DNA of 64,000 bases, taken from positions 1 to 64,000 of the forward strand of contig NZ_BCYP01000018.1 of the NCBI RefSeq assembly GCF_001598255.1. The letters run 5' to 3'. Made by a program: the position numbers and the translations under genes. Shown here piece after piece: positions 1 through 64,000 of the stretch. Position 1 is the stretch's first letter. The number at the start of each line of letters is the position of its first letter. The DNA comes from Mitsuaria chitosanitabida ATCC BAA-476 = NBRC 102408 (GTDB lineage Bacteria > Pseudomonadota > Gammaproteobacteria > Burkholderiales > Burkholderiaceae_C). The notes beneath the pieces are model-generated. The model searched no databases, was not told the DNA's origin, and saw only the letters and a list, made by a program, of their open reading frames with translations.

Positions 1-87
1 CTGATGCTGATGCTGATGCTGATGCTGATGCTGATGCTGATGCTGATGCTGATGCTGATGCTGATGCTGATGCTGATGCTGATGCTG
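1..87. repeat. Hexanucleotide microsatellite (CTGATG)14, in frame
   Basis: Fourteen perfect CTGATG units fill positions 1-84, and the array continues past the window edge. On the coding (minus) strand it reads CAT CAG, giving alternating His and Gln. As the unit is six bases, copy-number change adds or removes His-Gln pairs without shifting frame. The tract sits just after the helix ending near residue 600 of the Moco subunit, probably in a surface loop. Confidence 0.97.
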
Positions 88-1932
88 GCGTTGCTGCTGC
101 GATGGCGGCCGCGGAGCCGCCGCCTCGTTGCGGGCACGGGCGCGCTCGCGCGCGGCGATCCAATGCGGGCGCAGCGCGTCGAGGCAGGCGACCATGCCGA
201 CGCTCTCGTCGAGCACCTGCCCGGTGGGCAGCGAATCGCCCGGTCGCAGCGCGTTGCGGGCGCGGAACTCCAGCGGGTCCCATCCCCCATGCAGCGCCAG
301 CTCGTCGATCAGCTGCTCCTGCGACATCGTCGTCTGCGGCACGCCGAAGCCGCGGAAGGCGCCGGCCGGCGTGATGTGCGTGTGGATGGCGCGGGCCCGC
401 GCCGCGTAGTGCGGCACGCGGTAGGGACCGCCCGCATGCACCGGCACGCGGTTGGCGACGGCCGTGCCCCAGGACGCGTAGGCGCCGGTGTTGTAGTCGC
501 CCTCGAACGCGACGGCGCGCAGGAATCCGTGCTCGTCGGCCGCGAGCGTCGACTCGATCCGTGCGGGATGGCGCTTGGTCGAGGTGGCCATCGACTCCTC
601 GCGCGTGAAGACCAGGCCGACGGGGCGGTCCAGGTGCCAGGCCGCGACCGCGAGCAGCGGCTGCACCGTCATGTCGAGCTTGCCGCCGAAGCCGCCGCCC
701 ACCGCGGTGGGCACGACGCGGATGCGCTCGGGCACGACGCCTATCACGCGCGCGAGGTCCTCGCGATGCGGATGCGGCGCCTGCGTCGGGGAGTGCACCT
801 CGATCGTGTCGCCGACGCGCCGCGCCCAGCCGGCCTCGGGCTCCAGGTAGGCATGCTCGACGAAGCTGGAGCTGAAGCGACCGCTGACCACGTGCGTCGC
901 CTCGCGGATCGCGGCCGCGGCGTCGCCGCGCGACACGCGGCCCTCGATCAGCTGGTTGCCGGCGCGGTTCGCGTGCAGCTGCGGGCTGTCCGGTCGCGCC
1001 GCGTCCTCGACGCTGAAGACGGCGGGCAGCGGCGTCCAGAGGACCGGGAAGTCCGCGAGGTCCAGCGCGGCGACCGCGTCGCGCTCGCCGGCGATCAGGG
1101 CGACGGCCTCGAGATGGTGGCGGGTCTCGTGCTCGGCCAGCACGGGCTGGTCCGCATAGGCGGGCGCGATGCCGTGGAGGTTGCGGCCGGGCACGTCGGC
1201 ATGGGTGAACACGCGGACCAGACCTGGGTGCTCGCGCACGTAGGCGTCCAGGTCGCCGAGCACGAAGCGCGCGCGGTGATGCGGGCTGCGGACCGCGCGC
1301 AGGAAGAGGGCGTCCGGCGGGATGCCGTCCGCGCCGAAGTGCTGGCTGCCGTCGACCTTGCAGGGGCCGTCCAGGCGCGTCAGCGGCTGGCCGACGTTGA
1401 GGCCGGTCTCGGGCGGTGGCGTGAGCGGACGTGGCGTCGCCCCGGTGGCGACCTCGACGACCGCGTCGACGATCTTGCGATAGCCGGTACAGCGGCACAG
1501 GACGCCGTCGATGGCCGCGCAGGCGCTGGCGCGATCGGTCACGCGGCCTGCGTCGATGGCCGCGGTCGCGGCCGTCAGCATGGCCGGGATGCAGAAGCCG
1601 CACTGCACCGCCTGGTGCGCGAGGAAGGCCTGCTGCAGCCGCGCGCCGCAGGGACTGCGCTCGGCCAGGCCTTCGACGGTGAGCACCTGCCGGCCGGCCA
1701 GTTGCGCCACCGGCGTGATGCAGGCGTAGCGCGGCTCGCCGTCGACCACCACGGTGCAGCTGCCGCAATCGCCCTGACCGCAGCCGACCTTGGTGCCGGT
1801 CAGGCCGAGGTCGTCACGCAGGAAGGCCACGGCGGTGCGGGAGAGATCGGCCGGCAGCGGCCGACGCGTGCCGTTGATGTCCGTCCATTCGGCGCGATCC
1901 GCCGGAGCGATGCCCTCAGAAGGCTGCGGCAT
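1..1932 (-). CDS. Molybdenum hydroxylase, fused 2Fe-2S and molybdopterin subunit (partial)
   Basis: The 644 visible residues are the N-terminal part of a xanthine dehydrogenase-family enzyme; the gene runs off the left edge. An N-terminal plant-type 2Fe-2S domain shows the cysteine pattern GCGQGDCGSC near residues 50-60. A second 2Fe-2S domain follows, with QCGFC near residue 109 and CRCTGY near residue 146. The Moco domain then begins, with GGGFGGK and GAFRGFG motifs. The fused arrangement resembles E. coli XdhD; most relatives keep these as separate subunits. The ATG at 1932 lies inside the end of the FAD-subunit gene (17 bp overlap), so the two are translationally coupled. Residues 616-644 are Q followed by fourteen His-Gln pairs, encoded by the hexanucleotide repeat at the edge. 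The substrate cannot be told; purines or aldehydes are both possible. Confidence 0.9.
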   Translation of the reverse strand, partial: MPQPSEGIAPADRAEWTDINGTRRPLPADLSRTAVAFLRDDLGLTGTKVGCGQGDCGSCTVVVDGEPRYACITPVAQLAGRQVLTVEGLAERSPCGARLQQAFLAHQAVQCGFCIPAMLTAATAAIDAGRVTDRASACAAIDGVLCRCTGYRKIVDAVVEVATGATPRPLTPPPETGLNVGQPLTRLDGPCKVDGSQHFGADGIPPDALFLRAVRSPHHRARFVLGDLDAYVREHPGLVRVFTHADVPGRNLHGIAPAYADQPVLAEHETRHHLEAVALIAGERDAVAALDLADFPVLWTPLPAVFSVEDAARPDSPQLHANRAGNQLIEGRVSRGDAAAAIREATHVVSGRFSSSFVEHAYLEPEAGWARRVGDTIEVHSPTQAPHPHREDLARVIGVVPERIRVVPTAVGGGFGGKLDMTVQPLLAVAAWHLDRPVGLVFTREESMATSTKRHPARIESTLAADEHGFLRAVAFEGDYNTGAYASWGTAVANRVPVHAGGPYRVPHYAARARAIHTHITPAGAFRGFGVPQTTMSQEQLIDELALHGGWDPLEFRARNALRPGDSLPTGQVLDESVGMVACLDALRPHWIAARERARARNEAAAPRPPSQQQRQHQHQHQHQHQHQHQHQHQHQHQHQHQHQ

Positions 1933-2932
1933 GGGCCACCTCCGGCGGGCAGGGCGCGAGCACGCGGGCGAGCGCGCGCTCGATGGCGACGCGCACCAGA
2001 TGCCGTCGCAGCGCGGCGCTGCCGCGGTGATCGTCGATGGGCGCGAGCTCCGGCAGCGGCGTCTCGCGGATGAGGCGCGGCAGATCGGCGGGGCGGATGC
2101 CCTCGAACAGCGCTTCCAGGCCGCGCAGCCGCACCGGCACGTCGGACGCGCCGCCGATCGCGATCGCCGCGCGAGCGGGCAGGCCGCGGTCGTTCCGGCG
2201 CAGGAGGAGCGCGGCCGACACCACCGCCAGGGCGGTGCCGTCGCGGTTCGCGCACTTGATGAAGGCACCGCGCTCGGTCGACGGCGACGCGGCGAGCGGC
2301 GTCGCGGCGAGAAGCGACGTGGCGACCGGCGATGCGGCGAGAGGCGACGTGGCGACCGGCGATGCGGCGGTTGGCGATCCGGCGAGCGGCGGCGCTGCGA
2401 CACGCGATGCGGCGACTGGCCATATGGACCCCGCAGGGACGGGCACGGGCACGAGCACCGCGGTGAGCAGCTCGTCCGGTCGCAGCGCCGTGCGGCGCCG
2501 GCCCAGCAGGAACTCATCGAGCCGCAGGCGACGCGAGCCGGCGGTGCTCGCGAGCTCGACCTGCGCGTCCAGCACGAGCAGCGGCGGCACGCCGTCGGCG
2601 ATGGGCGAGGCGTGGCAGAGGTTGCCGCCCAGCGAGCCCTGCACCCGGATCTGCCGCGAGCCGACCTGGTCCGCCGCCTCGCGCAGCACCGTCGGCGTCA
2701 GCGGCGACCGCGCCAGCGCCTCCCAGGTCACGGCCGCGCCGATGCGCAGCTGACCGCCGACCCGCGCGATGTCTCGCAGCGCCTCCACGCGCCCGATGTC
2801 CAGCCACGCCGAGGCCGCGACCGGCGCGGCGGGATCGGCGTAGACATCGGTGCCGCCGCAGATCACGCGCCGCGGAAGGCGCGCGAGCTCGGCCAGCGCC
2901 TCGTCGAGGGTGTGGGCGCGAAGGTAGTTCAT
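1916..2932 (-). CDS. FAD-binding subunit of molybdenum hydroxylase (CoxM/XdhB type)
   Basis: This 338-residue protein matches the medium, FAD-binding subunit of the xanthine dehydrogenase family, which passes electrons from the 2Fe-2S clusters to the acceptor. The FAD-binding CGGTDVYADP motif lies near residue 25 and a second FAD motif, QGSLGGNLCHASP, near residue 100. The C-terminal CO-dehydrogenase-flavoprotein domain follows. Residues about 167-217 are a low-complexity insertion of Ala, Ser, Pro and Thr built on a pentapeptide, which the family does not normally have at this place. The gene is first in a two-gene operon and its end overlaps the start of the 2Fe-2S/Moco gene. Confidence 0.92.
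   Translation of the reverse strand: MNYLRAHTLDEALAELARLPRRVICGGTDVYADPAAPVAASAWLDIGRVEALRDIARVGGQLRIGAAVTWEALARSPLTPTVLREAADQVGSRQIRVQGSLGGNLCHASPIADGVPPLLVLDAQVELASTAGSRRLRLDEFLLGRRRTALRPDELLTAVLVPVPVPAGSIWPVAASRVAAPPLAGSPTAASPVATSPLAASPVATSLLAATPLAASPSTERGAFIKCANRDGTALAVVSAALLLRRNDRGLPARAAIAIGGASDVPVRLRGLEALFEGIRPADLPRLIRETPLPELAPIDDHRGSAALRRHLVRVAIERALARVLAPCPPEVAHAAAF
2281..2424. repeat. Degenerate 15-bp tandem repeat inside the FAD-subunit gene
   Basis: About nine degenerate copies of a 15-bp unit close to GGCGATGCGGCGAGA follow each other. On the minus strand they encode pentapeptides such as SPVAT and SPLAA. The period is a multiple of three, so the frame stays open. The tract interrupts the FAD domain between the strand ending near residue 160 and the ERGAFIK segment. 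Confidence 0.85.
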
Positions 2933-3104
2933 CGAGGCAAGCGGCCGGTCCCGGTCCTCATGACGCGCCGCGGGCGATGCCGCCTGGCGGGCGCATGACG
3001 CCGAGGGGAGGTGTGGTTCTGGAGGCCGTGCGGGCGATCCTACAAGTCGAGGATGGCGGACGGTGCACGCCGCCGCGCCGCCGAGGGGCCATGGCGCCTC
3101 GGCC

Positions 3105-3120
3105 TACCTCGAACGAGGTA
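3105..3120. promoter_or_regulatory. Inverted repeat between tetR and the FAD-subunit gene
   Basis: A perfect inverted repeat, TACCTCG-AA-CGAGGTA, lies in the 290-bp gap between the end of the TetR gene and the start of the FAD-subunit gene. It could be an operator controlling the hydroxylase operon or a weak transcription stop. It lacks a T-run, so an operator seems a little more likely. Nothing else is recognisable in this gap. Confidence 0.4.
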
Positions 3121-3222
3121 AGACGGCCGGGCGGCGGGGCGCGGCGTGTGCGCGCTGCCGCGCGCTCGCGCGACGGGCGCGCGGCCCTGATCGGGACCTT
3201 GAGGTGCGGCGAGAAACGCGGT

Positions 3223-3891
3223 TCAGGCCGGATCGGCCCTCACCACGCGCTGCAGGCTGTCGATGACGAAGGCTTCCCACTGCTCGGTGGCGACGCCGTT
3301 GTCGATGGAATCGCCCAGGAAGGCCGACATCGTGTATCGGTTGGAGGTGAAGAAGTAGGACGCCGAGACGATCAGCAGATAGACGTCGCGCGCGTTGAGC
3401 CCGGACCGGAACAGGCCGCGTTCCGCGCCGGTGCCCAGGATGCGGTCGATCAGCCGCACCGCGTGCGAGGAGTACTCCGTCGCCTTGTCCGACTTCTGCA
3501 CGTGCTTGCCCTTGAGCAGGTTCTCCGTGTTGAGCAGGTTCACGAACTCCGGGTGCCGCCGGTAGTAGTCGATCTTGAAGCGGATCACCGTGTTCAGCGC
3601 CTCGACCGGGTCCTCGGGGTCGGCGACGCACTTGGCCTCGGCCTCGTCCATGCGCTGGTAGATGCCTTCCAGCACCGCGATGAACAGGCCCTCCTTGCTG
3701 CCGAAGTAGTAGTAGATCATCCGGTCGTGCGTCTTCGCGGAGCTGGAGATCTTCTCGATGCTGCCGCCGTCGTAGCCGTACCGGGCGAACACCTTGGTCG
3801 CCGCCTTGAGGATGCTGTCGCGGGTCGCCTGCGCGGCGGCCTCGCGCACGCCGGTGCCGCGCGCCGTCTTGGTCTGCTTCGTCTGGGCCAT
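3223..3891 (-). CDS. TetR/AcrR family transcriptional regulator
   Basis: This 222-residue protein has an N-terminal TetR helix-turn-helix (residues about 22-68), with the typical IYYYFGSKEGLF recognition-helix segment, and a helical ligand-binding C-terminus. It lies upstream of, and on the same strand as, the molybdenum hydroxylase pair, with a 290-bp gap, so it is probably the local regulator of those genes and of itself. A strong 24-bp palindrome 79 bp upstream of its start is a good operator candidate. The inducer is unknown, possibly the hydroxylase substrate or product. Confidence 0.9.
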   Translation of the reverse strand: MAQTKQTKTARGTGVREAAAQATRDSILKAATKVFARYGYDGGSIEKISSSAKTHDRMIYYYFGSKEGLFIAVLEGIYQRMDEAEAKCVADPEDPVEALNTVIRFKIDYYRRHPEFVNLLNTENLLKGKHVQKSDKATEYSSHAVRLIDRILGTGAERGLFRSGLNARDVYLLIVSASYFFTSNRYTMSAFLGDSIDNGVATEQWEAFVIDSLQRVVRADPA

Positions 3892-3969
3892 GAATGTTCC
3901 GGTCCACGGAGCGCGCCCCCATGGCCGCGATCTCCGTCCCGGTGCGGGATCGCCGCGCCGGAGGTTGAT

Positions 3970-3993
3970 TTCATGTAGCGGACACTACATGAA
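3970..3993. promoter_or_regulatory. Palindromic operator candidate between tetR and hydrolase gene
   Basis: Perfect 9-bp arms, TTCATGTAG and CTACATGAA, are separated by six bases. The element sits in the 302-bp intergenic region between the divergent TetR gene (start 3891) and the hydrolase gene (start 4194). Its size and symmetry fit a TetR dimer site. It may control both directions; the rest of this gap shows no gene. Confidence 0.6.
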
Positions 3994-4193
3994 TGCAGCG
4001 AATGATACGCAGGGCCATGACTTCCGGCAATCGGGGGATCGCGCGGCGCGCGCCCGGCCGTGCGGCCCGCGTCCATGTGCGGATGCCGCGCGACATCCGA
4101 AACCAAGGTATGAGCGCCGCAGGCCGCTCGTTCAATTCTCCCGGGCGAGGGCGGCTGCTCTGATGGCGGGACACCATCACCTCAGAGACTTCC

Positions 4194-5006
4194 ATGTCCA
4201 AACGCATCCTCCGCACGCTCTCCCTGTCCGCGCTGGCCGCCTTCGCGATCGCCGCGCCGGCCCTGGCCAAGGACGCGCCGTCCGCCTCGACCGCGGGCGC
4301 CAAGCCCACCATCGTGCTGGTGCACGGCGCCTTCGCCGATTCGTCCAGCTGGAACGGCGTCGCCGGCGAGCTGCGCGGCAAGGGCTATCCCGTGGTCGCC
4401 GTGGCCAACCCGCTGCGCAGCGTCTCCGGCGACGCGCGCTATGCCGCGTCGGTCATCGACAAGATCGCCGGCCCGGTCGTGCTGGTCGGCCATTCCTACG
4501 GGGGCTCGGTGATCAGCAACGCCGCGGTGGGCCAATCCAAGGTGAAGGCCCTGGTCTACGTGTCGGCCTTCGCGCCGGAGACCGGTGAATCCGTCGTCGA
4601 GCTGGCCGGCAAGTTCCCCGGCGGCACGCTGGGCGGCGCGCTTGCCGCGCCGGTGCCGCTGCCCGAGGGCGGCGTGGACCTGTACATCGACCAGGACAAG
4701 TTCCGCGACCAGTTCGCCGCCGACGTCAAGCCCGACGCCGCGCGCCTGATGGCCGTGGGCCAGCGTCCGGTGGCCGAGGCCGCGCTGAAGGAGCCCAGCC
4801 AGGGCACCGCGTGGAAGGACCTGCCGACCTACTACGTCTACGGCAGCGCCGACAAGAACATCCCGCCCGCCGCGATGGCCTGGATGGCCGAGCGCGCCCA
4901 CGCGCGCAAGACCGTCGTGGTCCGCAACGCGTCGCACGTGGTCATGGTCAGCCATGCGCATGAAGTCGCCGCGCTGATCGAGACCGCCGCCCGCGACGCC
5001 CAGTGA
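4194..5006 (+). CDS. Exported alpha/beta hydrolase
   Basis: A 270-residue alpha/beta-fold hydrolase with an N-terminal Sec signal peptide (hydrophobic run, cleavage near APALAKD, residue about 25). The oxyanion segment LVHGAF is near residue 43 and the nucleophile elbow GHSYGG near residue 98. The catalytic His is probably the one in NASHVV near the C-terminus. Relatives are esterase-like periplasmic proteins of unsettled substrate. It leads a probable three-gene operon with a second hydrolase (86 bp later) and an Ohr-like peroxidase. Confidence 0.88.
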   Translation: MSKRILRTLSLSALAAFAIAAPALAKDAPSASTAGAKPTIVLVHGAFADSSSWNGVAGELRGKGYPVVAVANPLRSVSGDARYAASVIDKIAGPVVLVGHSYGGSVISNAAVGQSKVKALVYVSAFAPETGESVVELAGKFPGGTLGGALAAPVPLPEGGVDLYIDQDKFRDQFAADVKPDAARLMAVGQRPVAEAALKEPSQGTAWKDLPTYYVYGSADKNIPPAAMAWMAERAHARKTVVVRNASHVVMVSHAHEVAALIETAARDAQ

Positions 5007-5092
5007 GCGACGCGCCCGCGGCGGCCGTCACGTCCCCCGATCGCCGCGGGCCGCCTTCCCGCCAGCAGTCCCCGTTCTTCCAGGAGATCCTC

Positions 5093-6109
5093 ATGACGAA
5101 TGAATCCTCCCGCCGCGACTTCCTGTCGCTGGCCGCCGCCGCTGGCGCCGGCCTGGCCCTGTCCGGCCTCGCCGGCGGCGCGCTCGCCGCCACCGCGGCC
5201 ACCGGCCGCGCGGCCTTCGGTCCCGTGCGCCAGATCAAGGCCGGCCTGCTCGACGTCGGCTACGTCGAGCTCGGCCCGCGCGACGGCACGCCGGTGATGC
5301 TCTTCCACGGCTGGCCCTACGACATCCACACCTACGAGGAGGTCGCGCCGCTGCTGGCCGCGCAGGGCTTCCGCGTGATCGTGCCGCACCTGCGCGGCTA
5401 CGGCTCCACGCGCTTCCTGTCCGACGCGACGCCGCGCTCGGGCCAGCAGACCGCGCTGGCCGCCGACACCATCGCGCTGATGGACGCGCTGGGCATCGGC
5501 CGCGCGATCATGGCCGGCTGCGACTGGGGCGCGCGCAATGCCTGCGTGGTCTCCGCGCTGTGGCCGGAGCGCTGCCTGGCCCTGGTGTCGGTCAGCGGCT
5601 TCCTGGTGCTGAACCGCGCCACCGCGCTGACGCCGCTGTCGCCGGCCGACGAGTTCTCGTGGTGGTACCAGTACTACTTCGCCACCGAGCGCGGCCGCAT
5701 CGGCTACGAGAAGAACCTCAAGGAGTTCGCGCGCTTCATCTGGCGCCAGGCCTCGCCGAAGTGGAACTTCGACGACGCCACCTTCGATCGCGCCGCGGCC
5801 AGCCTGGTCAATCCGGACCAGGTCGCGGTGGCGGTGCACAACTACCGCTGGCGCATCGCCGCGGCCGACGGGGATCCGCAGTACGACGCGCTCGAGGCGC
5901 GCCTGGCGCAGGTGCAGTCGGTGTCGCTGCCGTCCATCACGCTGGAAGGCGACGCCAACGGCGCGCCCCATCCGGCGCCGGCGGCCTACGCCTCGCGCTT
6001 CAAGGGCAAGTACGAGCACCGCAACCTGGGCGGCGGCATCGGTCACAACCTGCCGCAGGAAGCCCCGGCCGAGTTCGCCAAGGCCATCATCGACATCAGC
6101 AAGTGGTGA
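5093..6109 (+). CDS. Tat-exported alpha/beta hydrolase, epoxide-hydrolase-like
   Basis: The 338-residue product begins with a twin-arginine signal (SRRDFLSLAAAAGAG), so it should be exported folded. The alpha/beta hydrolase core shows the oxyanion HGWP motif and the nucleophile segment AGCDWGARNA, in which Asp is the likely nucleophile as in epoxide hydrolases and haloalkane dehalogenases. GIGHNLPQE near the C-terminus supplies the catalytic His. I chose the ATG at 5093 because it follows a CAGGAG ribosome-binding site and directly precedes the Tat motif; the frame is open further upstream. The next gene starts 13 bp later. Confidence 0.88.
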   Translation: MTNESSRRDFLSLAAAAGAGLALSGLAGGALAATAATGRAAFGPVRQIKAGLLDVGYVELGPRDGTPVMLFHGWPYDIHTYEEVAPLLAAQGFRVIVPHLRGYGSTRFLSDATPRSGQQTALAADTIALMDALGIGRAIMAGCDWGARNACVVSALWPERCLALVSVSGFLVLNRATALTPLSPADEFSWWYQYYFATERGRIGYEKNLKEFARFIWRQASPKWNFDDATFDRAAASLVNPDQVAVAVHNYRWRIAAADGDPQYDALEARLAQVQSVSLPSITLEGDANGAPHPAPAAYASRFKGKYEHRNLGGGIGHNLPQEAPAEFAKAIIDISKW

Positions 6110-6122
6110 GAGGAGATCCCCC

Positions 6123-6545
6123 ATGACCCGCATCATCGAGAAACCCCTGTACACCGCCACCACCCTGACCACCGGCGGCCGCGAGGGCCAGGGCGTCTCC
6201 AGCGACGGCGCGCTCGACGTCCGGCTCAGCACGCCGGGTGGCGGCGGCAAGGGCACGAATCCGGAGCAGCTCTTCGCGGTCGGCTACTCGGCCTGCTTCA
6301 TGGGCGCGATGCGCCGCGTGAAGACCGCCGACAACGTCCGCGTGCCCGACAACGCGTCCATCGAGGCCGAGGTCACGCTGGGCACGACGGCGGACGGCGG
6401 CTTCGCCCTCGCCGCCCGGCTGCACGTCAAGCTGCCCGGGCTGACCGAGGCGCAGAAGTGGGCCCTGGTCGACGGCGCGCATCAGCTGTGCCCGTACTCC
6501 CACGCCACGCGCGGGAACATCGAGGTGTCGTTCGACGTGAGTTGA
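6123..6545 (+). CDS. ohr: Organic hydroperoxide resistance protein, Ohr/OsmC family
   Basis: This 140-residue protein has both redox cysteines of the Ohr family, in YSACFMGA (peroxidatic, residue about 60) and QLCPYSHATRGN (resolving, residue about 124). Ohr proteins reduce organic hydroperoxides using lipoylated proteins as electron donors, in the cytoplasm. A good AGGAGA ribosome-binding site precedes the ATG. It is the last gene of the hydrolase operon, 13 bp behind its neighbour. No OhrR-type regulator is next to it, so control is probably through the operon promoter. Confidence 0.93.
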   Translation: MTRIIEKPLYTATTLTTGGREGQGVSSDGALDVRLSTPGGGGKGTNPEQLFAVGYSACFMGAMRRVKTADNVRVPDNASIEAEVTLGTTADGGFALAARLHVKLPGLTEAQKWALVDGAHQLCPYSHATRGNIEVSFDVS

Positions 6546-6576
6546 TCCGGTCAGCGCGGGATCGACGTCCGAGGGA

Positions 6577-7218
6577 TCAGAGCTCGATGATCCCGCGCTT
6601 GATCGCGATCGTGACCGCATGCGTGCGGTCCTTCGCCGAGAGCTTGCCCAGGATGGTCCGGATGTGGACCTTGACCGTCTCCTCGGTCAGCGACAGGTGC
6701 TCGGCCACCTCGCGGTTGGCCAGGCCCGTCGCGACCAGGCGCAGCACCTGCGTCTCGCGCAGCGACAGCGTGCGGGTGTTGGCGTGCTCGGCGATCGCCG
6801 ACTCGATCTCGGGCGGGACCATCAATCGCCCGGCGTGCACGCCGCGGATGGTGTCCACCAGCTCGGTGCGCAGCAGACCCTTGAGCAGATAGCCCGAGGC
6901 CCCGGCCTTCATCGCCCGCGCGGCCTGGAAGTCGCCCGGGAAGGTGGTGAGGATCACGATGCGCGCGTCGGGGAACTCCCGCCGGATGGCGGCCATCGCC
7001 TCGATGCCGTCCATGTCCCGCATGCGCAGGTCCATCAGCGTGACGTCGGGCTGGTGCTGGCGGAAGCGCGCCAACGCGTCCAGGCCGTTGCCCGCCTCGG
7101 CGACCATGCGCAGGTCCGGTTCGGCGTCGACGACGGTGGCGATGCCGCTGCGCATCAGCGCATGGTCGTCGACGGCCATCACGGTGATGGGTCGCTGGGG
7201 CAGGGGAGATTCGGTCAC
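6577..7218 (-). CDS. NarL/FixJ-type response regulator
   Basis: A 213-residue regulator with a receiver domain (acidic DD near residue 17, phospho-acceptor Asp in LMDLRM near residue 62, Lys in YLLKG near 112) and a C-terminal LuxR-type helix-turn-helix (residues about 148-205). It is transcribed divergently from the propeller histidine kinase, whose HisKA_3 domain is the type that pairs with NarL-class regulators. The two are therefore a likely two-component pair with a shared 172-bp control region. Confidence 0.93.
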   Translation of the reverse strand: MTESPLPQRPITVMAVDDHALMRSGIATVVDAEPDLRMVAEAGNGLDALARFRQHQPDVTLMDLRMRDMDGIEAMAAIRREFPDARIVILTTFPGDFQAARAMKAGASGYLLKGLLRTELVDTIRGVHAGRLMVPPEIESAIAEHANTRTLSLRETQVLRLVATGLANREVAEHLSLTEETVKVHIRTILGKLSAKDRTHAVTIAIKRGIIEL

Positions 7219-7390
7219 GCTCGTGGCAGGGGCAAGGGACGCGATCGGCCGGACCGCGGACCCCGAAGCGTAGCCGCAGCGCCCGCGCCCCGGTCGTCGC
7301 CGGTGGCCAGGACCTCCCTCGAAAGAGTTATTCCTCGACCGCGGCCCTCTGAAGTTCTGTTAGCGTCCGCGCGACTTTCCTCCCGAGCCG

Positions 7391-10300
7391 ATGACGCCCG
7401 TTCCCTCCCGTTCGACCCTGATGCCGCGCCTGCTCGCGACGTGGGTGCTGCTGTGGGCGGCCTTCGCCCCGCCGGCCTGGGCGCTGGACGCGGACCTGCG
7501 CCTGAACCAGTTCCAGCACCGCGCCTGGACGGCCGCCGACGGCGCGCCGACCGAGACCTGGGCCATGACCCAGTCGACCGACGGCCAGATCTGGATGGGC
7601 GGCCCCGGCGGGCTGCTGCGCTTCGACGGCGTGCGCTTCGAGCGCTTCCCGGCGTCCCGCTCGACACCGTTCCCGGCGGGCGCGGTGTTGCGCGTGATGG
7701 CGGCGTCCAACGGTGACCTGTGGGTGAGCTTCCTGCCGCGCGGGCTGGTGCGCATCCGCCAGGGTCAGGTGTGGCAGGTGCCCGAATCCGAGCCGGTGAC
7801 CGCGCAGCGGCTGCGCTATCTGTCCGAGGACGCCGAGGGGCGCATCTGGGTGGGCGGCGAGTCCGCCTTCTTCCGTTTTGACGGTCAGCGCTGGGCGCGG
7901 GCCGACGAACTGCCCGGCTTCGGCGGCATGCCGCTGGGCGGTCTGGTCGTCGACGGGCGCGGCACCGTGTGGGTGTGCGCGCGGGACCGGCTGCTGCAGG
8001 CCCTGCCCCGTGGCGCGGCCAGCTTCCAGACGGTCGGTGATTGCACCGACGCGCGCAGCCTGCCGGTGGTGGACGGCCAGGCCTGGATCGTCGACGCGAA
8101 GACGGCGCGGCGGCTGCCCGAGGTGTCGCGCGCACCGATGCTGCCGGGGCTGTCCTGGGCCGCGCGACGCTCGTCGCCGACCTGGATCGACCGCGGCGGC
8201 AACCTGTGGTCGCTGTTCTGCCCCGCGGGGCTGTGCCGGCGGACGCTGCCGATCTCGTCGACCGACCGCGCGGCGGTCGCCGGCACGGACCCCATCGCCC
8301 TTCCCGAGCCCACCGAGCGCATGGGCGCCGCGGAGGGCCTGAGCGGCGACTTCGGCATGACGATGATGGAGGACGTCGAGGGCAACCTGTGGGTCGCGAC
8401 CAAGACCGGCCTCGACCGGTTCCGGCGCGCGGCGCTGGTGCCCGCCGCGCTGCCGCGCGGCACCAGCAACTACGCGCTCGCCGCGGAGCCCGACGGCAGT
8501 GTCTGGGCGGCGGCGTCCGCGACCGGGGCCTACTCCAAGTGGCGCCTGAGCGGCGTCGGCGAGGCGACCCGCCTGCCGGCGCCGGAGGCGCAGGTCACCG
8601 CGGTCGGCCGCGATGCGCAGGGCCGCCTGCTGATGGGCGGCTCCACCGGCCTGTGGCGCCGGGAGGGCGAGCGCTGGGTCGAGCTGCCGCGGCCCGTCGG
8701 CGCGCAGGGGCGCTGGGTGCTGGGCCTCGCGGCGCACGGGCAGGGCGTGCTGGCCTCGTTCCAGAAGCTCGGCGTGCAGCGCTTCGAGGACGGCGTCTGG
8801 CAGCCGCTGACGGTGCCGGGCGAGACCGGACCGATCGAGGCGGCGATGGCGGTCGCGCCCGACGGCGCGGTGTGGTTGGGGCTCAAGGACAACCGCGTGC
8901 TGCGCCTGAAGGACGGCGCGCTGCGCCGCCTGGGACCGGCCGAGGGCGTCGACGTCGGCGACCCCTTCCTCGTCCACGCGGGACGGACGCGCGTGCTGGT
9001 GGCCGGCGATCGCGGCGTCGACGTGCTGCGGGGCGACCGCTTCGTGCCGCTCATGGTCGATTCCGCCGATGCGCTGACGGGCGTGTCCGGCATCGTGGAG
9101 ACGGCGAACGGCGACCTCTGGCTCAACGGCCGCAAGGGGGCCGTGCAGGTGACGAAGGCCGATCTCGATGCCTTCCTCGCCGATCCGCGACGCCCGTTGC
9201 GCCATGTGCTGATCGACGCGCTCGAGGGCTATCCCGTCAGCGCGACCTCGTTCTGGCCGCAGCCCAGCGTGGTGGAGGCGGCGGATGGGCGGCTCTGGTT
9301 CGCGGGCATCACCGGCGTGGCCTGGCTGGATCCGCGGCATCCGCGCCGCAATCCGGTGGCGCCGGTCGCGCGCGTCACGGGCGTGCGGGCCGATGGCGTC
9401 GAATACCCCGCCGGCGCGCCGCTGCGGCTGCCGATCAACAGCTCGATGCTGGAGCTGCGCTTCTCGGCGGCGAGCCTGTCGATCCCGGAGCGGGTGCGCT
9501 TCCGCTACCGGCTCGAGGGCATGGATCGCGGCTGGCGCGACACGACGACGCGCCGCGAGACGATGTACACCAACCTCGGGCCCGGCCGGTACACCTTCCG
9601 CGTGCAAGCCTTCAACAACGACGGCGTGCCGGCGGCCGAGGAGGCCACGCAGCTGATCGAGATTCCCGCGGCCTTCTACCAGACGCTGTGGTTCCGCGCG
9701 GCTTGCGTGCTGGCGGCCGCGGCACTGATCTGGGTGCTGCACCGCCTGCGGATGCGGCAGGCCGCGAACGCCGCGCGCGAGAAGCTGCGCACCCGGCTGG
9801 CCGAGCGCGAGCGCATCGCGCGCGAGCTGCACGACACGCTGCTGCAGGGCGTGCAAGGCTTGATCCTGCGCTTCGAGGCCAACGCGGCGCGTCTGCCGGC
9901 GGACCACCCCGCGCGCGCCGCGATGGCGCAAGACCTGGCCCTGGCGGACGAGGTGCTCGACGAGAGCCGGCGCCGGGTGATGGCGCTGCGCGGCTCGCCC
10001 GAGGCCGGCGGCAGCCTGTCGCGGGACCTGGAAGACGTGGCGTCGCAGCTGGCGCGCGACTACGACGGCGAGTGCCGCGTGGTGGTCGACGGCCGCGAGC
10101 GGCCCTTGAAGCCGGAGGTGCGCGAGGAGCTGCGGATGATCTTCGGCGAGGCGCTGCTGAACGCGTTCCGCCATGCCGGCGCGGCGCGGATGACGCTGAG
10201 CCTGCGCTACGGCTGGTGGGGCCTGCGGGTCACGCTGGACGACGACGGCCGCGGGATCGCGCCCGAGGTGCTGGTCGACGGCCGCCCGGGCCACCTGGGC

Positions 10301-10450
10301 CTGGCCGCGATGCGCGAGCGAGCGACGGGGCTCGGCGCGCGATGGTCCGTCACCAGCCAGATGGGGAAGGGCACGACGGTGGCGCTGTGGTTGAGGGCCT
10401 CGAGGGCTTACGTGACCGACACCGCGTTGATGCGTGATGCCGTGGGCTGA
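7391..10450 (+). CDS. Propeller-domain sensor histidine kinase (HisKA_3 type)
   Basis: A 1019-residue membrane kinase. After a signal peptide (cleaved near WALDAD) comes a large periplasmic sensor built from repeated two-component-propeller blades (recurring G-x-IWxG and LWV-like motifs). A Y_Y_Y domain follows near residues 665-760, then one membrane helix around residues 767-787. The cytoplasmic part has the dimerisation/phospho-acceptor box RIARELHDTLLQG near residue 807 and a HATPase domain with an N-box near residue 925 and a GHLGL G-box. This class often senses polysaccharide breakdown products, but the ligand here is unknown. Its partner is the divergent NarL-type regulator. Confidence 0.93.
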   Translation: MTPVPSRSTLMPRLLATWVLLWAAFAPPAWALDADLRLNQFQHRAWTAADGAPTETWAMTQSTDGQIWMGGPGGLLRFDGVRFERFPASRSTPFPAGAVLRVMAASNGDLWVSFLPRGLVRIRQGQVWQVPESEPVTAQRLRYLSEDAEGRIWVGGESAFFRFDGQRWARADELPGFGGMPLGGLVVDGRGTVWVCARDRLLQALPRGAASFQTVGDCTDARSLPVVDGQAWIVDAKTARRLPEVSRAPMLPGLSWAARRSSPTWIDRGGNLWSLFCPAGLCRRTLPISSTDRAAVAGTDPIALPEPTERMGAAEGLSGDFGMTMMEDVEGNLWVATKTGLDRFRRAALVPAALPRGTSNYALAAEPDGSVWAAASATGAYSKWRLSGVGEATRLPAPEAQVTAVGRDAQGRLLMGGSTGLWRREGERWVELPRPVGAQGRWVLGLAAHGQGVLASFQKLGVQRFEDGVWQPLTVPGETGPIEAAMAVAPDGAVWLGLKDNRVLRLKDGALRRLGPAEGVDVGDPFLVHAGRTRVLVAGDRGVDVLRGDRFVPLMVDSADALTGVSGIVETANGDLWLNGRKGAVQVTKADLDAFLADPRRPLRHVLIDALEGYPVSATSFWPQPSVVEAADGRLWFAGITGVAWLDPRHPRRNPVAPVARVTGVRADGVEYPAGAPLRLPINSSMLELRFSAASLSIPERVRFRYRLEGMDRGWRDTTTRRETMYTNLGPGRYTFRVQAFNNDGVPAAEEATQLIEIPAAFYQTLWFRAACVLAAAALIWVLHRLRMRQAANAAREKLRTRLAERERIARELHDTLLQGVQGLILRFEANAARLPADHPARAAMAQDLALADEVLDESRRRVMALRGSPEAGGSLSRDLEDVASQLARDYDGECRVVVDGRERPLKPEVREELRMIFGEALLNAFRHAGAARMTLSLRYGWWGLRVTLDDDGRGIAPEVLVDGRPGHLGLAAMRERATGLGARWSVTSQMGKGTTVALWLRASRAYVTDTALMRDAVG

Positions 10451-10474
10451 CAGGTTCGCGAGGACAATCGCGCC

Positions 10475-10735
10475 ATGACCGATACCGCCCCGCCGCCGCA
10501 AGCGCAGCCCCGCAACCCCCTGCACGGCATGACGCTGGAAGCCATCGTGACCGCGCTGGTCGACGAGTACGGCTGGGAGGGGCTGGACGACCGCATCCCG
10601 CTGCGCTGCTTCGCCTTCGAGCCCAGCGTCAAGTCCAGCCTGAAGTTCCTGCGCAAGACGCCCTGGGCCCGCGAGAAGGTCGAGGGGCTCTATCTCTTCA
10701 TGCTGCGGGAGCGCAAGCGCAACGAGCGCGGCTGA
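10475..10735 (+). CDS. VF530-like (DUF2132) small protein
   Basis: An 86-residue protein matching the VF530 family, known from a Vibrio structure and thought to bind DNA. Family hallmarks are NPLHGMTLE near residue 14, then the C-terminal [20 protein letters not shown] segment. It begins 24 bp after the histidine kinase and may be co-transcribed with it, though a functional link is not implied. Its exact role in the cell is not established. Confidence 0.9.
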
Positions 10736-10737
10736 GC

Positions 10738-11733
10738 TCAGGGGCGCTCGAGCACGTCGGCCCACTTCTTTCCGTTGGGCAGCGGGGGCAGAAAGGACGG
10801 GAGATCATTCCGCGCGAGGGCGCGCGTGAGCCTCTCGGCCAGCGACTCCGCCCGGAGGCGGCGGTCGGAGCCCTCGGGCCATCCCCCGAACCAGACGGAC
10901 TCGATCCTTCCGTCGCAGACACCGTAGGACAGACAGCCGGCCATGAGGCGCAGATCCGTGTCGGCGCGTGCCGGGTCGGCGGTCGCCCGGAAGGCCGCGA
11001 CGTTCATCGCCGCGATGTACACGTCGACGTCGTCGCCGGACTTGAAGAGCTGTCCTTCGAAGTAGGGCCAGAACATCAGCCACTCTCGGCCCGCGGCCAA
11101 CTGGCCTTGTTGCGCCAGAAGGAGAAAGGCCTCGATCGACCTCTGCGGGGTCATCCCCTTGCGCCTGACGTCGTGGAGCTTCTCGCCGTCGGTGTCGCCC
11201 GCCAGCGGGGTGTCGATGGCGTCGTCCGCGGCGACCTGGCGGCAGCGGGCTTCCATCTGTTGGGCATATCGGGCCTGAAGCGCCTCGCCCTGCTCGACGC
11301 TGCCGGTGCTGCGCTGGAGTCTGCGCTGGATCGCCTCGGGCGAGCTGCGATCCCTGTAGCGCAGCAACGCGCCCATGCCCGCGCGGCAGGCGTCCTGCAC
11401 ATAGGTGGCGACGGCGAAGCTGCCGCGCTGCCGGCGCCGATGCTGTTCCACGACGAAGGCGTAGGTCTCCTGCGTGGTCATGCCGTCAGCGATGCCGGGC
11501 GACGGGCGTGGCGCCGAGGCTTCCGAAGCCCGGGTGTCCCTCGCGGTTGCCGCGCTTGCCGGCGGCTCGGCATCCTCGGATCGCTGGATCGCGGGCCCGA
11601 CGGCAGCCGACATCGAGGGCTCGTCGCGGGGCGTGGTGGCGCTCCCGGTGATCAACCAGGTCACGATGCCGACCGCCACCAGGGCGCTCACCAGCAGGAA
11701 GACACGATTCACCTTGCGACCCAAGCCGTGCAT
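10738..11733 (-). CDS. Membrane-anchored protein of unknown function
   Basis: I do not recognise this protein. It has about 331 residues from the ATG at 11733; a TTG at 11763 would add ten. One N-terminal membrane helix (RVFLLVSALVAVGIVTWLI) is followed by a disordered Ala/Ser/Pro-rich linker of about 60 residues. A helical, Arg/Gln-rich domain follows, with Cys residues at regular distances. The rest is probably periplasmic. It converges with the VF530-like gene, ending 2 bp beyond it. Confidence 0.7.
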   Translation of the reverse strand: MHGLGRKVNRVFLLVSALVAVGIVTWLITGSATTPRDEPSMSAAVGPAIQRSEDAEPPASAATARDTRASEASAPRPSPGIADGMTTQETYAFVVEQHRRRQRGSFAVATYVQDACRAGMGALLRYRDRSSPEAIQRRLQRSTGSVEQGEALQARYAQQMEARCRQVAADDAIDTPLAGDTDGEKLHDVRRKGMTPQRSIEAFLLLAQQGQLAAGREWLMFWPYFEGQLFKSGDDVDVYIAAMNVAAFRATADPARADTDLRLMAGCLSYGVCDGRIESVWFGGWPEGSDRRLRAESLAERLTRALARNDLPSFLPPLPNGKKWADVLERP

Positions 11734-11849
11734 CGATGGTCGGCCCTGGAGGCGGGCCGTCAAAGGAACTGAGGTCGGCGAATCTACGTCACCCAGGCAG
11801 GTTCAAGAATCCTGCCAAGGTGGGAAGGGGTTTCGCTAGGTCGCGTGGG

Positions 11850-12401
11850 TCATGTTGCCGGCACGGGATCCGTCGCCAATCGCGCGTAGAGCGTGAAGTC
11901 GCCCGGCGTGCCGCGCACGAGGCGGAACGAGCGCAGCAGGCCTTCGCGCTGGAAGCCGCATTTCAGCAGCACGCGGTCCGATGGAGCGTTGCCGACCAGC
12001 ACCGTGCCCTGAACGCGGATCAGTCCCAGGCGCTCGAAGGACCACCGCGTCACCGTGGCGCAAAGCCGTGTCGCCAGACCGCGGCCCCAGTAGTCAGGCG
12101 CGAGGTCGTAGGCGATCTCGCCATTGCGATGGACCTCCGAGAGCGTGTGGAAGCCGATGGTTCCGGCCAGACGGTCGTGGTTCGTGTCGACCACGGCCAA
12201 CCGGCAAGGCGAGCCCGCGAGCGTCGATTCGAAGGCGTCGAACAGCGGATCGAGATCCTCGGGCCGGCGCAAGTTCCAGCTCGTGCGTGCGTGGACCTCC
12301 GGCCGGCTCAGGTAGTCGTACCAGGCTTGGCGGTCGGCGCGCTCGATCTGACGCAGAGCGAAGCCCGGCAGGTCCAGCCAGGGGGGCGACTCGATTCTCA
12401 T
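11850..12401 (-). CDS. GNAT family N-acetyltransferase, RimJ/RimL-like
   Basis: This 183-residue protein has the GNAT fold of the RimJ/RimL type (Acetyltransf_3). It shows the NGEIAYDLAPDYWGRGLATRL segment with the acetyl-CoA-binding Q/RGxGxA-like turn (here RGLAT), then GNAPSDRVLLKCGFQREGLLR, typical of the C-terminal half. Such enzymes acetylate protein N-termini or small amines; the substrate cannot be read from sequence. It stands alone, next to an unknown membrane protein and a LysR gene on the same strand. Confidence 0.88.
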   Translation of the reverse strand: MRIESPPWLDLPGFALRQIERADRQAWYDYLSRPEVHARTSWNLRRPEDLDPLFDAFESTLAGSPCRLAVVDTNHDRLAGTIGFHTLSEVHRNGEIAYDLAPDYWGRGLATRLCATVTRWSFERLGLIRVQGTVLVGNAPSDRVLLKCGFQREGLLRSFRLVRGTPGDFTLYARLATDPVPAT

Positions 12402-12426
12402 GGGATGAGCGTACCCGACCCCGCGT

Positions 12427-13455
12427 TCAGCGCTTCTTCCCGCCCAGTCCCTGGATCAGGTGCTCGACGAACAGCCGCACCCGCGCGGTGCCTTGGCTGC
12501 GCTGCGGATACACCGCGTAGATGTCGGCATCGGGCGTCGCCCATTCCGGCAGCACCGCCACCAGGCGACCGCTGGCCAGGTAGCGCGCGATGTCCCACTC
12601 GGCGCGCATCAGGATCCCGTGGCCGTCCAGGGCCCAGTTCACCGCGATCTCGCCGTCGTTGGTGGTCAGCGCGCCGCGCGTCTTCACCGACTCGGTGACC
12701 GTCTTGCGGCCACGCCGGGCGCTGAGCCGCCACAACCCGTAGGCTTCCTCCCCCTGGCGGATGCCGATGCAGCGATGGGCGGCCAGTTCCGCCGGCGTGC
12801 GCGGTGTGCCGTTCGCCGCCAGGTAGGCCGGCGACGCGCACAGCAGTCGCCGGTTCGGCGCGATGCGCTTGGCGATCACGCGGGCGTCCGGCGGCGGACC
12901 GAAGCGGATGCAGACGTCGAAGGCGTCCTCGTGCAGCGGGGGCGGATTCACGGACAGCTGCAGCTGCACCTCCAGCTGCGGATGCTGGCGCGCGAAGCTG
13001 GAGATCAGCGGCGCGATGTGCGTGCGACCGAAGCCCAGCGTCGCGTTCACCCGCAGCAGGCCGGTGACGGTCGCGCCGCTCGCGCCCATCAACTCCTGCA
13101 GATCGTCGATCGCGCCGAGGATGCGACGCGCGTGCTCCAGGTAGAGCTCGCCCTCCGAGGTCAGGCTCATGCGCCGTGTCGTGCGCGTCAGCAAGGCCGC
13201 CCCCAGCCGCGCTTCCATCTGCGACAGGTGCTTGCTCACCGCGGCCGTCGAGACGCCGAGCTCGCGCGCCGCGGCGCTGAGGCTGCCCGCGCCGCACAGC
13301 GTCGAGAAGAAGCCCAGATCGGCCGGAGAGATCGCTGGCGCCGTCGGCGCCGGCGGCACCGCGCGAGCGATCGACGGCGTACCGCCATCGCGGCTGGCAT
13401 GACCCGAGGCGGCGGCGGGCGCCGGGCGGGCGGCACGAGAGGCTCGAGCGGGCAT
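12427..13455 (-). CDS. LysR-type regulator, DmlR-like
   Basis: A 342-residue LysR regulator. The winged helix-turn-helix starts near residue 45 (FFSTLCGAGSLSAAARELGVS) and is followed by an effector-binding domain. An unusual Ala/Pro-rich N-terminal extension of about 40 residues precedes the DNA-binding domain; a later start is possible but no better one is evident. It is divergent from a D-malate/tartrate dehydrogenase gene, the same layout as E. coli dmlR-dmlA, so it is likely the activator of that gene responding to a hydroxy-dicarboxylate. Confidence 0.9.
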   Translation of the reverse strand: MPARASRAARPAPAAASGHASRDGGTPSIARAVPPAPTAPAISPADLGFFSTLCGAGSLSAAARELGVSTAAVSKHLSQMEARLGAALLTRTTRRMSLTSEGELYLEHARRILGAIDDLQELMGASGATVTGLLRVNATLGFGRTHIAPLISSFARQHPQLEVQLQLSVNPPPLHEDAFDVCIRFGPPPDARVIAKRIAPNRRLLCASPAYLAANGTPRTPAELAAHRCIGIRQGEEAYGLWRLSARRGRKTVTESVKTRGALTTNDGEIAVNWALDGHGILMRAEWDIARYLASGRLVAVLPEWATPDADIYAVYPQRSQGTARVRLFVEHLIQGLGGKKR

Positions 13456-13637
13456 GGGGATTCTCCGGGGGATTGTTGAATTCAGGTTAACGGCGCTTTG
13501 ACTTTAGCCGTGATCCGACAGGGCCTCCGATTCCTAGAGTCCGGGCTCCGGCCCGCCTCTCGCGGGTCACGCGCCTCAGGGGTTCCGTCAGAGCGGAGCC
13601 CGGCGCGCATCGCATGAGCATCACCGCAGGAGTCCCC

Positions 13638-14711
13638 ATGAAGACCTATCGCATCGCCACCATCCCCGGAGACGGCATCGGCAAGGAAGTGATCCCCGCC
13701 GGCCGCGAGGTGCTGGAGGCGCTGGCCGCCACCACCGACCGCTTCCGCTTCGAGTTCGAGGACTTCGGCTGGGGCGGCGACTGGTTTCGGAAGCACGGCG
13801 AGATGATGCCGGCCGATGGCCTGGACGCGCTGCGCGACAAGGACGCGATCCTGTTCGGTTCCGCCGGCGATCCCGATATCCCCGACCACATCACCCTGTG
13901 GGGCCTGCGCCTGAAGATCTGCCAGGGCTTCGACCAGTACGCCAACGTGCGCCCGACCCGCGTGCTGCCCGGCATCGACGCGCCGCTCAAGCGCTGCGGG
14001 CCGCAGGATCTGGATTGGGTCATCGTCCGCGAGAACTCCGAGGGCGAGTACGCGGGCGTCGGCGGCCGCGTCCATCAGGGGCATCCGATCGAGGCCGCGA
14101 CCGACGTGTCCATCATGACCCGCGCCGGTGTCGAGCGCATCATGCGCTTCGCCTTCAAGCTCGCGCAGTCCCGTCCGCGCAAGCTGCTGACCGTCGTCAC
14201 CAAGAGCAACGCGCAACGCCACGCGATGGTGATGTGGGACGAGATCGCCGCCCAGGTGGCGACGGAGTTCCCCGACGTGACCTGGGGCAAGGAGCTCGTC
14301 GACGCGGCGACCGCGCGCATGGTCAACCGGCCCGCCAGCCTGGACACCCTCGTCGCGACCAACCTGCACGCCGACATCCTCAGCGACCTGGCCGCGGCGC
14401 TGGCCGGCAGCCTGGGCATCGCGCCCACCGGCAACATCGACCCGGAGCGCCGCTATCCCTCGATGTTCGAGCCCATCCATGGGTCGGCCTTCGACATCAT
14501 GGGTCAAGGCCTGGCCAATCCGGTCGGCACCTTCTGGTCGGCCGTGATGCTGCTGGAACACCTGGGCGAGGACGACGCCGCGCGCCGTCTGATGCGCGCC
14601 ATCGAGGCCGTCACCGCCAATCCCGCGCTGCACACCGGCGACCTCGGCGGCAAGGCCCGCACGACGGACGTGACCGCGGCCGTCCGCGCCGCGCTGCGCG
14701 CCGGCGACTGA
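13638..14711 (+). CDS. dmlA: D-malate/tartrate dehydrogenase (decarboxylating)
   Basis: A 357-residue member of the isocitrate/isopropylmalate dehydrogenase family. The N-terminus, IATIPGDGIGKEV, the substrate-binding VRENSEGEYAG near residue 135 and the NAD-binding FEPIHGSAFDIMGQG near residue 280 are those of tartrate dehydrogenase/D-malate dehydrogenase. It oxidises and decarboxylates D-malate (and often tartrate) with NAD and a divalent metal in the cytoplasm. The ATG at 13638 follows GCAGGAG; an in-frame ATG at 13614 lacks a site. The divergent LysR gene is its probable regulator, and the following Bug receptor may bring in its substrate. Confidence 0.9.
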   Translation: MKTYRIATIPGDGIGKEVIPAGREVLEALAATTDRFRFEFEDFGWGGDWFRKHGEMMPADGLDALRDKDAILFGSAGDPDIPDHITLWGLRLKICQGFDQYANVRPTRVLPGIDAPLKRCGPQDLDWVIVRENSEGEYAGVGGRVHQGHPIEAATDVSIMTRAGVERIMRFAFKLAQSRPRKLLTVVTKSNAQRHAMVMWDEIAAQVATEFPDVTWGKELVDAATARMVNRPASLDTLVATNLHADILSDLAAALAGSLGIAPTGNIDPERRYPSMFEPIHGSAFDIMGQGLANPVGTFWSAVMLLEHLGEDDAARRLMRAIEAVTANPALHTGDLGGKARTTDVTAAVRAALRAGD

Positions 14712-14866
14712 AGCCGCGGGCGGCGCCGCGCGCGGACGCGGGCCGCCCGCGCCGACGCCATCCCCCGCCTCGCGGCGGGGACCTCGGGACCCGACCCGAT
14801 CCGCACTGCTCACGACCTCGCATCGTCCATACAACAAGGCCGCTCGACGGCGACAGGAGACCCACG

Positions 14867-15871
14867 ATGACCGCAGTCCGACCCCACGCCGCCCGCCGCG
14901 CGCTGATCGCCGGCGCCGCCGCGATCGCCGCGCTCGCGGCCTCCGCCGCCGTGACGCCGGCCTTCGCCGACAGCTGGCCCGCCAAGCCCATCACGCTGAT
15001 CGTGCCCTTCCCGGCAGGCGGCACGACCGACGTGCTGGCGCGCGCCCTGGCCGACAAGCTCCAGCAGAGCCTGGGCCAGCCCGTCATCGTCGAGAGCAAG
15101 CCCGGCGCGGGCGCGACCCTGGGCGCGGACTACGTCGCCAAGGCCAAGCCCGATGGCTACACGCTGCTGGTCGGCGCGGTGCACCACACCATCGCGAGCA
15201 GTGTCTACAAGCGCCTGCCCTACGACTTCCAGAAGGACTTCGTGCCCATCACCGGCATCGCGATGGTGCCCAACGTGCTGGTGGTCAACGCCGCGGCCAC
15301 GCCGGCCAGATCGGTCGCGGAACTGGTGGCCATGATCAAGGCGCAGCCGGGCGGGATGACCTACGGCTCCAACGGCAACGGGACCGCGCAGCACCTGATC
15401 GGCACGCAGTTCCAGAACGCCACCGGCACGGTGCTGCTGCACGTGCCCTACAAGGGCAGCGGCCCGCTCGCGACCGACCTGCTGGGCGGGCAGATCCAGA
15501 TGTCCTTCGACACGGTGACGCCGGTGCTGCCGCACATCAAGGCCGGCAAGCTGCGCGCGCTGGCGGTGACCACGGCCAGGCGCTCGTCCGCGCTGCCCGA
15601 CGTGCCGACGCTGGAGGAGGCCGGCCTGAAGGGCTTCGACATCGGGACCTGGTTCGGCGTGCTCGCGCCGGCGGCGACGCCCAAGGACCTGGTGGCCCGG
15701 CTCAACACGGAGATGGTGAAGATCATCCAGTCGGCCGACTTCCGGCAGCGCATGCTGGACATCGGCGCCGAGCCCACCGGGGGCACCAGCGCCCAGCTGG
15801 CGCAGCAGATCCGCGACGAGACCGCGCGCTTCGGCAAGCTGGTCAAGGCGGCGAACGTCACGATCGAGTGA
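14867..15871 (+). CDS. Bug-family tripartite tricarboxylate transporter solute-binding protein
   Basis: A 334-residue periplasmic receptor with a signal peptide ending near TPAFADSWP. It shows the hallmark Bug motifs: WPAKPITLIVPFPAGGTTD, then GDxVARAKPDGYTLL-like and PYKGSGPLATDLLGGQIQ segments. Bug proteins bind carboxylates for TctA/TctB membrane partners; none is encoded nearby, as is usual for the many orphan Bug genes of Burkholderiales. The position behind the D-malate dehydrogenase suggests a dicarboxylate ligand. The ATG at 14867 follows ACAGGAGA. Confidence 0.92.
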   Translation: MTAVRPHAARRALIAGAAAIAALAASAAVTPAFADSWPAKPITLIVPFPAGGTTDVLARALADKLQQSLGQPVIVESKPGAGATLGADYVAKAKPDGYTLLVGAVHHTIASSVYKRLPYDFQKDFVPITGIAMVPNVLVVNAAATPARSVAELVAMIKAQPGGMTYGSNGNGTAQHLIGTQFQNATGTVLLHVPYKGSGPLATDLLGGQIQMSFDTVTPVLPHIKAGKLRALAVTTARRSSALPDVPTLEEAGLKGFDIGTWFGVLAPAATPKDLVARLNTEMVKIIQSADFRQRMLDIGAEPTGGTSAQLAQQIRDETARFGKLVKAANVTIE

Positions 15872-15886
15872 ATCCCCCTACGTTGC

Positions 15887-15906
15887 AATATGATGCGCGT
15901 CATATT
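15887..15906. promoter_or_regulatory. TetR operator candidate, copy 1
   Basis: Perfect arms AATATGA and TCATATT flank six bases, 13 bp before the ATG of the TetR gene at 15920. A nearly identical element lies before the SDR gene (16624-16643), so this looks like the binding site of that TetR protein, here used for autorepression. Confidence 0.75.
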
Positions 15907-15919
15907 ACGATGCGCACCC

Positions 15920-16582
15920 ATGGCAACGACCCCACGTCCCCCGCGTACCGCGAAGACCGATCGCAAGGAGGCTTCGCGCGAGCGCATCCTCGAGGTGGCC
16001 TCGCGCGGCTTGCGCCGGTCCGGCTTCCACGGCATCGGCGTGGCCGACGTGATGAAGCAGGCGGGCCTGACGCACGGCGGCTTCTATGCCCATTTCGAGT
16101 CGCGCGACGAGCTGCTGGGCGCGGCGGCGACGCGGGCCGGGCAGGACAGCCGGGCGCGCTTCGATGAGCTCGTTCAGCGCCTGACGGCGGCCGGCGTCCC
16201 GCCGTTCCGGGCGATGGTCGAGACCTATCTGCATGAGAGCGGCATCACCGACTGCGAGAACGGCTGCCCCGTGGCGGCCCTGGTGTCGGAGATGCCGCGG
16301 CAGTCCGGTCCGGTGCAGGCAGTGTCGCGCGCGCTGATGACGCACCTGCATCGCATGGCGGTCGCGGCGCTCGGCGAACGCACCACGGAGGACGACGCCT
16401 GGGCGATCGTCAGCAGCCTGGTCGGCGCGCTGCAACTGGCCCGCGCCTTCGGCGACAACGCGCAGGGGCGGGCGGTGCTCGACAGCACCCGGCACGCGCT
16501 GCTCACCCGCTACGGCGACGACGGGAATGTCATGAACGCCCGCCACGAGGACACCAAGACCAGCGCCCCACGTCGCCGCTGA
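15920..16582 (+). CDS. TetR family regulator
   Basis: A 220-residue TetR protein with an N-terminal helix-turn-helix (residues about 20-65; GVADVMKQAGLTHGGFYAHF recognition region). The C-terminus resembles the AcuR/NemR-like group, with a Cys pair (DCENGCP) that could sense electrophiles. The ATG at 15920 is chosen because it follows the operator; an upstream ATG at 15890 lies inside that operator. A hairpin with GGCCTC/GAGGCC arms ends the gene, and a second copy of the operator precedes the SDR gene downstream, so this pair resembles repressor-plus-reductase detoxification units such as nemR. Confidence 0.9.
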   Translation: MATTPRPPRTAKTDRKEASRERILEVASRGLRRSGFHGIGVADVMKQAGLTHGGFYAHFESRDELLGAAATRAGQDSRARFDELVQRLTAAGVPPFRAMVETYLHESGITDCENGCPVAALVSEMPRQSGPVQAVSRALMTHLHRMAVAALGERTTEDDAWAIVSSLVGALQLARAFGDNAQGRAVLDSTRHALLTRYGDDGNVMNARHEDTKTSAPRRR

Positions 16583-16588
16583 TTCGAC

Positions 16589-16610
16589 AAGGCCTCCTCC
16601 GCGAGGCCTT
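16589..16610 (+). terminator. Hairpin terminator after tetR
   Basis: AAGGCCTC and GAGGCCTT form an 8-bp stem with a six-base loop just past the TetR stop codon, followed by a short pyrimidine-rich run. It separates the TetR transcript from the SDR promoter, which begins with the second operator 14 bp on. Confidence 0.55.
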
Positions 16611-16623
16611 TCGTTCGACACTG

Positions 16624-16643
16624 AATATGACGAGCATCATATG
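16624..16643. promoter_or_regulatory. TetR operator candidate, copy 2
   Basis: AATATGA, six bases, then TCATATG: the same element as at 15887-15906 with one changed base in the last position. It lies 45 bp before the SDR gene, where a bound repressor would block transcription. Confidence 0.72.
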
Positions 16644-16687
16644 AATTCATCCACCGAAGGCACTCTCGCCGCTGAAAGGAAGTTCCC

Positions 16688-17392
16688 ATGAACATCGAAG
16701 GATCCGTTGTCTTCATCACCGGTGCGAACCGGGGCCTGGGACTGGAGTTCGCCAAGCAGGCGCTGGCCCGCGGCGCGAAGAAGGTCTACGCCGCGGCGCG
16801 GCAGATCGAGTCGATCACGCTGCCGGGCGTCATCCCGGTGAAGCTGGACGTGACACGGCCGGAGGAGGTGGCCGCCGCGGTGGCCGCCTGCGGCGACGTG
16901 ACGCTGCTGATCAACAACGCGGGCATCGGCCGCACCGGTGGCGTGCTGGCGGAGGACGCCGAGGCGCTGCTGCGCGATCAGCTGGAAACCAACCTCTTCG
17001 GCGTGTGGCGCCTGAGCCGGGCCTTCGCCGGCACCTTGGGCCGCAACGGGGGCGGCGCGATCGTCAACATCCTGTCCGTCCTGAGCTGGATCAACACGCC
17101 GCTGCTGGGCGCCTATGGCGTCAGCAAGTCGGCAGCCTGGGCGATGAGCAACAGCCTGCGCCAGGAGCTGGGCGCGCAGGGCACGCAGGTGCTGGGCTTC
17201 CACGCGGGCTTCATCGACACGGACATGATCGCGGCCTTCGACGTGCCGAAGTCGCGGCCCGAGGATGTCGTGCGGCTGACGCTGGACGCGGTCGTGGCGG
17301 GTGAGAGCGAGGTGGCGGTCGACGAGGCGTCACGGCAGGTCAAGCGGGCGCTGTCCGATGGCGTGTATCTGAAGGACGCGCTGGGGCATTGA
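16688..17392 (+). CDS. Short-chain dehydrogenase/reductase
   Basis: A classical SDR of 234 residues. It shows the cofactor motif TGANRGLG (residues 11-18), NNAG near residue 77, the catalytic Ser in NILSVLS and Tyr/Lys in YGVSK. Substrate unknown. It lies behind a second copy of the operator of the adjacent TetR regulator, which suggests induction by the compound that TetR senses. The ribosome-binding site is AAAGGAAG before the ATG. Confidence 0.92.
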   Translation: MNIEGSVVFITGANRGLGLEFAKQALARGAKKVYAAARQIESITLPGVIPVKLDVTRPEEVAAAVAACGDVTLLINNAGIGRTGGVLAEDAEALLRDQLETNLFGVWRLSRAFAGTLGRNGGGAIVNILSVLSWINTPLLGAYGVSKSAAWAMSNSLRQELGAQGTQVLGFHAGFIDTDMIAAFDVPKSRPEDVVRLTLDAVVAGESEVAVDEASRQVKRALSDGVYLKDALGH

Positions 17393-17420
17393 GCGGGGCG
17401 ACGACCCTCCCACCCCCACG

Positions 17421-17443
17421 CCTCTCCCACCCAGTGGGAGAGG
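17421..17443. repeat. Dispersed palindromic repeat, copy A
   Basis: CCTCTCCCAC-CCA-GTGGGAGAGG forms a near-perfect hairpin in the 152-bp gap between the convergent SDR and MFS genes. The GACCCTCCCACCCC flank on the left makes it a divergent member of the family also found at 22922, 23007 and 49648. The rest of the gap has TTGAAG-rich degenerate repeats and no gene. Confidence 0.65.
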
Positions 17444-17544
17444 GGCTGCGAAGCACCTCGCCTGGCGATCGACGCCTCGACCTTGAAGCCCCGCCTTCGA
17501 GGCGTTGTGCTTGAAGCGTCGCGTTTGAAGGGGAGGCGAGGGGG

Positions 17545-18711
17545 TCAGGCCTTGCCGCCCTGCTCGAGCGCGCGCAGTCGCCAGAGGATCAGCATGCCGG
17601 CCGTCAGCACGACGGCGGTGATCCACAGCGCCGCCTGGTAGCTGCCGCTGGCCTGCGCCATCGCGCCGGCCAGGGCGGGCGCGGTGACTTGCGCGACGCC
17701 ATAACTGAGCGTCAGCCGCGCCATCGCCTTGCCGGGGTTGCCCGGCGAGCGGCGGCCGACCAGCGCGAGCGTCAGGCTCACGAGGCCGATGAAGGTGGCG
17801 CCGTACAGCAGCGCGCCGCCGAGCGCGGCCGCGAGGCTGCCCGACACGGCGGGCAGCACGACGGCGAGGATCTGCAGCGCGAAGGCGGTGAGCAGCGCGT
17901 TGAGATCGCCGATGCGGCGCGCGACCCGGTCCCAGAGGAACACAGCCGGCGTGGCGGCCAGGCCCACCAGCAGCCAGGCCCACGGGCCTTGGCCCTTGAG
18001 CAGGGGCTGGCGCTCGACGATGGCGACGGTGAAGGTCGCGCTGATGACGAAGCCCCAGCCCGCGCAGAAGTAGCTGGCGAGCATCCATCGCATCCAGGTC
18101 GCGCTGGGCGCGCCGGCGCCGAGGGCGACGGTCGTCGGTGGCGGCGCGGGCGGCCGCCACCACCAGGTCACGGCGAGCAGCGCCACGCCGATCACGACGA
18201 AGCCCCACCAGTGCCCGGCCCAGTCGAGCCCGAGCCGGTCCATCGCCATCGCCCCGAGGGCGGACACGACGATGCCCAGTCCGAGCCCCATGAAATGGAC
18301 GCCGAGCTCGGGACGCCTGCCGGCGCGCATGAGGAAGCCCAGCACCAGCCCGGAGCCGAGCAGCATGCCCGCGGCTCCGCTGAGGCCGCCGAGGTAGCGC
18401 GAGAGCGCCCACAGCGCGAGGTTGGGCGCGAGCGGCATCAGCGCGGTCGCGATCAGGCCCAGCAGCATGCCCCAGAGGTAGAGACGGGCGCGCCATCGCG
18501 GGTCGTCGATCCAGGCGGCGAGGAGGGCGCCGCTCATGTAGCCGGCGTAGTTGATCGCCGCCAGCGTGCCGCCCATCGCATCGCCGAGCCCGGCCTGCTG
18601 CTGCATCAGCGGCAGCAAGGGCGTGTAGGCGAAGCGCGCCAGGCCGATGCTCAGGATCAGGCCGGCGATGCCGCCGGTGGAGACTTGCCAGGGGTGGAGC
18701 TCACGAGGCAC
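17545..18711 (-). CDS. MFS transporter, YbfB/YjiJ family
   Basis: A 388-residue inner-membrane carrier with about twelve hydrophobic segments, matching the YbfB/YjiJ major facilitator family (LSIGLARFAYTPLLPLM at the first helix, INYAGYMSGALLA at the second). The start is taken as GTG at 18711 because GGGAGG lies just upstream and the first helix begins soon after; the open frame extends further 5' into non-membrane sequence. Substrate unknown; members are thought to export drugs or metabolites. Confidence 0.88.
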   Translation of the reverse strand: MPRELHPWQVSTGGIAGLILSIGLARFAYTPLLPLMQQQAGLGDAMGGTLAAINYAGYMSGALLAAWIDDPRWRARLYLWGMLLGLIATALMPLAPNLALWALSRYLGGLSGAAGMLLGSGLVLGFLMRAGRRPELGVHFMGLGLGIVVSALGAMAMDRLGLDWAGHWWGFVVIGVALLAVTWWWRPPAPPPTTVALGAGAPSATWMRWMLASYFCAGWGFVISATFTVAIVERQPLLKGQGPWAWLLVGLAATPAVFLWDRVARRIGDLNALLTAFALQILAVVLPAVSGSLAAALGGALLYGATFIGLVSLTLALVGRRSPGNPGKAMARLTLSYGVAQVTAPALAGAMAQASGSYQAALWITAVVLTAGMLILWRLRALEQGGKA

Positions 18712-18830
18712 GACCTGTCCCTCCCAGGGGATCGATGGAAGCGCGGATCGTAGCCCCGGCGCCCGGATCCGTCCGGGCGCGGCCGTTTGTCCGTTCGGCG
18801 CGCGCGCTTGGACGGCGCGTCGCCTCGGGC

Positions 18831-19268
18831 TCACTCCGCCAGGAACTCGTAATCCGCGTACTGCGCGTGGCTCCACTTGATGAGCACCTTGAGGCGGCCC
18901 GGCTTGCCGGCCGTCGCGGCGCCGCTGAAGCGGCAATGCACGCTCACGTCGCCGTCCTCGCCGAACAGGCTCAGCTTGCTGCCGTCCTCGCAGGTGAAGG
19001 CCTGGCCGTCGAGCTCCGGCGCGAGGCTCGCCGAGGTGTCGTCATGGCCGCCGGTGAACATCGCCTGGAAGCGGAACTGTCGACCCGCGGCACCGGCCGG
19101 GATCGCGCAACTGATCTCGCGCCAGTCCATCATCCGGTCCGTCTCCTGGCAGGCCGTGGCCTTGATCGAGCTCCACCCGGTCGCCGGTGCCGTCGACGGC
19201 GTCTCGGCCGCGCGGATCGGCGCGACGGTCAGGAGCAACAGCGGCAGCAGCAGGGCGGTCGGGCGCAT
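18831..19268 (-). CDS. Small secreted protein of unknown function
   Basis: A 145-residue protein with a clear Sec signal peptide (TALLLPLLLLTVAPIRA, cleavage near residue 22). The mature part has four or so cysteines that could form disulfides and a Trp/Asp-rich beta-like pattern. I do not recognise the family. The ATG at 19268 directly precedes the signal; upstream in-frame starts would add an unlikely extension. Confidence 0.7.
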   Translation of the reverse strand: MRPTALLLPLLLLTVAPIRAAETPSTAPATGWSSIKATACQETDRMMDWREISCAIPAGAAGRQFRFQAMFTGGHDDTSASLAPELDGQAFTCEDGSKLSLFGEDGDVSVHCRFSGAATAGKPGRLKVLIKWSHAQYADYEFLAE

Positions 19269-19419
19269 GGGACGGGTCTCCGGCAAGAGGGAACCCGCGA
19301 TGTTGACGACGCTCCGTGACAAGCGCGCGGCGGAGTGCCGCCTGTCCCGCGCTCCCGTGGCAGGGGCCGCCGCCGCCGGCGTCCTCCGGGGATCCTCGTT
19401 CAGCCGCGGGCCTGTCCGC

Positions 19420-20598
19420 TCACACGAACTGCGCCGCCGCGTGGCCGGAGGCCCAGGCCCACTGGAAATTGAAGCCGCCCAGGTGGCCGGTCACGTCGAG
19501 CACCTCGCCGATGAAGTACAGCCCTGGCGACTTCAGCGATTCCATGGTCTTGGAGGACACCTCCTTGGTGTCGACCCCGCCCAGCGTCACCTCGGCGGTG
19601 CGATAGCCCTCGGTGCCCGCCGGCACGACCTGCCACGCGGACAGCTGCGTGGCGATGCGCTCCAGCTCGGCATGCGTGTACTGCTTGATCGGCTTGGACT
19701 CGAACCACTGGTCCGCGATCAGCGTCGCCATCTTCTTGGTGAAGACCTCGCCCAGCAGCGTCCTGAGCTCGGCATTGGGCCGGTCGTTGCGTTGCTGCGC
19801 GAGCCACTGCGCCGCGTCGAGGTCCGGCATCAGGTTGATCTCCACCGCCTGGCCGGGCAGCCAGTACGAGGAGATCTGGAGGATGGCCGGGCCGCTCAGG
19901 CCGCGGTGCGTGAACAGGATGTTCTCGCGGAAGCTCTTGCCGTTGCAGCTGACCAGGCAATCGACCGAGGTGCCGCTGAGCTCGTTGCAGAGGTCCTTGA
20001 GCTGGTCGGTGATGGTGAAGGGGACCAGCCCGGCGCGCGTGGGCAGCAGCTCGTGGCCGAACTGCCTGGCGACCTGATAGCCGAAGCCCGTCGCGCCCAT
20101 CGAGGGGATGGACAGGCCGCCGGTCGCGATCACCAGGGACTGGCAGCGCATCGGGCCAGCCGAGGTCTGCAGCGCGTAGCCGCCCTCGACCTTCTCGATG
20201 GTCTCGACGGCGGTGTCGAGCTTGACCTCCGCGTTCACGGCCGCGCATTCGGCGAGCAGCATGCGCAGGATGTCGATGGACTTGTTGTCGCAGAAGAGCT
20301 GGCCCAGCTTCTTCTCGTGGTGGGGGACCTGATGCTTGTTGACCAGCGCGATGAAGTCCCACTGCGTGTAGCGCGCGAGGGCCGACTTGCAGAAGTGCTT
20401 GTTCTGCGAGAGGAAGTTGGCGGGCTCGGTGTACAGGTTGGTGAAGTTGCAGTTGCCGCCGCCGGACATCAGGATCTTCTTGCCCGCCTTGTTGGCGTGG
20501 TCGATCACCAGCACGCGCCGTCCGCGCGCGCCCGCGTGCGCCGCGCACATCAGGCCCGCGGCGCCCGCGCCAATGATCACGACATCGATGTCCAACAC
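19420..20598 (-). CDS. HI0933-like (YhiN/BaiN) flavoprotein
   Basis: A 392-residue FAD-dependent oxidoreductase. The N-terminal dinucleotide motif IIGAGAAGLMCA is followed by the family-specific NKAGKKILMSGGGNCNFTN segment, ATGGLS near residue 175 and a C-terminal GEVLDVTGHLGGFNFQWAWASG that closes on FAD. The family includes enzymes proposed to act in tRNA modification and BaiN bile-acid reductases, but the role here is uncertain. The start is a GTG at 20598 after GAAGGGAAG. Confidence 0.92.
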   Translation of the reverse strand: MLDIDVVIIGAGAAGLMCAAHAGARGRRVLVIDHANKAGKKILMSGGGNCNFTNLYTEPANFLSQNKHFCKSALARYTQWDFIALVNKHQVPHHEKKLGQLFCDNKSIDILRMLLAECAAVNAEVKLDTAVETIEKVEGGYALQTSAGPMRCQSLVIATGGLSIPSMGATGFGYQVARQFGHELLPTRAGLVPFTITDQLKDLCNELSGTSVDCLVSCNGKSFRENILFTHRGLSGPAILQISSYWLPGQAVEINLMPDLDAAQWLAQQRNDRPNAELRTLLGEVFTKKMATLIADQWFESKPIKQYTHAELERIATQLSAWQVVPAGTEGYRTAEVTLGGVDTKEVSSKTMESLKSPGLYFIGEVLDVTGHLGGFNFQWAWASGHAAAQFV

Positions 20599-20744
20599 GA
20601 CTGCTTCCCTTCGACCTTTGAAACCCTGCCCGACCGCTGAGGCGGGCGCGGGAGCTTAACGCATGGTGTCGGCGGCGCCGGCTGGCGCGGGGGCGGTCGA
20701 TGTCGACGATGACACGGGGAGGCCGGATTCCTCTCGCCCCGCGC

Positions 20745-21842
20745 TCAGAACGCGTGCCGGATCCCCGCCGCGATCCCGTCCTGCGTGCCGCCGGCCACCG
20801 GACCGCTGCCGGCGGCGGCGTTGCTGACGCCAAGGGCCAGGCTGCCGTTGTTGTCCACGCGGCCGGCGGTCGCGTAGACCGCCGTGCGCTTGGACAGGAA
20901 GTAGGTCCCGCGCACGGCGTACAGGGTCGCGGCGTTCGCGCTGTGCTTGTAGTCCAGCTTGAAGACCTGCGCGTCGAGCATCCATTGCGCGTTCGGCGAC
21001 CAGTTGGCGCCGGCGTACCAGAGCCGGCTTCTGGGCGTGGCCGCGCTGCCGTCGTTGCGGCGCGCGATCACGCCCGCGCCCAGCTTCCAGCCCGACACCT
21101 TGAACCACCCCGCCACCGTGCTGCGACGGTCCGTCATGGCGCTGCTGGTCAGGCCCGCGAAGGCGCCGGGGCCGCCGCGGATCTCGTCGATCGCGGCCGA
21201 GGCGCCCCAGTTCTCCGCGTCGTACTTGACCATCGCCGACCACTGCCGGCAGGCCTTCGAATCGGCCGAGTTCTCGCCCGCGCAGTTGGTGCCCGAGGGG
21301 CTCGGTCCCGCGTTGACCGCGTCGCGGCCGGGACTCCAGGTCGCGCCCACGGTCACGCCGCTGAAGCTGCCGCGGTAGGCGATGGCGTTGTCCACGCGCG
21401 CATTGGGCAGGTAGCTGTCCAGCGAGCCTGAACCGAACATCGCCGGACCGAGCAGGTCCGCCTCGGTCTGCGACCAGAACAGCATCGAGTACTGCCGGCC
21501 CAGGCTCACGGTGCCCCAGGGGCCCTGCAGCCCGACGAAGGCCTGCCGGCCCCAGGCTCGACCGCCCTGGTTGAGCGTCCCGCTGTCCGCGCCCAGGCCC
21601 ATCTCCAGCGTGAACACGGCCTTGAGTCCGTCGCCCAGGTCCTCGCTGCCGCGGAAGCCCAGGCGCGAGGGCGCGAAGCCGCCGGTCAGGCCCGGCATCC
21701 GCGTCAGGCCCGCGGAGGCGGCGCCCACGTGATCGATGTGCTCGACGGACTGGTCGATCAGCCCGTAGATCGTGACGTTGGACTGCGCGGATGCCGCGCT
21801 CGCGGCGGCGACGGCGGCCAGCGCCGCCAGGGTCTTCTTCAT
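20745..21842 (-). CDS. Gram-negative porin (OmpC-like, Burkholderiales type)
   Basis: A 365-residue outer-membrane porin. Signal peptide to about residue 19 (AASAASAQS), then SNVTIYGLIDQSVE, the typical first strand. It has SRLGFRGSEDLGDGLKAVFTLE and a C-terminal strand ending in Phe (GIRHAF), needed for outer-membrane assembly. The start at 21842 follows GGAGACAG. It is divergent from a LysR gene, with an operator-like palindrome between them. Confidence 0.95.
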   Translation of the reverse strand: MKKTLAALAAVAAASAASAQSNVTIYGLIDQSVEHIDHVGAASAGLTRMPGLTGGFAPSRLGFRGSEDLGDGLKAVFTLEMGLGADSGTLNQGGRAWGRQAFVGLQGPWGTVSLGRQYSMLFWSQTEADLLGPAMFGSGSLDSYLPNARVDNAIAYRGSFSGVTVGATWSPGRDAVNAGPSPSGTNCAGENSADSKACRQWSAMVKYDAENWGASAAIDEIRGGPGAFAGLTSSAMTDRRSTVAGWFKVSGWKLGAGVIARRNDGSAATPRSRLWYAGANWSPNAQWMLDAQVFKLDYKHSANAATLYAVRGTYFLSKRTAVYATAGRVDNNGSLALGVSNAAAGSGPVAGGTQDGIAAGIRHAF

Positions 21843-21947
21843 GAGTCTGTCTCCTCGGGGTGGATGCGCCGACCGCTGCGGGTCGTTCAGCGCGGCGCAG
21901 TCTAGGAACCACCCCGAGGGCTCAGAAGATGCCATGCGGGCAAGCGC

Positions 21948-21964
21948 GATAACGCTTCGTTATC
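21948..21964. promoter_or_regulatory. LysR-type operator candidate between porin and lysR
   Basis: GATAACG-CTT-CGTTATC, a perfect 7-bp inverted repeat, lies 22 bp before the LysR start and about 105 bp before the porin start. It contains the T-N11-A arrangement typical of LysR sites. Confidence 0.6.
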
Positions 21965-21985
21965 ACCCGTGGCTAGCATGGGCCG

Positions 21986-22894
21986 ATGAAGCTCACCAAC
22001 CTGCGCGCGCTGGTCGCGGCCATCGAGGAAGGCAGCCTGCGCGCCGCCGCGCGTCGCATCGGGGTGTCCCAGCCGGCGCTCACGAAGATGATCCGGGAGC
22101 TCGAGCGCTCGCTGGAGACGACGCTGCTGCTGCGCTCGACCACGGGCGTGCTGGCGACCGCGCAGGGCATGGTGCTCTATGACCGCGCCATCGCGGCGGA
22201 CCGGGAACTGTCCCAGGCGGTCGAGCAGATCCGGCAACTCGGCGGTCACATGGCGGGCTCGCTGACCATCGGCGCGGTGCCGCTGGCGGTGATGCTGCTG
22301 GTGCCGGAGGCGCTGCGGACCTTCGGGGCGGAGTTCCCGGAGATCCAACTGCGCATCGTCGAGGAGCTCTACATCGCGCAGCTCACCCGGCTGCGCAAGG
22401 GCGAGGTCGACATCGCGCTGGGGCCCTTGCCCGAGCATCTCTCGCCGGGTGAATTCGCGGTCCAGCCGCTGATGCCCATCGACATGGTCATCGTCGTCAG
22501 GAAGGGCAATCCGCTGGGGAGGGCCCGGCGTCTGGAGGAACTGGCTGACGCGCCTTGGGTCTACACCGGAAGCACGCCGGAGACGGGTTATGCGAGGACG
22601 CTGTTCGAGAGGCACGGCCTGACGCCGCCACGCGCGGGCGCGCTGGTGAACTCGACCTTGGGGTCGTTGTCGGTGATCGCCGGAGGGAATTGCGTGGGGC
22701 TGCAGCCGAGGCAGATCGCGTCGCATCCGTTCGTGGCGGAGCATCTGCAGGTCGTCAACGTGAAGGAAGGGCCGCTGCGGCTGCAGCTCGGGGCGCTGGC
22801 GCGGGCGGATGCGGCGATGAAGCCGGGCGTGCGGCACTTCCTGGCGCATCTGCATCGGGCGGCTTATGTCCTCGAGCATGGGCGGGCGCGGTGA
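21986..22894 (+). CDS. LysR-type transcriptional regulator
   Basis: A 302-residue LysR protein, with the winged helix-turn-helix at the very N-terminus (LRALVAAIEEGSLRAAARRIGVSQPALTKMI) and an effector domain from about residue 90. It resembles regulators of aromatic-acid catabolism such as GbpR/Cbl-like members. It is divergent from the porin. The LigJ gene follows 262 bp downstream, so porin and LigJ are both plausible targets. Confidence 0.9.
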   Translation: MKLTNLRALVAAIEEGSLRAAARRIGVSQPALTKMIRELERSLETTLLLRSTTGVLATAQGMVLYDRAIAADRELSQAVEQIRQLGGHMAGSLTIGAVPLAVMLLVPEALRTFGAEFPEIQLRIVEELYIAQLTRLRKGEVDIALGPLPEHLSPGEFAVQPLMPIDMVIVVRKGNPLGRARRLEELADAPWVYTGSTPETGYARTLFERHGLTPPRAGALVNSTLGSLSVIAGGNCVGLQPRQIASHPFVAEHLQVVNVKEGPLRLQLGALARADAAMKPGVRHFLAHLHRAAYVLEHGRAR

Positions 22895-22921
22895 GGGGCG
22901 GCGAGAAGACCCTCACCCCCG

Positions 22922-22945
22922 CCCTCTCCCGCAAGCGGGAGAGGG
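22922..22945. repeat. Dispersed palindromic repeat, copy B
   Basis: CCCTCTCCCGC-AA-GCGGGAGAGGG is a perfect 11-bp-arm palindrome. Its left flank, GAAGACCCTCACCCCCG, is the reverse complement of the right flank of copies C and D, so this copy lies on the opposite strand. Confidence 0.85.
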
Positions 22946-23006
22946 AGTAACGCGGTCGCCTCAGAGGAGCCCCTCGCCCGTTTGCAGCAGAGCCGCTGCA
23001 TGAACT

Positions 23007-23030
23007 CCCTCGCCCGCTTGCGGGAGAGGG
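23007..23030. repeat. Dispersed palindromic repeat, copy C
   Basis: CCCTCGCCCGC-TT-GCGGGAGAGGG (one mismatch) followed by the conserved flank ending GGTCTTCGG. It faces away from copy B about 60 bp to the left, making an inverted pair like REP/BIME elements of other proteobacteria. The pair fills most of the 262 bp between the LysR gene and ligJ. Confidence 0.82.
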
Positions 23031-23156
23031 CCGGGGAGAGGGTCTTCGGGGTATGCCCAATCCGAATAGCAGCTAGTCCCCGCCATAACTAGGACGACGA
23101 GGCCGGGCTCTCCACAATCCGCCGCAACGCCTCATCGCCTGCCGCGCAAGCCCCCC

Positions 23157-24185
23157 ATGATCATCGACGTCCACGGCCACTACACCACCGCTCCCGCCGC
23201 GCTCGGCGCCTGGCGCGACCTGCAGATCGCGGCGCTCGAGGACCCGTCCCGAGGTCCTCGCCCCTCGGACCTGCGCATCAGCGACGACGAACTGCGCGAA
23301 TCCATCGAGACCAACCAGCTCGCCAAGATGCGCGAGCGCGGCTCCGACCTCACCATCTTCAGCCCGCGCGCCAGCTTCATGGCGCACCACATCGGCGACT
23401 TCCAGACCTCGTCGACCTGGGCCGCGATCTGCAACGAGCTCTGCCACCGCGTGGCGGAGATGTTCCCCGATCACTTCGTCGGCGCGGCCATGCTGCCGCA
23501 GAGTCCCGGCGTCGATCCCGCGAGCTGCATCCCCGAACTGGAGCGCTGCGTGCGCGAGTACGGCTTCGTCGGGATCAACCTGAATCCCGATCCGTCCGGC
23601 GGCCACTGGACCAGTCCGCCGCTGACCGACTGCCACTGGTATCCGCTCTACGAGAAGATGGTCGAGCTGGACATCCCCGCGATGATCCACGTCAGCACCA
23701 GCTGCAACGCCTGCTTCCACACGACCGGCGCGCACTACCTGAACGCCGACACCACGGCCTTCATGCAGTGCCTCACGGGCGACCTGTTCAAGGACTTCCC
23801 GACCCTGCGCTTCCTGATCCCGCACGGCGGCGGGGCGGTCCCGTATCACTGGGGCCGGTTCCGCGGCCTGGCGCAGGAGCTCAAGAAGCCGCTGCTGGAC
23901 GAGCACCTGCTCGACAACATCTTCTTCGACACCTGCGTCTATCACCAGCCGGGCATCGACCTGCTGACGAAGGTGATCCCGGTGAAGAACGTGCTCTTCG
24001 CCTCCGAGATGATCGGCGCGGTGCGCGGCATCGACCCGCTCACCGGTCACCATTACGACGACACCAAGCGCTACATCGCCGCCACGCCGCACCTGAGCGA
24101 CCAGGAACGCCACCTGGTCTACGAGGGCAACGCGCGTCGCGTGTTCCCCCGGCTTGACGCGCGGCTGAAGGCGCGCGGACGATAG
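23157..24185 (+). CDS. ligJ: 4-oxalomesaconate hydratase
   Basis: A 342-residue amidohydrolase-fold protein that matches LigJ of the protocatechuate 4,5-cleavage pathway along its whole length. Recognisable segments are IIDVHGHYTT (metal-binding HxH), TIFSPRASFMAHH, NLNPDPSGGHW, MIHVSTSCN, IPHGGGAVPYHWGRFRGLA and FASEMIGAVRGIDP. LigJ adds water to 4-oxalomesaconate to give 4-carboxy-4-hydroxy-2-oxoadipate. No other lig gene (ligAB, ligC, ligI, ligK) is in the window, so it may serve gallate or protocatechuate breakdown together with genes elsewhere. Confidence 0.92.
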   Translation: MIIDVHGHYTTAPAALGAWRDLQIAALEDPSRGPRPSDLRISDDELRESIETNQLAKMRERGSDLTIFSPRASFMAHHIGDFQTSSTWAAICNELCHRVAEMFPDHFVGAAMLPQSPGVDPASCIPELERCVREYGFVGINLNPDPSGGHWTSPPLTDCHWYPLYEKMVELDIPAMIHVSTSCNACFHTTGAHYLNADTTAFMQCLTGDLFKDFPTLRFLIPHGGGAVPYHWGRFRGLAQELKKPLLDEHLLDNIFFDTCVYHQPGIDLLTKVIPVKNVLFASEMIGAVRGIDPLTGHHYDDTKRYIAATPHLSDQERHLVYEGNARRVFPRLDARLKARGR

Positions 24186-24262
24186 GGACGCTTCATCGGG
24201 GATGGCGATTGCGGGACAATGCGCGCCCCCTCGCGGGCACGCAATCTGCTTAGCTTCCCTTC

Positions 24263-24973
24263 ATGAGCGATCCCCAGCCAACCCCTTCCCACGCCGAGCG
24301 TTCCAACGCGCGTTCCGGCGAGCCCTCTGCCGACCCCGCCCCCGAGCCGTCCGCCGTCGAGCCGCTCGCCGACCTGGCGATCCGCTCGCACACGACCTTC
24401 GAGGACGCGCAGGCGATCTTCACGGGAACGATCTTCGTGTCGCTGGCGCTGATCCTCTTCGCGCAGGTCGGGCTGCTGACCGGCGGCACGGCGGGCGCCG
24501 CCTTCGTGCTGCATTACGCCACCGGCATCAGCCTGGGCAAGTTGTTCTTCCTGATCAACCTGCCGTTCTACTGGTTCGCCTGGACCCGCATGGGCCGGGA
24601 GTTCACGCTCAAGACCTTCGTCTCGATCGCGCTGCTGTCGGTGATGACCGAGTTCTCGCCCAAGCTCTTCGCCATCGACCGCATCCATCCGGCCTACGCG
24701 GCCGTGCTGGGCGGGCTGCTGCTGGGCTCGGGCTGCCTGTTCCTGGCGCGGCATCGCGCCAGCCTGGGCGGCGCGACCATCGTCTCGCTCTACCTGCAGA
24801 AGGCCAAGGGCTGGCGCGCGGGCAAGGTGCAGATGGGCATGGACTGCGCCATCGTGCTGCTGGCGCTGACCGTGGTCGACGTGGAGCGGGTCGCGTACTC
24901 CGTGCTCGCGGCCGTGGTGATGAATCTGTTCATCGCCGTGAACCACAAGCCGGGACGGTACGCGGTGCTGTGA
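24263..24973 (+). CDS. YitT family membrane protein
   Basis: A 236-residue protein. A hydrophilic Ser/Pro-rich N-terminus of about 45 residues is followed by five or six membrane helices. GTIFVSLALILFAQVGLLTGGTAGAAFVLHY is characteristic of the YitT (PF02588) domain. The function of the family is unknown; transport is suspected. It follows ligJ by 77 bp and could share its transcript. Confidence 0.88.
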   Translation: MSDPQPTPSHAERSNARSGEPSADPAPEPSAVEPLADLAIRSHTTFEDAQAIFTGTIFVSLALILFAQVGLLTGGTAGAAFVLHYATGISLGKLFFLINLPFYWFAWTRMGREFTLKTFVSIALLSVMTEFSPKLFAIDRIHPAYAAVLGGLLLGSGCLFLARHRASLGGATIVSLYLQKAKGWRAGKVQMGMDCAIVLLALTVVDVERVAYSVLAAVVMNLFIAVNHKPGRYAVL

Positions 24974-25016
24974 GGGCGGCGGCGAGCCGCTCGCCGCCGC
25001 GGTCGGAGCGGGCCCG

Positions 25017-25259
25017 TCAGGCCGGGCCGGCTGCCGGGACCTGTTGCCGCCGGTATTCCGGCGTGGGCAGCCCGCCCACGCCCCAGTTCTCCAGCTCGAT
25101 CTCATTGATGACCACGAAGGTCAGATGACGCGGCTTGCCGAGGACCTCGAACAGCAGATCGCTGACGCCCTGGATCAGGGCGGCCTTCTGCGCGGGCGTG
25201 GTGGCGCTGGCGCCGGGGGTGGTGCCCTCGCGGGTCACCTGGATGTTGACGTAGGGCAT
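25017..25259 (-). CDS. 4-oxalocrotonate tautomerase family protein
   Basis: An 80-residue protein starting MPYVNIQVTREG, so the catalytic Pro is residue 2 (Pro1 after Met removal), as the tautomerase fold needs. TPAQKAALIQGVSDLL and VVINEIELENWGVGG fit the 4-OT-like family. The substrate is unknown. It lies 46 bp behind an SDR gene on the same strand and is probably co-transcribed with it. Confidence 0.9.
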   Translation of the reverse strand: MPYVNIQVTREGTTPGASATTPAQKAALIQGVSDLLFEVLGKPRHLTFVVINEIELENWGVGGLPTPEYRRQQVPAAGPA

Positions 25260-25305
25260 GAGGCTTCCTTGGACGTGACGGGGGGAGGTCGACGCGGGCG
25301 ACGGC

Positions 25306-26028
25306 TCAGCGGCCGGCATGCTGGCCGCCGTCGACATGCAGCGTCTCGCCGGTGACGAAGGCCGCCTGCTCGAGGTAGCGCACCGCGTCGACGATCTCGT
25401 CGATCTCGCCCATGCGGCCCATCGGGTGCAGGCCGGCGAGGAAGGCGTGCGTCTCGGGAGCATGCATCGGCGTCCGGATCACGCCGGGCGAGACCGCGTT
25501 CACCCGGATGCCGTCCTTGGCGTACTCGATCGCCAGGCCCCGCGTGACCGCGTCCAGGCCGCCCTTGGTCAGGCTCGCCAGTCCGGCCGGTACGCCGGCG
25601 ATGGGCTGCTCGACCAGCGTGGTCGTGATCTGCACGATGTGGCCGGCGCGCTGCCGCAGCATCTGCGGGATGGCGAGTTGCGTCACGTGGAAGAAGCCGC
25701 CGAGGTTGACGTCGATGACGTCGCGGAAGTCCTGCACGGTGTATTCGGAGAAGGGCTTGGCGACAAAGATGCCGGCGTTGTTGATCAGCGTGTCGATGCG
25801 GCCGAAGCGGTCGAGCGCGGTCTGCACGATGCGCTCGGCGACGGCGCGCTCGCCGATGTGGCCGGGCACCGCGACGATGTCGGTGTCGTCGCCCTGACGG
25901 ATGTTGCGGGAGTTGGCGACGACGGCGTAGCCGAGCGCGCGATAAGCGGCGACGAGGCCGGCGCCGATGCCCTGAGAGGCGCCGGTGACGAGGGCGACGC
26001 GGCGGGGCTGGGAGGCGGAAGTGCTCAT
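25306..26028 (-). CDS. SDR family oxidoreductase lacking the usual catalytic Tyr
   Basis: A 240-residue SDR with the cofactor motif TGASQGIG near residue 15 and NNAG near 88. In place of the usual YxxxK it reads ASLTK (GLASLTKGGLDAVT), so the Tyr proton donor is absent while the Lys is kept. The glycine-rich end, VDGGQHAGR, is normal. A subgroup of SDRs has this pattern, so it may act differently or not as a classical reductase. It is followed by the tautomerase and divergent from a LysR gene. Confidence 0.87.
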   Translation of the reverse strand: MSTSASQPRRVALVTGASQGIGAGLVAAYRALGYAVVANSRNIRQGDDTDIVAVPGHIGERAVAERIVQTALDRFGRIDTLINNAGIFVAKPFSEYTVQDFRDVIDVNLGGFFHVTQLAIPQMLRQRAGHIVQITTTLVEQPIAGVPAGLASLTKGGLDAVTRGLAIEYAKDGIRVNAVSPGVIRTPMHAPETHAFLAGLHPMGRMGEIDEIVDAVRYLEQAAFVTGETLHVDGGQHAGR

Positions 26029-26103
26029 GGGGAGGGTCCTTTCTTTCGGAGTTGGCGCCGGGGCGTTCCGGCGTTGTCGAAAGAGTAGGGACGGGGTCTC
26101 GCG

Positions 26104-26116
26104 AGCGGTAGCCGCT
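26104..26116. promoter_or_regulatory. Small inverted repeat between SDR and lysR
   Basis: AGCGG-TAG-CCGCT lies 11 bp before the LysR ATG, in the 99-bp gap to the divergent SDR gene. It is a plausible site for the LysR protein controlling both directions. Confidence 0.4.
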
Positions 26117-26127
26117 ATCCTCGCTCA

Positions 26128-27084
26128 ATGGCTGATCAGAAACGCACAGGGACAGCGTCCGCATCGAGCGCCGCGCGTGGCGCGCCCGACTGGGAGGACC
26201 TTCGCATCTTCCTTGCGCTGGGTCGGCACGGCAGCCTCTCGGCCGCGGCGCGGGCGCTGTCGGTCAATCACGCGACGATCTCGCGCCGCATCCAGGCGCT
26301 GGAGGACAGCCTCGGGCAGAAGCTGGTCGATCGCCGACCGGACGGCTACTTGCTCACGGCGGCGGGTACGCGCGTGCTCGCGGCGGCCCGCGAGATGGAA
26401 GCCGCCGCGCAGACGCTGGGCCGCGCCGGCGATGACGACGCGCCGCGGGGCCTGGTGCGGGTGAACGCGCCGCCGGCGCTCGCGCAGGCCTTCGTGATCG
26501 GCCGTCTCGCGGAGCTGCCCGGGCGGCATCCGGGACTGGACGTGGACCTCGCGACCGACCTGCGCGCGGTCAGCCTGGACCGGCACAGGGCGGACATCGC
26601 GATCCGGCTCGATCGTCCCGCCGATGGCGACTTCATCGCCAGGCCGTTGGGGGTGATGGGCTTCGGCTTCTACGGCACGGCGGGGCTGCGCGAGCGGCAT
26701 GGCCTCGCGGATGTCGATGAACAGGCGCGTTCGGGGCGTCCAGCCGAGGAACCCGTGTTCATCGGATTCGACGAGGCCAATGCCGACATGCCCGATGCGG
26801 CCTGGCTCGCGCGTCGCTTCCCACGCGCGCGGGTGGCGTTCCGCGCGGACAACCAGATGGCGCAGGCGACGGCGGCACGCACGGGCGCGGGCTTGGCGCT
26901 GTTGCCGCATTACATCGGGCGACAGGTGCCGGATCTCCTTCCGTGCGAGCTCGGCCCGGTGCCCGAGCCGCGCGAGATCTGGCTGCTGATCCGTGGCCAG
27001 GATCGCCACGACCTGCCGATCCGCACGGTGGCGGAGCACTTGATCCGCGTGTTCGAGGAGGCCCGGGCGCTCTTCGAGTCCTGA
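26128..27084 (+). CDS. LysR-type transcriptional regulator
   Basis: A 318-residue LysR regulator with a helix-turn-helix near residues 25-60 (SLSAAARALSVNHATISRRIQALED), a form common among regulators of neighbouring SDR genes, and a C-terminal effector domain. Divergent from the SDR/tautomerase operon, which it probably controls. Confidence 0.9.
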   Translation: MADQKRTGTASASSAARGAPDWEDLRIFLALGRHGSLSAAARALSVNHATISRRIQALEDSLGQKLVDRRPDGYLLTAAGTRVLAAAREMEAAAQTLGRAGDDDAPRGLVRVNAPPALAQAFVIGRLAELPGRHPGLDVDLATDLRAVSLDRHRADIAIRLDRPADGDFIARPLGVMGFGFYGTAGLRERHGLADVDEQARSGRPAEEPVFIGFDEANADMPDAAWLARRFPRARVAFRADNQMAQATAARTGAGLALLPHYIGRQVPDLLPCELGPVPEPREIWLLIRGQDRHDLPIRTVAEHLIRVFEEARALFES

Positions 27085-27108
27085 TCGAGCCTGGCTTCCC
27101 CGCGTCGC

Positions 27109-28110
27109 TCAGGGACTGCGGCGTGAGTCGTCGGTCGCGATCAGGTCCCTGACGCGCGCCTCGTCCTCGGCGGTCGCCGGCTGATAGATCACCAGCCCCA
27201 GGTCCGGCCGGCCGTCGACGGCGAAGGCCGAGTACTCGAAGGCCAGCGCGCCGGCGGTGGCATGGTGGATCCGCTTCAGGCCGCCGCCGAACTCGCGCAC
27301 CTCGCGCTCGCGCCAGATGGTGGCGAAGGCGGCGCTGCGTTGGCAGAGCTCCTCGACCAGCGCCTGCGCACGCGCCGAGTCGCCCGCCCGCGCCGCGTCG
27401 GCGCGGAAGGCCGCCACGACAAAGCGGGCCACGCTCTCCCAGTCGTCCTGCGCGACGCGCACGCGAGGCTCGCAGAACATCAGCCGCAGGATGTTGCGCT
27501 GCTCGGGCGCAAGCTGGCCGTAGTCGGTCAGCACCAGCGACGCCGCGCGGTTCCAGGCCACCACGTCCCAGGTCGCCGTCTTCACGATGGCCGGGCTCAG
27601 CGGCAGCGCGTCCAGGATGCGCTGCAGGCGCGGCGTGACGCTGGCCTCGCCGGGAAGGCGGGGCTCCGGCGGTCGGCCGAAGGCGAGCAGGAACAGGTGC
27701 TCGCGCTCGACGTCGGTCAGCATCAGCGCGCCGGCCAGGCGATCTAGGACCGCCTCCGACGGCGCGCCGCCGCGGCCCTGCTCCAGCCACGTGTACCAGG
27801 TGGCGCTCACATGGGCGCGCTGGGCGACTTCCTCGCGGCGCAGGCCCGGCGTGCGCCGGCGGGTCAGCGGGAGACCGAACGCGGCCGGGTCGAGGCGCTC
27901 GCGCCGGTCGCGGAGGTAGGCACCGAGCTCGTTGTCCGCGGCCGAGGGGCCGGGAGCAGCGTTCCGCCCGGCATCGACCACGGCCGGATCGGAGGACGCC
28001 GAGGTTGGCGAGGCCCCCGTGCCCGGGAGGGCGGGCGACTTGCGGGCCGGCGCGGCGCCGGCAGGAGAGGCGGTGGTGGCGGAAGGGATCGACATCCTGT
28101 TGGTTGCCAT
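27109..28110 (-). CDS. XRE-type regulator with MmyB-like ligand domain
   Basis: About 333 residues. A disordered Ala/Ser/Pro-rich start of some 60 residues precedes the helix-turn-helix (RRRTPGLRREEVAQRAHVSATWYTWLEQGRG). The C-terminal MmyB-like ligand-binding domain has the usual LSPAIVKTATWDVVAWNRAAS and EFGGGLKRIHH segments. ATG codons at 28110 and 28095 are both possible. It is divergent from an epimerase-like gene 78 bp away, the common layout for this family, and is likely its regulator. Confidence 0.9.
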   Translation of the reverse strand: MATNRMSIPSATTASPAGAAPARKSPALPGTGASPTSASSDPAVVDAGRNAAPGPSAADNELGAYLRDRRERLDPAAFGLPLTRRRTPGLRREEVAQRAHVSATWYTWLEQGRGGAPSEAVLDRLAGALMLTDVEREHLFLLAFGRPPEPRLPGEASVTPRLQRILDALPLSPAIVKTATWDVVAWNRAASLVLTDYGQLAPEQRNILRLMFCEPRVRVAQDDWESVARFVVAAFRADAARAGDSARAQALVEELCQRSAAFATIWREREVREFGGGLKRIHHATAGALAFEYSAFAVDGRPDLGLVIYQPATAEDEARVRDLIATDDSRRSP

Positions 28111-28188
28111 ACCGGGATACGGCCACGTCTTTAACGGGATGGATTCTGCGTCGAGCATGCCGACCGTTGAAACTGAAAGGACTTCTCC

Positions 28189-29100
28189 ATGCGAGTCTTC
28201 GTCACGGGTGCCACGGGCTTCGTCGGGTCGGCGGTGGTGCGGGAACTGTTGAGCGCCGGTCACACGGTGTTGGGGCTGGCGCGATCGGACGCGTCGGCGG
28301 CGGCACTGGCCGCCACGGGCGCGACGGTGCGTCGCGGCTCGATCGACGATCTGGACGGCCTGCGCGCCGGCGCGTCGGACTGCGACGCGGTCATTCACAC
28401 GGCCTTCGATCACGACTTCTCGCGCTTCGCCGAGAACTGCCGGCGCGATCGGATCGCCATCGAGGCGCTGGGCGAGGCCTTGCGCGGCTCGGACCGGCCG
28501 TTGATCGCGACCTCGGGCCTGGCGTTGTCGCCGTCGATCGGGGCCCGCGAAGCCGATGAGCGGGACGAGGCGCTGCCGACCTCGGAGAACTATCCGCGGG
28601 CGTCGGAACCAGCGGCGCTCGCGTTGGCCGCGGCGGGCGTGAACGCGGCGGTGGTCCGCCTGCCGCCGACGGTGCACGGCCTGGGCGATCACGGCTTCGT
28701 GCCCATGCTGATGGACCTGGCGCGCCGCACCGGCGTGTCGGCCATGGTGGGCGAGGGCGCCAATCTGTGGAGCGCCGTCCATCGCGAGGATGCGGCCGTC
28801 GTCTATCGCCGCGCGATCGAGTCGCCGATCACCGGGGCGCGCTGGCATGCGATCGCGGAGGAACGGATTCCGTTCAAGGCGATCGCCGCGGCGATCGGGA
28901 CGCGGCTGGGGTTGCCGGTGCAAGGCCTGACCCCGGAGGAGGCGCAGGCGCACTTCGGCTGGCTCGCGAAATTCGCCGGATTGCGGCTCGCGGCGAGCAG
29001 CGCGTGGACGCGCGAGACCCTGGGCTGGGCAGCCGCCGGGCCGACGCTGGGCGACGACCTGGCGGATGCGCGTTACGCGGCGATCACTTCGGCTGCTTGA
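28189..29100 (+). CDS. NAD-dependent epimerase/dehydratase family protein
   Basis: A 303-residue extended-SDR-like protein with a Rossmann motif VTGATGFVGSAVV at residues 5-17. The usual YxxxK is replaced by NYPRASEP, as in the atypical SDR subgroup that is often paired with MmyB-like regulators. Substrate unknown. The C-terminal 17 bp overlap the convergent peroxiredoxin gene. Confidence 0.88.
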   Translation: MRVFVTGATGFVGSAVVRELLSAGHTVLGLARSDASAAALAATGATVRRGSIDDLDGLRAGASDCDAVIHTAFDHDFSRFAENCRRDRIAIEALGEALRGSDRPLIATSGLALSPSIGAREADERDEALPTSENYPRASEPAALALAAAGVNAAVVRLPPTVHGLGDHGFVPMLMDLARRTGVSAMVGEGANLWSAVHREDAAVVYRRAIESPITGARWHAIAEERIPFKAIAAAIGTRLGLPVQGLTPEEAQAHFGWLAKFAGLRLAASSAWTRETLGWAAAGPTLGDDLADARYAAITSAA

Positions 29101-29743
29101 CGATGCGCAGGTAGGGCTTCGGGGCCTTCCAGCCTTCAGGGTAGAGGGTCTTGGCTTCGTCGTCGGAGACCGAGCCGGCGATGATGACGTCCTCGCCCTG
29201 CTTCCAGTTCACCGGCGTGGCGACGCGGTGCTTGGCGGTCAGCTGCATCGAGTCCAGCACGCGCAGGATCTCGTCGAAGTTGCGGCCCGTGGTCATCGGG
29301 TAGGTCAGCATCAGCTTGATCTTCTTGTCCGGACCGACGATGAAGACCGAGCGCACCGTGGCGTTGGTCGCCGCGGTGCGGCCGTCCGACGTGCCGCCTT
29401 CATCGGCCGGCAGCATGTTGTAGAGCTTGGCCACCGCCAGGTCGGTGTCGCCGATCATCGGGTACTTGACCGAGGCGCCCTGCGTTTCCTCGATGTCCGC
29501 GACCCACTTGGCGTGGTTGTCCACCGGGTCGATCGACAGGCCGATCAGCTTGGCGTTGCGCTTGGTGAATTCGGGCTCGATGCGGGCCATGTAGCCCAGC
29601 TCGGTCGTGCACACCGGGGTGAAGTCCTTCGGGTGCGAGAACAGGATGGCCCAGCTGTCGCCGATCCAGTCGTGGAAGGTCAGTTCGCCGTGCGTGGTCT
29701 TCGCGGTGAAGTTGGGGGCGGTGTCGTTGATGCGCAGGGACAT
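29084..29743 (-). CDS. 1-Cys peroxiredoxin (Prx6 type)
   Basis: A 219-residue peroxiredoxin. PKDFTPVCTTELGYMA (residues about 40-55) holds the peroxidatic Cys, and no second redox Cys is in the resolving position. The C-terminal LPEGW-like stretch (TLYPEGWKAPKPYLRIVKQP) is that of Prx6 enzymes. It reduces peroxides in the cytoplasm. Its 3' end overlaps the convergent epimerase gene by 17 bp. katG lies about 1 kb away, so the area holds two peroxide defences, though not in one operon. Confidence 0.94.
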   Translation of the reverse strand: MSLRINDTAPNFTAKTTHGELTFHDWIGDSWAILFSHPKDFTPVCTTELGYMARIEPEFTKRNAKLIGLSIDPVDNHAKWVADIEETQGASVKYPMIGDTDLAVAKLYNMLPADEGGTSDGRTAATNATVRSVFIVGPDKKIKLMLTYPMTTGRNFDEILRVLDSMQLTAKHRVATPVNWKQGEDVIIAGSVSDDEAKTLYPEGWKAPKPYLRIVKQPK

Positions 29744-29984
29744 GGTGGGCTCCAGTGTCGTCAGGTCGAATGTGGGGTGAAACCTGGGGTGATCGGGAAC
29801 GGAAAGCGGCGATTCTCTCCGCGTCGCGGGACGCCTGCAGGCGGGTCGCGGACGGAGGTTGATTCTCATCCCTCCGATTGAGGATGACGACCCCTGGATC
29901 AATGTCCTCATGCGCGCCGCGTCTATGCATGCGCGCCGGGCGCATGAGCCCCGGTGCGGCGCGCTCCGGGCCCGTGCCGACGCC

Positions 29985-30671
29985 TCAGAAGGGGTGGCCG
30001 AACTCCCAGTTCACGCCCAGCGTCCACCAGTCTTCGCGCGGCGCCTGCGCCGTGGCGCGGGCCCGGGCGCGGCTCAGGTCGATGGAGAGCTTCTCCCCGA
30101 GGAAGCGCCGCAGCCCCAGCCGCGCCAGCGGGCGCTGGCCGTCGTGGAAGACCTCGGCCAGTCCCTGCCATTCGGGCAACGGTTGCCACTCGATCGCGGC
30201 GCCGCGCTGCCAGCGGTCCGGCGCGCCTTCTCGCAGCACGCGTCCGACGTTCAGGTGCAGGGCGAGGTCCTCGCGCGGCGTCCAGGTCACGGGCACCAGC
30301 AGGATCGCCTGGCGCTTCGGGGCCAGGTTTTGCCAGCCCAGGGCCGCGACGGCGCCCAGACTCCACTGCGCCGTCAGCGCCGTCGCCCACTTCACCTGGG
30401 CGGCGTGAGGATGGAGCGCCGGCGAATCGGCCGCCGTGCCGCGGTCCAGGCTCAGGCCGAGCTCCACGCCCGCGACATGGCAGGCCGTGCCGGCGTGCTG
30501 CAGGCGCCGATGCTGCTGCTGGGCGCGCTCGGCCCAGAGCTCCACGTTGCATTGGCCGGGGTCGAGGATGGACGCGTCGTCCACCGCGTGGTGGCCGCCG
30601 GCGGCATGGCAGTGACTGGACAGCAGCAGGGCGGCGAGCAGCGCGGCCAGGACCGTCAGGATGGCGGGCAT
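29985..30671 (-). CDS. Exported protein of unknown function
   Basis: A 228-residue protein with a Sec signal (LTVLAALLAALLLSSHCHA) and a His-rich start of the mature part (GGHHAVDD), then alternating beta-like segments and a C-terminal Phe (NWEFGHPF), as in small outer-membrane beta-barrels. I do not recognise a named family. The His-rich N-terminus hints at metal contact but this is only a guess. The ATG at 30671 follows CAGGAGAT. Confidence 0.65.
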   Translation of the reverse strand: MPAILTVLAALLAALLLSSHCHAAGGHHAVDDASILDPGQCNVELWAERAQQQHRRLQHAGTACHVAGVELGLSLDRGTAADSPALHPHAAQVKWATALTAQWSLGAVAALGWQNLAPKRQAILLVPVTWTPREDLALHLNVGRVLREGAPDRWQRGAAIEWQPLPEWQGLAEVFHDGQRPLARLGLRRFLGEKLSIDLSRARARATAQAPREDWWTLGVNWEFGHPF

Positions 30672-30784
30672 GAGGATCTCCTGGAGCGAGTGTCCATCAG
30701 GTCGCCGACGCCGTGATGACATCCGGTTCCGGCTATCGGGTCGATTGAGACGTTCACTTGCCCAGGCTCGGATCGCGGTCCTAG

Positions 30785-33055
<2,271 letters not shown>

Positions 33056-33070
33056 ACGGTGGGCGAGGGT

Positions 33071-33147
33071 GTAGGCAAGTTGGCTACGTCGTAGGCAAAG
33101 TGCCTACGATGTAGCCCGATTGCCTACAATGTAGGCAAATCGCCTAC
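33071..33147. promoter_or_regulatory. Array of four 17-bp palindromes at 20-bp period (operator)
   Basis: Four copies of GTAGGCAA-N-TTGCCTAC (each with one or more mismatches) start at 33071, 33091, 33111 and 33131, an exact 20-bp period, or nearly two helical turns. They fill the region just before the HTH-nucleotidyltransferase gene. The winged-helix domain of that protein is the natural candidate to bind here for autoregulation. The array starts 16 bp after katG, so it lies in the only promoter space for the module. Confidence 0.85.
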
Positions 33148-33163
33148 GCCCACCGGCTTTCTC

Positions 33164-33769
33164 ATGAACGAATCCCAGCTCACCGAAGTCTTCGGCAGCA
33201 TCGGCCGCTTCCGCGTCCTGCGCACCCTGTTCGCGGAGCCGGCGCGTGGCTTCGGGCAACGGGAGCTGGCCTCGGAGGCGGGGATCGATGCGGGCAGCAT
33301 CGCCCGCTGGCTGCGACGCTGGGTCGCTGCCGGACTCGTGACGCGGCGCGAACAGGATGGGCTGCCGCGCTATCAGGCCAGCAAGGATCCATCGCTCGCC
33401 CCGCTGGTCGCGCTGATGCAACAGGACAGCCGACTCGTCCGGACCTTGAGGGAGGCGCTGCTGCCGCTGAAGGGCGTGCAGGCCGCCTGTGTCTTCGGCT
33501 CCGTCGCGCGCGGCGAGGCGGGGGCGGACAGCGACATCGATGTCCTTGTGCTGGGAAGTTTGTCGGAACTCAAGATCAACGTTGCTTTGAAGCCCGCGGC
33601 GCGGGCGCTGGGGCGCGACGTGCATGCGACGGCTTCTACGATCGCCTCCTTCCAGGAGCAACTTCGCGGCGGGGAGAGCTTCGCGCAGGACATCGTGCGA
33701 GGGCCGCGAATTCCCTTGATCGGGGACGTCGATGCCGAAGTCATTTCAGGAGTTGGCGGCGGGGCCTGA
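33164..33769 (+). CDS. Winged-helix fused to MNT nucleotidyltransferase (probable antitoxin)
   Basis: A 201-residue fusion. Residues about 8-75 form a winged helix (ELASEAGIDAGSIARWLRRWVAAGLVTRRE). Residues about 100-190 form a minimal nucleotidyltransferase with the G-S-x10-D-x-D catalytic motif (GSVARGEAGADSDID, residues 112-126). In HEPN-MNT modules such as HepT-MntA, the MNT antitoxin inactivates its HEPN ribonuclease partner by adding AMP. The HEPN-like gene overlaps this one by 38 bp. Four regularly spaced palindromes precede it, fitting autorepression by the winged helix. No strong ribosome-binding site is visible before the ATG. Confidence 0.85.
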   Translation: MNESQLTEVFGSIGRFRVLRTLFAEPARGFGQRELASEAGIDAGSIARWLRRWVAAGLVTRREQDGLPRYQASKDPSLAPLVALMQQDSRLVRTLREALLPLKGVQAACVFGSVARGEAGADSDIDVLVLGSLSELKINVALKPAARALGRDVHATASTIASFQEQLRGGESFAQDIVRGPRIPLIGDVDAEVISGVGGGA

Positions 33770-34199
33770 TGCCCCCTTGAAGCCGCTGGCGGTCAACGCA
33801 CGCGACGTCGTGCAGTGGCTCCATCAGGCCCAGGCCAAGCTCGAGGACGCTCGCCAGCCGGCGATCTCGAACGGCACGCGCATGGACGCGGCATGGGACG
33901 CGGTGCTGCTGTCCTGCATGGCCGTGGCGTGCGCCCAAGGCTGGCGCGTGACGAGCGATCGGGGGCACCATGCCGTGGCCCTCGAAGGCGCCGCGCACGC
34001 GCTCGCAATCGGCGAGCGCCGCTTCGATGAGCTCGACATCCTTCGCGATTGGCGCAACCGGAAGTACCGGCCCGGCTACGTGGTCGAGACCGAGGAGCTG
34101 AACGAGGCGCTCGATTGGGTCGCGCCGTTCCTGACGGATGTCGCGACCTGGTTCGACCGACAGCATCGGGGGCTGATTCAGCGCGGCGTCGCACGTTGA
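33732..34199 (+). CDS. HEPN-like protein (probable toxin of the module)
   Basis: A 155-residue, all-helical protein with a HEPN-like layout: LHQAQAKLEDA in the first helix, then GHHAVALEGAA, and RDWRNRKYRPGY near residues 106-116 in the last core helix. Canonical HEPN ribonucleases have R-x4-6-H; here an RNRKY-RPGY version appears with no His at the usual distance, so the active site may be altered. Its start lies within the MNT gene (38-bp overlap), a sign of coupled translation. Together they look like a HEPN-MNT toxin-antitoxin pair; the assignment rests on context as much as on sequence. Confidence 0.75.
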   Translation: MPKSFQELAAGPDAPLKPLAVNARDVVQWLHQAQAKLEDARQPAISNGTRMDAAWDAVLLSCMAVACAQGWRVTSDRGHHAVALEGAAHALAIGERRFDELDILRDWRNRKYRPGYVVETEELNEALDWVAPFLTDVATWFDRQHRGLIQRGVAR

Positions 34200-34269
34200 G
34201 CCGCGCTGCACGGCGGGCCCCGTACGTTTGGTTCCAGCTTTCCCCGGCCTTAATTTCTAAGATGCCGGG

Positions 34270-34890
34270 ATGAATCGATCCTCGAAGAAGTCGGACGGCC
34301 CGCGGCTGCCGCTCGACGCCGTGATGTTGCTGGTGTTGGTCCTGGCCGCTTGTGGTGGCGGCGGCGGAGACGCCACCGGTGGCGACGGCACGCCGGTCGC
34401 GACGACTCCCACGACGCCGACGCTGCCGACCACGCCCGTCGTTACCGGCACCTGCGACCTGCCCAACTTCCAGCAGGACCTGCTGACTCGTATCAATGCG
34501 TTGCGGGCCGCGGGCGCGACCTGCGGATCCTCCGGCACCTTCCCGCCCACGACGGCGCTGACCTGGAACTCCGCGCTCGCCACCGCCGCCGACGGCCATG
34601 CGCAGGACATGGCGACGAAGAACTACTTCAGCCATGACAGCCAGGACGGCCGCTCGTTCTCCGATCGCATCACCGCGGCCGGCTACAGCTGGAGCGCGGC
34701 AGGCGAGAACATCGCCGCCGGCCAGGCCAACGTCGAGGCCGTGATGAACGCCTGGATCAACAGCCCGGGGCACTGCGCGAACCTGATGTCGGCGAACTAC
34801 GTGAACGTCGGCGTGGCTTGCCGTCCCGCGGCGTCGTCGTCCAACTCGTACAGCAAGTACTGGGTGATGGATCTGGCGAAACCGCGCTGA
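34270..34890 (+). CDS. CAP/SCP-domain lipoprotein (YkwD-like)
   Basis: A 206-residue protein with a lipoprotein signal (VLVLAAC lipobox, Cys about residue 28), a Gly-rich and Thr/Pro-rich linker, then a CAP (SCP/PR1) domain from about residue 65. The domain shows [11 protein letters not shown], the [14 protein letters not shown] segment and GENIAAGQ with the conserved HxxE-like core, plus a [12 protein letters not shown] motif. CAP proteins of bacteria act outside the cytoplasm, often in envelope functions that remain unclear. Its 3' end faces a membrane-protein gene that overlaps it antisense by 134 bp. Confidence 0.9.
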
Positions 34891-35668
34891 GCCAGCGTCG
34901 GCGAGACGCACCCCACGCGCGCGCGGCCAGCAGCGTTGCCGCGCCCATCGCTCCGAGCATCGCGGCGGCATGCACCGCCACCACCGACAAGGCCAGCGCG
35001 AGCGAGCCCGACGCGGTGAGCTCTCGACCCACCGTCGACCCTAGGCACAGCGGTGCCAGAGCGGGCAGCAGCAGCATCCCGGCGCCATGCGCCGTCGCCG
35101 CGACGAAGGACCAGAGGCCCAGGCCCCAGCCGCCGGAAGCGGCACCAGGCGCTGATGCTGATGCTGATGCTGATGCTGATGCCGCCCCGGACTTCGACCC
35201 CGCCCCGAACTCCGACTCCGACGCCGACGCCGACGCCGACGCTGACGCTGACGCTGACGCCGACGCTGACGCCGACGCTGACGCTGACGCCGACGCTGAC
35301 GCTGACGCCTCCCCTGACGCGGGAGCCGACGTCTGCGCCAGGCGCTCCAAACGAGGTGACATCGTTCGATGCCGGGCTTGGCGCATCGCCAGCGCGACGA
35401 GTCCGACCGCTGCCAGGGCCGCCAGGCCGATACGCCCTTCCGCGATTCGCTCCACCGGCACGATCGCGATCACGACCGCGGTGAGGATGACCGAGGCGAG
35501 GTGGCCGACCGCGATCGCGCCCAAGGCGCTCAACCCGCGTCGCCACCGGACATCGCGGACCGCGAGTGCCGCCGCCGGTCCCCAGCCCGCGAGCGGATTC
35601 AGGCCATGCAAGGCACCGGCGCCCGCGACCGCCAGCCAGGGCCAGAGCGTCTCCACCACATGGCCCAT
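34757..35668 (-). CDS. Polytopic membrane protein with Ala-Ser repeat tract
   Basis: A 303-residue protein with about six hydrophobic segments. [21 protein letters not shown] followed by [10 protein letters not shown] resembles the UreH/NicO-like transporter superfamily, but I cannot name the family with confidence. Residues about 118-170 are mostly alternating Ala and Ser, encoded by GACGCY/GCTGAT hexamers, and sit in the cytoplasmic or periplasmic loop between helices 3 and 4. The last 45 residues, basic and low-complexity, are antisense to the CAP-lipoprotein gene, so the true C-terminus may be shorter or displaced by a frameshift. Confidence 0.65.
35151..35308. repeat. Hexanucleotide microsatellites in the membrane-protein gene
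   Basis: Five GCTGAT units (35151-35180) and a block of about sixteen GACGCC/GACGCT units (about 35213-35308) both encode Ala-Ser on the minus strand. The first block uses the same hexamer as the array at the left edge of the window, read in another frame. Length change would keep the protein in frame. Confidence 0.9.
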
Positions 35669-35734
35669 GGCGCTTCCCCTCTCAGTTCCGGATCGAGGCG
35701 CGACAGGTCCGCGCTCAAGTCGGCGAGCCCGCGC

Positions 35735-36511
35735 TCAGGCCCGTGAACCGCAGCACCCGCCGGCGGCCGCGGCCGGTGCTTCCTCGTATCGATCGTGATG
35801 CTTCACCCAGGCCATCGTGTACGGCAGGTCACCCTCGTCGCGGCCCTCGGGCAGCAGGTCCAGGAAGCGGTAGGTGTGCATCATCAGCTCGACGCCGCGA
35901 CCGAAGGTCGAGTAGCTCAGGTAGACGCTCCCGTCGTTGTCCTTGATGAACACGCTGATGCCGGGCGCCTCGCCTTGCGGGAAGGGCTGCATCGTGAAGT
36001 TGTAGAACACGTCGCCGCGGGCGCGTTCCTCCTCCGTGAACGAGACGTGGAAGTCGCGGTTGAAGTCGCTGTCGAACGACGACACCCAGTCGAAGCGCCA
36101 GCCCATGCGGGCCTTGAAGCGCGCGATGTCCGTGAGCGGCGCGCGCGAGACCGCCACGAAGGCGACACCGCGGGCGGCCAGGTGCGGCAGCGCCGGATCG
36201 GTGTGGTCGGCCATGAACGAGCAGCTCTTGCAGGCCGCCTCCGCACCCGGCGTGAACATCATGTGCTGCATCACCAGGCGCCGGTGCGGGCCGAAGAGCT
36301 CGGCCAGCCGGCGGGGACCGGTCGCCGTGTCGAAGACGTAGTCCTTGTCGATGCGGACCCAGGGCAGGGTGCCGCGCTCGCGGGCGACTTCATCGCCGAG
36401 CCGGGTCAGCGCCTTCTCGCGCGCCAGCAGGCGCTTGCGCTCGGCGATCCAGCGATCGCGGGTGACGATCTCGTGGTGGGTCAGGGCTTGGGAGTCGGTG
36501 AGGGTGTTCAT
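35735..36511 (-). CDS. DUF899 family thioredoxin-like protein
   Basis: A 258-residue DUF899 protein with the family hallmarks [31 protein letters not shown], a single [10 protein letters not shown] motif in the thioredoxin-like core and [17 protein letters not shown]. The C-terminus ends in GGCCGSRA. The family is cytoplasmic and its biochemical role is not known. The same-strand genes behind it (propeller protein, regulator) may form a small regulated group. Confidence 0.92.
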
Positions 36512-36700
36512 GTCGTGCTCCAAGGAATGGATGTCGGGCAAGGACCGAAACGCGGGCGTGAGGACGCCCATCGCCGCGGCGCCGAGGCGCGCGGACGGAG
36601 GGATCGGAGGAAGTGGGCGAGGCCTCGCCGTTCAGGCGCGGCGAATCGGGCGTGACGCGTCAGGCAGGGCGCATCAGGCGCGTCAAGCGCATCGCGCGCA

Positions 36701-37423
36701 TCACGTGCGAGCCGGGCGCCGGACGGCGCGCAGCTTCCCGCTGCCGCCCCCGCCGCAATAGAACAGGCCGGCGCCGTCGGACTCCAGCCCGCTGACCCCG
36801 ACGTTGTCAGGCATCGCCAGGCGTTCCATCACGCGGCCGTCCTTCGGGTCGACGCGGCGCAGCTCGCTCTCGTCGCCTTCCCAGGTCGCGTGCCAGAGCT
36901 CGCCGTCGACCCAGGTCACACCGGTGACGAAGCGGTTGGACTCGATGGTCCGGCGAATCTCGCCGGATTCGGGATCGATCTGCACGATCTTGCGGTCCCG
37001 GTACTGCCCCACCCACAGGCTGCCCTCTGCCCAGGTCAGGCCCGAGTCGCTGCCCTGGCCCGACGGTGCCGGGATCGAGCCGACCACCTTCCCGCTCGCC
37101 GGATCGATCTTGTCGATGCGGGATTCCGCGATCTGGTACAGCAGCCGGCCGTCGAAGGCGGTGCCGGCATCAGCGGCGCAGGGCAGCGTGCGCACGACCT
37201 CGCCGCTCGGCGGGTCGATGGCCAGCAGCCCCAGCGCCGTCGCGGCCCAGACGCGATCGCCGTCATGGCTCACGCCGTGCACGGCGGGCGCGCCGGGGTA
37301 GGGACCGTACTCGCGGACGATCTCCGCGGGACGGGCGGCCGGGAGTCCGGCGTTGGAGGCCATCAGCGCCTCGGCATGCGGGTCGCAGGACGGGGCGCCC
37401 GCGGTGGAGTCTGAACAGGACAT
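36701..37423 (-). CDS. YncE/Vgb-like beta-propeller protein
   Basis: A 240-residue protein made of repeated blades (AIDPPSGEVVR, KIDPASGKVVG, QIDPESGEIRR, RVDPKDGRVME), typical of seven-bladed propellers of the YncE/Vgb or glutamine-cyclotransferase type. It has no signal peptide, so it is probably cytoplasmic. The ligand is unknown. The regulator gene 37468-38700 lies directly upstream on the same strand. Confidence 0.82.
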   Translation of the reverse strand: MSCSDSTAGAPSCDPHAEALMASNAGLPAARPAEIVREYGPYPGAPAVHGVSHDGDRVWAATALGLLAIDPPSGEVVRTLPCAADAGTAFDGRLLYQIAESRIDKIDPASGKVVGSIPAPSGQGSDSGLTWAEGSLWVGQYRDRKIVQIDPESGEIRRTIESNRFVTGVTWVDGELWHATWEGDESELRRVDPKDGRVMERLAMPDNVGVSGLESDGAGLFYCGGGGSGKLRAVRRPART

Positions 37424-37467
37424 CGTGCTCTCCTTGTGCGGCGAGACGCCGCCGCATGGACCTCAAT

Positions 37468-38700
37468 CTAGCCAGCCGGCGGCCAGGCGGGGAGTAACAA
37501 GATCGTCGCGATTCCCGTCAGCCCGCCTGTCATGGGCGGCGCCAGCCAGCGCCTGGCCCGCGCCTGCCCCAGCGCCCGCACCCGGCCGTCGGCCTCGAGC
37601 TCCGCCAGCGCCCGCTGCACCGTACGCTGGCTCGCGCCCATCGCGAGCGCCAGCGCCGAGGTCGACCACGCCGCCCCATCCGCCAGCAGCGCCTGCAGCG
37701 CGGCGGACTCGCCATCGATGGGCGGCGCCAGCATCGTGACCGCCCGGCCCTCGTCGACCCGCAGCGCATAGCCGCGCGCGGTCGCGTCGATGGCGGCGAC
37801 GGGCTCGATCAGCGCGCGCAGCCGGCCCAGCTCCACGCGCAGCCGCGCGCGATGCGTCTCGTCGGGATGGCGGGTGCGGAAGACGCGCAGGATCAGCGTC
37901 TGCCGATCGACGCCGCCGGGCCAGGCTTCCGCCAGCACCCGCGCGAGCAGGAACAGCACCGGACGTCGCGCGAGGTCCACGGCCAGTCCCTCGCCGCGGA
38001 TCGCGCGCCGGCAGGCGTCGATGACCAGCGTCGGGGAGGCCAGGAGGTCCTCGACCTCGTCCAGTCGCAGCGATTGCTCGGCGCCGGCGTCGATGCGGCG
38101 CGCGGCGGGGCGATCGATCAGCGCGCGCAGGTCCTCGGTCTCGGCGATCAGCGCGGGCACGCCGGCGCGGTGGGCCGCGGCCGAGGCTTGCATCAGCGCC
38201 AGCCGCGCATCGCGGATCCGCAACGACCGCAAGGCCAGCTCGGCCTCCGCCAGTCCGGCGAGCGCCGCCGGCAAGGGCGGGTAGGTGGCGAGATCGATCG
38301 CCGGCAGCGCCCGGGCCGCCTCGTCCAGCCGCCCCAGCAGCACCAGCCGCCGCGCCGCGATCAGGCGGGCCTGCAGCGCGTTGACACGATCGTCGTGGGC
38401 GGCCAGTACCTCGGCCGCCTGCAGCAGCGCGCGGGGCGGCTCGCCGAAGTCGCGCATCGCCAGCGCCACCTCGGCCTCGGCGACCACGCAGCGCGCCCGG
38501 CTGACGGCCTCCCGCGGGCCGAAGGCCTTGGCCGCCTCCCGCAGCAGCTCGCGCGCCCGGGCATGCTCGCCCAGCTGGGCCATCGCGATGCCGCGCAGCG
38601 CCAGCGCGGGCGGGTCGTCCCGCAGTGCCACGCGCCGCAGGGCGCCCAGCGCATCCCCGGCGGCGAGGAAGCGGGCGGCGGCGGTGATCAGGGCGTCCAT
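37468..38700 (-). CDS. HTH regulator with TPR-like helical domain
   Basis: A 410-residue protein. The first 200 residues are Ala/Leu-rich helical repeats of the TPR kind. A winged-helix segment follows (VLARVLAEAWPGG, SLRARLRVELGRLRALI-like), and a second helix-turn-helix lies near the C-terminus (ALALAMGASQRTVQRALAELEADGRVR). The start is the ATG at 38700; the open frame extends further but into unlikely sequence. It stands just upstream of the propeller and DUF899 genes on the same strand and is probably their regulator. Confidence 0.78.
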   Translation of the reverse strand: MDALITAAARFLAAGDALGALRRVALRDDPPALALRGIAMAQLGEHARARELLREAAKAFGPREAVSRARCVVAEAEVALAMRDFGEPPRALLQAAEVLAAHDDRVNALQARLIAARRLVLLGRLDEAARALPAIDLATYPPLPAALAGLAEAELALRSLRIRDARLALMQASAAAHRAGVPALIAETEDLRALIDRPAARRIDAGAEQSLRLDEVEDLLASPTLVIDACRRAIRGEGLAVDLARRPVLFLLARVLAEAWPGGVDRQTLILRVFRTRHPDETHRARLRVELGRLRALIEPVAAIDATARGYALRVDEGRAVTMLAPPIDGESAALQALLADGAAWSTSALALAMGASQRTVQRALAELEADGRVRALGQARARRWLAPPMTGGLTGIATILLLPAWPPAG

Positions 38701-38796
38701 GGGGGCGCAGCTTACGGGAGCCCCATGACGACGGCCCCCTCGGGACTTGCCCCAGGCGGCGACAGGGCCGGCGCGCGCCGAATACACTCCCGCCCC

Positions 38797-39039
38797 ATGG
38801 AACTCAAGATCGTCGTCTACTCCAAGTCCGCCTGCCCGCAATGCGACACGGCGAAGATGCTGCTCAAGTCCCGCGGCATGGCCTTTCAGGAGATCCTGAT
38901 CGACGACGAGGCCGAGCGCCTCGCGTTCTACGAGAAGTGCGGCCCGTCCGTGCGCCAGATGCCCCAGGTCTTCATCAACGACCAGCGCGTCGGCGGCGTC
39001 ACCGGCCTGCAGGCCGCGCTCAAGCAGCTGGGCCGCTGA
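38797..39039 (+). CDS. Glutaredoxin
   Basis: An 80-residue glutaredoxin with the active-site CPQC motif (residues 13-16, in SKSACPQCDTAK) and the substrate/glutathione groove RQMPQVFINDQRVGG with the cis-Pro, then a GLQAAL C-terminal helix. CPQC is a variant of the usual CPYC. It reduces disulfides in the cytoplasm with glutathione. Gene stands alone, divergent from the TPR-like regulator. Confidence 0.93.
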   Translation: MELKIVVYSKSACPQCDTAKMLLKSRGMAFQEILIDDEAERLAFYEKCGPSVRQMPQVFINDQRVGGVTGLQAALKQLGR

Positions 39040-39048
39040 GGTCGCGCC

Positions 39049-39068
39049 GGCCGGGCACCAGCCCGGCC
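39049..39068 (+). terminator. GC-rich hairpin after glutaredoxin
   Basis: GGCCGGGC-ACCA-GCCCGGCC gives a perfect 8-bp stem ten bases behind the glutaredoxin stop. There is no T-run, so it may be a weak stop or only an RNA 3' stabiliser. Confidence 0.4.
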
Positions 39069-39139
39069 CCGCCATCCCGGCCGGTCGCCGGCATGGCGCC
39101 GCGGCGATCGCCGCATTCATCGGGGCCGCGCCCCGATGC

Positions 39140-39742
39140 TCACTTCGCCGGAACGCTGCCCAGCAACCCGTCGCGCGTGCTGCCGCGCACCTTCGGGCCG
39201 ATCCAGACCTTCATCATCATCGGGAAGAAGCTCTCGCCCTGGATGGTGTCGCCGATCTTCTGGCCGTTGAGGCTGAACTCGGTGGTCTGCTTCACCGGGT
39301 CGTAGTCGATCGTGCACTGATCTCCCTTGAGCAACTTCGCGCGGTTGCCGAAGATCACGCCCAGCTGCGCGGTCTGGATGATGTTCTTGTTGAACTCTTC
39401 CGCGGCGTTCTGCCGGATGCGGTCCAGCATCGCGTTGGCCAGGTCGCGCGAGGACACGTCACGCATCATGAAGAAGGTGATGCGCTTGGCTCCCTTCTCC
39501 GCGACCGCCGCTTCCATCGTCGTCTGCTTGCGCGGCAGATAGAAGGCCACCGCCGTCGAGCGGGTCGACAGGATGCTCGACGTCGCCGCGCCGTTCAGCG
39601 GCAGCGTCTGGCCGTGCAGCACCACGGTGTCCTGGAACTTGTAGCCCTCGACGTCCACCTCGGCGGCGAAGGACAGGGCGGACAGGGCCGCGAGGCCGAG
39701 GGCCAGGGCGCCGCGACAGGCGGTCTTTGTGTTGAATGGCAT
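39140..39742 (-). CDS. Exported chalcone-isomerase-like protein
   Basis: A 200-residue protein with a Sec signal (LALGLAALSALSFA, cleavage near residue 26). A Chalcone_isomerase-like domain follows, recognisable by VDVEGYKFQDTVVLHGQTLPLNGA at the front and the SFFPMMMKVWIGPKVRGS ending. Bacterial members lack flavonoid substrates and their role is not known; lipid or fatty-acid binding has been proposed for relatives. It is divergent from a SphA/phenol-pathway-like outer-membrane gene. Confidence 0.88.
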   Translation of the reverse strand: MPFNTKTACRGALALGLAALSALSFAAEVDVEGYKFQDTVVLHGQTLPLNGAATSSILSTRSTAVAFYLPRKQTTMEAAVAEKGAKRITFFMMRDVSSRDLANAMLDRIRQNAAEEFNKNIIQTAQLGVIFGNRAKLLKGDQCTIDYDPVKQTTEFSLNGQKIGDTIQGESFFPMMMKVWIGPKVRGSTRDGLLGSVPAK

Positions 39743-39930
39743 GGGTGTCTCCTCCGCGCGAATCGCGATGGGGGCGCATTAAACGCGAGCGTCCGTGGCG
39801 CGTCAGCCTTGGAAACTGGGGCCGTGCCTCTAATCGACCGCTCGATGTGACGTTTGCCACGCGACCCGCGCGCTTCCGCTGGCAGGATGCGCGCCGCCCC
39901 AAGAATTCCAAGCTTTCCGGAGAGATCCCC

Positions 39931-40956
39931 GTGTCCATCGACTGTTTCCGCCTGATGCCGCGCGCGCTCGCCGTGGCCGCCGCCACGATCGCCGCGGCGG
40001 GCGCCGCCCACGCCACCGAGAACAGCCAGGTCCGTGCCTTGCTCGGCGCGCCGTCCTATGAGATCTCGACGCCGCAGTTCCCCGGCCTCTACGCGCAGTT
40101 CTGGGCCCAGCACTACGAGGCCGACAAGCTGCGCGACGCCGACGGCCACACGCCCGTGCGCGCGCTGACCGTGCCCGGCGTGGGCACGCTGCCGCTGGCG
40201 GTGAACGGGTCGGTCAAGGCGGACGTCTTCGTGCCGCGCCTGACCTGGGTCACCGAGCAGATCGTGATGGACGGGCGTCTGGGCTTCTCCGCCGCCTTCC
40301 CCATGGTCCGCCAGACCAACGACTTCGTGCTGACGACGGTGATTCCCGCCGCGGTGCCGGCGGCCGCCGCCGCGCAGATCAACGCGCAACTGGCGGGCGC
40401 GGGCGCCGCGCTGTCGGGCACGCGCAGCGGCCTGGCGGATCCGGAGCTGGCCGCCTACCTCGATTGGCAGCAGGACGAATCGCGCGTGGCGCTGGGTGTC
40501 GCGTTCAACCCGCCGCTGGGCGCCTACGACGCGAGCCGCGCCGTTAATCCGGGCGCCGGCAAGTTCTGGACCTTCAAGCCGCTGCTGGTGGCCTCGCGGG
40601 TGTGGGAGAACGGTTTTGCCGTGGGCCTGCGCGCGACCTACTCGTTCAACACCCGCAACGACGACACCGGCGTGCGCTCCGGCCAGTACCTCCATGCGGA
40701 CTGGTCCGGCACCTATCAGCTGAACGACCAGTGGAAGGTCGGCGTGCAGGGCTACGTGCTCAAGCAGTTCACCGCCGACCAGGGCGGCACCGCGGGCGCC
40801 AACAAGGTGCAGGCGCTGTCCGCCGGGCCGCTGGTCGCCTACCTGTCGGAGAGCGGCGACTGGGGCGTCGACGTCAAGGTGATGAAGGAGTTCTCGGTGC
40901 GCAATCGCCCCGAGGGCACGGTGACCTGGCTGCGGCTGAACTACCGCCTGAACTGA
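39931..40956 (+). CDS. SphA/MetA-pathway-like outer-membrane protein
   Basis: A 341-residue secreted beta-barrel-like protein. The GTG at 39931 follows GGAGAG and gives a signal peptide (ALAVAAATIAAAGAAHA). The body has alternating strands with the PQFPGLYAQFWAQHYEADKL and GKFWTFKPLLVASRVWENGF segments of the SphA/phenol-degradation MetA family, and it ends with a strand (RLNYRLN). Such proteins are thought to let hydrophobic aromatic compounds cross the outer membrane. The ligand is unknown. Confidence 0.83.
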   Translation: MSIDCFRLMPRALAVAAATIAAAGAAHATENSQVRALLGAPSYEISTPQFPGLYAQFWAQHYEADKLRDADGHTPVRALTVPGVGTLPLAVNGSVKADVFVPRLTWVTEQIVMDGRLGFSAAFPMVRQTNDFVLTTVIPAAVPAAAAAQINAQLAGAGAALSGTRSGLADPELAAYLDWQQDESRVALGVAFNPPLGAYDASRAVNPGAGKFWTFKPLLVASRVWENGFAVGLRATYSFNTRNDDTGVRSGQYLHADWSGTYQLNDQWKVGVQGYVLKQFTADQGGTAGANKVQALSAGPLVAYLSESGDWGVDVKVMKEFSVRNRPEGTVTWLRLNYRLN

Positions 40957-40958
40957 TC

Positions 40959-40979
40959 GTCCGGGCCGGGCACCCGGAC
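40959..40979. terminator. Hairpin between convergent genes
   Basis: GTCCGGG and CCCGGAC arms with a seven-base loop follow the SphA-like stop codon by two bases. The convergent VOC gene ends 14 bp further on, so it could stop both transcripts. No T-run is present. Confidence 0.4.
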
Positions 40980-40992
40980 CGGGTGTCGCCGC

Positions 40993-41391
40993 TCAGCGCT
41001 CGTAGAGCTCGAGCGGCAGGCCGTCCGGGTCGGCGAAGAACACGAAGCGCTTGCCGGTGAACTCGTCCACCCGGACCGGTTCCACCGGCACGCCCCGTGC
41101 CTCCAGCGCCGCCTTGCAGGCGGCCACGTCGTCAACGACGAAGGCCAGGTGTCGCAGGCCCCGCGCCTCCGGATACGAGGGCCGCTCCGGCGGCTCGGGG
41201 AAGCTGAACAGCTCGATCTGCGTGCCGTCCGGCAGCGCCAGGTCCAGCTTGTGGGAGCGCCGCGCCGCGCGGTAATGCTCCGCGATCACGCGCAGCCCCA
41301 GCACCTCGACGTAGAAGTGCCTCGAGCGCGGATAGTCCGCGCAGATGATCGCCGCATGGTGAAGGCCTCGCAGCATCGTCCCCGTGTCCAT
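40993..41391 (-). CDS. gloA2: VOC family protein GloA2/YaeR-like
   Basis: A 132-residue vicinal-oxygen-chelate protein very like E. coli YaeR (GloA2). Shared features are LHHAAIICADYPRSRHFY, IELFSFPEPPERPSYPEARGLRHLAF and FTGKRFVFFADPDGLPLELYE. Metal ligands expected are the first His, a Glu in the middle and the final Glu. YaeR is classed with the glyoxalase I family but its substrate is not settled. The ATG at 41391 follows AAGGCGG; 41376 (MLRGLHH) is also possible. Confidence 0.9.
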   Translation of the reverse strand: MDTGTMLRGLHHAAIICADYPRSRHFYVEVLGLRVIAEHYRAARRSHKLDLALPDGTQIELFSFPEPPERPSYPEARGLRHLAFVVDDVAACKAALEARGVPVEPVRVDEFTGKRFVFFADPDGLPLELYER

Positions 41392-41479
41392 TCCCGCCTT
41401 CCTTCTCACTCGTGTCCCGCCGGATCGAGGCTCACCCGATCCGGCCGTGATGTCGCAGGCCCCCGCGGGCCGATCGTGA

Positions 41480-43981
41480 TCAACGCCCCGCGCGCAGCGT
41501 CTCGCGCAGCGCCTCGACGTCGACCGGCTTGACCATGTGCTCGTCGAAGCCGGCGGCGCGCGTCTTCTCGCGGTCCTGTTCCTGGCCCCAGCCCGTCAGT
41601 GCGATCAGGCGCGGGTGGCCGATGTCCGGCGCCATGTCGCGCAGGCGCCGTGCCACCTCGTGGCCGTCCATGTCCGGCATGCCGATGTCCAGCAGCACCG
41701 CGTCGGGCCGCAGCGTCCGCACGGTCGCCAGCGCGGTCGCGCCGTCGTAGGCGACTGCCACCTCCGCGCCCATCAGCCGCAGCAGCTCCGCCGTGGTGTC
41801 GGCCGCGTCGCGGTTGTCGTCGACCAGCAGCAGCCGCGCGGCCAGGGGCGCGTCGTCCAGCTCGTCCTGCGGCGCCGCCACTGCGGGCGCCGCGATCTCG
41901 GGCAGGCGCAGCTGGAATCGGCTGCCCAGCCCCAGGCCCTCGCTGGCCGCGCTGAGCTGACCGCCATGCAGCCGCGCCAGCGTCTGCGCCAGGCTCAGCC
42001 CGATGCCCAGCCCGCCTTGCGAGCGGCTGTGCGAGCGGTCCAGCTGCGAGAACAGCTCGAACAGCCGCGGCAGCTGCTCGGCCGCGATGCCGATGCCGCT
42101 GTCGCTCACGGTCAGCACCGCCTCGCTGCCGTCGCGGCCCAGGCTGACGTCGATCTGCCCGCCGGCGTCGGTGTAGCGCGCCGCGTTGTTGAGCAGGTTC
42201 ACCAGCAACTGCGTCAGCCGCACCGGATCGCCGCGCACCCAGGGCGCCGGGCCGTCGAAGCGCAGCGTGAGCCGGTGGTGCTCGCGATCGATCAGCGGGC
42301 GGCTGCTCTCGACCGCCGCGTCGACGATGTCGCGCAGGTTGACCTCCTCGTGCCGCAGCGTGATCAGCCCGCGGCTGATGCGCGAGACCTCGATCAGGTC
42401 GTCGACCAGGCGCACCATGTGATTGACCTGGCGCTCCATCAGCTCGCGGATGTCGGCGAAGCGGCCCTCGCGATCGGCCGCGCCCAGCAGGTGCACCGCG
42501 TTGCGGATCGGCGCCAGCGGATTGCGCAGCTCATGCGCCAGCGTGGCGAGGAACTCGTCCTTGCGCCGGTCCGAGCGCAGCAGCCGCTCCTCGCGGTCCT
42601 GCAGCGCGCGCTCGCCGCGGGCGCGCTCCACCGCCACGCGGGTGCGATGGGCCACCTCGCGGATCAGGCCGATGTCGTCGGGGCTCCAGGCGCGCGGCTG
42701 CTCGTCGTGGACGAACAGCAGGGCCACCAGCTTGCCGTGCTCGACCACCGGCACGTTCACCAGCGAGCGCACCTGGAAGGACTCGAAGCCGGCCAGGTGG
42801 CCGTTGGTCATCGGGTCCAGCCGCACGTCGGGGATGGCGACGACCTCGTCGCGCTTGAGGACGTCGATGAAGTCGCCGTAGTCCCGCAACTGGCGCTCGC
42901 CCGACACGCTCACGCCGGCGCCGCGCACCCAGTCGCGGTCGATGCGCACGACCTCGGCGTCATGGTCCACGCTGCAGTAGCCGGAGCGGCTGGCGGCCAG
43001 CATCATGCCCAGCATCTGCGCCGCGGCATGGCCGATGGCGGTGGGGTCGCGGACCTCGCGCAGGCGCTCGCTCAGGCCGGCCATCGCGGCGCGGCGCTGC
43101 TCGCCGCGCACGCGCGCGGTCACGTCCACGCCCTCGACGAAGATGTGCGTCACCGCGCCGCTGTCGTCGCGGATCGGTTGGTAGACGAAGTCCAGGAAAT
43201 GCTCGTCGGCCTGTCCCCCGGTCTCGGCGGCGAACAGCGCGGACTGCGCCGTGTACGCGCGGCCCGTCTCGTAGACGGAGTCGAGCAGCTTCACGTAGCC
43301 CTGGGCCGCCGCGTCGGGCATCGCCTCGGCGACGGTGCGGCCGATCAGGTCACGTCCGGCGACCAGCCGCTGGTAGGCGGGGTTGATGCTCTCGAAGCGG
43401 TGCTCGGGCCCGGCCAGCACGGCCATGAAGCTGGGCGCCTGCTCGAAGAGCTGCACCAGCCGCTCGCGCTCCCCGTGCACCCGGCGCTCGGCGGCGACCT
43501 TGGCGGTGGTCTCGACCACGATGGCCATCACGCCCGCCGGACGGCCCTCGCCGTCGAGCAGCGGCGAGTAGTCCAGGTTCAGCCAGGCCGGCTCGGCGCG
43601 GCCGTGGCGGTCCAGCACCAGCTGCTGGTCCTCGTAGTGCAAGGTGCCGCCGGCCAGGCCGACGGCCATCACGTGGGCATTGAAGTCGGCCACCTCGGGC
43701 CAGCCCTCGAGGACGTTGCTGCCGAGCAGCCGCGGATGCCGCGTGCCGGCGAAGACGCCGTAGGCGTCGTTGTAGATCATGACCCCGCTGGTGCCCCAGA
43801 GCATCACGATGGGGACCTGGGAGCGCAGCATCAGCGCCGTGGCGTGCCGGATGTGGTCCGGCCACTGCGCGAGCGGCCCCAGCGGCGTGCGGCTCCAGTC
43901 CAGCGCCGCGATCAGGCGGGCCATCTCGCCGCCGCCGGAAAGGAAGGCCGGCTGGGCGCTTGGGTCGGAAGAGTCGGCCAC
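41480..43981 (-). CDS. Hybrid sensor histidine kinase with PAS, GAF and receiver
   Basis: An 833-residue soluble-looking hybrid kinase. Two PAS-like modules (residues about 25-270), a GAF domain (about 300-460), the phospho-acceptor box ATLAHELRNPLAP near residue 482, a HATPase domain with GGLGIGLSLAQTL near 645, and a C-terminal receiver with LLVDDN and VLLDIGMPDMDG (phospho-acceptor Asp near residue 763). No membrane helix, so it likely senses a cytoplasmic signal. Start is GTG at 43981 after GCGGAG; an earlier in-frame start is less likely. Its output partner is not nearby. Confidence 0.92.
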   Translation of the reverse strand: MADSSDPSAQPAFLSGGGEMARLIAALDWSRTPLGPLAQWPDHIRHATALMLRSQVPIVMLWGTSGVMIYNDAYGVFAGTRHPRLLGSNVLEGWPEVADFNAHVMAVGLAGGTLHYEDQQLVLDRHGRAEPAWLNLDYSPLLDGEGRPAGVMAIVVETTAKVAAERRVHGERERLVQLFEQAPSFMAVLAGPEHRFESINPAYQRLVAGRDLIGRTVAEAMPDAAAQGYVKLLDSVYETGRAYTAQSALFAAETGGQADEHFLDFVYQPIRDDSGAVTHIFVEGVDVTARVRGEQRRAAMAGLSERLREVRDPTAIGHAAAQMLGMMLAASRSGYCSVDHDAEVVRIDRDWVRGAGVSVSGERQLRDYGDFIDVLKRDEVVAIPDVRLDPMTNGHLAGFESFQVRSLVNVPVVEHGKLVALLFVHDEQPRAWSPDDIGLIREVAHRTRVAVERARGERALQDREERLLRSDRRKDEFLATLAHELRNPLAPIRNAVHLLGAADREGRFADIRELMERQVNHMVRLVDDLIEVSRISRGLITLRHEEVNLRDIVDAAVESSRPLIDREHHRLTLRFDGPAPWVRGDPVRLTQLLVNLLNNAARYTDAGGQIDVSLGRDGSEAVLTVSDSGIGIAAEQLPRLFELFSQLDRSHSRSQGGLGIGLSLAQTLARLHGGQLSAASEGLGLGSRFQLRLPEIAAPAVAAPQDELDDAPLAARLLLVDDNRDAADTTAELLRLMGAEVAVAYDGATALATVRTLRPDAVLLDIGMPDMDGHEVARRLRDMAPDIGHPRLIALTGWGQEQDREKTRAAGFDEHMVKPVDVEALRETLRAGR

Positions 43982-44087
43982 GGAGGCTCCGCGAGTCCAG
44001 GATCCGCGAGTATCCGTCCTGGCGCGGGCCGCGAGCCGCCGGGCGCCCTTCGCCCGCGTCGCGCTCCCATGTCGGTGTGCGTCAGCT

Positions 44088-44117
44088 TTGACAACGCAAT
44101 TTACGGGCGAGTAAGAA
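44088..44117 (+). promoter_or_regulatory. Possible sigma-70 promoter for the efflux operon
   Basis: TTGACA at 44088-44093 is followed 18 bp later by TAAGAA at 44112-44117, in the 254-bp gap between the divergent hybrid kinase and outer-membrane factor genes. The -35 is perfect but the -10 is poor, so the call is tentative. Confidence 0.35.
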
Positions 44118-44235
44118 GCGCCACCGGCGGGTGGTGCATCATTCGCCCGCCTGATGCGCGACCTTGCCCCAACTTCGGCCAACATCGCCCTTCGTTGACC
44201 CATTCAGCCTGTTCAGCCGCCGCCAGAACCCGTCG

Positions 44236-45861
44236 ATGACCCTTGCACACCTTCCGGGCCGCGCTGGCCGCGTCCCGGCGCTGACCGCGCTGCTGCTGAG
44301 CCTCGGGCTCGCCGGTTGCGTGAACCTCGCCCCCGACTACGCCCGCCCCGCGCCGGCCGTGCCGCATGCCGGCCTCGCGAGCGCGGCAACACCTGGCCCC
44401 GCCGCGGACGGCGTTGCGGCGACCTCGAGCGCCGCCAGCGCGAGCGGGACCGCGGGGAGCGCCACGACCACCGACCTCGCCTTGCCGGACTGGCGCGCCG
44501 TCTTCCTCGACGATCGGCTGCGCGACACGGTCGCGCTCGCCTTGCGCCAGAACCGTGACCTGCGCATCGCCGCGCTGCAGATCGAGCAGGCCCGCGCCGC
44601 CTTCCGCCAGACGGATGCCCAGCGCCTGCCCACGCTCACTGCCTCGGGCGGCGCGAGCCGCTCCGGCGCGGCCGGCGTGACGACCCAGCAGGTCTCGCTG
44701 CAGCTGGCGCTGTCGAGCTACGAGCTCGACTTCTTCAGCCGCGTCCGCAACCTCAGCGATTCCGCCGCGCAGGCGCTGTTCTCGCGCGAGGAGTCGCGTC
44801 GCGGCACGCAGATCAGCCTGGTCTCGGAGACCGCCGCCGTTTGGCTCACCTGGGCGGCCGATCTGGAACGGCAGCGTCTGGCCCAGGAGACGCTCGCCAG
44901 CCGAGAGCGCAGCCTGGCCCTGACGCGGCGCCGGCATGAGCTGGGCGCCATCTCCGGACTGGTGCTCTCTCAGGCGGAGACCGCCTTGGAGAGCGCGCGC
45001 GCGGACGCCGTCGTCTGGCCGACCACCCTGGAGCAGGACCGCCACGCGCTGGAGCTGCTGCTGGGCACCGCGCTGCCAGCCGCTCTCGAGCCCCGCGCGG
45101 CCGATGCGGCGGGTACCTTGAGCCAGCTCGTCGACCTGCCCGCGGGCGTGCCGTCCTCGGTGCTGCAGCGGCGGCCCGATGTGCTGGCCGCCGAGCATTC
45201 GCTGATCGCGACCCACGCCGACATCGGCGCGGCGCGCGCGGCCCGCTTCCCCAGCATCAGCCTGACGGCCTCGGCCGGCACCGGCAGCCGCGCGTTGTCG
45301 GGGCTGTTCGACGCGGGCTCGGGCAACTGGAGCTTCGGGCCGTCAGTGTCGCTGCCGATCTTCGACGGCGGCTCGCGCGCCGCGGCGCTGCGGCAGGCCG
45401 AGGCCAGCCGCGACATCGCGCTGGCGACCTACGACAAGACCATCCAGACGGCGTTCCGCGAGGTCGCCGACGCGCTGTCCGAGCGCGCCACGCTCGCGGC
45501 CCGGCTGGCCGCGCAGCGGGCGCTGCTCGCGTCCAGCGAGCGCCAGCTGCGGCTGGCCGAGGCGCAGTACCGCGTCGGCAGCACCACCCAGCTGGACTTG
45601 CTGGATGCGCAGCGCTCGCTGCTGGGCGCGCAGCAGTCGCTGATCGCGCTGCGGCTGAGCGAGCAGCTGAACCGCGTGACGCTCTACAAGGTGCTGGGCG
45701 GCGGCTGGCAAGACGTGCCCCCCATGGCACCGGATGCCGCACCGAACGCCTCGCCGAACGCCTTGCCGAACGTCGTGGCGACGCCCGCCGCGGCCGCCGG
45801 AGCGGGGGTGGCCGACAGCGCCGTGCCCCGGCCCACCGGCGCGGCCGGCGCGACGAACTGA
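44236..45861 (+). CDS. Outer-membrane efflux lipoprotein (NodT/OprM family)
   Basis: A 541-residue TolC-like channel with a lipoprotein signal (LLLSLGLAGC, Cys about residue 27). The two coiled-coil-rich OEP domains follow (LRQNRDLRIAALQIEQARAAF and SLPIFDGGSRAAALRQAE). It gives the outer-membrane exit of the tripartite system with the next two genes. The C-terminus has a long Ala/Pro/Asn-rich tail (about residues 495-541), longer than in most relatives. It is 19 bp ahead of macA. Confidence 0.94.
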   Translation: MTLAHLPGRAGRVPALTALLLSLGLAGCVNLAPDYARPAPAVPHAGLASAATPGPAADGVAATSSAASASGTAGSATTTDLALPDWRAVFLDDRLRDTVALALRQNRDLRIAALQIEQARAAFRQTDAQRLPTLTASGGASRSGAAGVTTQQVSLQLALSSYELDFFSRVRNLSDSAAQALFSREESRRGTQISLVSETAAVWLTWAADLERQRLAQETLASRERSLALTRRRHELGAISGLVLSQAETALESARADAVVWPTTLEQDRHALELLLGTALPAALEPRAADAAGTLSQLVDLPAGVPSSVLQRRPDVLAAEHSLIATHADIGAARAARFPSISLTASAGTGSRALSGLFDAGSGNWSFGPSVSLPIFDGGSRAAALRQAEASRDIALATYDKTIQTAFREVADALSERATLAARLAAQRALLASSERQLRLAEAQYRVGSTTQLDLLDAQRSLLGAQQSLIALRLSEQLNRVTLYKVLGGGWQDVPPMAPDAAPNASPNALPNVVATPAAAAGAGVADSAVPRPTGAAGATN

Positions 45862-45880
45862 TCGATTCGAGGGAGATCCG

Positions 45881-47086
45881 ATGAAGAAGTGGTTGAAGCC
45901 CGGCCGGCTGGCGCTGGTCGCGGTGATCGTCATCGCCGCGGTGATCGCGGCGCGGGCGATCTGGTTCCGTCCGCCGCCCCCGCCGCAGGTCACGACCGCG
46001 GCCGTCGAGCGCGGCGACATCGAGGACTCGGTGCTGGCCACCGGCACGATCAACGCCTACAAGCTGGTCAGCGTCGGCGCCCGCGCGACGGGCGAGGTCA
46101 AGCGTCTGGCCGTGGCGCTCGGCGACAAGGTCAAGGAAGGCCAACTGATCGCCGAGATCGACGCCCTCACGCAGCAGAACGCGCTGCGCGACGCGCAGGC
46201 CTCGCTGCGCAGCGCCGAGGCGCTGCTGGCCTCGCGCAAGGCGACGCTGGCGCAGGCGGAGCTCACCGCCAGGCGGCAACGCGCGCTCGAGGCCGCCGAT
46301 GCCGGCGCCCGCGCCGATCTGGAAACGGCGGAAGCCGCGCTCGACACCGCGCGCGCCGACGTCGAGTCGCAGGCCGCGATGGTCGCGCAGTCCCGCATCA
46401 ACGTGGACACGGCGCAGGTCAACCTGGGTTACGCCCGCGTGGTCGCGCCGATGGACGGCACGGTGGTGGCCATCGTCACCGAGCAGGGCCAGACGGTGAA
46501 CGCGGCGCAGACGGCGCCGACCATCATCAAGCTGGCGCGTCTGGACACCATGACCATCAAGGCCAAGATCTCCGAGGCCGACGTGCCGCGCGTGAGGCCC
46601 GGCATGCCGGTGTACTTCGCGCTGCTGGGCTCGCCGGACCACCGCATCGAGGCCTCGCTGCGCGCGGTCGAGCCGGGCGACACCACGCTGGCCGACACCA
46701 CGTCGACCAGCACCAGCAGCTCCTCGACCAGCAGCGGCACCAGCGCGATCTACTACAACGGGATCTTCGACGTGCCCAATCCCGACGGCACGCTGCGTAT
46801 CAACATGACGGCGCAGACGACCATCGTGCTGGCGCGCGCCAAGGGCGTGCTGACGCTGCCGTCGACCGCCCTGGGCAAGAAGGACCCCAAGGGCCTGTAC
46901 ACGGTGCGCGTGCTCGCCGCGGGCGACCGCATCGAGGAGCGCCAGGTCCGCATCGGCATGAACAACCGCGTGCGGGCCGAGGTGCTGGACGGTCTGCGTG
47001 AAGGCGAGCGCGTCGTCACCAGCCAGGCCGCGGCCGGCGCCGCCGCCGCGCAGATGGGCCCGCGTCGCGGTCCGCCTCCGGGCTGA
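45881..47086 (+). CDS. macA: Periplasmic adaptor subunit MacA
   Basis: A 401-residue membrane-fusion protein. One N-terminal anchor helix (ALVAVIVIAAVIAARAIW), then the split biotinyl-lipoyl domain (ATGTINAYKLVSVGARATGEVKRL and PMDGTVVAIVTEQGQTV) around an alpha-hairpin of about 80 residues. A beta-barrel follows, and a Ser/Thr-rich loop (STSTSSSSTSSGTS) seen also in MacA relatives. It links the MacB pump to the outer-membrane channel. It ends 3 bp before macB. Confidence 0.94.
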   Translation: MKKWLKPGRLALVAVIVIAAVIAARAIWFRPPPPPQVTTAAVERGDIEDSVLATGTINAYKLVSVGARATGEVKRLAVALGDKVKEGQLIAEIDALTQQNALRDAQASLRSAEALLASRKATLAQAELTARRQRALEAADAGARADLETAEAALDTARADVESQAAMVAQSRINVDTAQVNLGYARVVAPMDGTVVAIVTEQGQTVNAAQTAPTIIKLARLDTMTIKAKISEADVPRVRPGMPVYFALLGSPDHRIEASLRAVEPGDTTLADTTSTSTSSSSTSSGTSAIYYNGIFDVPNPDGTLRINMTAQTTIVLARAKGVLTLPSTALGKKDPKGLYTVRVLAAGDRIEERQVRIGMNNRVRAEVLDGLREGERVVTSQAAAGAAAAQMGPRRGPPPG

Positions 47087-47089
47087 GCG

Positions 47090-49057
47090 ATGGCGGCATT
47101 GCTCGAACTGCGCGGCCTGGTCCGCGAATTCCCCGCCGGCGAGGGCGTGGTCGCCGTGCTGCGGGACGTCGACCTGACGATCGAGGCGGGCGAGATGGTC
47201 GCGATCATCGGCCCTTCGGGCTCCGGCAAGTCGACGCTGATGAACATCCTGGGCTGCCTGGATCGGCCCACCCGCGGCAGCTACCGCGTGGCCGGCCAGG
47301 AGACCGGCGCGATGGTCCCGGACGAGCTCGCCCGGTTGCGGCGGGAGCACTTCGGCTTCATCTTCCAGCGTTACCAGCTGCTGGGCGACCTGGACGCGGT
47401 CGGCAACGTGGAGATCCCGGCGATCTACGCGGGCTCGCCGGCCGAGCGCCGGCACGAGCGCGCCCGCCGGCTGCTCGGTCGCCTGGGCCTGGCGGAGCGG
47501 CTGCATCACCGGCCGGGCCAGTTGTCGGGGGGGCAGCAGCAGCGCGTCTCGATCGCGCGGGCGCTCATGAACGGCGGCGACGTGATCCTGGCCGACGAGC
47601 CCACCGGCGCGCTCGACCAGGCCAGCGGACGCGAGGTCATGAAGATCCTGGAGGAGCTGCATGCCGACGGCCACACCATCATCCTGGTGACCCACGACGC
47701 GCAGGTCGCGGCGCATGCGCAGCGGGTGATCGAGATCAGCGACGGCCGCATCGTGGCGGACCGCCGGCGGCCCGACGCGACGGCTCCCGCCGTGCTGGCC
47801 AAGCCCGAGACGGCGCCGCGGGGCACGGGCTGGCTGTCGGCGTGGGCGGCGGTGCTCGGCCGCGTCGCCGAGGCCACGCACATGGCGCTGCGCGCGATGG
47901 CGGCCCACCGGTTGCGGACGCTGCTGACCATGCTGGGCATCATCATCGGCATCGCCTCGGTGGTGTCGGTGGTGGGGCTGGGGCAGGGCACGCGCGAGAA
48001 GGTGCTGGCCGACATCAGCGCCATGGGCACCAACACCATCGACATCATGCCGGGCGAGGGCTTCGGCGACCGCCGAGCGGCGGCGGTGCGCACCTTGCGG
48101 GCGGCGGATGCGACAGCCCTGTCGCAGCTGGAGTACGTCGACAGCGTGACGCCGTCCGTCAGCGTCAGCGCGGGGCTGCGCTACCGCAACGTGGACGTCA
48201 GCGCGTCCATCACCGGCGTGGGCGAGCAGTTCTTCCGCGTGCGTGGCTATGACTTCGCGCAGGGGCAGGCCTTCAACGCGGAGTCGGTGCGGCTGCAGGA
48301 GCAGGTCGCGGTGATCGACGACAACGCGCGCAAGACGCTGTTCCCCAACGGGGAACCGGCCTTGGGCGAGGTGATCCTGCTGGGCACGGTGCCGGTGCGC
48401 ATCGTCGGCGTGACGGCCAGGAAGGAGAGCGCCTTCGGCAACGACGAGTCCAACAGCATCTGGCTGCCCTACACGACGGCGATGAGCCGGCTCACCGGGC
48501 AGGACTATCTGGCGCGGGTGACGGTGCGGGTCAGCGACGCGGTGCCCAACGCCGCGGCGGAGGAGGGTGTGCGCGCGCTGCTGACGCACCGCCACGGCAA
48601 GACCGACTTCTTCATGATGAACACCGACAGCATCCGCAAGACGGTGGAGCAGACCACGGCGACGATCACGCTGCTGATCTCGTCGATCGCGCTGATCTCG
48701 CTGGTGGTGGGCGGCATCGGGGTGATGAACATCATGCTGGTGTCGGTGACCGAGCGCACCGGCGAGATCGGCGTGCGCATGGCCGTGGGCGCGCGGCAAG
48801 GGGACATCCTGCGGCAGTTCCTGATCGAGGCCGTGCTGGTCTGCCTGATCGGCGGCGGCCTGGGCGTGGCGCTGGCCGTGGGCGCGAGCCTGCTGGTCGA
48901 CCACCTGGCGGCGGGCACGGGTTTCCGGATGGCGATCTCGACCACGGCGATCGCGGGCGCGTTCTGCGTCTCGTCGCTGATCGGGGTGATCTTCGGCTTC
49001 CTGCCGGCGCGCAACGCGGCGCGGCTGGATCCGGTGGAGGCGCTGGCGCGGCCTTGA
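47090..49057 (+). CDS. macB: Macrolide/lipopeptide-type ABC exporter MacB
   Basis: A 655-residue fusion of an N-terminal ATPase and a C-terminal MacB/FtsX-type permease. ATPase motifs: Walker [10 protein letters not shown] (residues 43-51), signature LSGGQQQR near 146 and Walker [12 protein letters not shown] near 168. The permease has one helix at about 275, a periplasmic MacB_PCD domain, and three C-terminal helices. It drives export of peptides, antibiotics or siderophores through the MacA/outer-membrane channel encoded upstream. Substrate not inferable. Confidence 0.95.
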
Positions 49058-49322
49058 CGCGGCGCCCGGCCCGGAGCGACGCGCAGCGGTGCGCCCCGGC
49101 CGGTGTCGACGCGGCCTCCCGCGCGAGTCGGGGTCAGGTCTTGCAACGGACCACTGTCGTCGGGGGGGCGTGGCGTGGCCGGCGCCGCCGATCCGGTTCC
49201 CCGGGCCGTCGCGCGGCCCTGCAGTTCGTCATCCCCCGGGCGCAGTTCGTCGGACCCCGGGGGCGACGGGCACGGCGGCCCCTAGACTCCGCACCCATCC
49301 GAAACCAACGAGGGAGTCCCCC

Positions 49323-49520
49323 ATGACCGTCCGCACCGCCGCCCTGATGCTGGCCATCGCCGCCACCGCCCTGTCCACCGGCTGCGTCATCGCCCCGAAC
49401 TCGAGCGAGGGCAACGCCCAGCGCGCCGAGGACGTGCGCAAGATGAGCGAGCAGGCCACCGCGACCTGCGGCGCCGGCTACGTCAAGGAAGTGAACGCCA
49501 AGAGCTTCACCTGCAAGTGA
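49323..49520 (+). CDS. Small lipoprotein
   Basis: A 65-residue lipoprotein with signal and lipobox (LMLAIAATALSTGC, Cys about residue 21), then a charged helix with KMSEQATATCGAGYVKEVNAKSFTCK, holding two Cys that may form a disulfide. The family is not recognised. The start at 49323 follows GGGAGT. A 14-bp tandem repeat and a dispersed palindrome lie right behind it; the 265 bp before it contain no recognisable gene. Confidence 0.75.
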   Translation: MTVRTAALMLAIAATALSTGCVIAPNSSEGNAQRAEDVRKMSEQATATCGAGYVKEVNAKSFTCK

Positions 49521-49528
49521 GCGAGCGC

Positions 49529-49602
49529 CGCTGAGCCCGACCCGCTGAGCCCCGCTCGCTGAGCCCCGCTCGCCGAGCTCGGCCCGCTGAGCTCGCCCGC
49601 TG
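49529..49602. repeat. 14-bp tandem repeat
   Basis: Five units of about CGCTGAGCCCCGCT (the first four 14 bp, the last 13 bp; two are identical) follow the lipoprotein stop codon. It is non-coding as far as I can see. Confidence 0.7.
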
Positions 49603-49647
49603 GACCTGGCCCCCTCGGCCCGACCTGGCCCGCCCGGTCCGAATGCC

Positions 49648-49671
49648 CCCTCTCCCGCTTGCGGGAGAGGG
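49648..49671. repeat. Dispersed palindromic repeat, copy D
   Basis: CCCTCTCCCGC-TT-GCGGGAGAGGG with the right-hand flank GCTGGGGTGAGGGTCTTCGG. It matches copies B and C, 27 kb away, nearly base for base. Confidence 0.87.
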
Positions 49672-49759
49672 CTGGGGTGAGGGTCTTCGGACCCGCCCCG
49701 ACAAAGGCATCGACCTTGCGCGATCATCGCGACTCGTCCATCGAGTCAGGATCCATGCC

Positions 49760-50812
49760 ATGTCGACCGCCGCTCCCTTCGCCCCCTTCTTTCTCGGCAC
49801 GAAGCTGCCGCTGATCCAGGCACCGATGGCCGGCGTGCAAGGCGCGCGCTTGGCCGTCGCGGTCAGCGAGGCCGGCGGCCTGGGCTCCCTGCCGGCGGCG
49901 ATGCTCTCGCCGGACCAGCTCCGCGCCGAGCTGCGGACCCTGCGCGACGGCACGCGCCATCCCTTCAACGTCAACTTCTTCGCCCACACCCCGCCGGTGC
50001 CCGACGAGGCCCGCGAGGCGCGTTGGCGTGACCGCCTCGGTCCCTACTACGCCGAGTTCGGCATCGACCCGTCCCAGATCAAGCCCGGTCCCGGCCGCGC
50101 CCCGTTCTCGCCCGAGATCGCCGACCTGGTCGAGCCCTTCAAGCCCCCCGTGGTGAGCTTCCATTTCGGCCTGCCGCCCGCGGACCTGATCGCCCGCGTC
50201 AAGGGCTGGGGCAGCAAGGTGCTGGGCAACGCGACCACGGTCGACGAGGCGCTCTGGCTGGAGCAGCACGGGGCGGACGCGATCATCGCGCAGGGTTGGG
50301 AAGCGGGCGGCCATCGCGGCCACTTCCTCAGCCACGACCTGACGCGCCAGCCGGGCACCTTCGCGCTGCTGCCGCAGATCGTGCGCGCGGTGAGGGTGCC
50401 GGTGATCGCGGCGGGCGGCATCGCCGATGTCCGCGGCATCCGGGCGGCGCTGGCGCTGGGCGCGTCAGCGGTGCAGCTGGGCACCGCCTTCCTGTTGGCG
50501 GAGGAAGCCACCACCAGCGCCCATCATCGTGCGGCGTTGCGCGAGCCGGCGGGTCGGCACACGGCGGTGACCAACCTCTTCACCGGTCGTCCAGCGCGCG
50601 GCATCGTCAACCGCTTCATGCGCGAGGTCGGTCCGCTGAGCGAGGACGCGCCCGAGTTTCCGCTCGCGACCGCCGGTCTCGCGCCGTTGCGCGCGAAAGT
50701 CGAATCGCAGGGCAGCGGCGAGTTCTCGTCGATGTGGGCGGGCCAGAACTTCTCGGCCGTGCGCGAGGCGCCTGCCGCGACCATCGTCGCCGAGCTGTCG
50801 GCGGCCTTCTGA
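49760..50812 (+). CDS. NAD(P)H-dependent flavin oxidoreductase / nitronate monooxygenase family
   Basis: A 350-residue TIM-barrel FMN enzyme of the nitronate monooxygenase family. It shows LPLIQAPMAGVQGARLAVAVSEAGGLGSL (FMN-binding start), AIIAQGWEAGGHRGHF (phosphate-binding and His) and AAGGIADVRGIRAALALGASAVQLGTAFL. It oxidises alkyl nitronates or acts as an NADH-dependent flavin reductase. The start at 49760 is chosen because the family motif begins soon after; the frame is open further upstream through the palindromic repeat. Confidence 0.92.
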   Translation: MSTAAPFAPFFLGTKLPLIQAPMAGVQGARLAVAVSEAGGLGSLPAAMLSPDQLRAELRTLRDGTRHPFNVNFFAHTPPVPDEAREARWRDRLGPYYAEFGIDPSQIKPGPGRAPFSPEIADLVEPFKPPVVSFHFGLPPADLIARVKGWGSKVLGNATTVDEALWLEQHGADAIIAQGWEAGGHRGHFLSHDLTRQPGTFALLPQIVRAVRVPVIAAGGIADVRGIRAALALGASAVQLGTAFLLAEEATTSAHHRAALREPAGRHTAVTNLFTGRPARGIVNRFMREVGPLSEDAPEFPLATAGLAPLRAKVESQGSGEFSSMWAGQNFSAVREAPAATIVAELSAAF

Positions 50813-50893
50813 TCCGCGTGTGAGCGACGGTCGAGCCCCGCGAGCAGGCACATCGGCCTGAGCGCGCGCGGCTGGCGCGAGCGGGGGATGGGA

Positions 50894-51871
50894 TCAGGGC
50901 AGCGCGGCGCCGCGTGCCGCTTCGTACAGCGCGTACCACTCCGGTCGGCTGAGCGTCACGCGCAGCGCGTCGCCGCAGGCGCGGATGCGCGCCGGGTTGG
51001 CGCTGCCGATCACGGGCTGGATGCGGGCCGGGTGCTTCATCAGCCAGGCCAGCAGGATGCCCTCGGTGCTCACGCCATGCTGCTGCGCCAGCTGCCGCAC
51101 GAGCACGCGGCCCGCCTCGTCGGCGGGGTCCTGCGCGGTCTCGCCGCTGAAGCGGCCGCGGGCCAGCGCGGCCCAGGCCTGCAGCTGGATGCCGTGCTGC
51201 TGGCAGTGCTCCAGCGTGCCGGCCCAGGCGAGCGCCCCGGGACGCGCGCCGGCCTGGCGATCGTTGAAGCAGGTGCCGGCGTCGATCGGCTCCAGATGAC
51301 CCAGGCCCAGCTCGAGCTGGTTCACCACCAGCGGCTGGTCCAGCGCGCGGCCCAGCCAGGCCATCTGGCCCGCGTTCATGTTGGACACGCCCAGGTGAGC
51401 GACCTTGCCCGCGGCGCGCAGGCGCTGGAAGGCCTCGGCGATCTCGTCCGGTTGCATCAGCGGATCGGGGCGGTGCAGCAGCAGGATGTCCAGCTTCTCG
51501 GTGCCGAGCCGGCGCAGGCTGGCCTCGACCGCCTGGACGATGTAGCCGCCGGACAGGTCGTAGCGCTTGCCGCCCTCGTCGTCGGCGAAGCGGATGCCGC
51601 ACTTGCTCTGCAGCACGATGCGGTCGCGCAGCGAGGGCATGCGGCGGAACAGCGCGCCGAAGACCGACTCGGCCTTGCCGAAGGTGTAGATGTCCGCGTG
51701 GTCGAAGAGCGTGACGCCGATCTCGAGCGCCGCCTCGGTGGCGGCCTGCGCGTGGTCGACGTCGGCCTCGGTCCACGGGTTGTGGTCCCAATGACCGCCC
51801 AGGCCCATGCAGCCGTAGGCGAGTGGGCTGGTGGTCGGGAGGTGCTGCTGCAGCGGAAGGGCGTGGCTCAT
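50894..51871 (-). CDS. Aldo/keto reductase (YdhF-like)
   Basis: A 325-residue AKR. It has the catalytic Asp-Tyr-Lys-His set in FDHADIYTFGKAE, LQSKCGIR and LLLHRPDPLM, a cofactor-binding GSANPARIRACG near the end, and LGVSNMNAGQM in the barrel. It is closest to the E. coli YdhF group. NADPH-linked carbonyl reduction is expected; the substrate is unknown. Stands alone, convergent with the flavin oxidoreductase. Confidence 0.92.
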   Translation of the reverse strand: MSHALPLQQHLPTTSPLAYGCMGLGGHWDHNPWTEADVDHAQAATEAALEIGVTLFDHADIYTFGKAESVFGALFRRMPSLRDRIVLQSKCGIRFADDEGGKRYDLSGGYIVQAVEASLRRLGTEKLDILLLHRPDPLMQPDEIAEAFQRLRAAGKVAHLGVSNMNAGQMAWLGRALDQPLVVNQLELGLGHLEPIDAGTCFNDRQAGARPGALAWAGTLEHCQQHGIQLQAWAALARGRFSGETAQDPADEAGRVLVRQLAQQHGVSTEGILLAWLMKHPARIQPVIGSANPARIRACGDALRVTLSRPEWYALYEAARGAALP

Positions 51872-52061
51872 GGCGGGACCTGCGGAGGGAGCTGGGAATG
51901 AGGAACGCGCCCTTGCGGGCGCGTGGGAGCTCGCGCTCGCCGAGCGCGAGGAGCGGCATTGTGACGTGGCAGGTGGGCGGTGTGTTTCAAGGTGGTTTCA
52001 TCCGCGGCGCGTGACCGCCGTGTGCCGCCGCGGCGGACGACGCCCAGGGGCGTGCGTGGCG

Positions 52062-53117
52062 TCAGCGGCCGCCGGGGAGCACGTCGACCCGCCAGGCGTT
52101 GCCTGCACGTGAGACTTCCAGCCGCGTGTCGAAGCGCAGGTCGAGGAAGCGTTCGATGACCGCGAAGTTGGTGCGGCTGTGCTCGGTCAGCTCGGTGCAG
52201 GTGTAGGCCGCCGGACGACCGGAGCCGGCCACCGCCAGCGCGAGCGGCAGCGCCAGTTGATCCGCCAGGTGCGGACCGACCGCGCCGGCCGAGGCTTCAT
52301 AGGCGCGCATCTCGTTCACCGCGGTGCGCGCCACTTCCTCGGACGACACGCCCCGCTCGCCGAAGGCGATGAAGACCTCGGCCACCTGCGCATGGACCAA
52401 GGTCAGCATCAACGCGTTGGCAGGGCCCTCGTTCTGACGGGCCTGTCCCAGACGCAACTGCGACTCGGCCCAGCCGGTGAGCTGCGCGACGGTCTCGAGC
52501 TCGCGCTCGGCCACGCCGCGCGGCAGCGCCGGCGCGAGCGCCTCCGCATAGGCCTCCACCGCCGCGCCGCGCTCCAGCAGCTCGAACGGGTCGAGCCCCT
52601 CGATCGCGGGCGTGATGATGGCCTCGAGCTCACCGCCCCCGGCGGGGAAGAAGCCGTGCCGGCGCAGTGTCAGGTCCAGGCCGACGCCCGCGCGCCGCAG
52701 CAGCGGCGCGAAGCTGCGCTCCAGGAAATGGAAGGGCGGCGCCATCGGGTTGTGGGTGCCGCCCGACAGCTGCAGGCGGCTGGGCGCGTCGGCCAGCATC
52801 AGCGCGGGCAGCACGGTCTGCAGCACCAGCGTGCAGCTGCCGGCGGTGCCGACCGCGAAGCGATAGTCGCCCGCATGCACCTGGCCCGGCCGGAACTCCA
52901 GCGTCCGCGATCCCAGCTCCGCGCCGATCACCGTCGCGCCGCAGACCTCCTGCGCGGCCAGCACGCAGGTCAGGTGCTGACGCATCAGCCCGGGCTTGGG
53001 GCGCCTGGCGCGGATATCGACGATGCGCAGCGGCACGCCGGTGCACATCGACAAGGCCAGCGCCGTGCGCAGGATCTGCCCGCCGCCTTCGCCTTGCGAG
53101 CCGTCCAGTTCGATCAT
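52062..53117 (-). CDS. rtcA: RNA 3'-terminal phosphate cyclase
   Basis: A 351-residue cyclase with the RtcA hallmarks: DGSQGEGGGQILRTALALS at the N-terminus, RARRPKPGLMRQHL, SGGTHNP, and near the end TELTEHSRTNFAVIERFL, whose His is the likely AMP-accepting residue. It turns RNA 3'-phosphates into 2',3'-cyclic phosphates with ATP, giving substrates for RtcB. The ATG at 53117 follows AGGGAG; in-frame ATGs at 53135 and 53144 lie upstream with poorer sites. It is the last gene of the rsr-rtcB operon, with a HEAT-like gene inserted ahead of it. Confidence 0.95.
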   Translation of the reverse strand: MIELDGSQGEGGGQILRTALALSMCTGVPLRIVDIRARRPKPGLMRQHLTCVLAAQEVCGATVIGAELGSRTLEFRPGQVHAGDYRFAVGTAGSCTLVLQTVLPALMLADAPSRLQLSGGTHNPMAPPFHFLERSFAPLLRRAGVGLDLTLRRHGFFPAGGGELEAIITPAIEGLDPFELLERGAAVEAYAEALAPALPRGVAERELETVAQLTGWAESQLRLGQARQNEGPANALMLTLVHAQVAEVFIAFGERGVSSEEVARTAVNEMRAYEASAGAVGPHLADQLALPLALAVAGSGRPAAYTCTELTEHSRTNFAVIERFLDLRFDTRLEVSRAGNAWRVDVLPGGR

Positions 53118-53245
53118 GTTCTCCCTCGTGTTCATCTCATTCATGGCGCCGCCGCGCGACATCGGCCGCGGGCGAGCGCCTCTCCTTGTTGTCCATTTCC
53201 TGTGCCTGTCGAGCCCGTCGTGCCGGGGCACGGCGCGACGGACGT

Positions 53246-54610
53246 TCAGGCGGATTCCAGCAGGCGGCTCACGATCAGCGCGAAGCTCAAGCGTCGCTGA
53301 AGGTCGGGCGGCAGCGCGGGGGCGCACGAGGCCCACTGGGCGCGAAGTCGGCCGGCCTCCGGTTCCGCGGGCGCCGAAACGCCCTGGCGCGTGGATTCGC
53401 ACCAGCGGTCGAACGCCTCCAGCAGCACGTCGGCGCCGCCTTCCGGCAGCGGCAGACGCGTCAGCTTGAGCAGCTCGCGAAGCTGGGTCCAGGTGCCCCA
53501 GTGCCGGAGCACCGTCAGCCCCCGACGCAAGGCATCGGCCCGACGATGCTCGAGCACCAGGGGCCACAGCTCGTCCGGTGTCGGGGGCGGCGCGCCGCGC
53601 CGGATCGCTTCCACCACCATCCGCTGGATGCGCGGCGAGGGTTCGGCCAGGGCCTGCCGGATCCAGCGCTGCTGCGCCTCGTCCTTGCTCGCGCTGACCA
53701 GGTGATGCAGCGCGACGGCCCGCAGCGATCCAGGAGGGCGCGCCTCGCCGGATCTCGAGAGCAGTCGCTCGCAGCGCGCGTTCATCCCGTCGGGATCGAC
53801 CGTGGCCAGGAAGAGCAGGGCGGGCACGCCGCGATGCGGCGCCGATGCCGGCGACTCGAGCTGGGCCAGCGCCCGGTCCCGGATCGTCTCCAGGCCGCCC
53901 GTCCCGCGCAAGCGTGCGATCGCGACATCGCGCACCGCAGCCCTCGGGTCGAGCGTCAGCCGCAAGGCTGTCGCCGAGCCCACCTCGGGCAACTCGTCGC
54001 AGAGACGCCGCAGCGCTTGCGCGCGCACGGGACCGTGCGCCTGATCACAGGCGAGCAGCCACAGCGCGGGCCGTGCCATCGGGCTGGCGAGGTCATCGAT
54101 CCGATGCAGGGCCCAGCGGATCGCCGCGACGTCGTGACCCGTCAGCCGTTCGGCGATCAGGCTGGCGCGCCGCTCCTCCGAGGCCGACTGCCATTCCTGC
54201 GCATCCAGCCAGCGCTGCACGAGGCGCGGCAGCGAGGCGCGCACCTCGTTCAGGTGGTCGATGCGAGATGGTGCGACCAGATAGCCGGCGATCGCCGCCA
54301 GCAGCGGGGCATGGTCGGCGCGTCGACCACGCAGCAGCTCGACGAGCGCCGGCAGCACGGTCAGCCAGGTGGGCAGCGCCGCGTCGACGAGGCAACGCCG
54401 CACCGCGCTGTCCGCGGCCGCGCGCACCTGTGGCACCCAGTCGTTCACCCGGGCGATGAGATCCGGCAGCGCCTGATGCGCGCCCAGGCGGCCGAGCGCC
54501 TTGACCGCGGCCTCGCGTTCGTGGCCGTTGTACGAGCGCAGATGAGGCAACCAGGCCTCGGCGGACAGTGCCGGCGGTCGGTCGCCGGAGAACCATTGCT
54601 TCCAATCCAT
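53246..54610 (-). CDS. HEAT-repeat-like protein inside the RNA-repair operon
   Basis: A 454-residue all-helical protein with degenerate HEAT-like repeats (EAAVKALGRLGAHQALPDLIARVNDWVPQVRAAADSAVRRCL at the front, PRIQRMVVEAIRRG and similar later). It has no catalytic motif, signal or membrane helix, so it should be a cytoplasmic scaffold or adaptor. It lies between rtcB (57 bp away) and rtcA on the same strand. E. coli and Salmonella rtc operons have no such gene, so it may be a lineage-specific partner of RtcA, RtcB or Rsr. I do not recognise a named family. Confidence 0.8.
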   Translation of the reverse strand: MDWKQWFSGDRPPALSAEAWLPHLRSYNGHEREAAVKALGRLGAHQALPDLIARVNDWVPQVRAAADSAVRRCLVDAALPTWLTVLPALVELLRGRRADHAPLLAAIAGYLVAPSRIDHLNEVRASLPRLVQRWLDAQEWQSASEERRASLIAERLTGHDVAAIRWALHRIDDLASPMARPALWLLACDQAHGPVRAQALRRLCDELPEVGSATALRLTLDPRAAVRDVAIARLRGTGGLETIRDRALAQLESPASAPHRGVPALLFLATVDPDGMNARCERLLSRSGEARPPGSLRAVALHHLVSASKDEAQQRWIRQALAEPSPRIQRMVVEAIRRGAPPPTPDELWPLVLEHRRADALRRGLTVLRHWGTWTQLRELLKLTRLPLPEGGADVLLEAFDRWCESTRQGVSAPAEPEAGRLRAQWASCAPALPPDLQRRLSFALIVSRLLESA

Positions 54611-54666
54611 GTCGCTTCTCCCTCATCCTCCGGGGTCGGCGCCACGCCCCGGAGGGGGGCGGGCGC

Positions 54667-55881
54667 TCAGCCCTTCACGCACACCACCTGCTTGAGCGTG
54701 TGCACGACTTCCACCAGGTCCTGCTGGGCGGCCATGACGGCGTCGATGTCCTTGTAGGCCATGGGGATCTCGTCGATCACGTCCTTGTCCTTGCGGCATT
54801 CCACGCCCTCGGTCGCGGCGCGCTGGTCCTTCAGCGTGAAGCGGCGCTTGGCCTCGGTGCGGCTCATCGTGCGGCCCGCCCCGTGCGAGCAGCTCTCGAA
54901 GCTCTCGGGATTGCCCTTGCCGCGCACGATGTAGCTGCGCGCCCCCATGCTGCCGGGGATGATCCCCATCTGGCCCTGCTTCGCGCTGACCGCGCCCTTG
55001 CGGGTCACGAACACGTCCTGGCCGAAGTGGGTCTCCTTCTGCACGTAGTTGTGGTGGCAGTTCACCGCCTCGATGTGGCTCTCGAAGCGCTTGCCGATGA
55101 CCTTCTTCGCGGCGGCGATCACGCGGCGCATCATCACCTCGCGATTGGTCTCGGCGAACTTCTGCGCCCAGCTCACCGCGCGCACGTAGTCACCGAAATA
55201 CTTCGCGCCTTCCTCGAAGTAGGCGAGGTTGGCGTCGGGCAGGTTGGCCTGATGCTGCATCGCGTCCTTCTTGGCCAGCTCGATGAACATCGTGCCGATC
55301 GCGTTGCCCACGCCGCGCGAGCCCGAATGCAGCATGAACCACACGAAGCCCAGCTCGTCCAGGCAGACCTCGATGAAGTGGTTGCCGGTGCCCAGCGTGC
55401 CCAGGTGCTTGTGGTTGTTGGTGTTCTTCAGCTTGGGGTAATCGCGGCAGAGCTCGGCGAACTCGGGCGCCAGCTCGGCCCAGGCCGCGTCGACGGCCTC
55501 GGGCGGGTTCTCCCACGCGCCCACGTCGCGGCCCTTGGGCGTGCGGCCGTGAGGCACGGCGGCCTCGATCGCCGAGCGCAGGGGCGCCAGGTTGTCGGGC
55601 AGGTCCTCGGCGCGCAGCGTGGTCTTGCAGGCCATCATGCCGCAGCCGATGTCCACGCCCACCGCGGCGGGGATGATCGCCTTCAGCGTCGGGATCACCG
55701 AGCCCACCGTCGCGCCGATGCCCACGTGGACGTCGGGCATGGCGGCCACGTGCTTGAACACGACGGGCAGCCTGGCCGCGTTGGCCAGCTGCTTGAGCGC
55801 CTCGTCCTCGACGGGCACGCCCTTCGTCCACATCTTCACCGACACACCGTCGGCGACTTCCATCTCGTTGTAGTTCTTCAT
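54667..55881 (-). CDS. rtcB: RNA ligase RtcB
   Basis: A 404-residue RtcB. It has the metal-binding VGVDIGCGMMA near residue 75, NTNNHKHLGTLGTGNHFIE, the MLHSGSRGVGN loop, NCHHNYVQKE, and the guanylylation site SHGAGRTMSRTEA with its His near residue 335. RtcB joins 2',3'-cyclic phosphate (via 3'-phosphate) ends to 5'-OH ends using GTP and Mn. It lies right after the second Y RNA, with AAAGGAAAC before its ATG. With RtcA, Rsr and RtcR it makes an RNA-repair regulon. Confidence 0.97.
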   Translation of the reverse strand: MKNYNEMEVADGVSVKMWTKGVPVEDEALKQLANAARLPVVFKHVAAMPDVHVGIGATVGSVIPTLKAIIPAAVGVDIGCGMMACKTTLRAEDLPDNLAPLRSAIEAAVPHGRTPKGRDVGAWENPPEAVDAAWAELAPEFAELCRDYPKLKNTNNHKHLGTLGTGNHFIEVCLDELGFVWFMLHSGSRGVGNAIGTMFIELAKKDAMQHQANLPDANLAYFEEGAKYFGDYVRAVSWAQKFAETNREVMMRRVIAAAKKVIGKRFESHIEAVNCHHNYVQKETHFGQDVFVTRKGAVSAKQGQMGIIPGSMGARSYIVRGKGNPESFESCSHGAGRTMSRTEAKRRFTLKDQRAATEGVECRKDKDVIDEIPMAYKDIDAVMAAQQDLVEVVHTLKQVVCVKG

Positions 55882-55919
55882 GGCTGTTTCCTTTGGCGCG
55901 TCGACTCGACCGGCGAGTT

Positions 55920-56069
55920 CCCGCGGAGAGCGATGACAAGGGGAGGTGAAACGGTTTCCTGCTCTACCGACTGAGCTACGGCCTCCCGCAGGAGACCGGT
56001 GGGATTCGAACCCACGACCCGGGCATTAACAGTGCTGTAGTTCCACCGGCATTCATCGCTCGCCGCGGG
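55920..56069 (-). ncRNA. YrlA-like Y RNA with circularly permuted tRNA-Asn-like domain
   Basis: About 150 nt between rsr and rtcB. The outer stem (56069-56063 with 55926-55920; 56060-56053 with 55936-55929) carries a variant Rsr motif, GAUGAAUG. A second stem (56047-56040 with 55952-55945) encloses a tRNA-like domain. In order: anticodon-like hairpin GCA-CUGUUAA-UGC (56035-56023, anticodon GUU), short variable part, T arm GUGGG-UUCGAAU-CCCAC (56015-55999), acceptor-like hairpin CGGUCUCC-UGCG-GGAGGCCG (55998-55979), then UA and a D arm GCUC-AGUCGGUA-GAGC (55976-55961). Every part of tRNA-Asn is present but with the 3' half first and the acceptor capped by a UGCG loop. Bacterial YrlA RNAs are known tRNA mimics; ends here are inferred from pairing. 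Confidence 0.85.
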
Positions 56070-56132
56070 AACCCTGCCGGTTCCGTCGACGATGCCATCG
56101 TTCATTCTTTCTCGTTCGTCATGTACAGCCCC

Positions 56133-56202
56133 CGCGTGGCGACCAACGGGTGACGAGGACATCGATTTTGGAGATGTAGTCCTCGCCGGCATTCGCCACG
56201 CG
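56133..56202 (-). ncRNA. Y RNA (YrlB-like) stem-loop
   Basis: About 70 nt starting 18 nt behind the rsr stop codon. A perfect 10-bp outer stem pairs 56202-56193 (CGCGUGGCGA) with 56142-56133. It includes GGCGAAUG, which fits the conserved bacterial Rsr-binding motif GNCGAA-N(0-1)-G. An internal loop follows, then a 9-bp inner stem (56087-56079 with 56060-56052) and an 18-nt loop. The layout is that of a minimal Y RNA. Comparison with the second Y RNA shows paired changes (GGCGA/UCGCC against GAUGA/UCAUC), which supports the fold. Confidence 0.8.
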
Positions 56203-56220
56203 ACAGCATTCATTTCACGC

Positions 56221-57809
56221 TCACTGCGGATCGAGCGTCACGCCTTCGATCTCGCGGACCCAGTGGCCGGCACGAGTGTCGCCCGCGGCGAAGTCGCCGA
56301 CGATGCGGAACACCGCGTCCGAGAAGCCGCCGACGTTCAGCACGTCGTCGCGCTCCAGGGCCTGCGTCGTCGCGCCGGGCTGGATGTCGATGCACACCAG
56401 CTTGGCCTTCGGGCAGCGCGCCTTGATCGCGGACCACTGCACCATGGTCTCCGTCGCGCCGTGGCGGCGCGCATCGACCCACGATTCGTTGTCCGACACG
56501 ATCACCACCAGATCCACCGGCGCGTGTTCCTGGTTGAGCTGCTTGAGCGGCGCGCTGACCGAGGTCCCGCCTCCGCCCACCGCCGCCAGCTTGGCCGCGT
56601 TGGTCATCACCGAATCCCGCGGATTCAGCGCGACCTTCACGACCGAGTGCTCGAAAGGCATCACGCGGCAACCCGGATTCTTGCGGACCAGGGCGGCGGC
56701 CACCAGGGCGGCCACGTCGATGCAGCGCACCGTCGAGGTCGCCGTGCCGCGCCAGCCGGTCACCGACGAGGACATCGAGCCCGACACGTCCGGACAGACC
56801 ACGACCTGGCCGTCGATGGCCGGCACGTTGGACAGCGCGGCTTCCATCGCGTCCTGCAGCGCCTCGCGGATCGCCGCCGGCACGTCGGTCGCCGCGTTGA
56901 ACGCCGTCATCAGCTGATACGGCAGCACGCGGGCCGACGCCACCGCCTTCGGATCGCGCAGCAGCGCGGCCAGTCGGTCGGTCATGCCGGGACGGTCGAA
57001 CACCCCATGACGCGCGAAGGCGTTCAGGTTCTGCCGGACCATCTGCCAGGAGCCCTGTGCCGCGATGCGCGCCCAGTGGTCCCCGTTCAGCGGCAGCGCC
57101 GTCAGCATCTGGAAGGGCACGGGTGGCAGGTCGTCCGCCGTCGCGCCTTCCGTCCGGCCGGACAGCAGCGCGCGCTTGAAGCGCTCGAAGGCCAGCGTCG
57201 CCGGCGGCAGCGCCGCTTCGTCGAAGGGGCGGCCGATCAGCCACGCGAACCAGGCGGCGCGCCAGGCCTCGGCCGGCTTGGGGTGAACCATGCGGACCAC
57301 GTCCGCCAAGGTCGGCGCCGTGCCGATCGAGGCCTGCAGCAGACGCTGCTCCGATGCCGTCAGCAGCCAGTCCTGGACCAGCTTCTTCGGACGCGTGCCC
57401 AGCGACTTGCGACCGGTCTGGCCGGACCGCAGGATCTGGACGAAGTTGCGCAGCATCTTGCCGTTGTCGATCACGCGGCCGAACACCGGGCGCAGCAAGG
57501 CGATGTCGCGCTGCGCCAGCACGGCGGCCAGCAGGGCGGGCATGTCCTTCATGTGGCCGGCCTGACGGGCGTAGACCGCGGTCTTGGCCAGGAACACGGG
57601 GTCCACCTCATGCGCCAGGCTCAGCACGTCGTCGAGCTGGGTGTGTGGGCGTCGGCGTGAAAGGTCTGCGTCATGCAGCCCGTCGCCGCCAGTTGCGCCA
57701 GGCGATGGCGGGCGTCGTGGCCGTAGGCACGGGCGCCGGACTGGTTCACCGCGTTCGCGGCGGGCGCCAGCGCACCGGACGTCGTCTTGAAGAGTTGCGT
57801 GTTGACCAT
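56221..57809 (-). pseudogene. rsr: Rsr, Ro60/TROVE-domain protein, frameshifted
   Basis: The bacterial Ro60 orthologue, which binds Y RNAs and misfolded RNAs. The start at 57809 (MVNTQLFKTTSGALAPAANA, after GGGAGGAC) and the first 60 residues are in one frame, but a stop at 57621 closes it. The rest, from QLDDVLSLAHEVDP through TROVE to the von Willebrand-like domain with the MIDAS motif DVSGSM and ending VTLDPQ, is in another frame. The switch lies at CCCACACACCC (57641-57649): removing one CA restores DAHTQLDDVL. It may be a real mutation, slippage-controlled expression or a sequencing error. It is the first gene behind the sigma-54 promoter. Confidence 0.85.
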
Positions 57810-57872
57810 CTTGTCCTCCCTGTCGGGGCTGTCTTGTCGGCCGCTGGGCCGCGACCGTCCTGCCTTCTTCAT

Positions 57873-57888
57873 TGCAACGCCCGTGCCA
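57873..57888 (-). promoter_or_regulatory. rsr: Sigma-54 promoter of the rsr-Yrl-rtcBA operon
   Basis: TGGCACGGGCGTTGCA on the minus strand matches the -24/-12 consensus (TGGCACG-N4-TTGCA) in every key base. Transcription should start near 57862, about 50 bp before rsr. A second TGGCACG lies 12 bp upstream without its own -12. RtcR, encoded divergently, is the expected activator. Confidence 0.88.
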
Positions 57889-58000
57889 GGTCGTGCCAGG
57901 TCTTGCCCGTCGGATGCTCAAACCATTGATTCATAAGGGTGAAACTCCGATTCGACCATGCCAGGTGCGGGCCTCCATTCATCCGCGCCTCCTGAACGAA

Positions 58001-58036
58001 TTGGCTGATGGGCTAGAAAACTAGCTGATTGGCTAG
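58001..58036. promoter_or_regulatory. Probable RtcR upstream activator sites
   Basis: Two related 16-bp elements start 20 bp apart: TTGGCTGATGGGCTAG (58001-58016) and CTAGCTGATTGGCTAG (58021-58036). The second has palindromic CTAGC/GCTAG arms. They lie about 140-175 bp upstream of the predicted sigma-54 start, the usual distance for an enhancer-binding protein, and just before rtcR itself. Confidence 0.65.
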
Positions 58037-58069
58037 TCGACGCGCGGTGGCCAGCTAGACTCCGGCCCC

Positions 58070-59713
58070 ATGGCCAAGAAGAACGTCGCGATCGGATACC
58101 TGGGGTCCCAGCTGGATGGCGGGATGGGCCCGGGACGTTGGGAAAAGTGGCGGCCGACGATCTCGCTGGTGTCGCAGCCGGATGTGGTCGTCCATCGGCT
58201 GGAGCTCTTCCATGCCCCGCAACACCTGGCACTCGGCCGGCTGTTGCGGGACGACATGGCCAAGCTCTCGCCCGAGACCGAGGTCAGGCTGATCGAGATG
58301 GCGGTCGAGGACCCCTGGGACTTCGGCGAGGTCTACGCCTCGCTCTACGACTGGGTGCGCAGCTACCGCTTCGATCCCTCGCGCGAGCAGTACTGGGCCC
58401 ACATCACCACCGGCACCCACGTCGCGCAGATCTGCATGTTCCTGATGGTGGAGGCGCGCTTCATCCCCGGCGTGCTGCTGCAGACCTCGCCGCCGCGCAA
58501 GTGGAAGGAGGGCGAGCCGGGCTCCATGACGCTGATCGACCTGGACCTGTCGCGCTACGACCGCATCGCGCAGCGCTTCCAGGCCGAGCGTCATGACGCC
58601 GTCACCTTCCTCAAGAGCGGCATCGCCACCCGCAACGGCCGCTTCAACGCGCTGATCGACGAGATCGAGCGCGTGGCGGTGCGTTCGCGCGCGCCCATGC
58701 TGCTGGCCGGACCGACCGGCGCGGGCAAGTCCTTCCTGGCCCGGCGCATGTTCGAGCTCAAGAAGTCCCGCCATCAGCTCGATGGCGAGTTCGTCGAGGT
58801 CAACTGCGCGACCCTGCGCGGGGACGGTGCGGCGTCGACGCTGTTCGGGCACAAGAAGGGCTCGTTCACCGGCGCGATGGCGGACCGCGCCGGCCTGCTG
58901 CGCAGTGCCGACCAGGGGCTGCTGTTCCTGGACGAGATCGGCGAGCTGGGCCTGGACGAGCAGGCCATGCTGCTCAAGGCCATCGAGGAGAAGCGCTTCC
59001 TGCCCGTGGGCGCGGACCGCGAGGTCGGCAGCGACTTCCAGCTGATCGCCGGCACCAACCGCGACCTGCGCGCGGAGGTCGCGGCGGGCCGTTTCCGCGA
59101 CGACCTGTTCGCGCGGATCAACCTCTGGACCTACAGCCTGCCCGGTCTGGCCGAGCGGCCCGAGGACATCGAGCCCAACGTCGACCACCTGCTCCAGCTC
59201 TCGGCCCGCGAGGCCGGCCGCGCGGTGCGCTTCAACGCCGAGGCCAAGGCGCGCTACCTGGGCTTCGCGCAATCGCCGAAGGCACCGTGGCGAGGCAACT
59301 TCCGCGACCTGTCGGCGTCGGTGACGCGATTGGCGACGCTGGCGGAGGGCGGCCGCATCGGCCTGCCGCTGGTGGAGGCCGAGATCGCGCGCCTGACCTG
59401 GCTGTGGTCGCGCGGGGGCGAGGCCGGCGCGGCGGGCCTCGCCACGGGCCGGGACGTCGACGACGAGGGGGACGAGGCCGAGCAGCTCCTGCTGAGCGTG
59501 CTGGATCGGGCGAGCGTCGACGCGCTGGACCTGTTCGACCGGCTCCAGCTCGCGACCGTGTTGCGGGTGTGCCGGGCCTCGCCCTCGCTGTCCGAGGCCG
59601 GCCGGCGGCTCTTCCACGTCAGCCGCCACGCGCGCAGCGTCGTCAACGACGCCGACCGCCTGCGCAAATACCTGATCAAGCACGGCCTGACCTGGGATCG
59701 CATCGCGCCGTGA
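58070..59713 (+). CDS. rtcR: RtcR, sigma-54-dependent activator with CARF domain
   Basis: A 547-residue activator. Residues 1-180 form the RtcR-type CARF domain (KKNVAIGYLGSQLDGGMGP start), thought to sense RNA fragments with cyclic-phosphate ends. Then an AAA+ domain with Walker A GPTGAGKS near residue 215, the sigma-54 contact loop GSFTGA near 265 and Walker B LLFLDEIGEL near 285. The C-terminus ends with a helix-turn-helix (VCRASPSLSEAGRRLFHVS). It is divergent from the operon it should switch on, with activator sites and a sigma-54 promoter in the 260 bp between. Confidence 0.96.
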   Translation: MAKKNVAIGYLGSQLDGGMGPGRWEKWRPTISLVSQPDVVVHRLELFHAPQHLALGRLLRDDMAKLSPETEVRLIEMAVEDPWDFGEVYASLYDWVRSYRFDPSREQYWAHITTGTHVAQICMFLMVEARFIPGVLLQTSPPRKWKEGEPGSMTLIDLDLSRYDRIAQRFQAERHDAVTFLKSGIATRNGRFNALIDEIERVAVRSRAPMLLAGPTGAGKSFLARRMFELKKSRHQLDGEFVEVNCATLRGDGAASTLFGHKKGSFTGAMADRAGLLRSADQGLLFLDEIGELGLDEQAMLLKAIEEKRFLPVGADREVGSDFQLIAGTNRDLRAEVAAGRFRDDLFARINLWTYSLPGLAERPEDIEPNVDHLLQLSAREAGRAVRFNAEAKARYLGFAQSPKAPWRGNFRDLSASVTRLATLAEGGRIGLPLVEAEIARLTWLWSRGGEAGAAGLATGRDVDDEGDEAEQLLLSVLDRASVDALDLFDRLQLATVLRVCRASPSLSEAGRRLFHVSRHARSVVNDADRLRKYLIKHGLTWDRIAP

Positions 59714-59808
59714 CGCGCATCCCTTCACACCGCTCGCCCCCGTGCCCCGTACGGCAGGCGCGCGCCGTGCGTGCGCCGGGCCACAATCCCGGACTGCCCG
59801 CGCCATCC

Positions 59809-62800
59809 ATGAAATCCGTCCGGTCCCCGATCCCGTCCGCTGTCCGTCCCGTCGCCCTGGCGCTCGCGCTGGCGGCGACCGCGTCGTCGATGGGCGCCGC
59901 CCGGGCGGTGACCAGCCCGCTGACGGCCGCCGCGGTGGTGCCCGACAAGGGGCCGGCGTCCGGCCCCGTGGTCCCGGCGTCGCCCGCCAGCGCGGCGTCC
60001 GAGGCCTACGTCGACCTGCGCGACCCCGTCCGCGCGGTCAGCCAGTACAAGATCGACCTCTGGCAGACCGACCAGGGCCTGCCGCTCAACACCGTGCAGG
60101 CCTTGCTGCAATCGCGGGATGGCGGCCTGTGGATCGGCACGGCGGGCGGATTGGCGCGCTTCGACGGCAAGCGCTTCGTCACCTTCGACACCACGCAGTC
60201 GCCCGAAGTCGCTTCCCAGCCCATCTTCGGCCTGATGGAGGACACGCGCGGCCGCCTGTGGATCGGGCATCCCTCGGGTGCCCTGGTCTACGAGCACGGC
60301 CGCTTCACGCCGGCGATCACCAAGGCGCAGACCGGCGCGCGCCGCATCTGGTCCTTCGTCCAGGACAAGTCCGGCACCGTCTGGGCCGCGGGCGAGGCGG
60401 GCCTGTTCCGCGTGCGCGACGGCGAGGTCAGGAACTACGGGCTGGCCGATGGGCTGCCCACGCTCAAGCTGCGCGCGCTGGCGCTGGACACGGCCGGCAC
60501 GCTCTGGATCGCGACCAGCAACGCGGGCCTGGTCGCCATGCCGCCCGACGGCGGCTTCAAGGTCTTCGACACCCGCAACGGCTTCCCGCACCTGGTCGTG
60601 CGCCAGGTCATGGCCGATCCGGCCGGCGGGGTGTGGGCCGTCACCGCCGGCGGCGGCCTCGTGCGCATGCAAGGCGTCGACCACCCCGCGCCCCGTGTCT
60701 ACACGACGGCCGACGGCCTGCCGTCCGACCATCTCACCGCGCTGGCGCGCGACGCCCGCGGCGACCTGTGGGTGGGCAGCTGGGGCGGCGGCGTCAGCCG
60801 GATGCGTGACGGCCGCTTCGACACGCTGTCCACCGCCAACGGCCTGGCCGGCAGCCAGATCTGGTCCATGGCCGCCGACCGCGAGGGCAGCCTCTGGATC
60901 GGCACCTGGGTCGACGGCCTGAACCGGCTGCGCAACCGTTCCTTCACCGTGCTGGGCACGCCCGAGGGCCTGAGCCACGACAACGTCCGCTCGGTGCTGT
61001 TCGCGCGCGATGGCTCGACCTGGGTCGCGACCTCGGGCGGCGGCCTGAACCGGCTCAAGGACGGCCGCATCACCGTGATGCGCAAGGCCGACGGCCTGCC
61101 CACCGACGAGATCTCCACGCTCCACGAGACGCGCGACGGCACGCTCTGGATCGGTACCTACACGGCGGGCGTGGCCCGCCTGGGCCGCGACGGCCGCTTC
61201 GAGTCCTTCGGCATCGACGCCGGGCTGCCGGGCAACGAGGTCCGCGCCATCCTCGAGGACCGCGCCGGCACGCTGTGGGTCGGCACCCGCTCGGGCCTGG
61301 CGCGCTTCGACGGACACCGCTTCGAGGCGGTGAAGGCGCCCGGCCTGCCGGCCGAGGGCGTGGCCGCCATCCTGCAGGACCGCTCAGGCGCGCTGTGGTT
61401 CGGGACCACCGGCCAGGGCCTGGCCCGCTGGCAGGACGGCGTGGCCAAGACCTTCACCGTCGCCGACGGGCTGGTGTCCAACTGGATCATCGCCCTCAAG
61501 GAGGACGCGCGCGGCGCGCTCTGGGTCGGCACCAACGGCGAGGGCATCAACCGCATCAAGGACGGCCGCATCGGCGCCATCCGCACCGACGACGGCCTGT
61601 GGGACGGCCTGTCCCAGACCTTCCTCGAGGACCGCGCCGGGCAGTTCTGGATCACCTGCAACCGGGGCTTCTACCGCGTCTCGCGCGCCGACCTGGAGGC
61701 CTTCCTCGACGGCAAGCTGGAGCGGGTGCGCTCGGTCGGGTTCGGTCCCGGCGACGCGCTGCGCGCCACGAGCTTCGCCGGCGGCCTGCAATCGGCCGGC
61801 GGCGTGGACGCGCAAGGGCGCGTGTGGCTGCCGTCCTCGGGCGGCCTGGTCATCGTCGATCCGGCGCGCCTGCCCGGCGGCGGCGAGCCGCCCGCGCCCC
61901 GCATCGAGCTGCTCAAGGTCGACGGCGAGACCCACGCCCTGGACGGCCACGCGCTGGCGCTGCCGCCCGGACCGGTCGCGCTGCGGCTGACGCTGGCCGC
62001 GTCCACGCTGCGCGAGGCGGACCGGGTGCGCTTCCGCTTCCTGATGGAAGGCCTGACTCGGGACTGGACCGATGTCGGCGCCGATCGCGAGCTGACCTTC
62101 CCCGCGCTGCAGCACGGCCGCTACCGGCTGCGGCTGTCCTCCTCGCTGGACGGCGCGCGCTGGCGCGAGTCGGACACGCCGCTGGACGTCACCGTGCGGC
62201 CGCGCTTCCACCAGACCGGCTGGTTCCAGGCGCTGGTGGCGCTGCTGGCCATCGGCCTGTTCGCCGGCCTGGTGAGCTGGCGCACCCGCCTGACCCGCCG
62301 CCGCCAGGCCGAGATGGAGCAGCTCGTGGCGCAGCGCACCGAGGAACTGCGCCTGGCCAACGAGCACCTGCGCCGGCTGTCCTTCCTGGACGCCGTGACC
62401 GGGCTGGCCAACCGCCGCCGCTTCAACGAGGCCGCGGCCGAGGAATGGCGGCGCGCGCGGCGCAGCGGCGGATCGCTGGGGCTGGTGCTGGCCGACGTCG
62501 ACGCCTTCAAGCGCTACAACGACCAGATGGGCCACCTCAAGGGCGACGAGGCCCTGGCCGCCGTGGGCGCGGTCTTCGCCGCCTCGGTCGGCCGGGCGGG
62601 CGATCTGGCCGCGCGCTATGGCGGCGAGGAGTTCGTCGTCCTGCTGCCCGGCGCCGACCGGGCGGCCGCCGCGGACGTCGCCGAGCACATCCGCGCTGGC
62701 ATCGAGGCGCTGGGCCTGCCGCATCCGTCCTCGCCGGCCGCAACGGTGCTGACGATCAGCCTGGGCGTCGCCGCCTGCGTGCCGTCGGACGAACGCACGC

Positions 62801-62874
62801 TGGAGAGCCTCATCGCCGAGGCCGACGACGCGCTGTACACCGCCAAGCGCGAAGGCCGCAACCGCGTCCGCTGA
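59809..62874 (+). CDS. Propeller-domain diguanylate cyclase
   Basis: A 1021-residue membrane protein. Signal peptide (ALALAATASSMGAARA), then many two-component-propeller repeats (LWIGTAGGLARFDG, LWVGSWGGGVSRM and similar), a Y_Y_Y domain near residues 720-790, one membrane helix at about 806-825, a short coiled coil and a GGEEF domain (ARYGGEEFVVLLPG near residue 935). The GGEEF signature is intact, so c-di-GMP synthesis is expected; I see no RxxD inhibitory site at the usual place. It shares its sensor plan with the histidine kinase at 7391. The ATG at 59809 is chosen because it precedes the signal peptide. Confidence 0.93.
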   Translation: MKSVRSPIPSAVRPVALALALAATASSMGAARAVTSPLTAAAVVPDKGPASGPVVPASPASAASEAYVDLRDPVRAVSQYKIDLWQTDQGLPLNTVQALLQSRDGGLWIGTAGGLARFDGKRFVTFDTTQSPEVASQPIFGLMEDTRGRLWIGHPSGALVYEHGRFTPAITKAQTGARRIWSFVQDKSGTVWAAGEAGLFRVRDGEVRNYGLADGLPTLKLRALALDTAGTLWIATSNAGLVAMPPDGGFKVFDTRNGFPHLVVRQVMADPAGGVWAVTAGGGLVRMQGVDHPAPRVYTTADGLPSDHLTALARDARGDLWVGSWGGGVSRMRDGRFDTLSTANGLAGSQIWSMAADREGSLWIGTWVDGLNRLRNRSFTVLGTPEGLSHDNVRSVLFARDGSTWVATSGGGLNRLKDGRITVMRKADGLPTDEISTLHETRDGTLWIGTYTAGVARLGRDGRFESFGIDAGLPGNEVRAILEDRAGTLWVGTRSGLARFDGHRFEAVKAPGLPAEGVAAILQDRSGALWFGTTGQGLARWQDGVAKTFTVADGLVSNWIIALKEDARGALWVGTNGEGINRIKDGRIGAIRTDDGLWDGLSQTFLEDRAGQFWITCNRGFYRVSRADLEAFLDGKLERVRSVGFGPGDALRATSFAGGLQSAGGVDAQGRVWLPSSGGLVIVDPARLPGGGEPPAPRIELLKVDGETHALDGHALALPPGPVALRLTLAASTLREADRVRFRFLMEGLTRDWTDVGADRELTFPALQHGRYRLRLSSSLDGARWRESDTPLDVTVRPRFHQTGWFQALVALLAIGLFAGLVSWRTRLTRRRQAEMEQLVAQRTEELRLANEHLRRLSFLDAVTGLANRRRFNEAAAEEWRRARRSGGSLGLVLADVDAFKRYNDQMGHLKGDEALAAVGAVFAASVGRAGDLAARYGGEEFVVLLPGADRAAAADVAEHIRAGIEALGLPHPSSPAATVLTISLGVAACVPSDERTLESLIAEADDALYTAKREGRNRVR

Positions 62875-62927
62875 GACCGCCGCCGGCCCTTCACTCCAGC
62901 TTCACGCGCCGGAGAGGCCGATGACAC

Positions 62928-62951
62928 GGGCGCTTGCGGCCGCAGGCGCCC
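62928..62951 (+). terminator. Hairpin behind the diguanylate cyclase gene
   Basis: A near-perfect 24-bp palindrome, GGGCGC and GCGCCC at the ends with TGCGG/CCGCA inside, lies about 50 bp after the stop codon. It lacks a T-run. The rest of the 230-bp gap shows no gene. Confidence 0.35.
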
Positions 62952-63106
62952 TCAGGGCCGATTGGGAGCGCTACCGGCGCGGTGCCGGCCGTCCGGCCTG
63001 ATCGAATCGGGGTCGGCGCCACAGTCGGTCGCAGGGAATTCATTCCCGCGACGCCGTCGGCGGTGTACAACCGCGAGCACCGCCACGTCGCCTGTCCATC
63101 GCCCCG

Positions 63107-63346
63107 ATGCCGATCATGCAGACCGTCCGACACCACCTGGGCCGCACCTACGTCATCGACGCCACCGGCCCGAACACGGGTCCCTGGCACGGCCGCTTCG
63201 TCGTCAAGGGAGAGGAGGACGGCCACCGTCCCGGTGCCACCGCCTGGCACGATCTGAGCGACGATTTCGCCTCGGAGGACGAGGCGGCGGCGCATGCCGA
63301 CGCCGTGGCCCGGCAATACATCGCGACCTTCGCGGAACAAGCGTGA
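63107..63346 (+). CDS. Small protein of unknown function
   Basis: A 79-residue acidic protein with an HLGRTYVIDATGPNTGPWHGRFVV start and a helical, Ala-rich end. No signal or membrane segment. Family not recognised. ATGs at 63107 and 63116 are both possible. It stands alone between the cyclase and the chemoreceptor genes. Confidence 0.6.
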   Translation: MPIMQTVRHHLGRTYVIDATGPNTGPWHGRFVVKGEEDGHRPGATAWHDLSDDFASEDEAAAHADAVARQYIATFAEQA

Positions 63347-63512
63347 GACACGCGCGGCGACCGCTTTCCGAGCGGCGACCGCGCCCCGCGCACCCGCATG
63401 GGCACGGGGCTTGCCCGCGCCGATCCGCCCGCGTCGAGGCTGACGTGCCGGGGCCGGACCGCGCCTTGCCCGACTCCGCTGTCGTGATCCGTGTGCATCC
63501 AGGGAGAACAAC

Positions 63513-64000
63513 ATGCCGTCGCTGTCCAACTTCAACATCGGCACGCGGCTCGCCGCCGCGTTCGCCATCGTCATCGCGCTGTTGCTGATCGTGCTCGCCG
63601 TCGCCGTCTCGGTGCTCAACCGGACGAGCGACACGATGGATCGCATCGTCGACGACCGTTACGCCCAGATCTCGATCAGCGACGACATCAAGAATGTCGG
63701 CGACCAGGGCGTGATCGTGATCGGCCGGCTGCTGCTGTCCACCGACGCGGCGCAGGCCAAGGGCTACATGGACGATTACGCCAAGGTCCGCGCGGCCAAC
63801 ACCGAGAACTTCGCCAAGTTCGAGAAGATGCTCAACACCGAGCAGGGCAAGGCGATCTTCGCGGAGCAGGCCGAGGCGCGGAAGACCTACGGGGCCGCCG
63901 TGCGCAAGGTCTTCGACCTGGTCGCGGCCGGCCAGCGCGAGGCCGCCATGGCCGTCTACCAGGGCGACATGGCGCGCGAGCAGGTCCGCTACTACGCGCT
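63513..64000 (+). CDS. Methyl-accepting chemotaxis protein (partial)
   Basis: The first 162 residues of a chemoreceptor cut by the right edge. An N-terminal membrane helix (LAAAFAIVIALLLIVLAVAVSVL) is followed by a periplasmic four-helix-bundle (4HB_MCP) sensor, with the typical DRIVDDRYAQISISDDIKN stretch. The HAMP and signalling domains lie outside the window. AGGGAG precedes the ATG. Confidence 0.9.
   Translation, partial: MPSLSNFNIGTRLAAAFAIVIALLLIVLAVAVSVLNRTSDTMDRIVDDRYAQISISDDIKNVGDQGVIVIGRLLLSTDAAQAKGYMDDYAKVRAANTENFAKFEKMLNTEQGKAIFAEQAEARKTYGAAVRKVFDLVAAGQREAAMAVYQGDMAREQVRYYA

Follow-up and report, generated by a model that had tools for sequence, protein, structure and literature searches.

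A YrlA-type Y RNA of Mitsuaria chitosanitabida predicted to carry a complete, circularly permuted tRNA domain with an anticodon arm

The window analyzed here, a stretch of 64,000 nucleotides from Mitsuaria chitosanitabida, contains a gene cluster that, on the evidence of its sequence, belongs to the rsr-yrlB-yrlA-rtcB-rtcA RNA-repair operons of the RtcR/sigma-54 type. Its members are as follows.

58070-59713, plus strand: rtcR, the divergent sigma-54 activator (NF038308, 795 bits; cut-off, 650)
57874-57888, minus strand: sigma-54 -24/-12 site TGGCACGGGCGTTGC, before rsr, the sole exact match in the 64-kb window
56221-57809, minus strand: rsr, the Ro60 orthologue (Pfam vWA_Ro60, 64.8 bits; TROVE, 23.3 against 23)
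56133-56202, minus strand: YrlB-like Y RNA (weak RF02565 match of 28.1 bits, cut-off 97, E 9e-4)
55927-56059, minus strand: YrlA Y RNA with a complete, circularly permuted tRNA domain as predicted (RF02553, E 8e-16; covariance model R1, 113.5 bits)
54667-55881, minus strand: rtcB RNA ligase, starting 45 nt after the YrlA match
53246-54610, minus strand: open reading frame between rtcB and rtcA with a weak HEAT-repeat match below the Pfam cut-offs
52062-53567, minus strand: open reading frame with the RNA 3'-terminal phosphate cyclase domain of rtcA from about residue 150

The layout described for the Salmonella rsr-yrlBA-rtcBA operon in the available portion of that report (PMC9879122) is the same, with a divergent rtcR, a sigma-54 site, rsr, a yrlB-like RNA, yrlA, rtcB, and rtcA. 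In contrast to Salmonella, the window has the additional weak-HEAT reading frame between rtcB and rtcA, and its rsr is apparently frameshifted. The N-terminus of Rsr (MVNTQLF...) is encoded in a frame other than that of the TROVE part, with the shift near 57647, where a CA-rich spot (57646-57648) has 2 nt more than in three congeners. This could reflect either real decay or an assembly error. The NCBIfam Rsr model scored 60.6 and did not reach its cut-off of 900. The RNA at 56133-56202 likewise falls short of the RF02565 cut-off and is thus called YrlB-like only. With up to two mismatches allowed, the sigma-54 pattern has 48 matches in the window, compared with 68 expected. Three congeners (L212-L214) do not have the YrlB-like RNA of the window. 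Instead, about 40 nt after YrlA and before rtcB, they possess another tRNA-like Y RNA with an extra hairpin after CUACA, which is absent from the window and also occurs at L003, L006, and L021.

The YrlA match to RF02553 extends over the family model from end to end and scores 68.4 bits, 0.6 bit below the curated cut-off of 69. The score falls under the cut-off because 14 nt, agcacuguuaaugc, are inserted relative to the consensus, and these form the anticodon hairpin. Some relatives of the same architecture pass the cut-off, for instance L002 and L003 with 81.1 and 79.4 bits, and in the Rfam scan of the whole window no gathering cut-off was reached. The score of 113.5 bits with R1 was obtained with a model trained on 17 relatives from which the window was left out. 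Both sides of the Y stem, GAAUGC...GGUGGAAC and GUUUCACC...CUUGUC, are present, as are a permuted tRNA-like domain with T, acceptor, and D arms and an adjoining Ro60/Rsr gene. The first-pass annotation had called the RNA a Y RNA, and this reading is supported. The parts of the RNA are assigned as follows.

56055-56059, minus strand: outer Y stem, 5' strand, with its partner at 55930-55934
56040-56047, minus strand: inner Y stem GGUGGAAC, 5' strand, with its partner at 55945-55952
56023-56035, minus strand: upper anticodon arm GCA-CUGUUAA-UGC, tRNA positions 29-41
56028-56030, minus strand: pseudo-anticodon GUU
56021-56022, minus strand: positions 42-43 (CC) of the lower anticodon stem, pairing with 27-28 (GG) at 55958-55959
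56016-56020, minus strand: variable loop GGGUC (44-48)
55999-56015, minus strand: T arm GUGGG-UUCGAAU-CCCAC (49-65)
55979-55998, minus strand: acceptor 66-72 and 1-7, with 7 bp, an additional C-G pair, and a closing UGCG loop
55960-55978, minus strand: U8-A9, D arm GCUC-AGUCGGUA-GAGC (10-25), and A26
55958-55959, minus strand: positions 27-28 (GG)
55945-55952, minus strand: inner Y stem GUUUCACC, 3' strand

Read from its 5' end, the RNA runs from the outer Y stem through GAAUGC, the inner Y stem, and UACA into GCA (29-31) and the loop CUGUUAA. The middle consists of UGC (39-41), CC (42-43), GGGUC, the T arm, and acceptor positions 66-72 (CGGUCUC) plus C, and the 3' part of UGCG, G and acceptor positions 1-7 (GAGGCCG), U8 and A9, the D arm, A26, GG, AAACC, and the returning Y stem. 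The arms therefore occur in the order anticodon arm, T arm, acceptor, and D arm, with the acceptor strands joined by the UGCG loop, just as the first-pass annotation had read them. All four arms are of canonical length. The 17-mer of the D arm occurs once in the window, compared with 0.01 occurrences expected at up to two mismatches. The anticodon stem has its full 5 bp, since positions 29-31 pair with 39-41 and positions 27-28 with 42-43. Because the latter two pairs complete the stem, the Y stem enters at 28/29. The first-pass annotation had overlooked them and placed the break at 26/27. On the pairing, then, the Y stem appears to interrupt the anticodon stem within its 5' strand, so that two pieces of strand face one continuous strand, 39-43, and the effector domain is predicted to be a complete four-armed tRNA in circularly permuted form.

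The resemblance of YrlA to a permuted tRNA and the structure 6CU1 are already known (PMC8394870, PMC11472068). Salmonella YrlA (RF02553, PDB 6CU1) and the window RNA share the GAAUGC/CUUGUC Y stem, the D, T, and acceptor arms, the permuted order, and the position between rsr and rtcB. The window RNA differs in having the anticodon arm, with its 7-nt loop and U33, and the split 5-bp anticodon stem. In the available parts of the literature, YrlA is described with D, T, and acceptor arms only (PMC8394870), and searches on YrlA, on Y RNAs with anticodons, and on permuted bacterial tRNAs returned no description of the arm in the portions of the papers they reached, although the founding YrlA papers may mention it. 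The anticodon arm is thus an apparent addition to the known architecture, for which priority may lie with those papers. A tRNA-like domain also makes tmRNA a stable mimic of tRNA. tmRNA, which is aminoacylated, corresponds to a tRNA's upper half, according to the part of the source available (PMC3985003), while the window YrlA has all four arms and no amino-acid-accepting end.

Whether the arm pairs in relatives was examined with instances gathered from genome contigs by a DNA pattern neutral as to the anticodon letters, and the counts apply among the matches listed. There were 160 such instances, or 159 once the single viral one was removed. Among these listed matches, a gap of 22-26 was present in 91, one was skipped at a contig end, and the gap was at least 23 in 83, of which 12 had no clear D arm, leaving 71. 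The register was set from the T stem and the D arm, the latter placed by its own score, and the tested pairs were not used. Among the matches listed, 59 of 71 YrlAs form the complete set of three upper pairs, and 69 of 71 form both lower pairs. When the 5' strand is slid by 1-3 nt, pairing drops to only 0-3 of the 71 listed, and when the D-side strand is slid by 1-2 nt, to 5-7. Twelve unique instances among those listed fall short, and 10 of them keep both lower pairs. Conserved pairing of the arms in homologues had been named beforehand as the point on which the proposed arm should be judged, and this register test, made on sequences, is decisive in placing the predicted anticodon pairing beyond chance. 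By taxon, with groups assigned by hand, all five pairs are found among the matches listed in 21/21 Betaproteobacteria, 19/20 Alphaproteobacteria, 8/9 Gammaproteobacteria, 7/11 Verrucomicrobiota, 2/5 Planctomycetota, and 2/5 Acidobacteriota. Together with the anatomy of the window RNA, the relatives uphold the earlier proposal of a circularly permuted tRNA domain with a preserved anticodon arm.

The alignment A2 comprises 17 of the 23 rows of alignment A1, picked for having the arm, with the structure drawn on one A2 row. In these selected rows 97.8% of cells pair, compared with 35-45% when slid; two-sided changes occur in both anticodon helices; and RNAalifold recovers the anticodon hairpin unprompted. 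The 2-bp lower anticodon helix was not found by RNAalifold in A2. R1 was built from A2 with the window excluded.

Among 235 instances found with R1, 107 have all five anticodon pairs, nine have four, and 104 are without the arm, while 11 have no clear D arm and four no T arm. The share with the arm is biased upwards because R1 itself has the arm. In a family-level search of 200 genomes, YrlA scored above 59 bits in 19, the genome of the window included, and the principal copies of these 19 have five pairs in 18 and four in L005. In a phylum-wide sample of 397 genomes, 15 had matches of at least 74 bits and two others scored 60-62. The 13 loci from this sample (L149-L161) have the full arm in 10 and lack it in three, a share likewise biased because the search model has the arm. 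Within the genus, R1 matches 7 of 16 genomes, one of them at only 53.8 bits, a level also reached by tandem tRNA genes. Indeed, both RF02553 and R1 match tandem tRNA gene arrays at about 30-60 bits. The lower-scoring matches that were inspected proved to be tandem tRNA genes. The permuted order also arises where two such genes adjoin, which hints at an origin of YrlA without proving it. Tandem tRNA-Lys arrays, such as G000:C33:199711-199836, are among the sub-threshold RF02553 matches of the family search, and below-cut-off RF02553 matches were also obtained in 6 of 14 control genomes, including Escherichia coli and Bacillus subtilis.

The loci vary in other respects as well. In Cardiobacterium hominis (L072:6300-7039), five YrlA-like RNAs lie in a run upstream of rsr, two of which are identical at 130 of 134 positions and have the same anticodon loop. 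A Rhizobium plasmid (L208) has the order rtcR-rsr-YrlA-rtcB with an arm-bearing YrlA of 99.1 bits, and a Ro60 relative is present in 43 Rhizobium plasmid records. In two arm-free tandem paralogues, L010:1800-1936 and L012:1721-1860, the T arm is preceded by UUAA-UCCGG and the D arm is followed by CCGGA, and each resembles a tRNA whose anticodon stem has 5 bp and whose chain is opened within the anticodon loop. When two upper pairs suffice for a locus to be called arm-bearing, a slightly looser definition, 50 of the 54 arm-bearing loci with room have RtcB no more than 3 kb downstream, and 48 more lack room. Under the same definition, Ro60 lies upstream in 77 of 80 with room, with 22 lacking it. 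RtcB is also present at 20 of 22 loci whose sampled YrlAs are arm-free, so the arm does not track RtcB.

The loop of the arm is conserved at some positions and variable at others. In 85 unique arms, position 32 is a pyrimidine (C or U) in 80, U33 occurs in 79, A37 in 68, and A38 in 51. Position 34, in contrast, is G in 24, U in 21, C in 20, and A in 20, and to our knowledge A34 is almost absent from bacterial tRNAs. The same arms contain 33 different triplets, the commonest being GUU (11) and CUU (9). A tree of 100 tips, built with the loop left out, implies five changes at U33 and 44 at position 34. The latter number (0.44 per tip) is the highest among sites scored on all 100 tips, and rates as high as 0.42-0.54 changes per tip occur at linker and loop sites with 13-77 tips scored. 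As far as these sequences indicate, the fold of the anticodon loop is conserved whereas the message of the triplet is free. Two further ideas about the loop were dropped. Pair counts suggested diversifying selection on the triplet, which parsimony did not uphold. A mimicry of t6A-modified tRNA was considered as well; of the 85 arms, 36 combine U33, U36, and A37, about the expectation from the single frequencies of these bases.

The first-pass annotation had taken the anticodon loop, D arm, and T loop for those of tRNA-Asn(GUU). In a comparison with 29 distinct tRNA sequences of the host, drawn from 30 of its 53 tRNA places, the anticodon loop does match tRNA-Asn only. However, the D arm is identical to those of both tRNA-Lys(UUU) and tRNA-Asn, and the T arm, like the anticodon stem, matches none of the 29. 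Placed in tRNA order, the whole domain is closest to tRNA-Lys(UUU), with 81% identity. Among the YrlAs of the genus, GUU is found in three of six and the other three differ; of the nearest three relatives, two carry GUU and one AUU, and of two farther removed, one carries UCC and the other AUU. The Asn identity is therefore not sustained by the nearest host tRNA, by the genus, or by the 33 triplets of the wider set, and a specific tRNA-Asn mimic was rejected on the same grounds. Because the triplet is free, YrlA appears to mimic the shape of tRNA rather than tRNA-Asn.

Related elements in actinophages provide an independent case. In Gordonia phage Sixama, a permuted tRNA (L210:4694-4802, 42.6 bits) lies in a tRNA cluster after a Ro-like gene, and a blastn search with this element matched 10 phage records, among them a near-identical Gordonia group and, beyond it, three at about 78%. 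These three elements, in Gordonia phage Cashline, Mycobacterium prophage prophiGD43A-5, and Microbacterium phage SM23, precede Ro-like or RNA-binding genes. The four kinds of element, which were found by similarity to one of them and are thus examples and no census, each form 5/5 anticodon pairs with different bases, and all have U33 (CGA-AUUGGGA-UCG, CCA-AUUUGGA-UGG, CCA-CUUGUAA-UGG, and CGC-CUGUUAA-GCG). Their Y stems differ, with no GAAUGC/GAACUAC motifs of the bacterial type. Among the five phage records retrieved, three have an annotated ordinary tRNA gene that overlaps the element, and these annotations as tRNA-Leu, tRNA-Thr, and tRNA-Asn (in the set L210 and L222-L225) are probably false calls. 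Ro-like matches were found in 128 phage records. In the actinophages GiJojo (L209) and Sixama, the Ro-like gene is inside a tRNA gene cluster, and the spacer before that of GiJojo contains repeated GAUGCGUAG...UUACUUCU elements resembling further Y RNAs. Neither GiJojo L209:1124-1188 nor Brevundimonas phage L221:2163-2290 has a full arm, the lower pairs being present and the upper ones absent, and the phage matches L209:3550-3703 and L210:5077-5155 were set aside as extending over neighboring tRNA genes. A pattern scan of viral contigs gave one match, whose locus had no R1 match at E 0.001; this pattern requires a Y stem of the bacterial kind, so the actinophage elements would escape it.

Folding energies give a different picture. 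For the window RNA alone, the nearest-neighbor optimum of -52.5 kcal/mol disrupts the anticodon hairpin, and the tRNA-like structure, computed without tertiary terms, has -43.0 kcal/mol. The alternative fold is thus favored by 9.5 kcal/mol, partly via a longer outer stem, and by 3.9 kcal/mol when the inner domain is taken alone. The energy of the Sixama element is no better than that of shuffles (z -0.11).

The best explanation of the whole, given about an even chance of being correct, is that a permuted four-armed YrlA, held by Ro60, docks tRNA-handling enzymes. Ro60 (Rsr) would grip the Y stem and leave the domain free to face enzymes, to which it would show the generic shape of a tRNA, anticodon U-turn included, whatever the triplet. 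The targets would be enzymes whose hold on tRNA involves the elbow as well as the anticodon arm, and the first candidates may be RtcB and RtcA of the operon and enzymes modifying the anticodon arm, which would thereby be docked to, or gated at, the Ro60 particle. The canonical lengths of the arms, the pairing in a fixed register, the actinophage arms, the kept loop, and the neighboring RtcB and Ro60 genes argue for docking, and DusA and TruB have been reported to modify YrlA in the part of the source available (PMC8394870). However, the partner of YrlA named in the available portions of the literature is PNPase, not RtcB (PMC8394870, PMC7790460, PMC9879122). The equal presence of RtcB at arm-free loci, the energy optimum, the z value of the Sixama element, and the frameshifted rsr also count against it.

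A bait for anticodon nucleases is a doubtful but possible alternative, in which the exposed anticodon loop would divert ribonucleases from real tRNAs, the Y stem would keep the pieces together after a cut, and the nearby RtcB would reseal them. Given the permuted order, a cut would be unable to release a 5' tRNA half, the reported RtcR-activating ligand. That RtcB adjoins YrlA fits this proposal, and so do the response of the Salmonella operon to anticodon-cleaved tRNAs and an earlier suggestion that YrlA is a competitive inhibitor of the nuclease, both from the available part of one report (PMC7790460). Six loci have two strict arms each, and in five of them (L104, L111, L113, L154, and L156) the triplets differ; at L111 all three triplet bases differ although the pair is identical at 120 of 135 positions. 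The presence of the arm in phage Y RNAs makes a bait more probable. Nevertheless, position 34 changes at a rate similar to that of free linker and loop sites, which indicates no clear diversifying selection; the tandem copies of Cardiobacterium share one loop; and Salmonella YrlA was not cut (PMC7790460), although the descriptions available of that RNA are without the arm. An extended form of the bait, with a low probability, is that in many bacterial phyla, as well as in phages, Y RNAs are complete tRNAs re-threaded in the anticodon stem to serve as a reusable, signal-silent bait, which would be cut, held by the Y stem, and resealed by the neighboring RNA ligase with no RtcR-activating 5' half formed. 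That the arm is a relic is considered rather unlikely. YrlA would then have originated where two tandem tRNA genes meet, and the arm would be a structural remnant serving only to space the Y stem from the tRNA core. The matches of RF02553 and R1 to tandem tRNA arrays, whose junction already has the permuted order, and the free triplet are in keeping with such an origin. A spacer, though, would hardly need the pairing, 7-nt loop, and U33 that are kept across several phyla and in actinophages. The absence of the arm from 104 of 235 scored instances, which marks it as dispensable, also counts against a relic, and the phage result lowers the probability of a relic.

The permuted tRNA genes of algae and archaea, in which the 3' part of the tRNA precedes the 5' part, have the same order as the window YrlA, and it could be supposed that the latter is a cryptic gene of this kind maturing to a functional tRNA-Asn. 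When re-ordered, the window RNA is indeed called tRNA-Asn(gtt) by ARAGORN, as are all 107 arm-bearing instances with their own triplets. However, 84-95 of the 107 are still called when positions 27-43 are shuffled, and all 107 when arms are swapped, so these calls are not evidence for the arm. In native order, ARAGORN found no tRNA in the window or in the 107 instances, and the linear order and CCA-accepting end of a tRNA gene are absent. Unlike the algal and archaeal genes, the window YrlA has loop-closed acceptor ends, a Y stem at 28/29, and a free triplet, with no sign of maturation to tRNA. The host possesses ordinary tRNA-Asn genes, the acceptor strands are joined by a tetraloop without CCA, the acceptors of L007, L010, and L012 are cut to about 5 bp with a tetraloop, and no bacterial anticodon is known with triplets such as AUU, ACU, or AUG. 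A cryptic tRNA gene is consequently highly improbable.

If many non-enteric YrlAs and phage Y RNAs present a full tRNA, results obtained with Salmonella YrlA may not hold across the family. For example, the resistance of Salmonella YrlA to the SOS anticodon nuclease may not extend to YrlAs with the arm. The presence or absence of the arm would also provide a simple switch for testing which tRNA-handling enzyme YrlA recruits.
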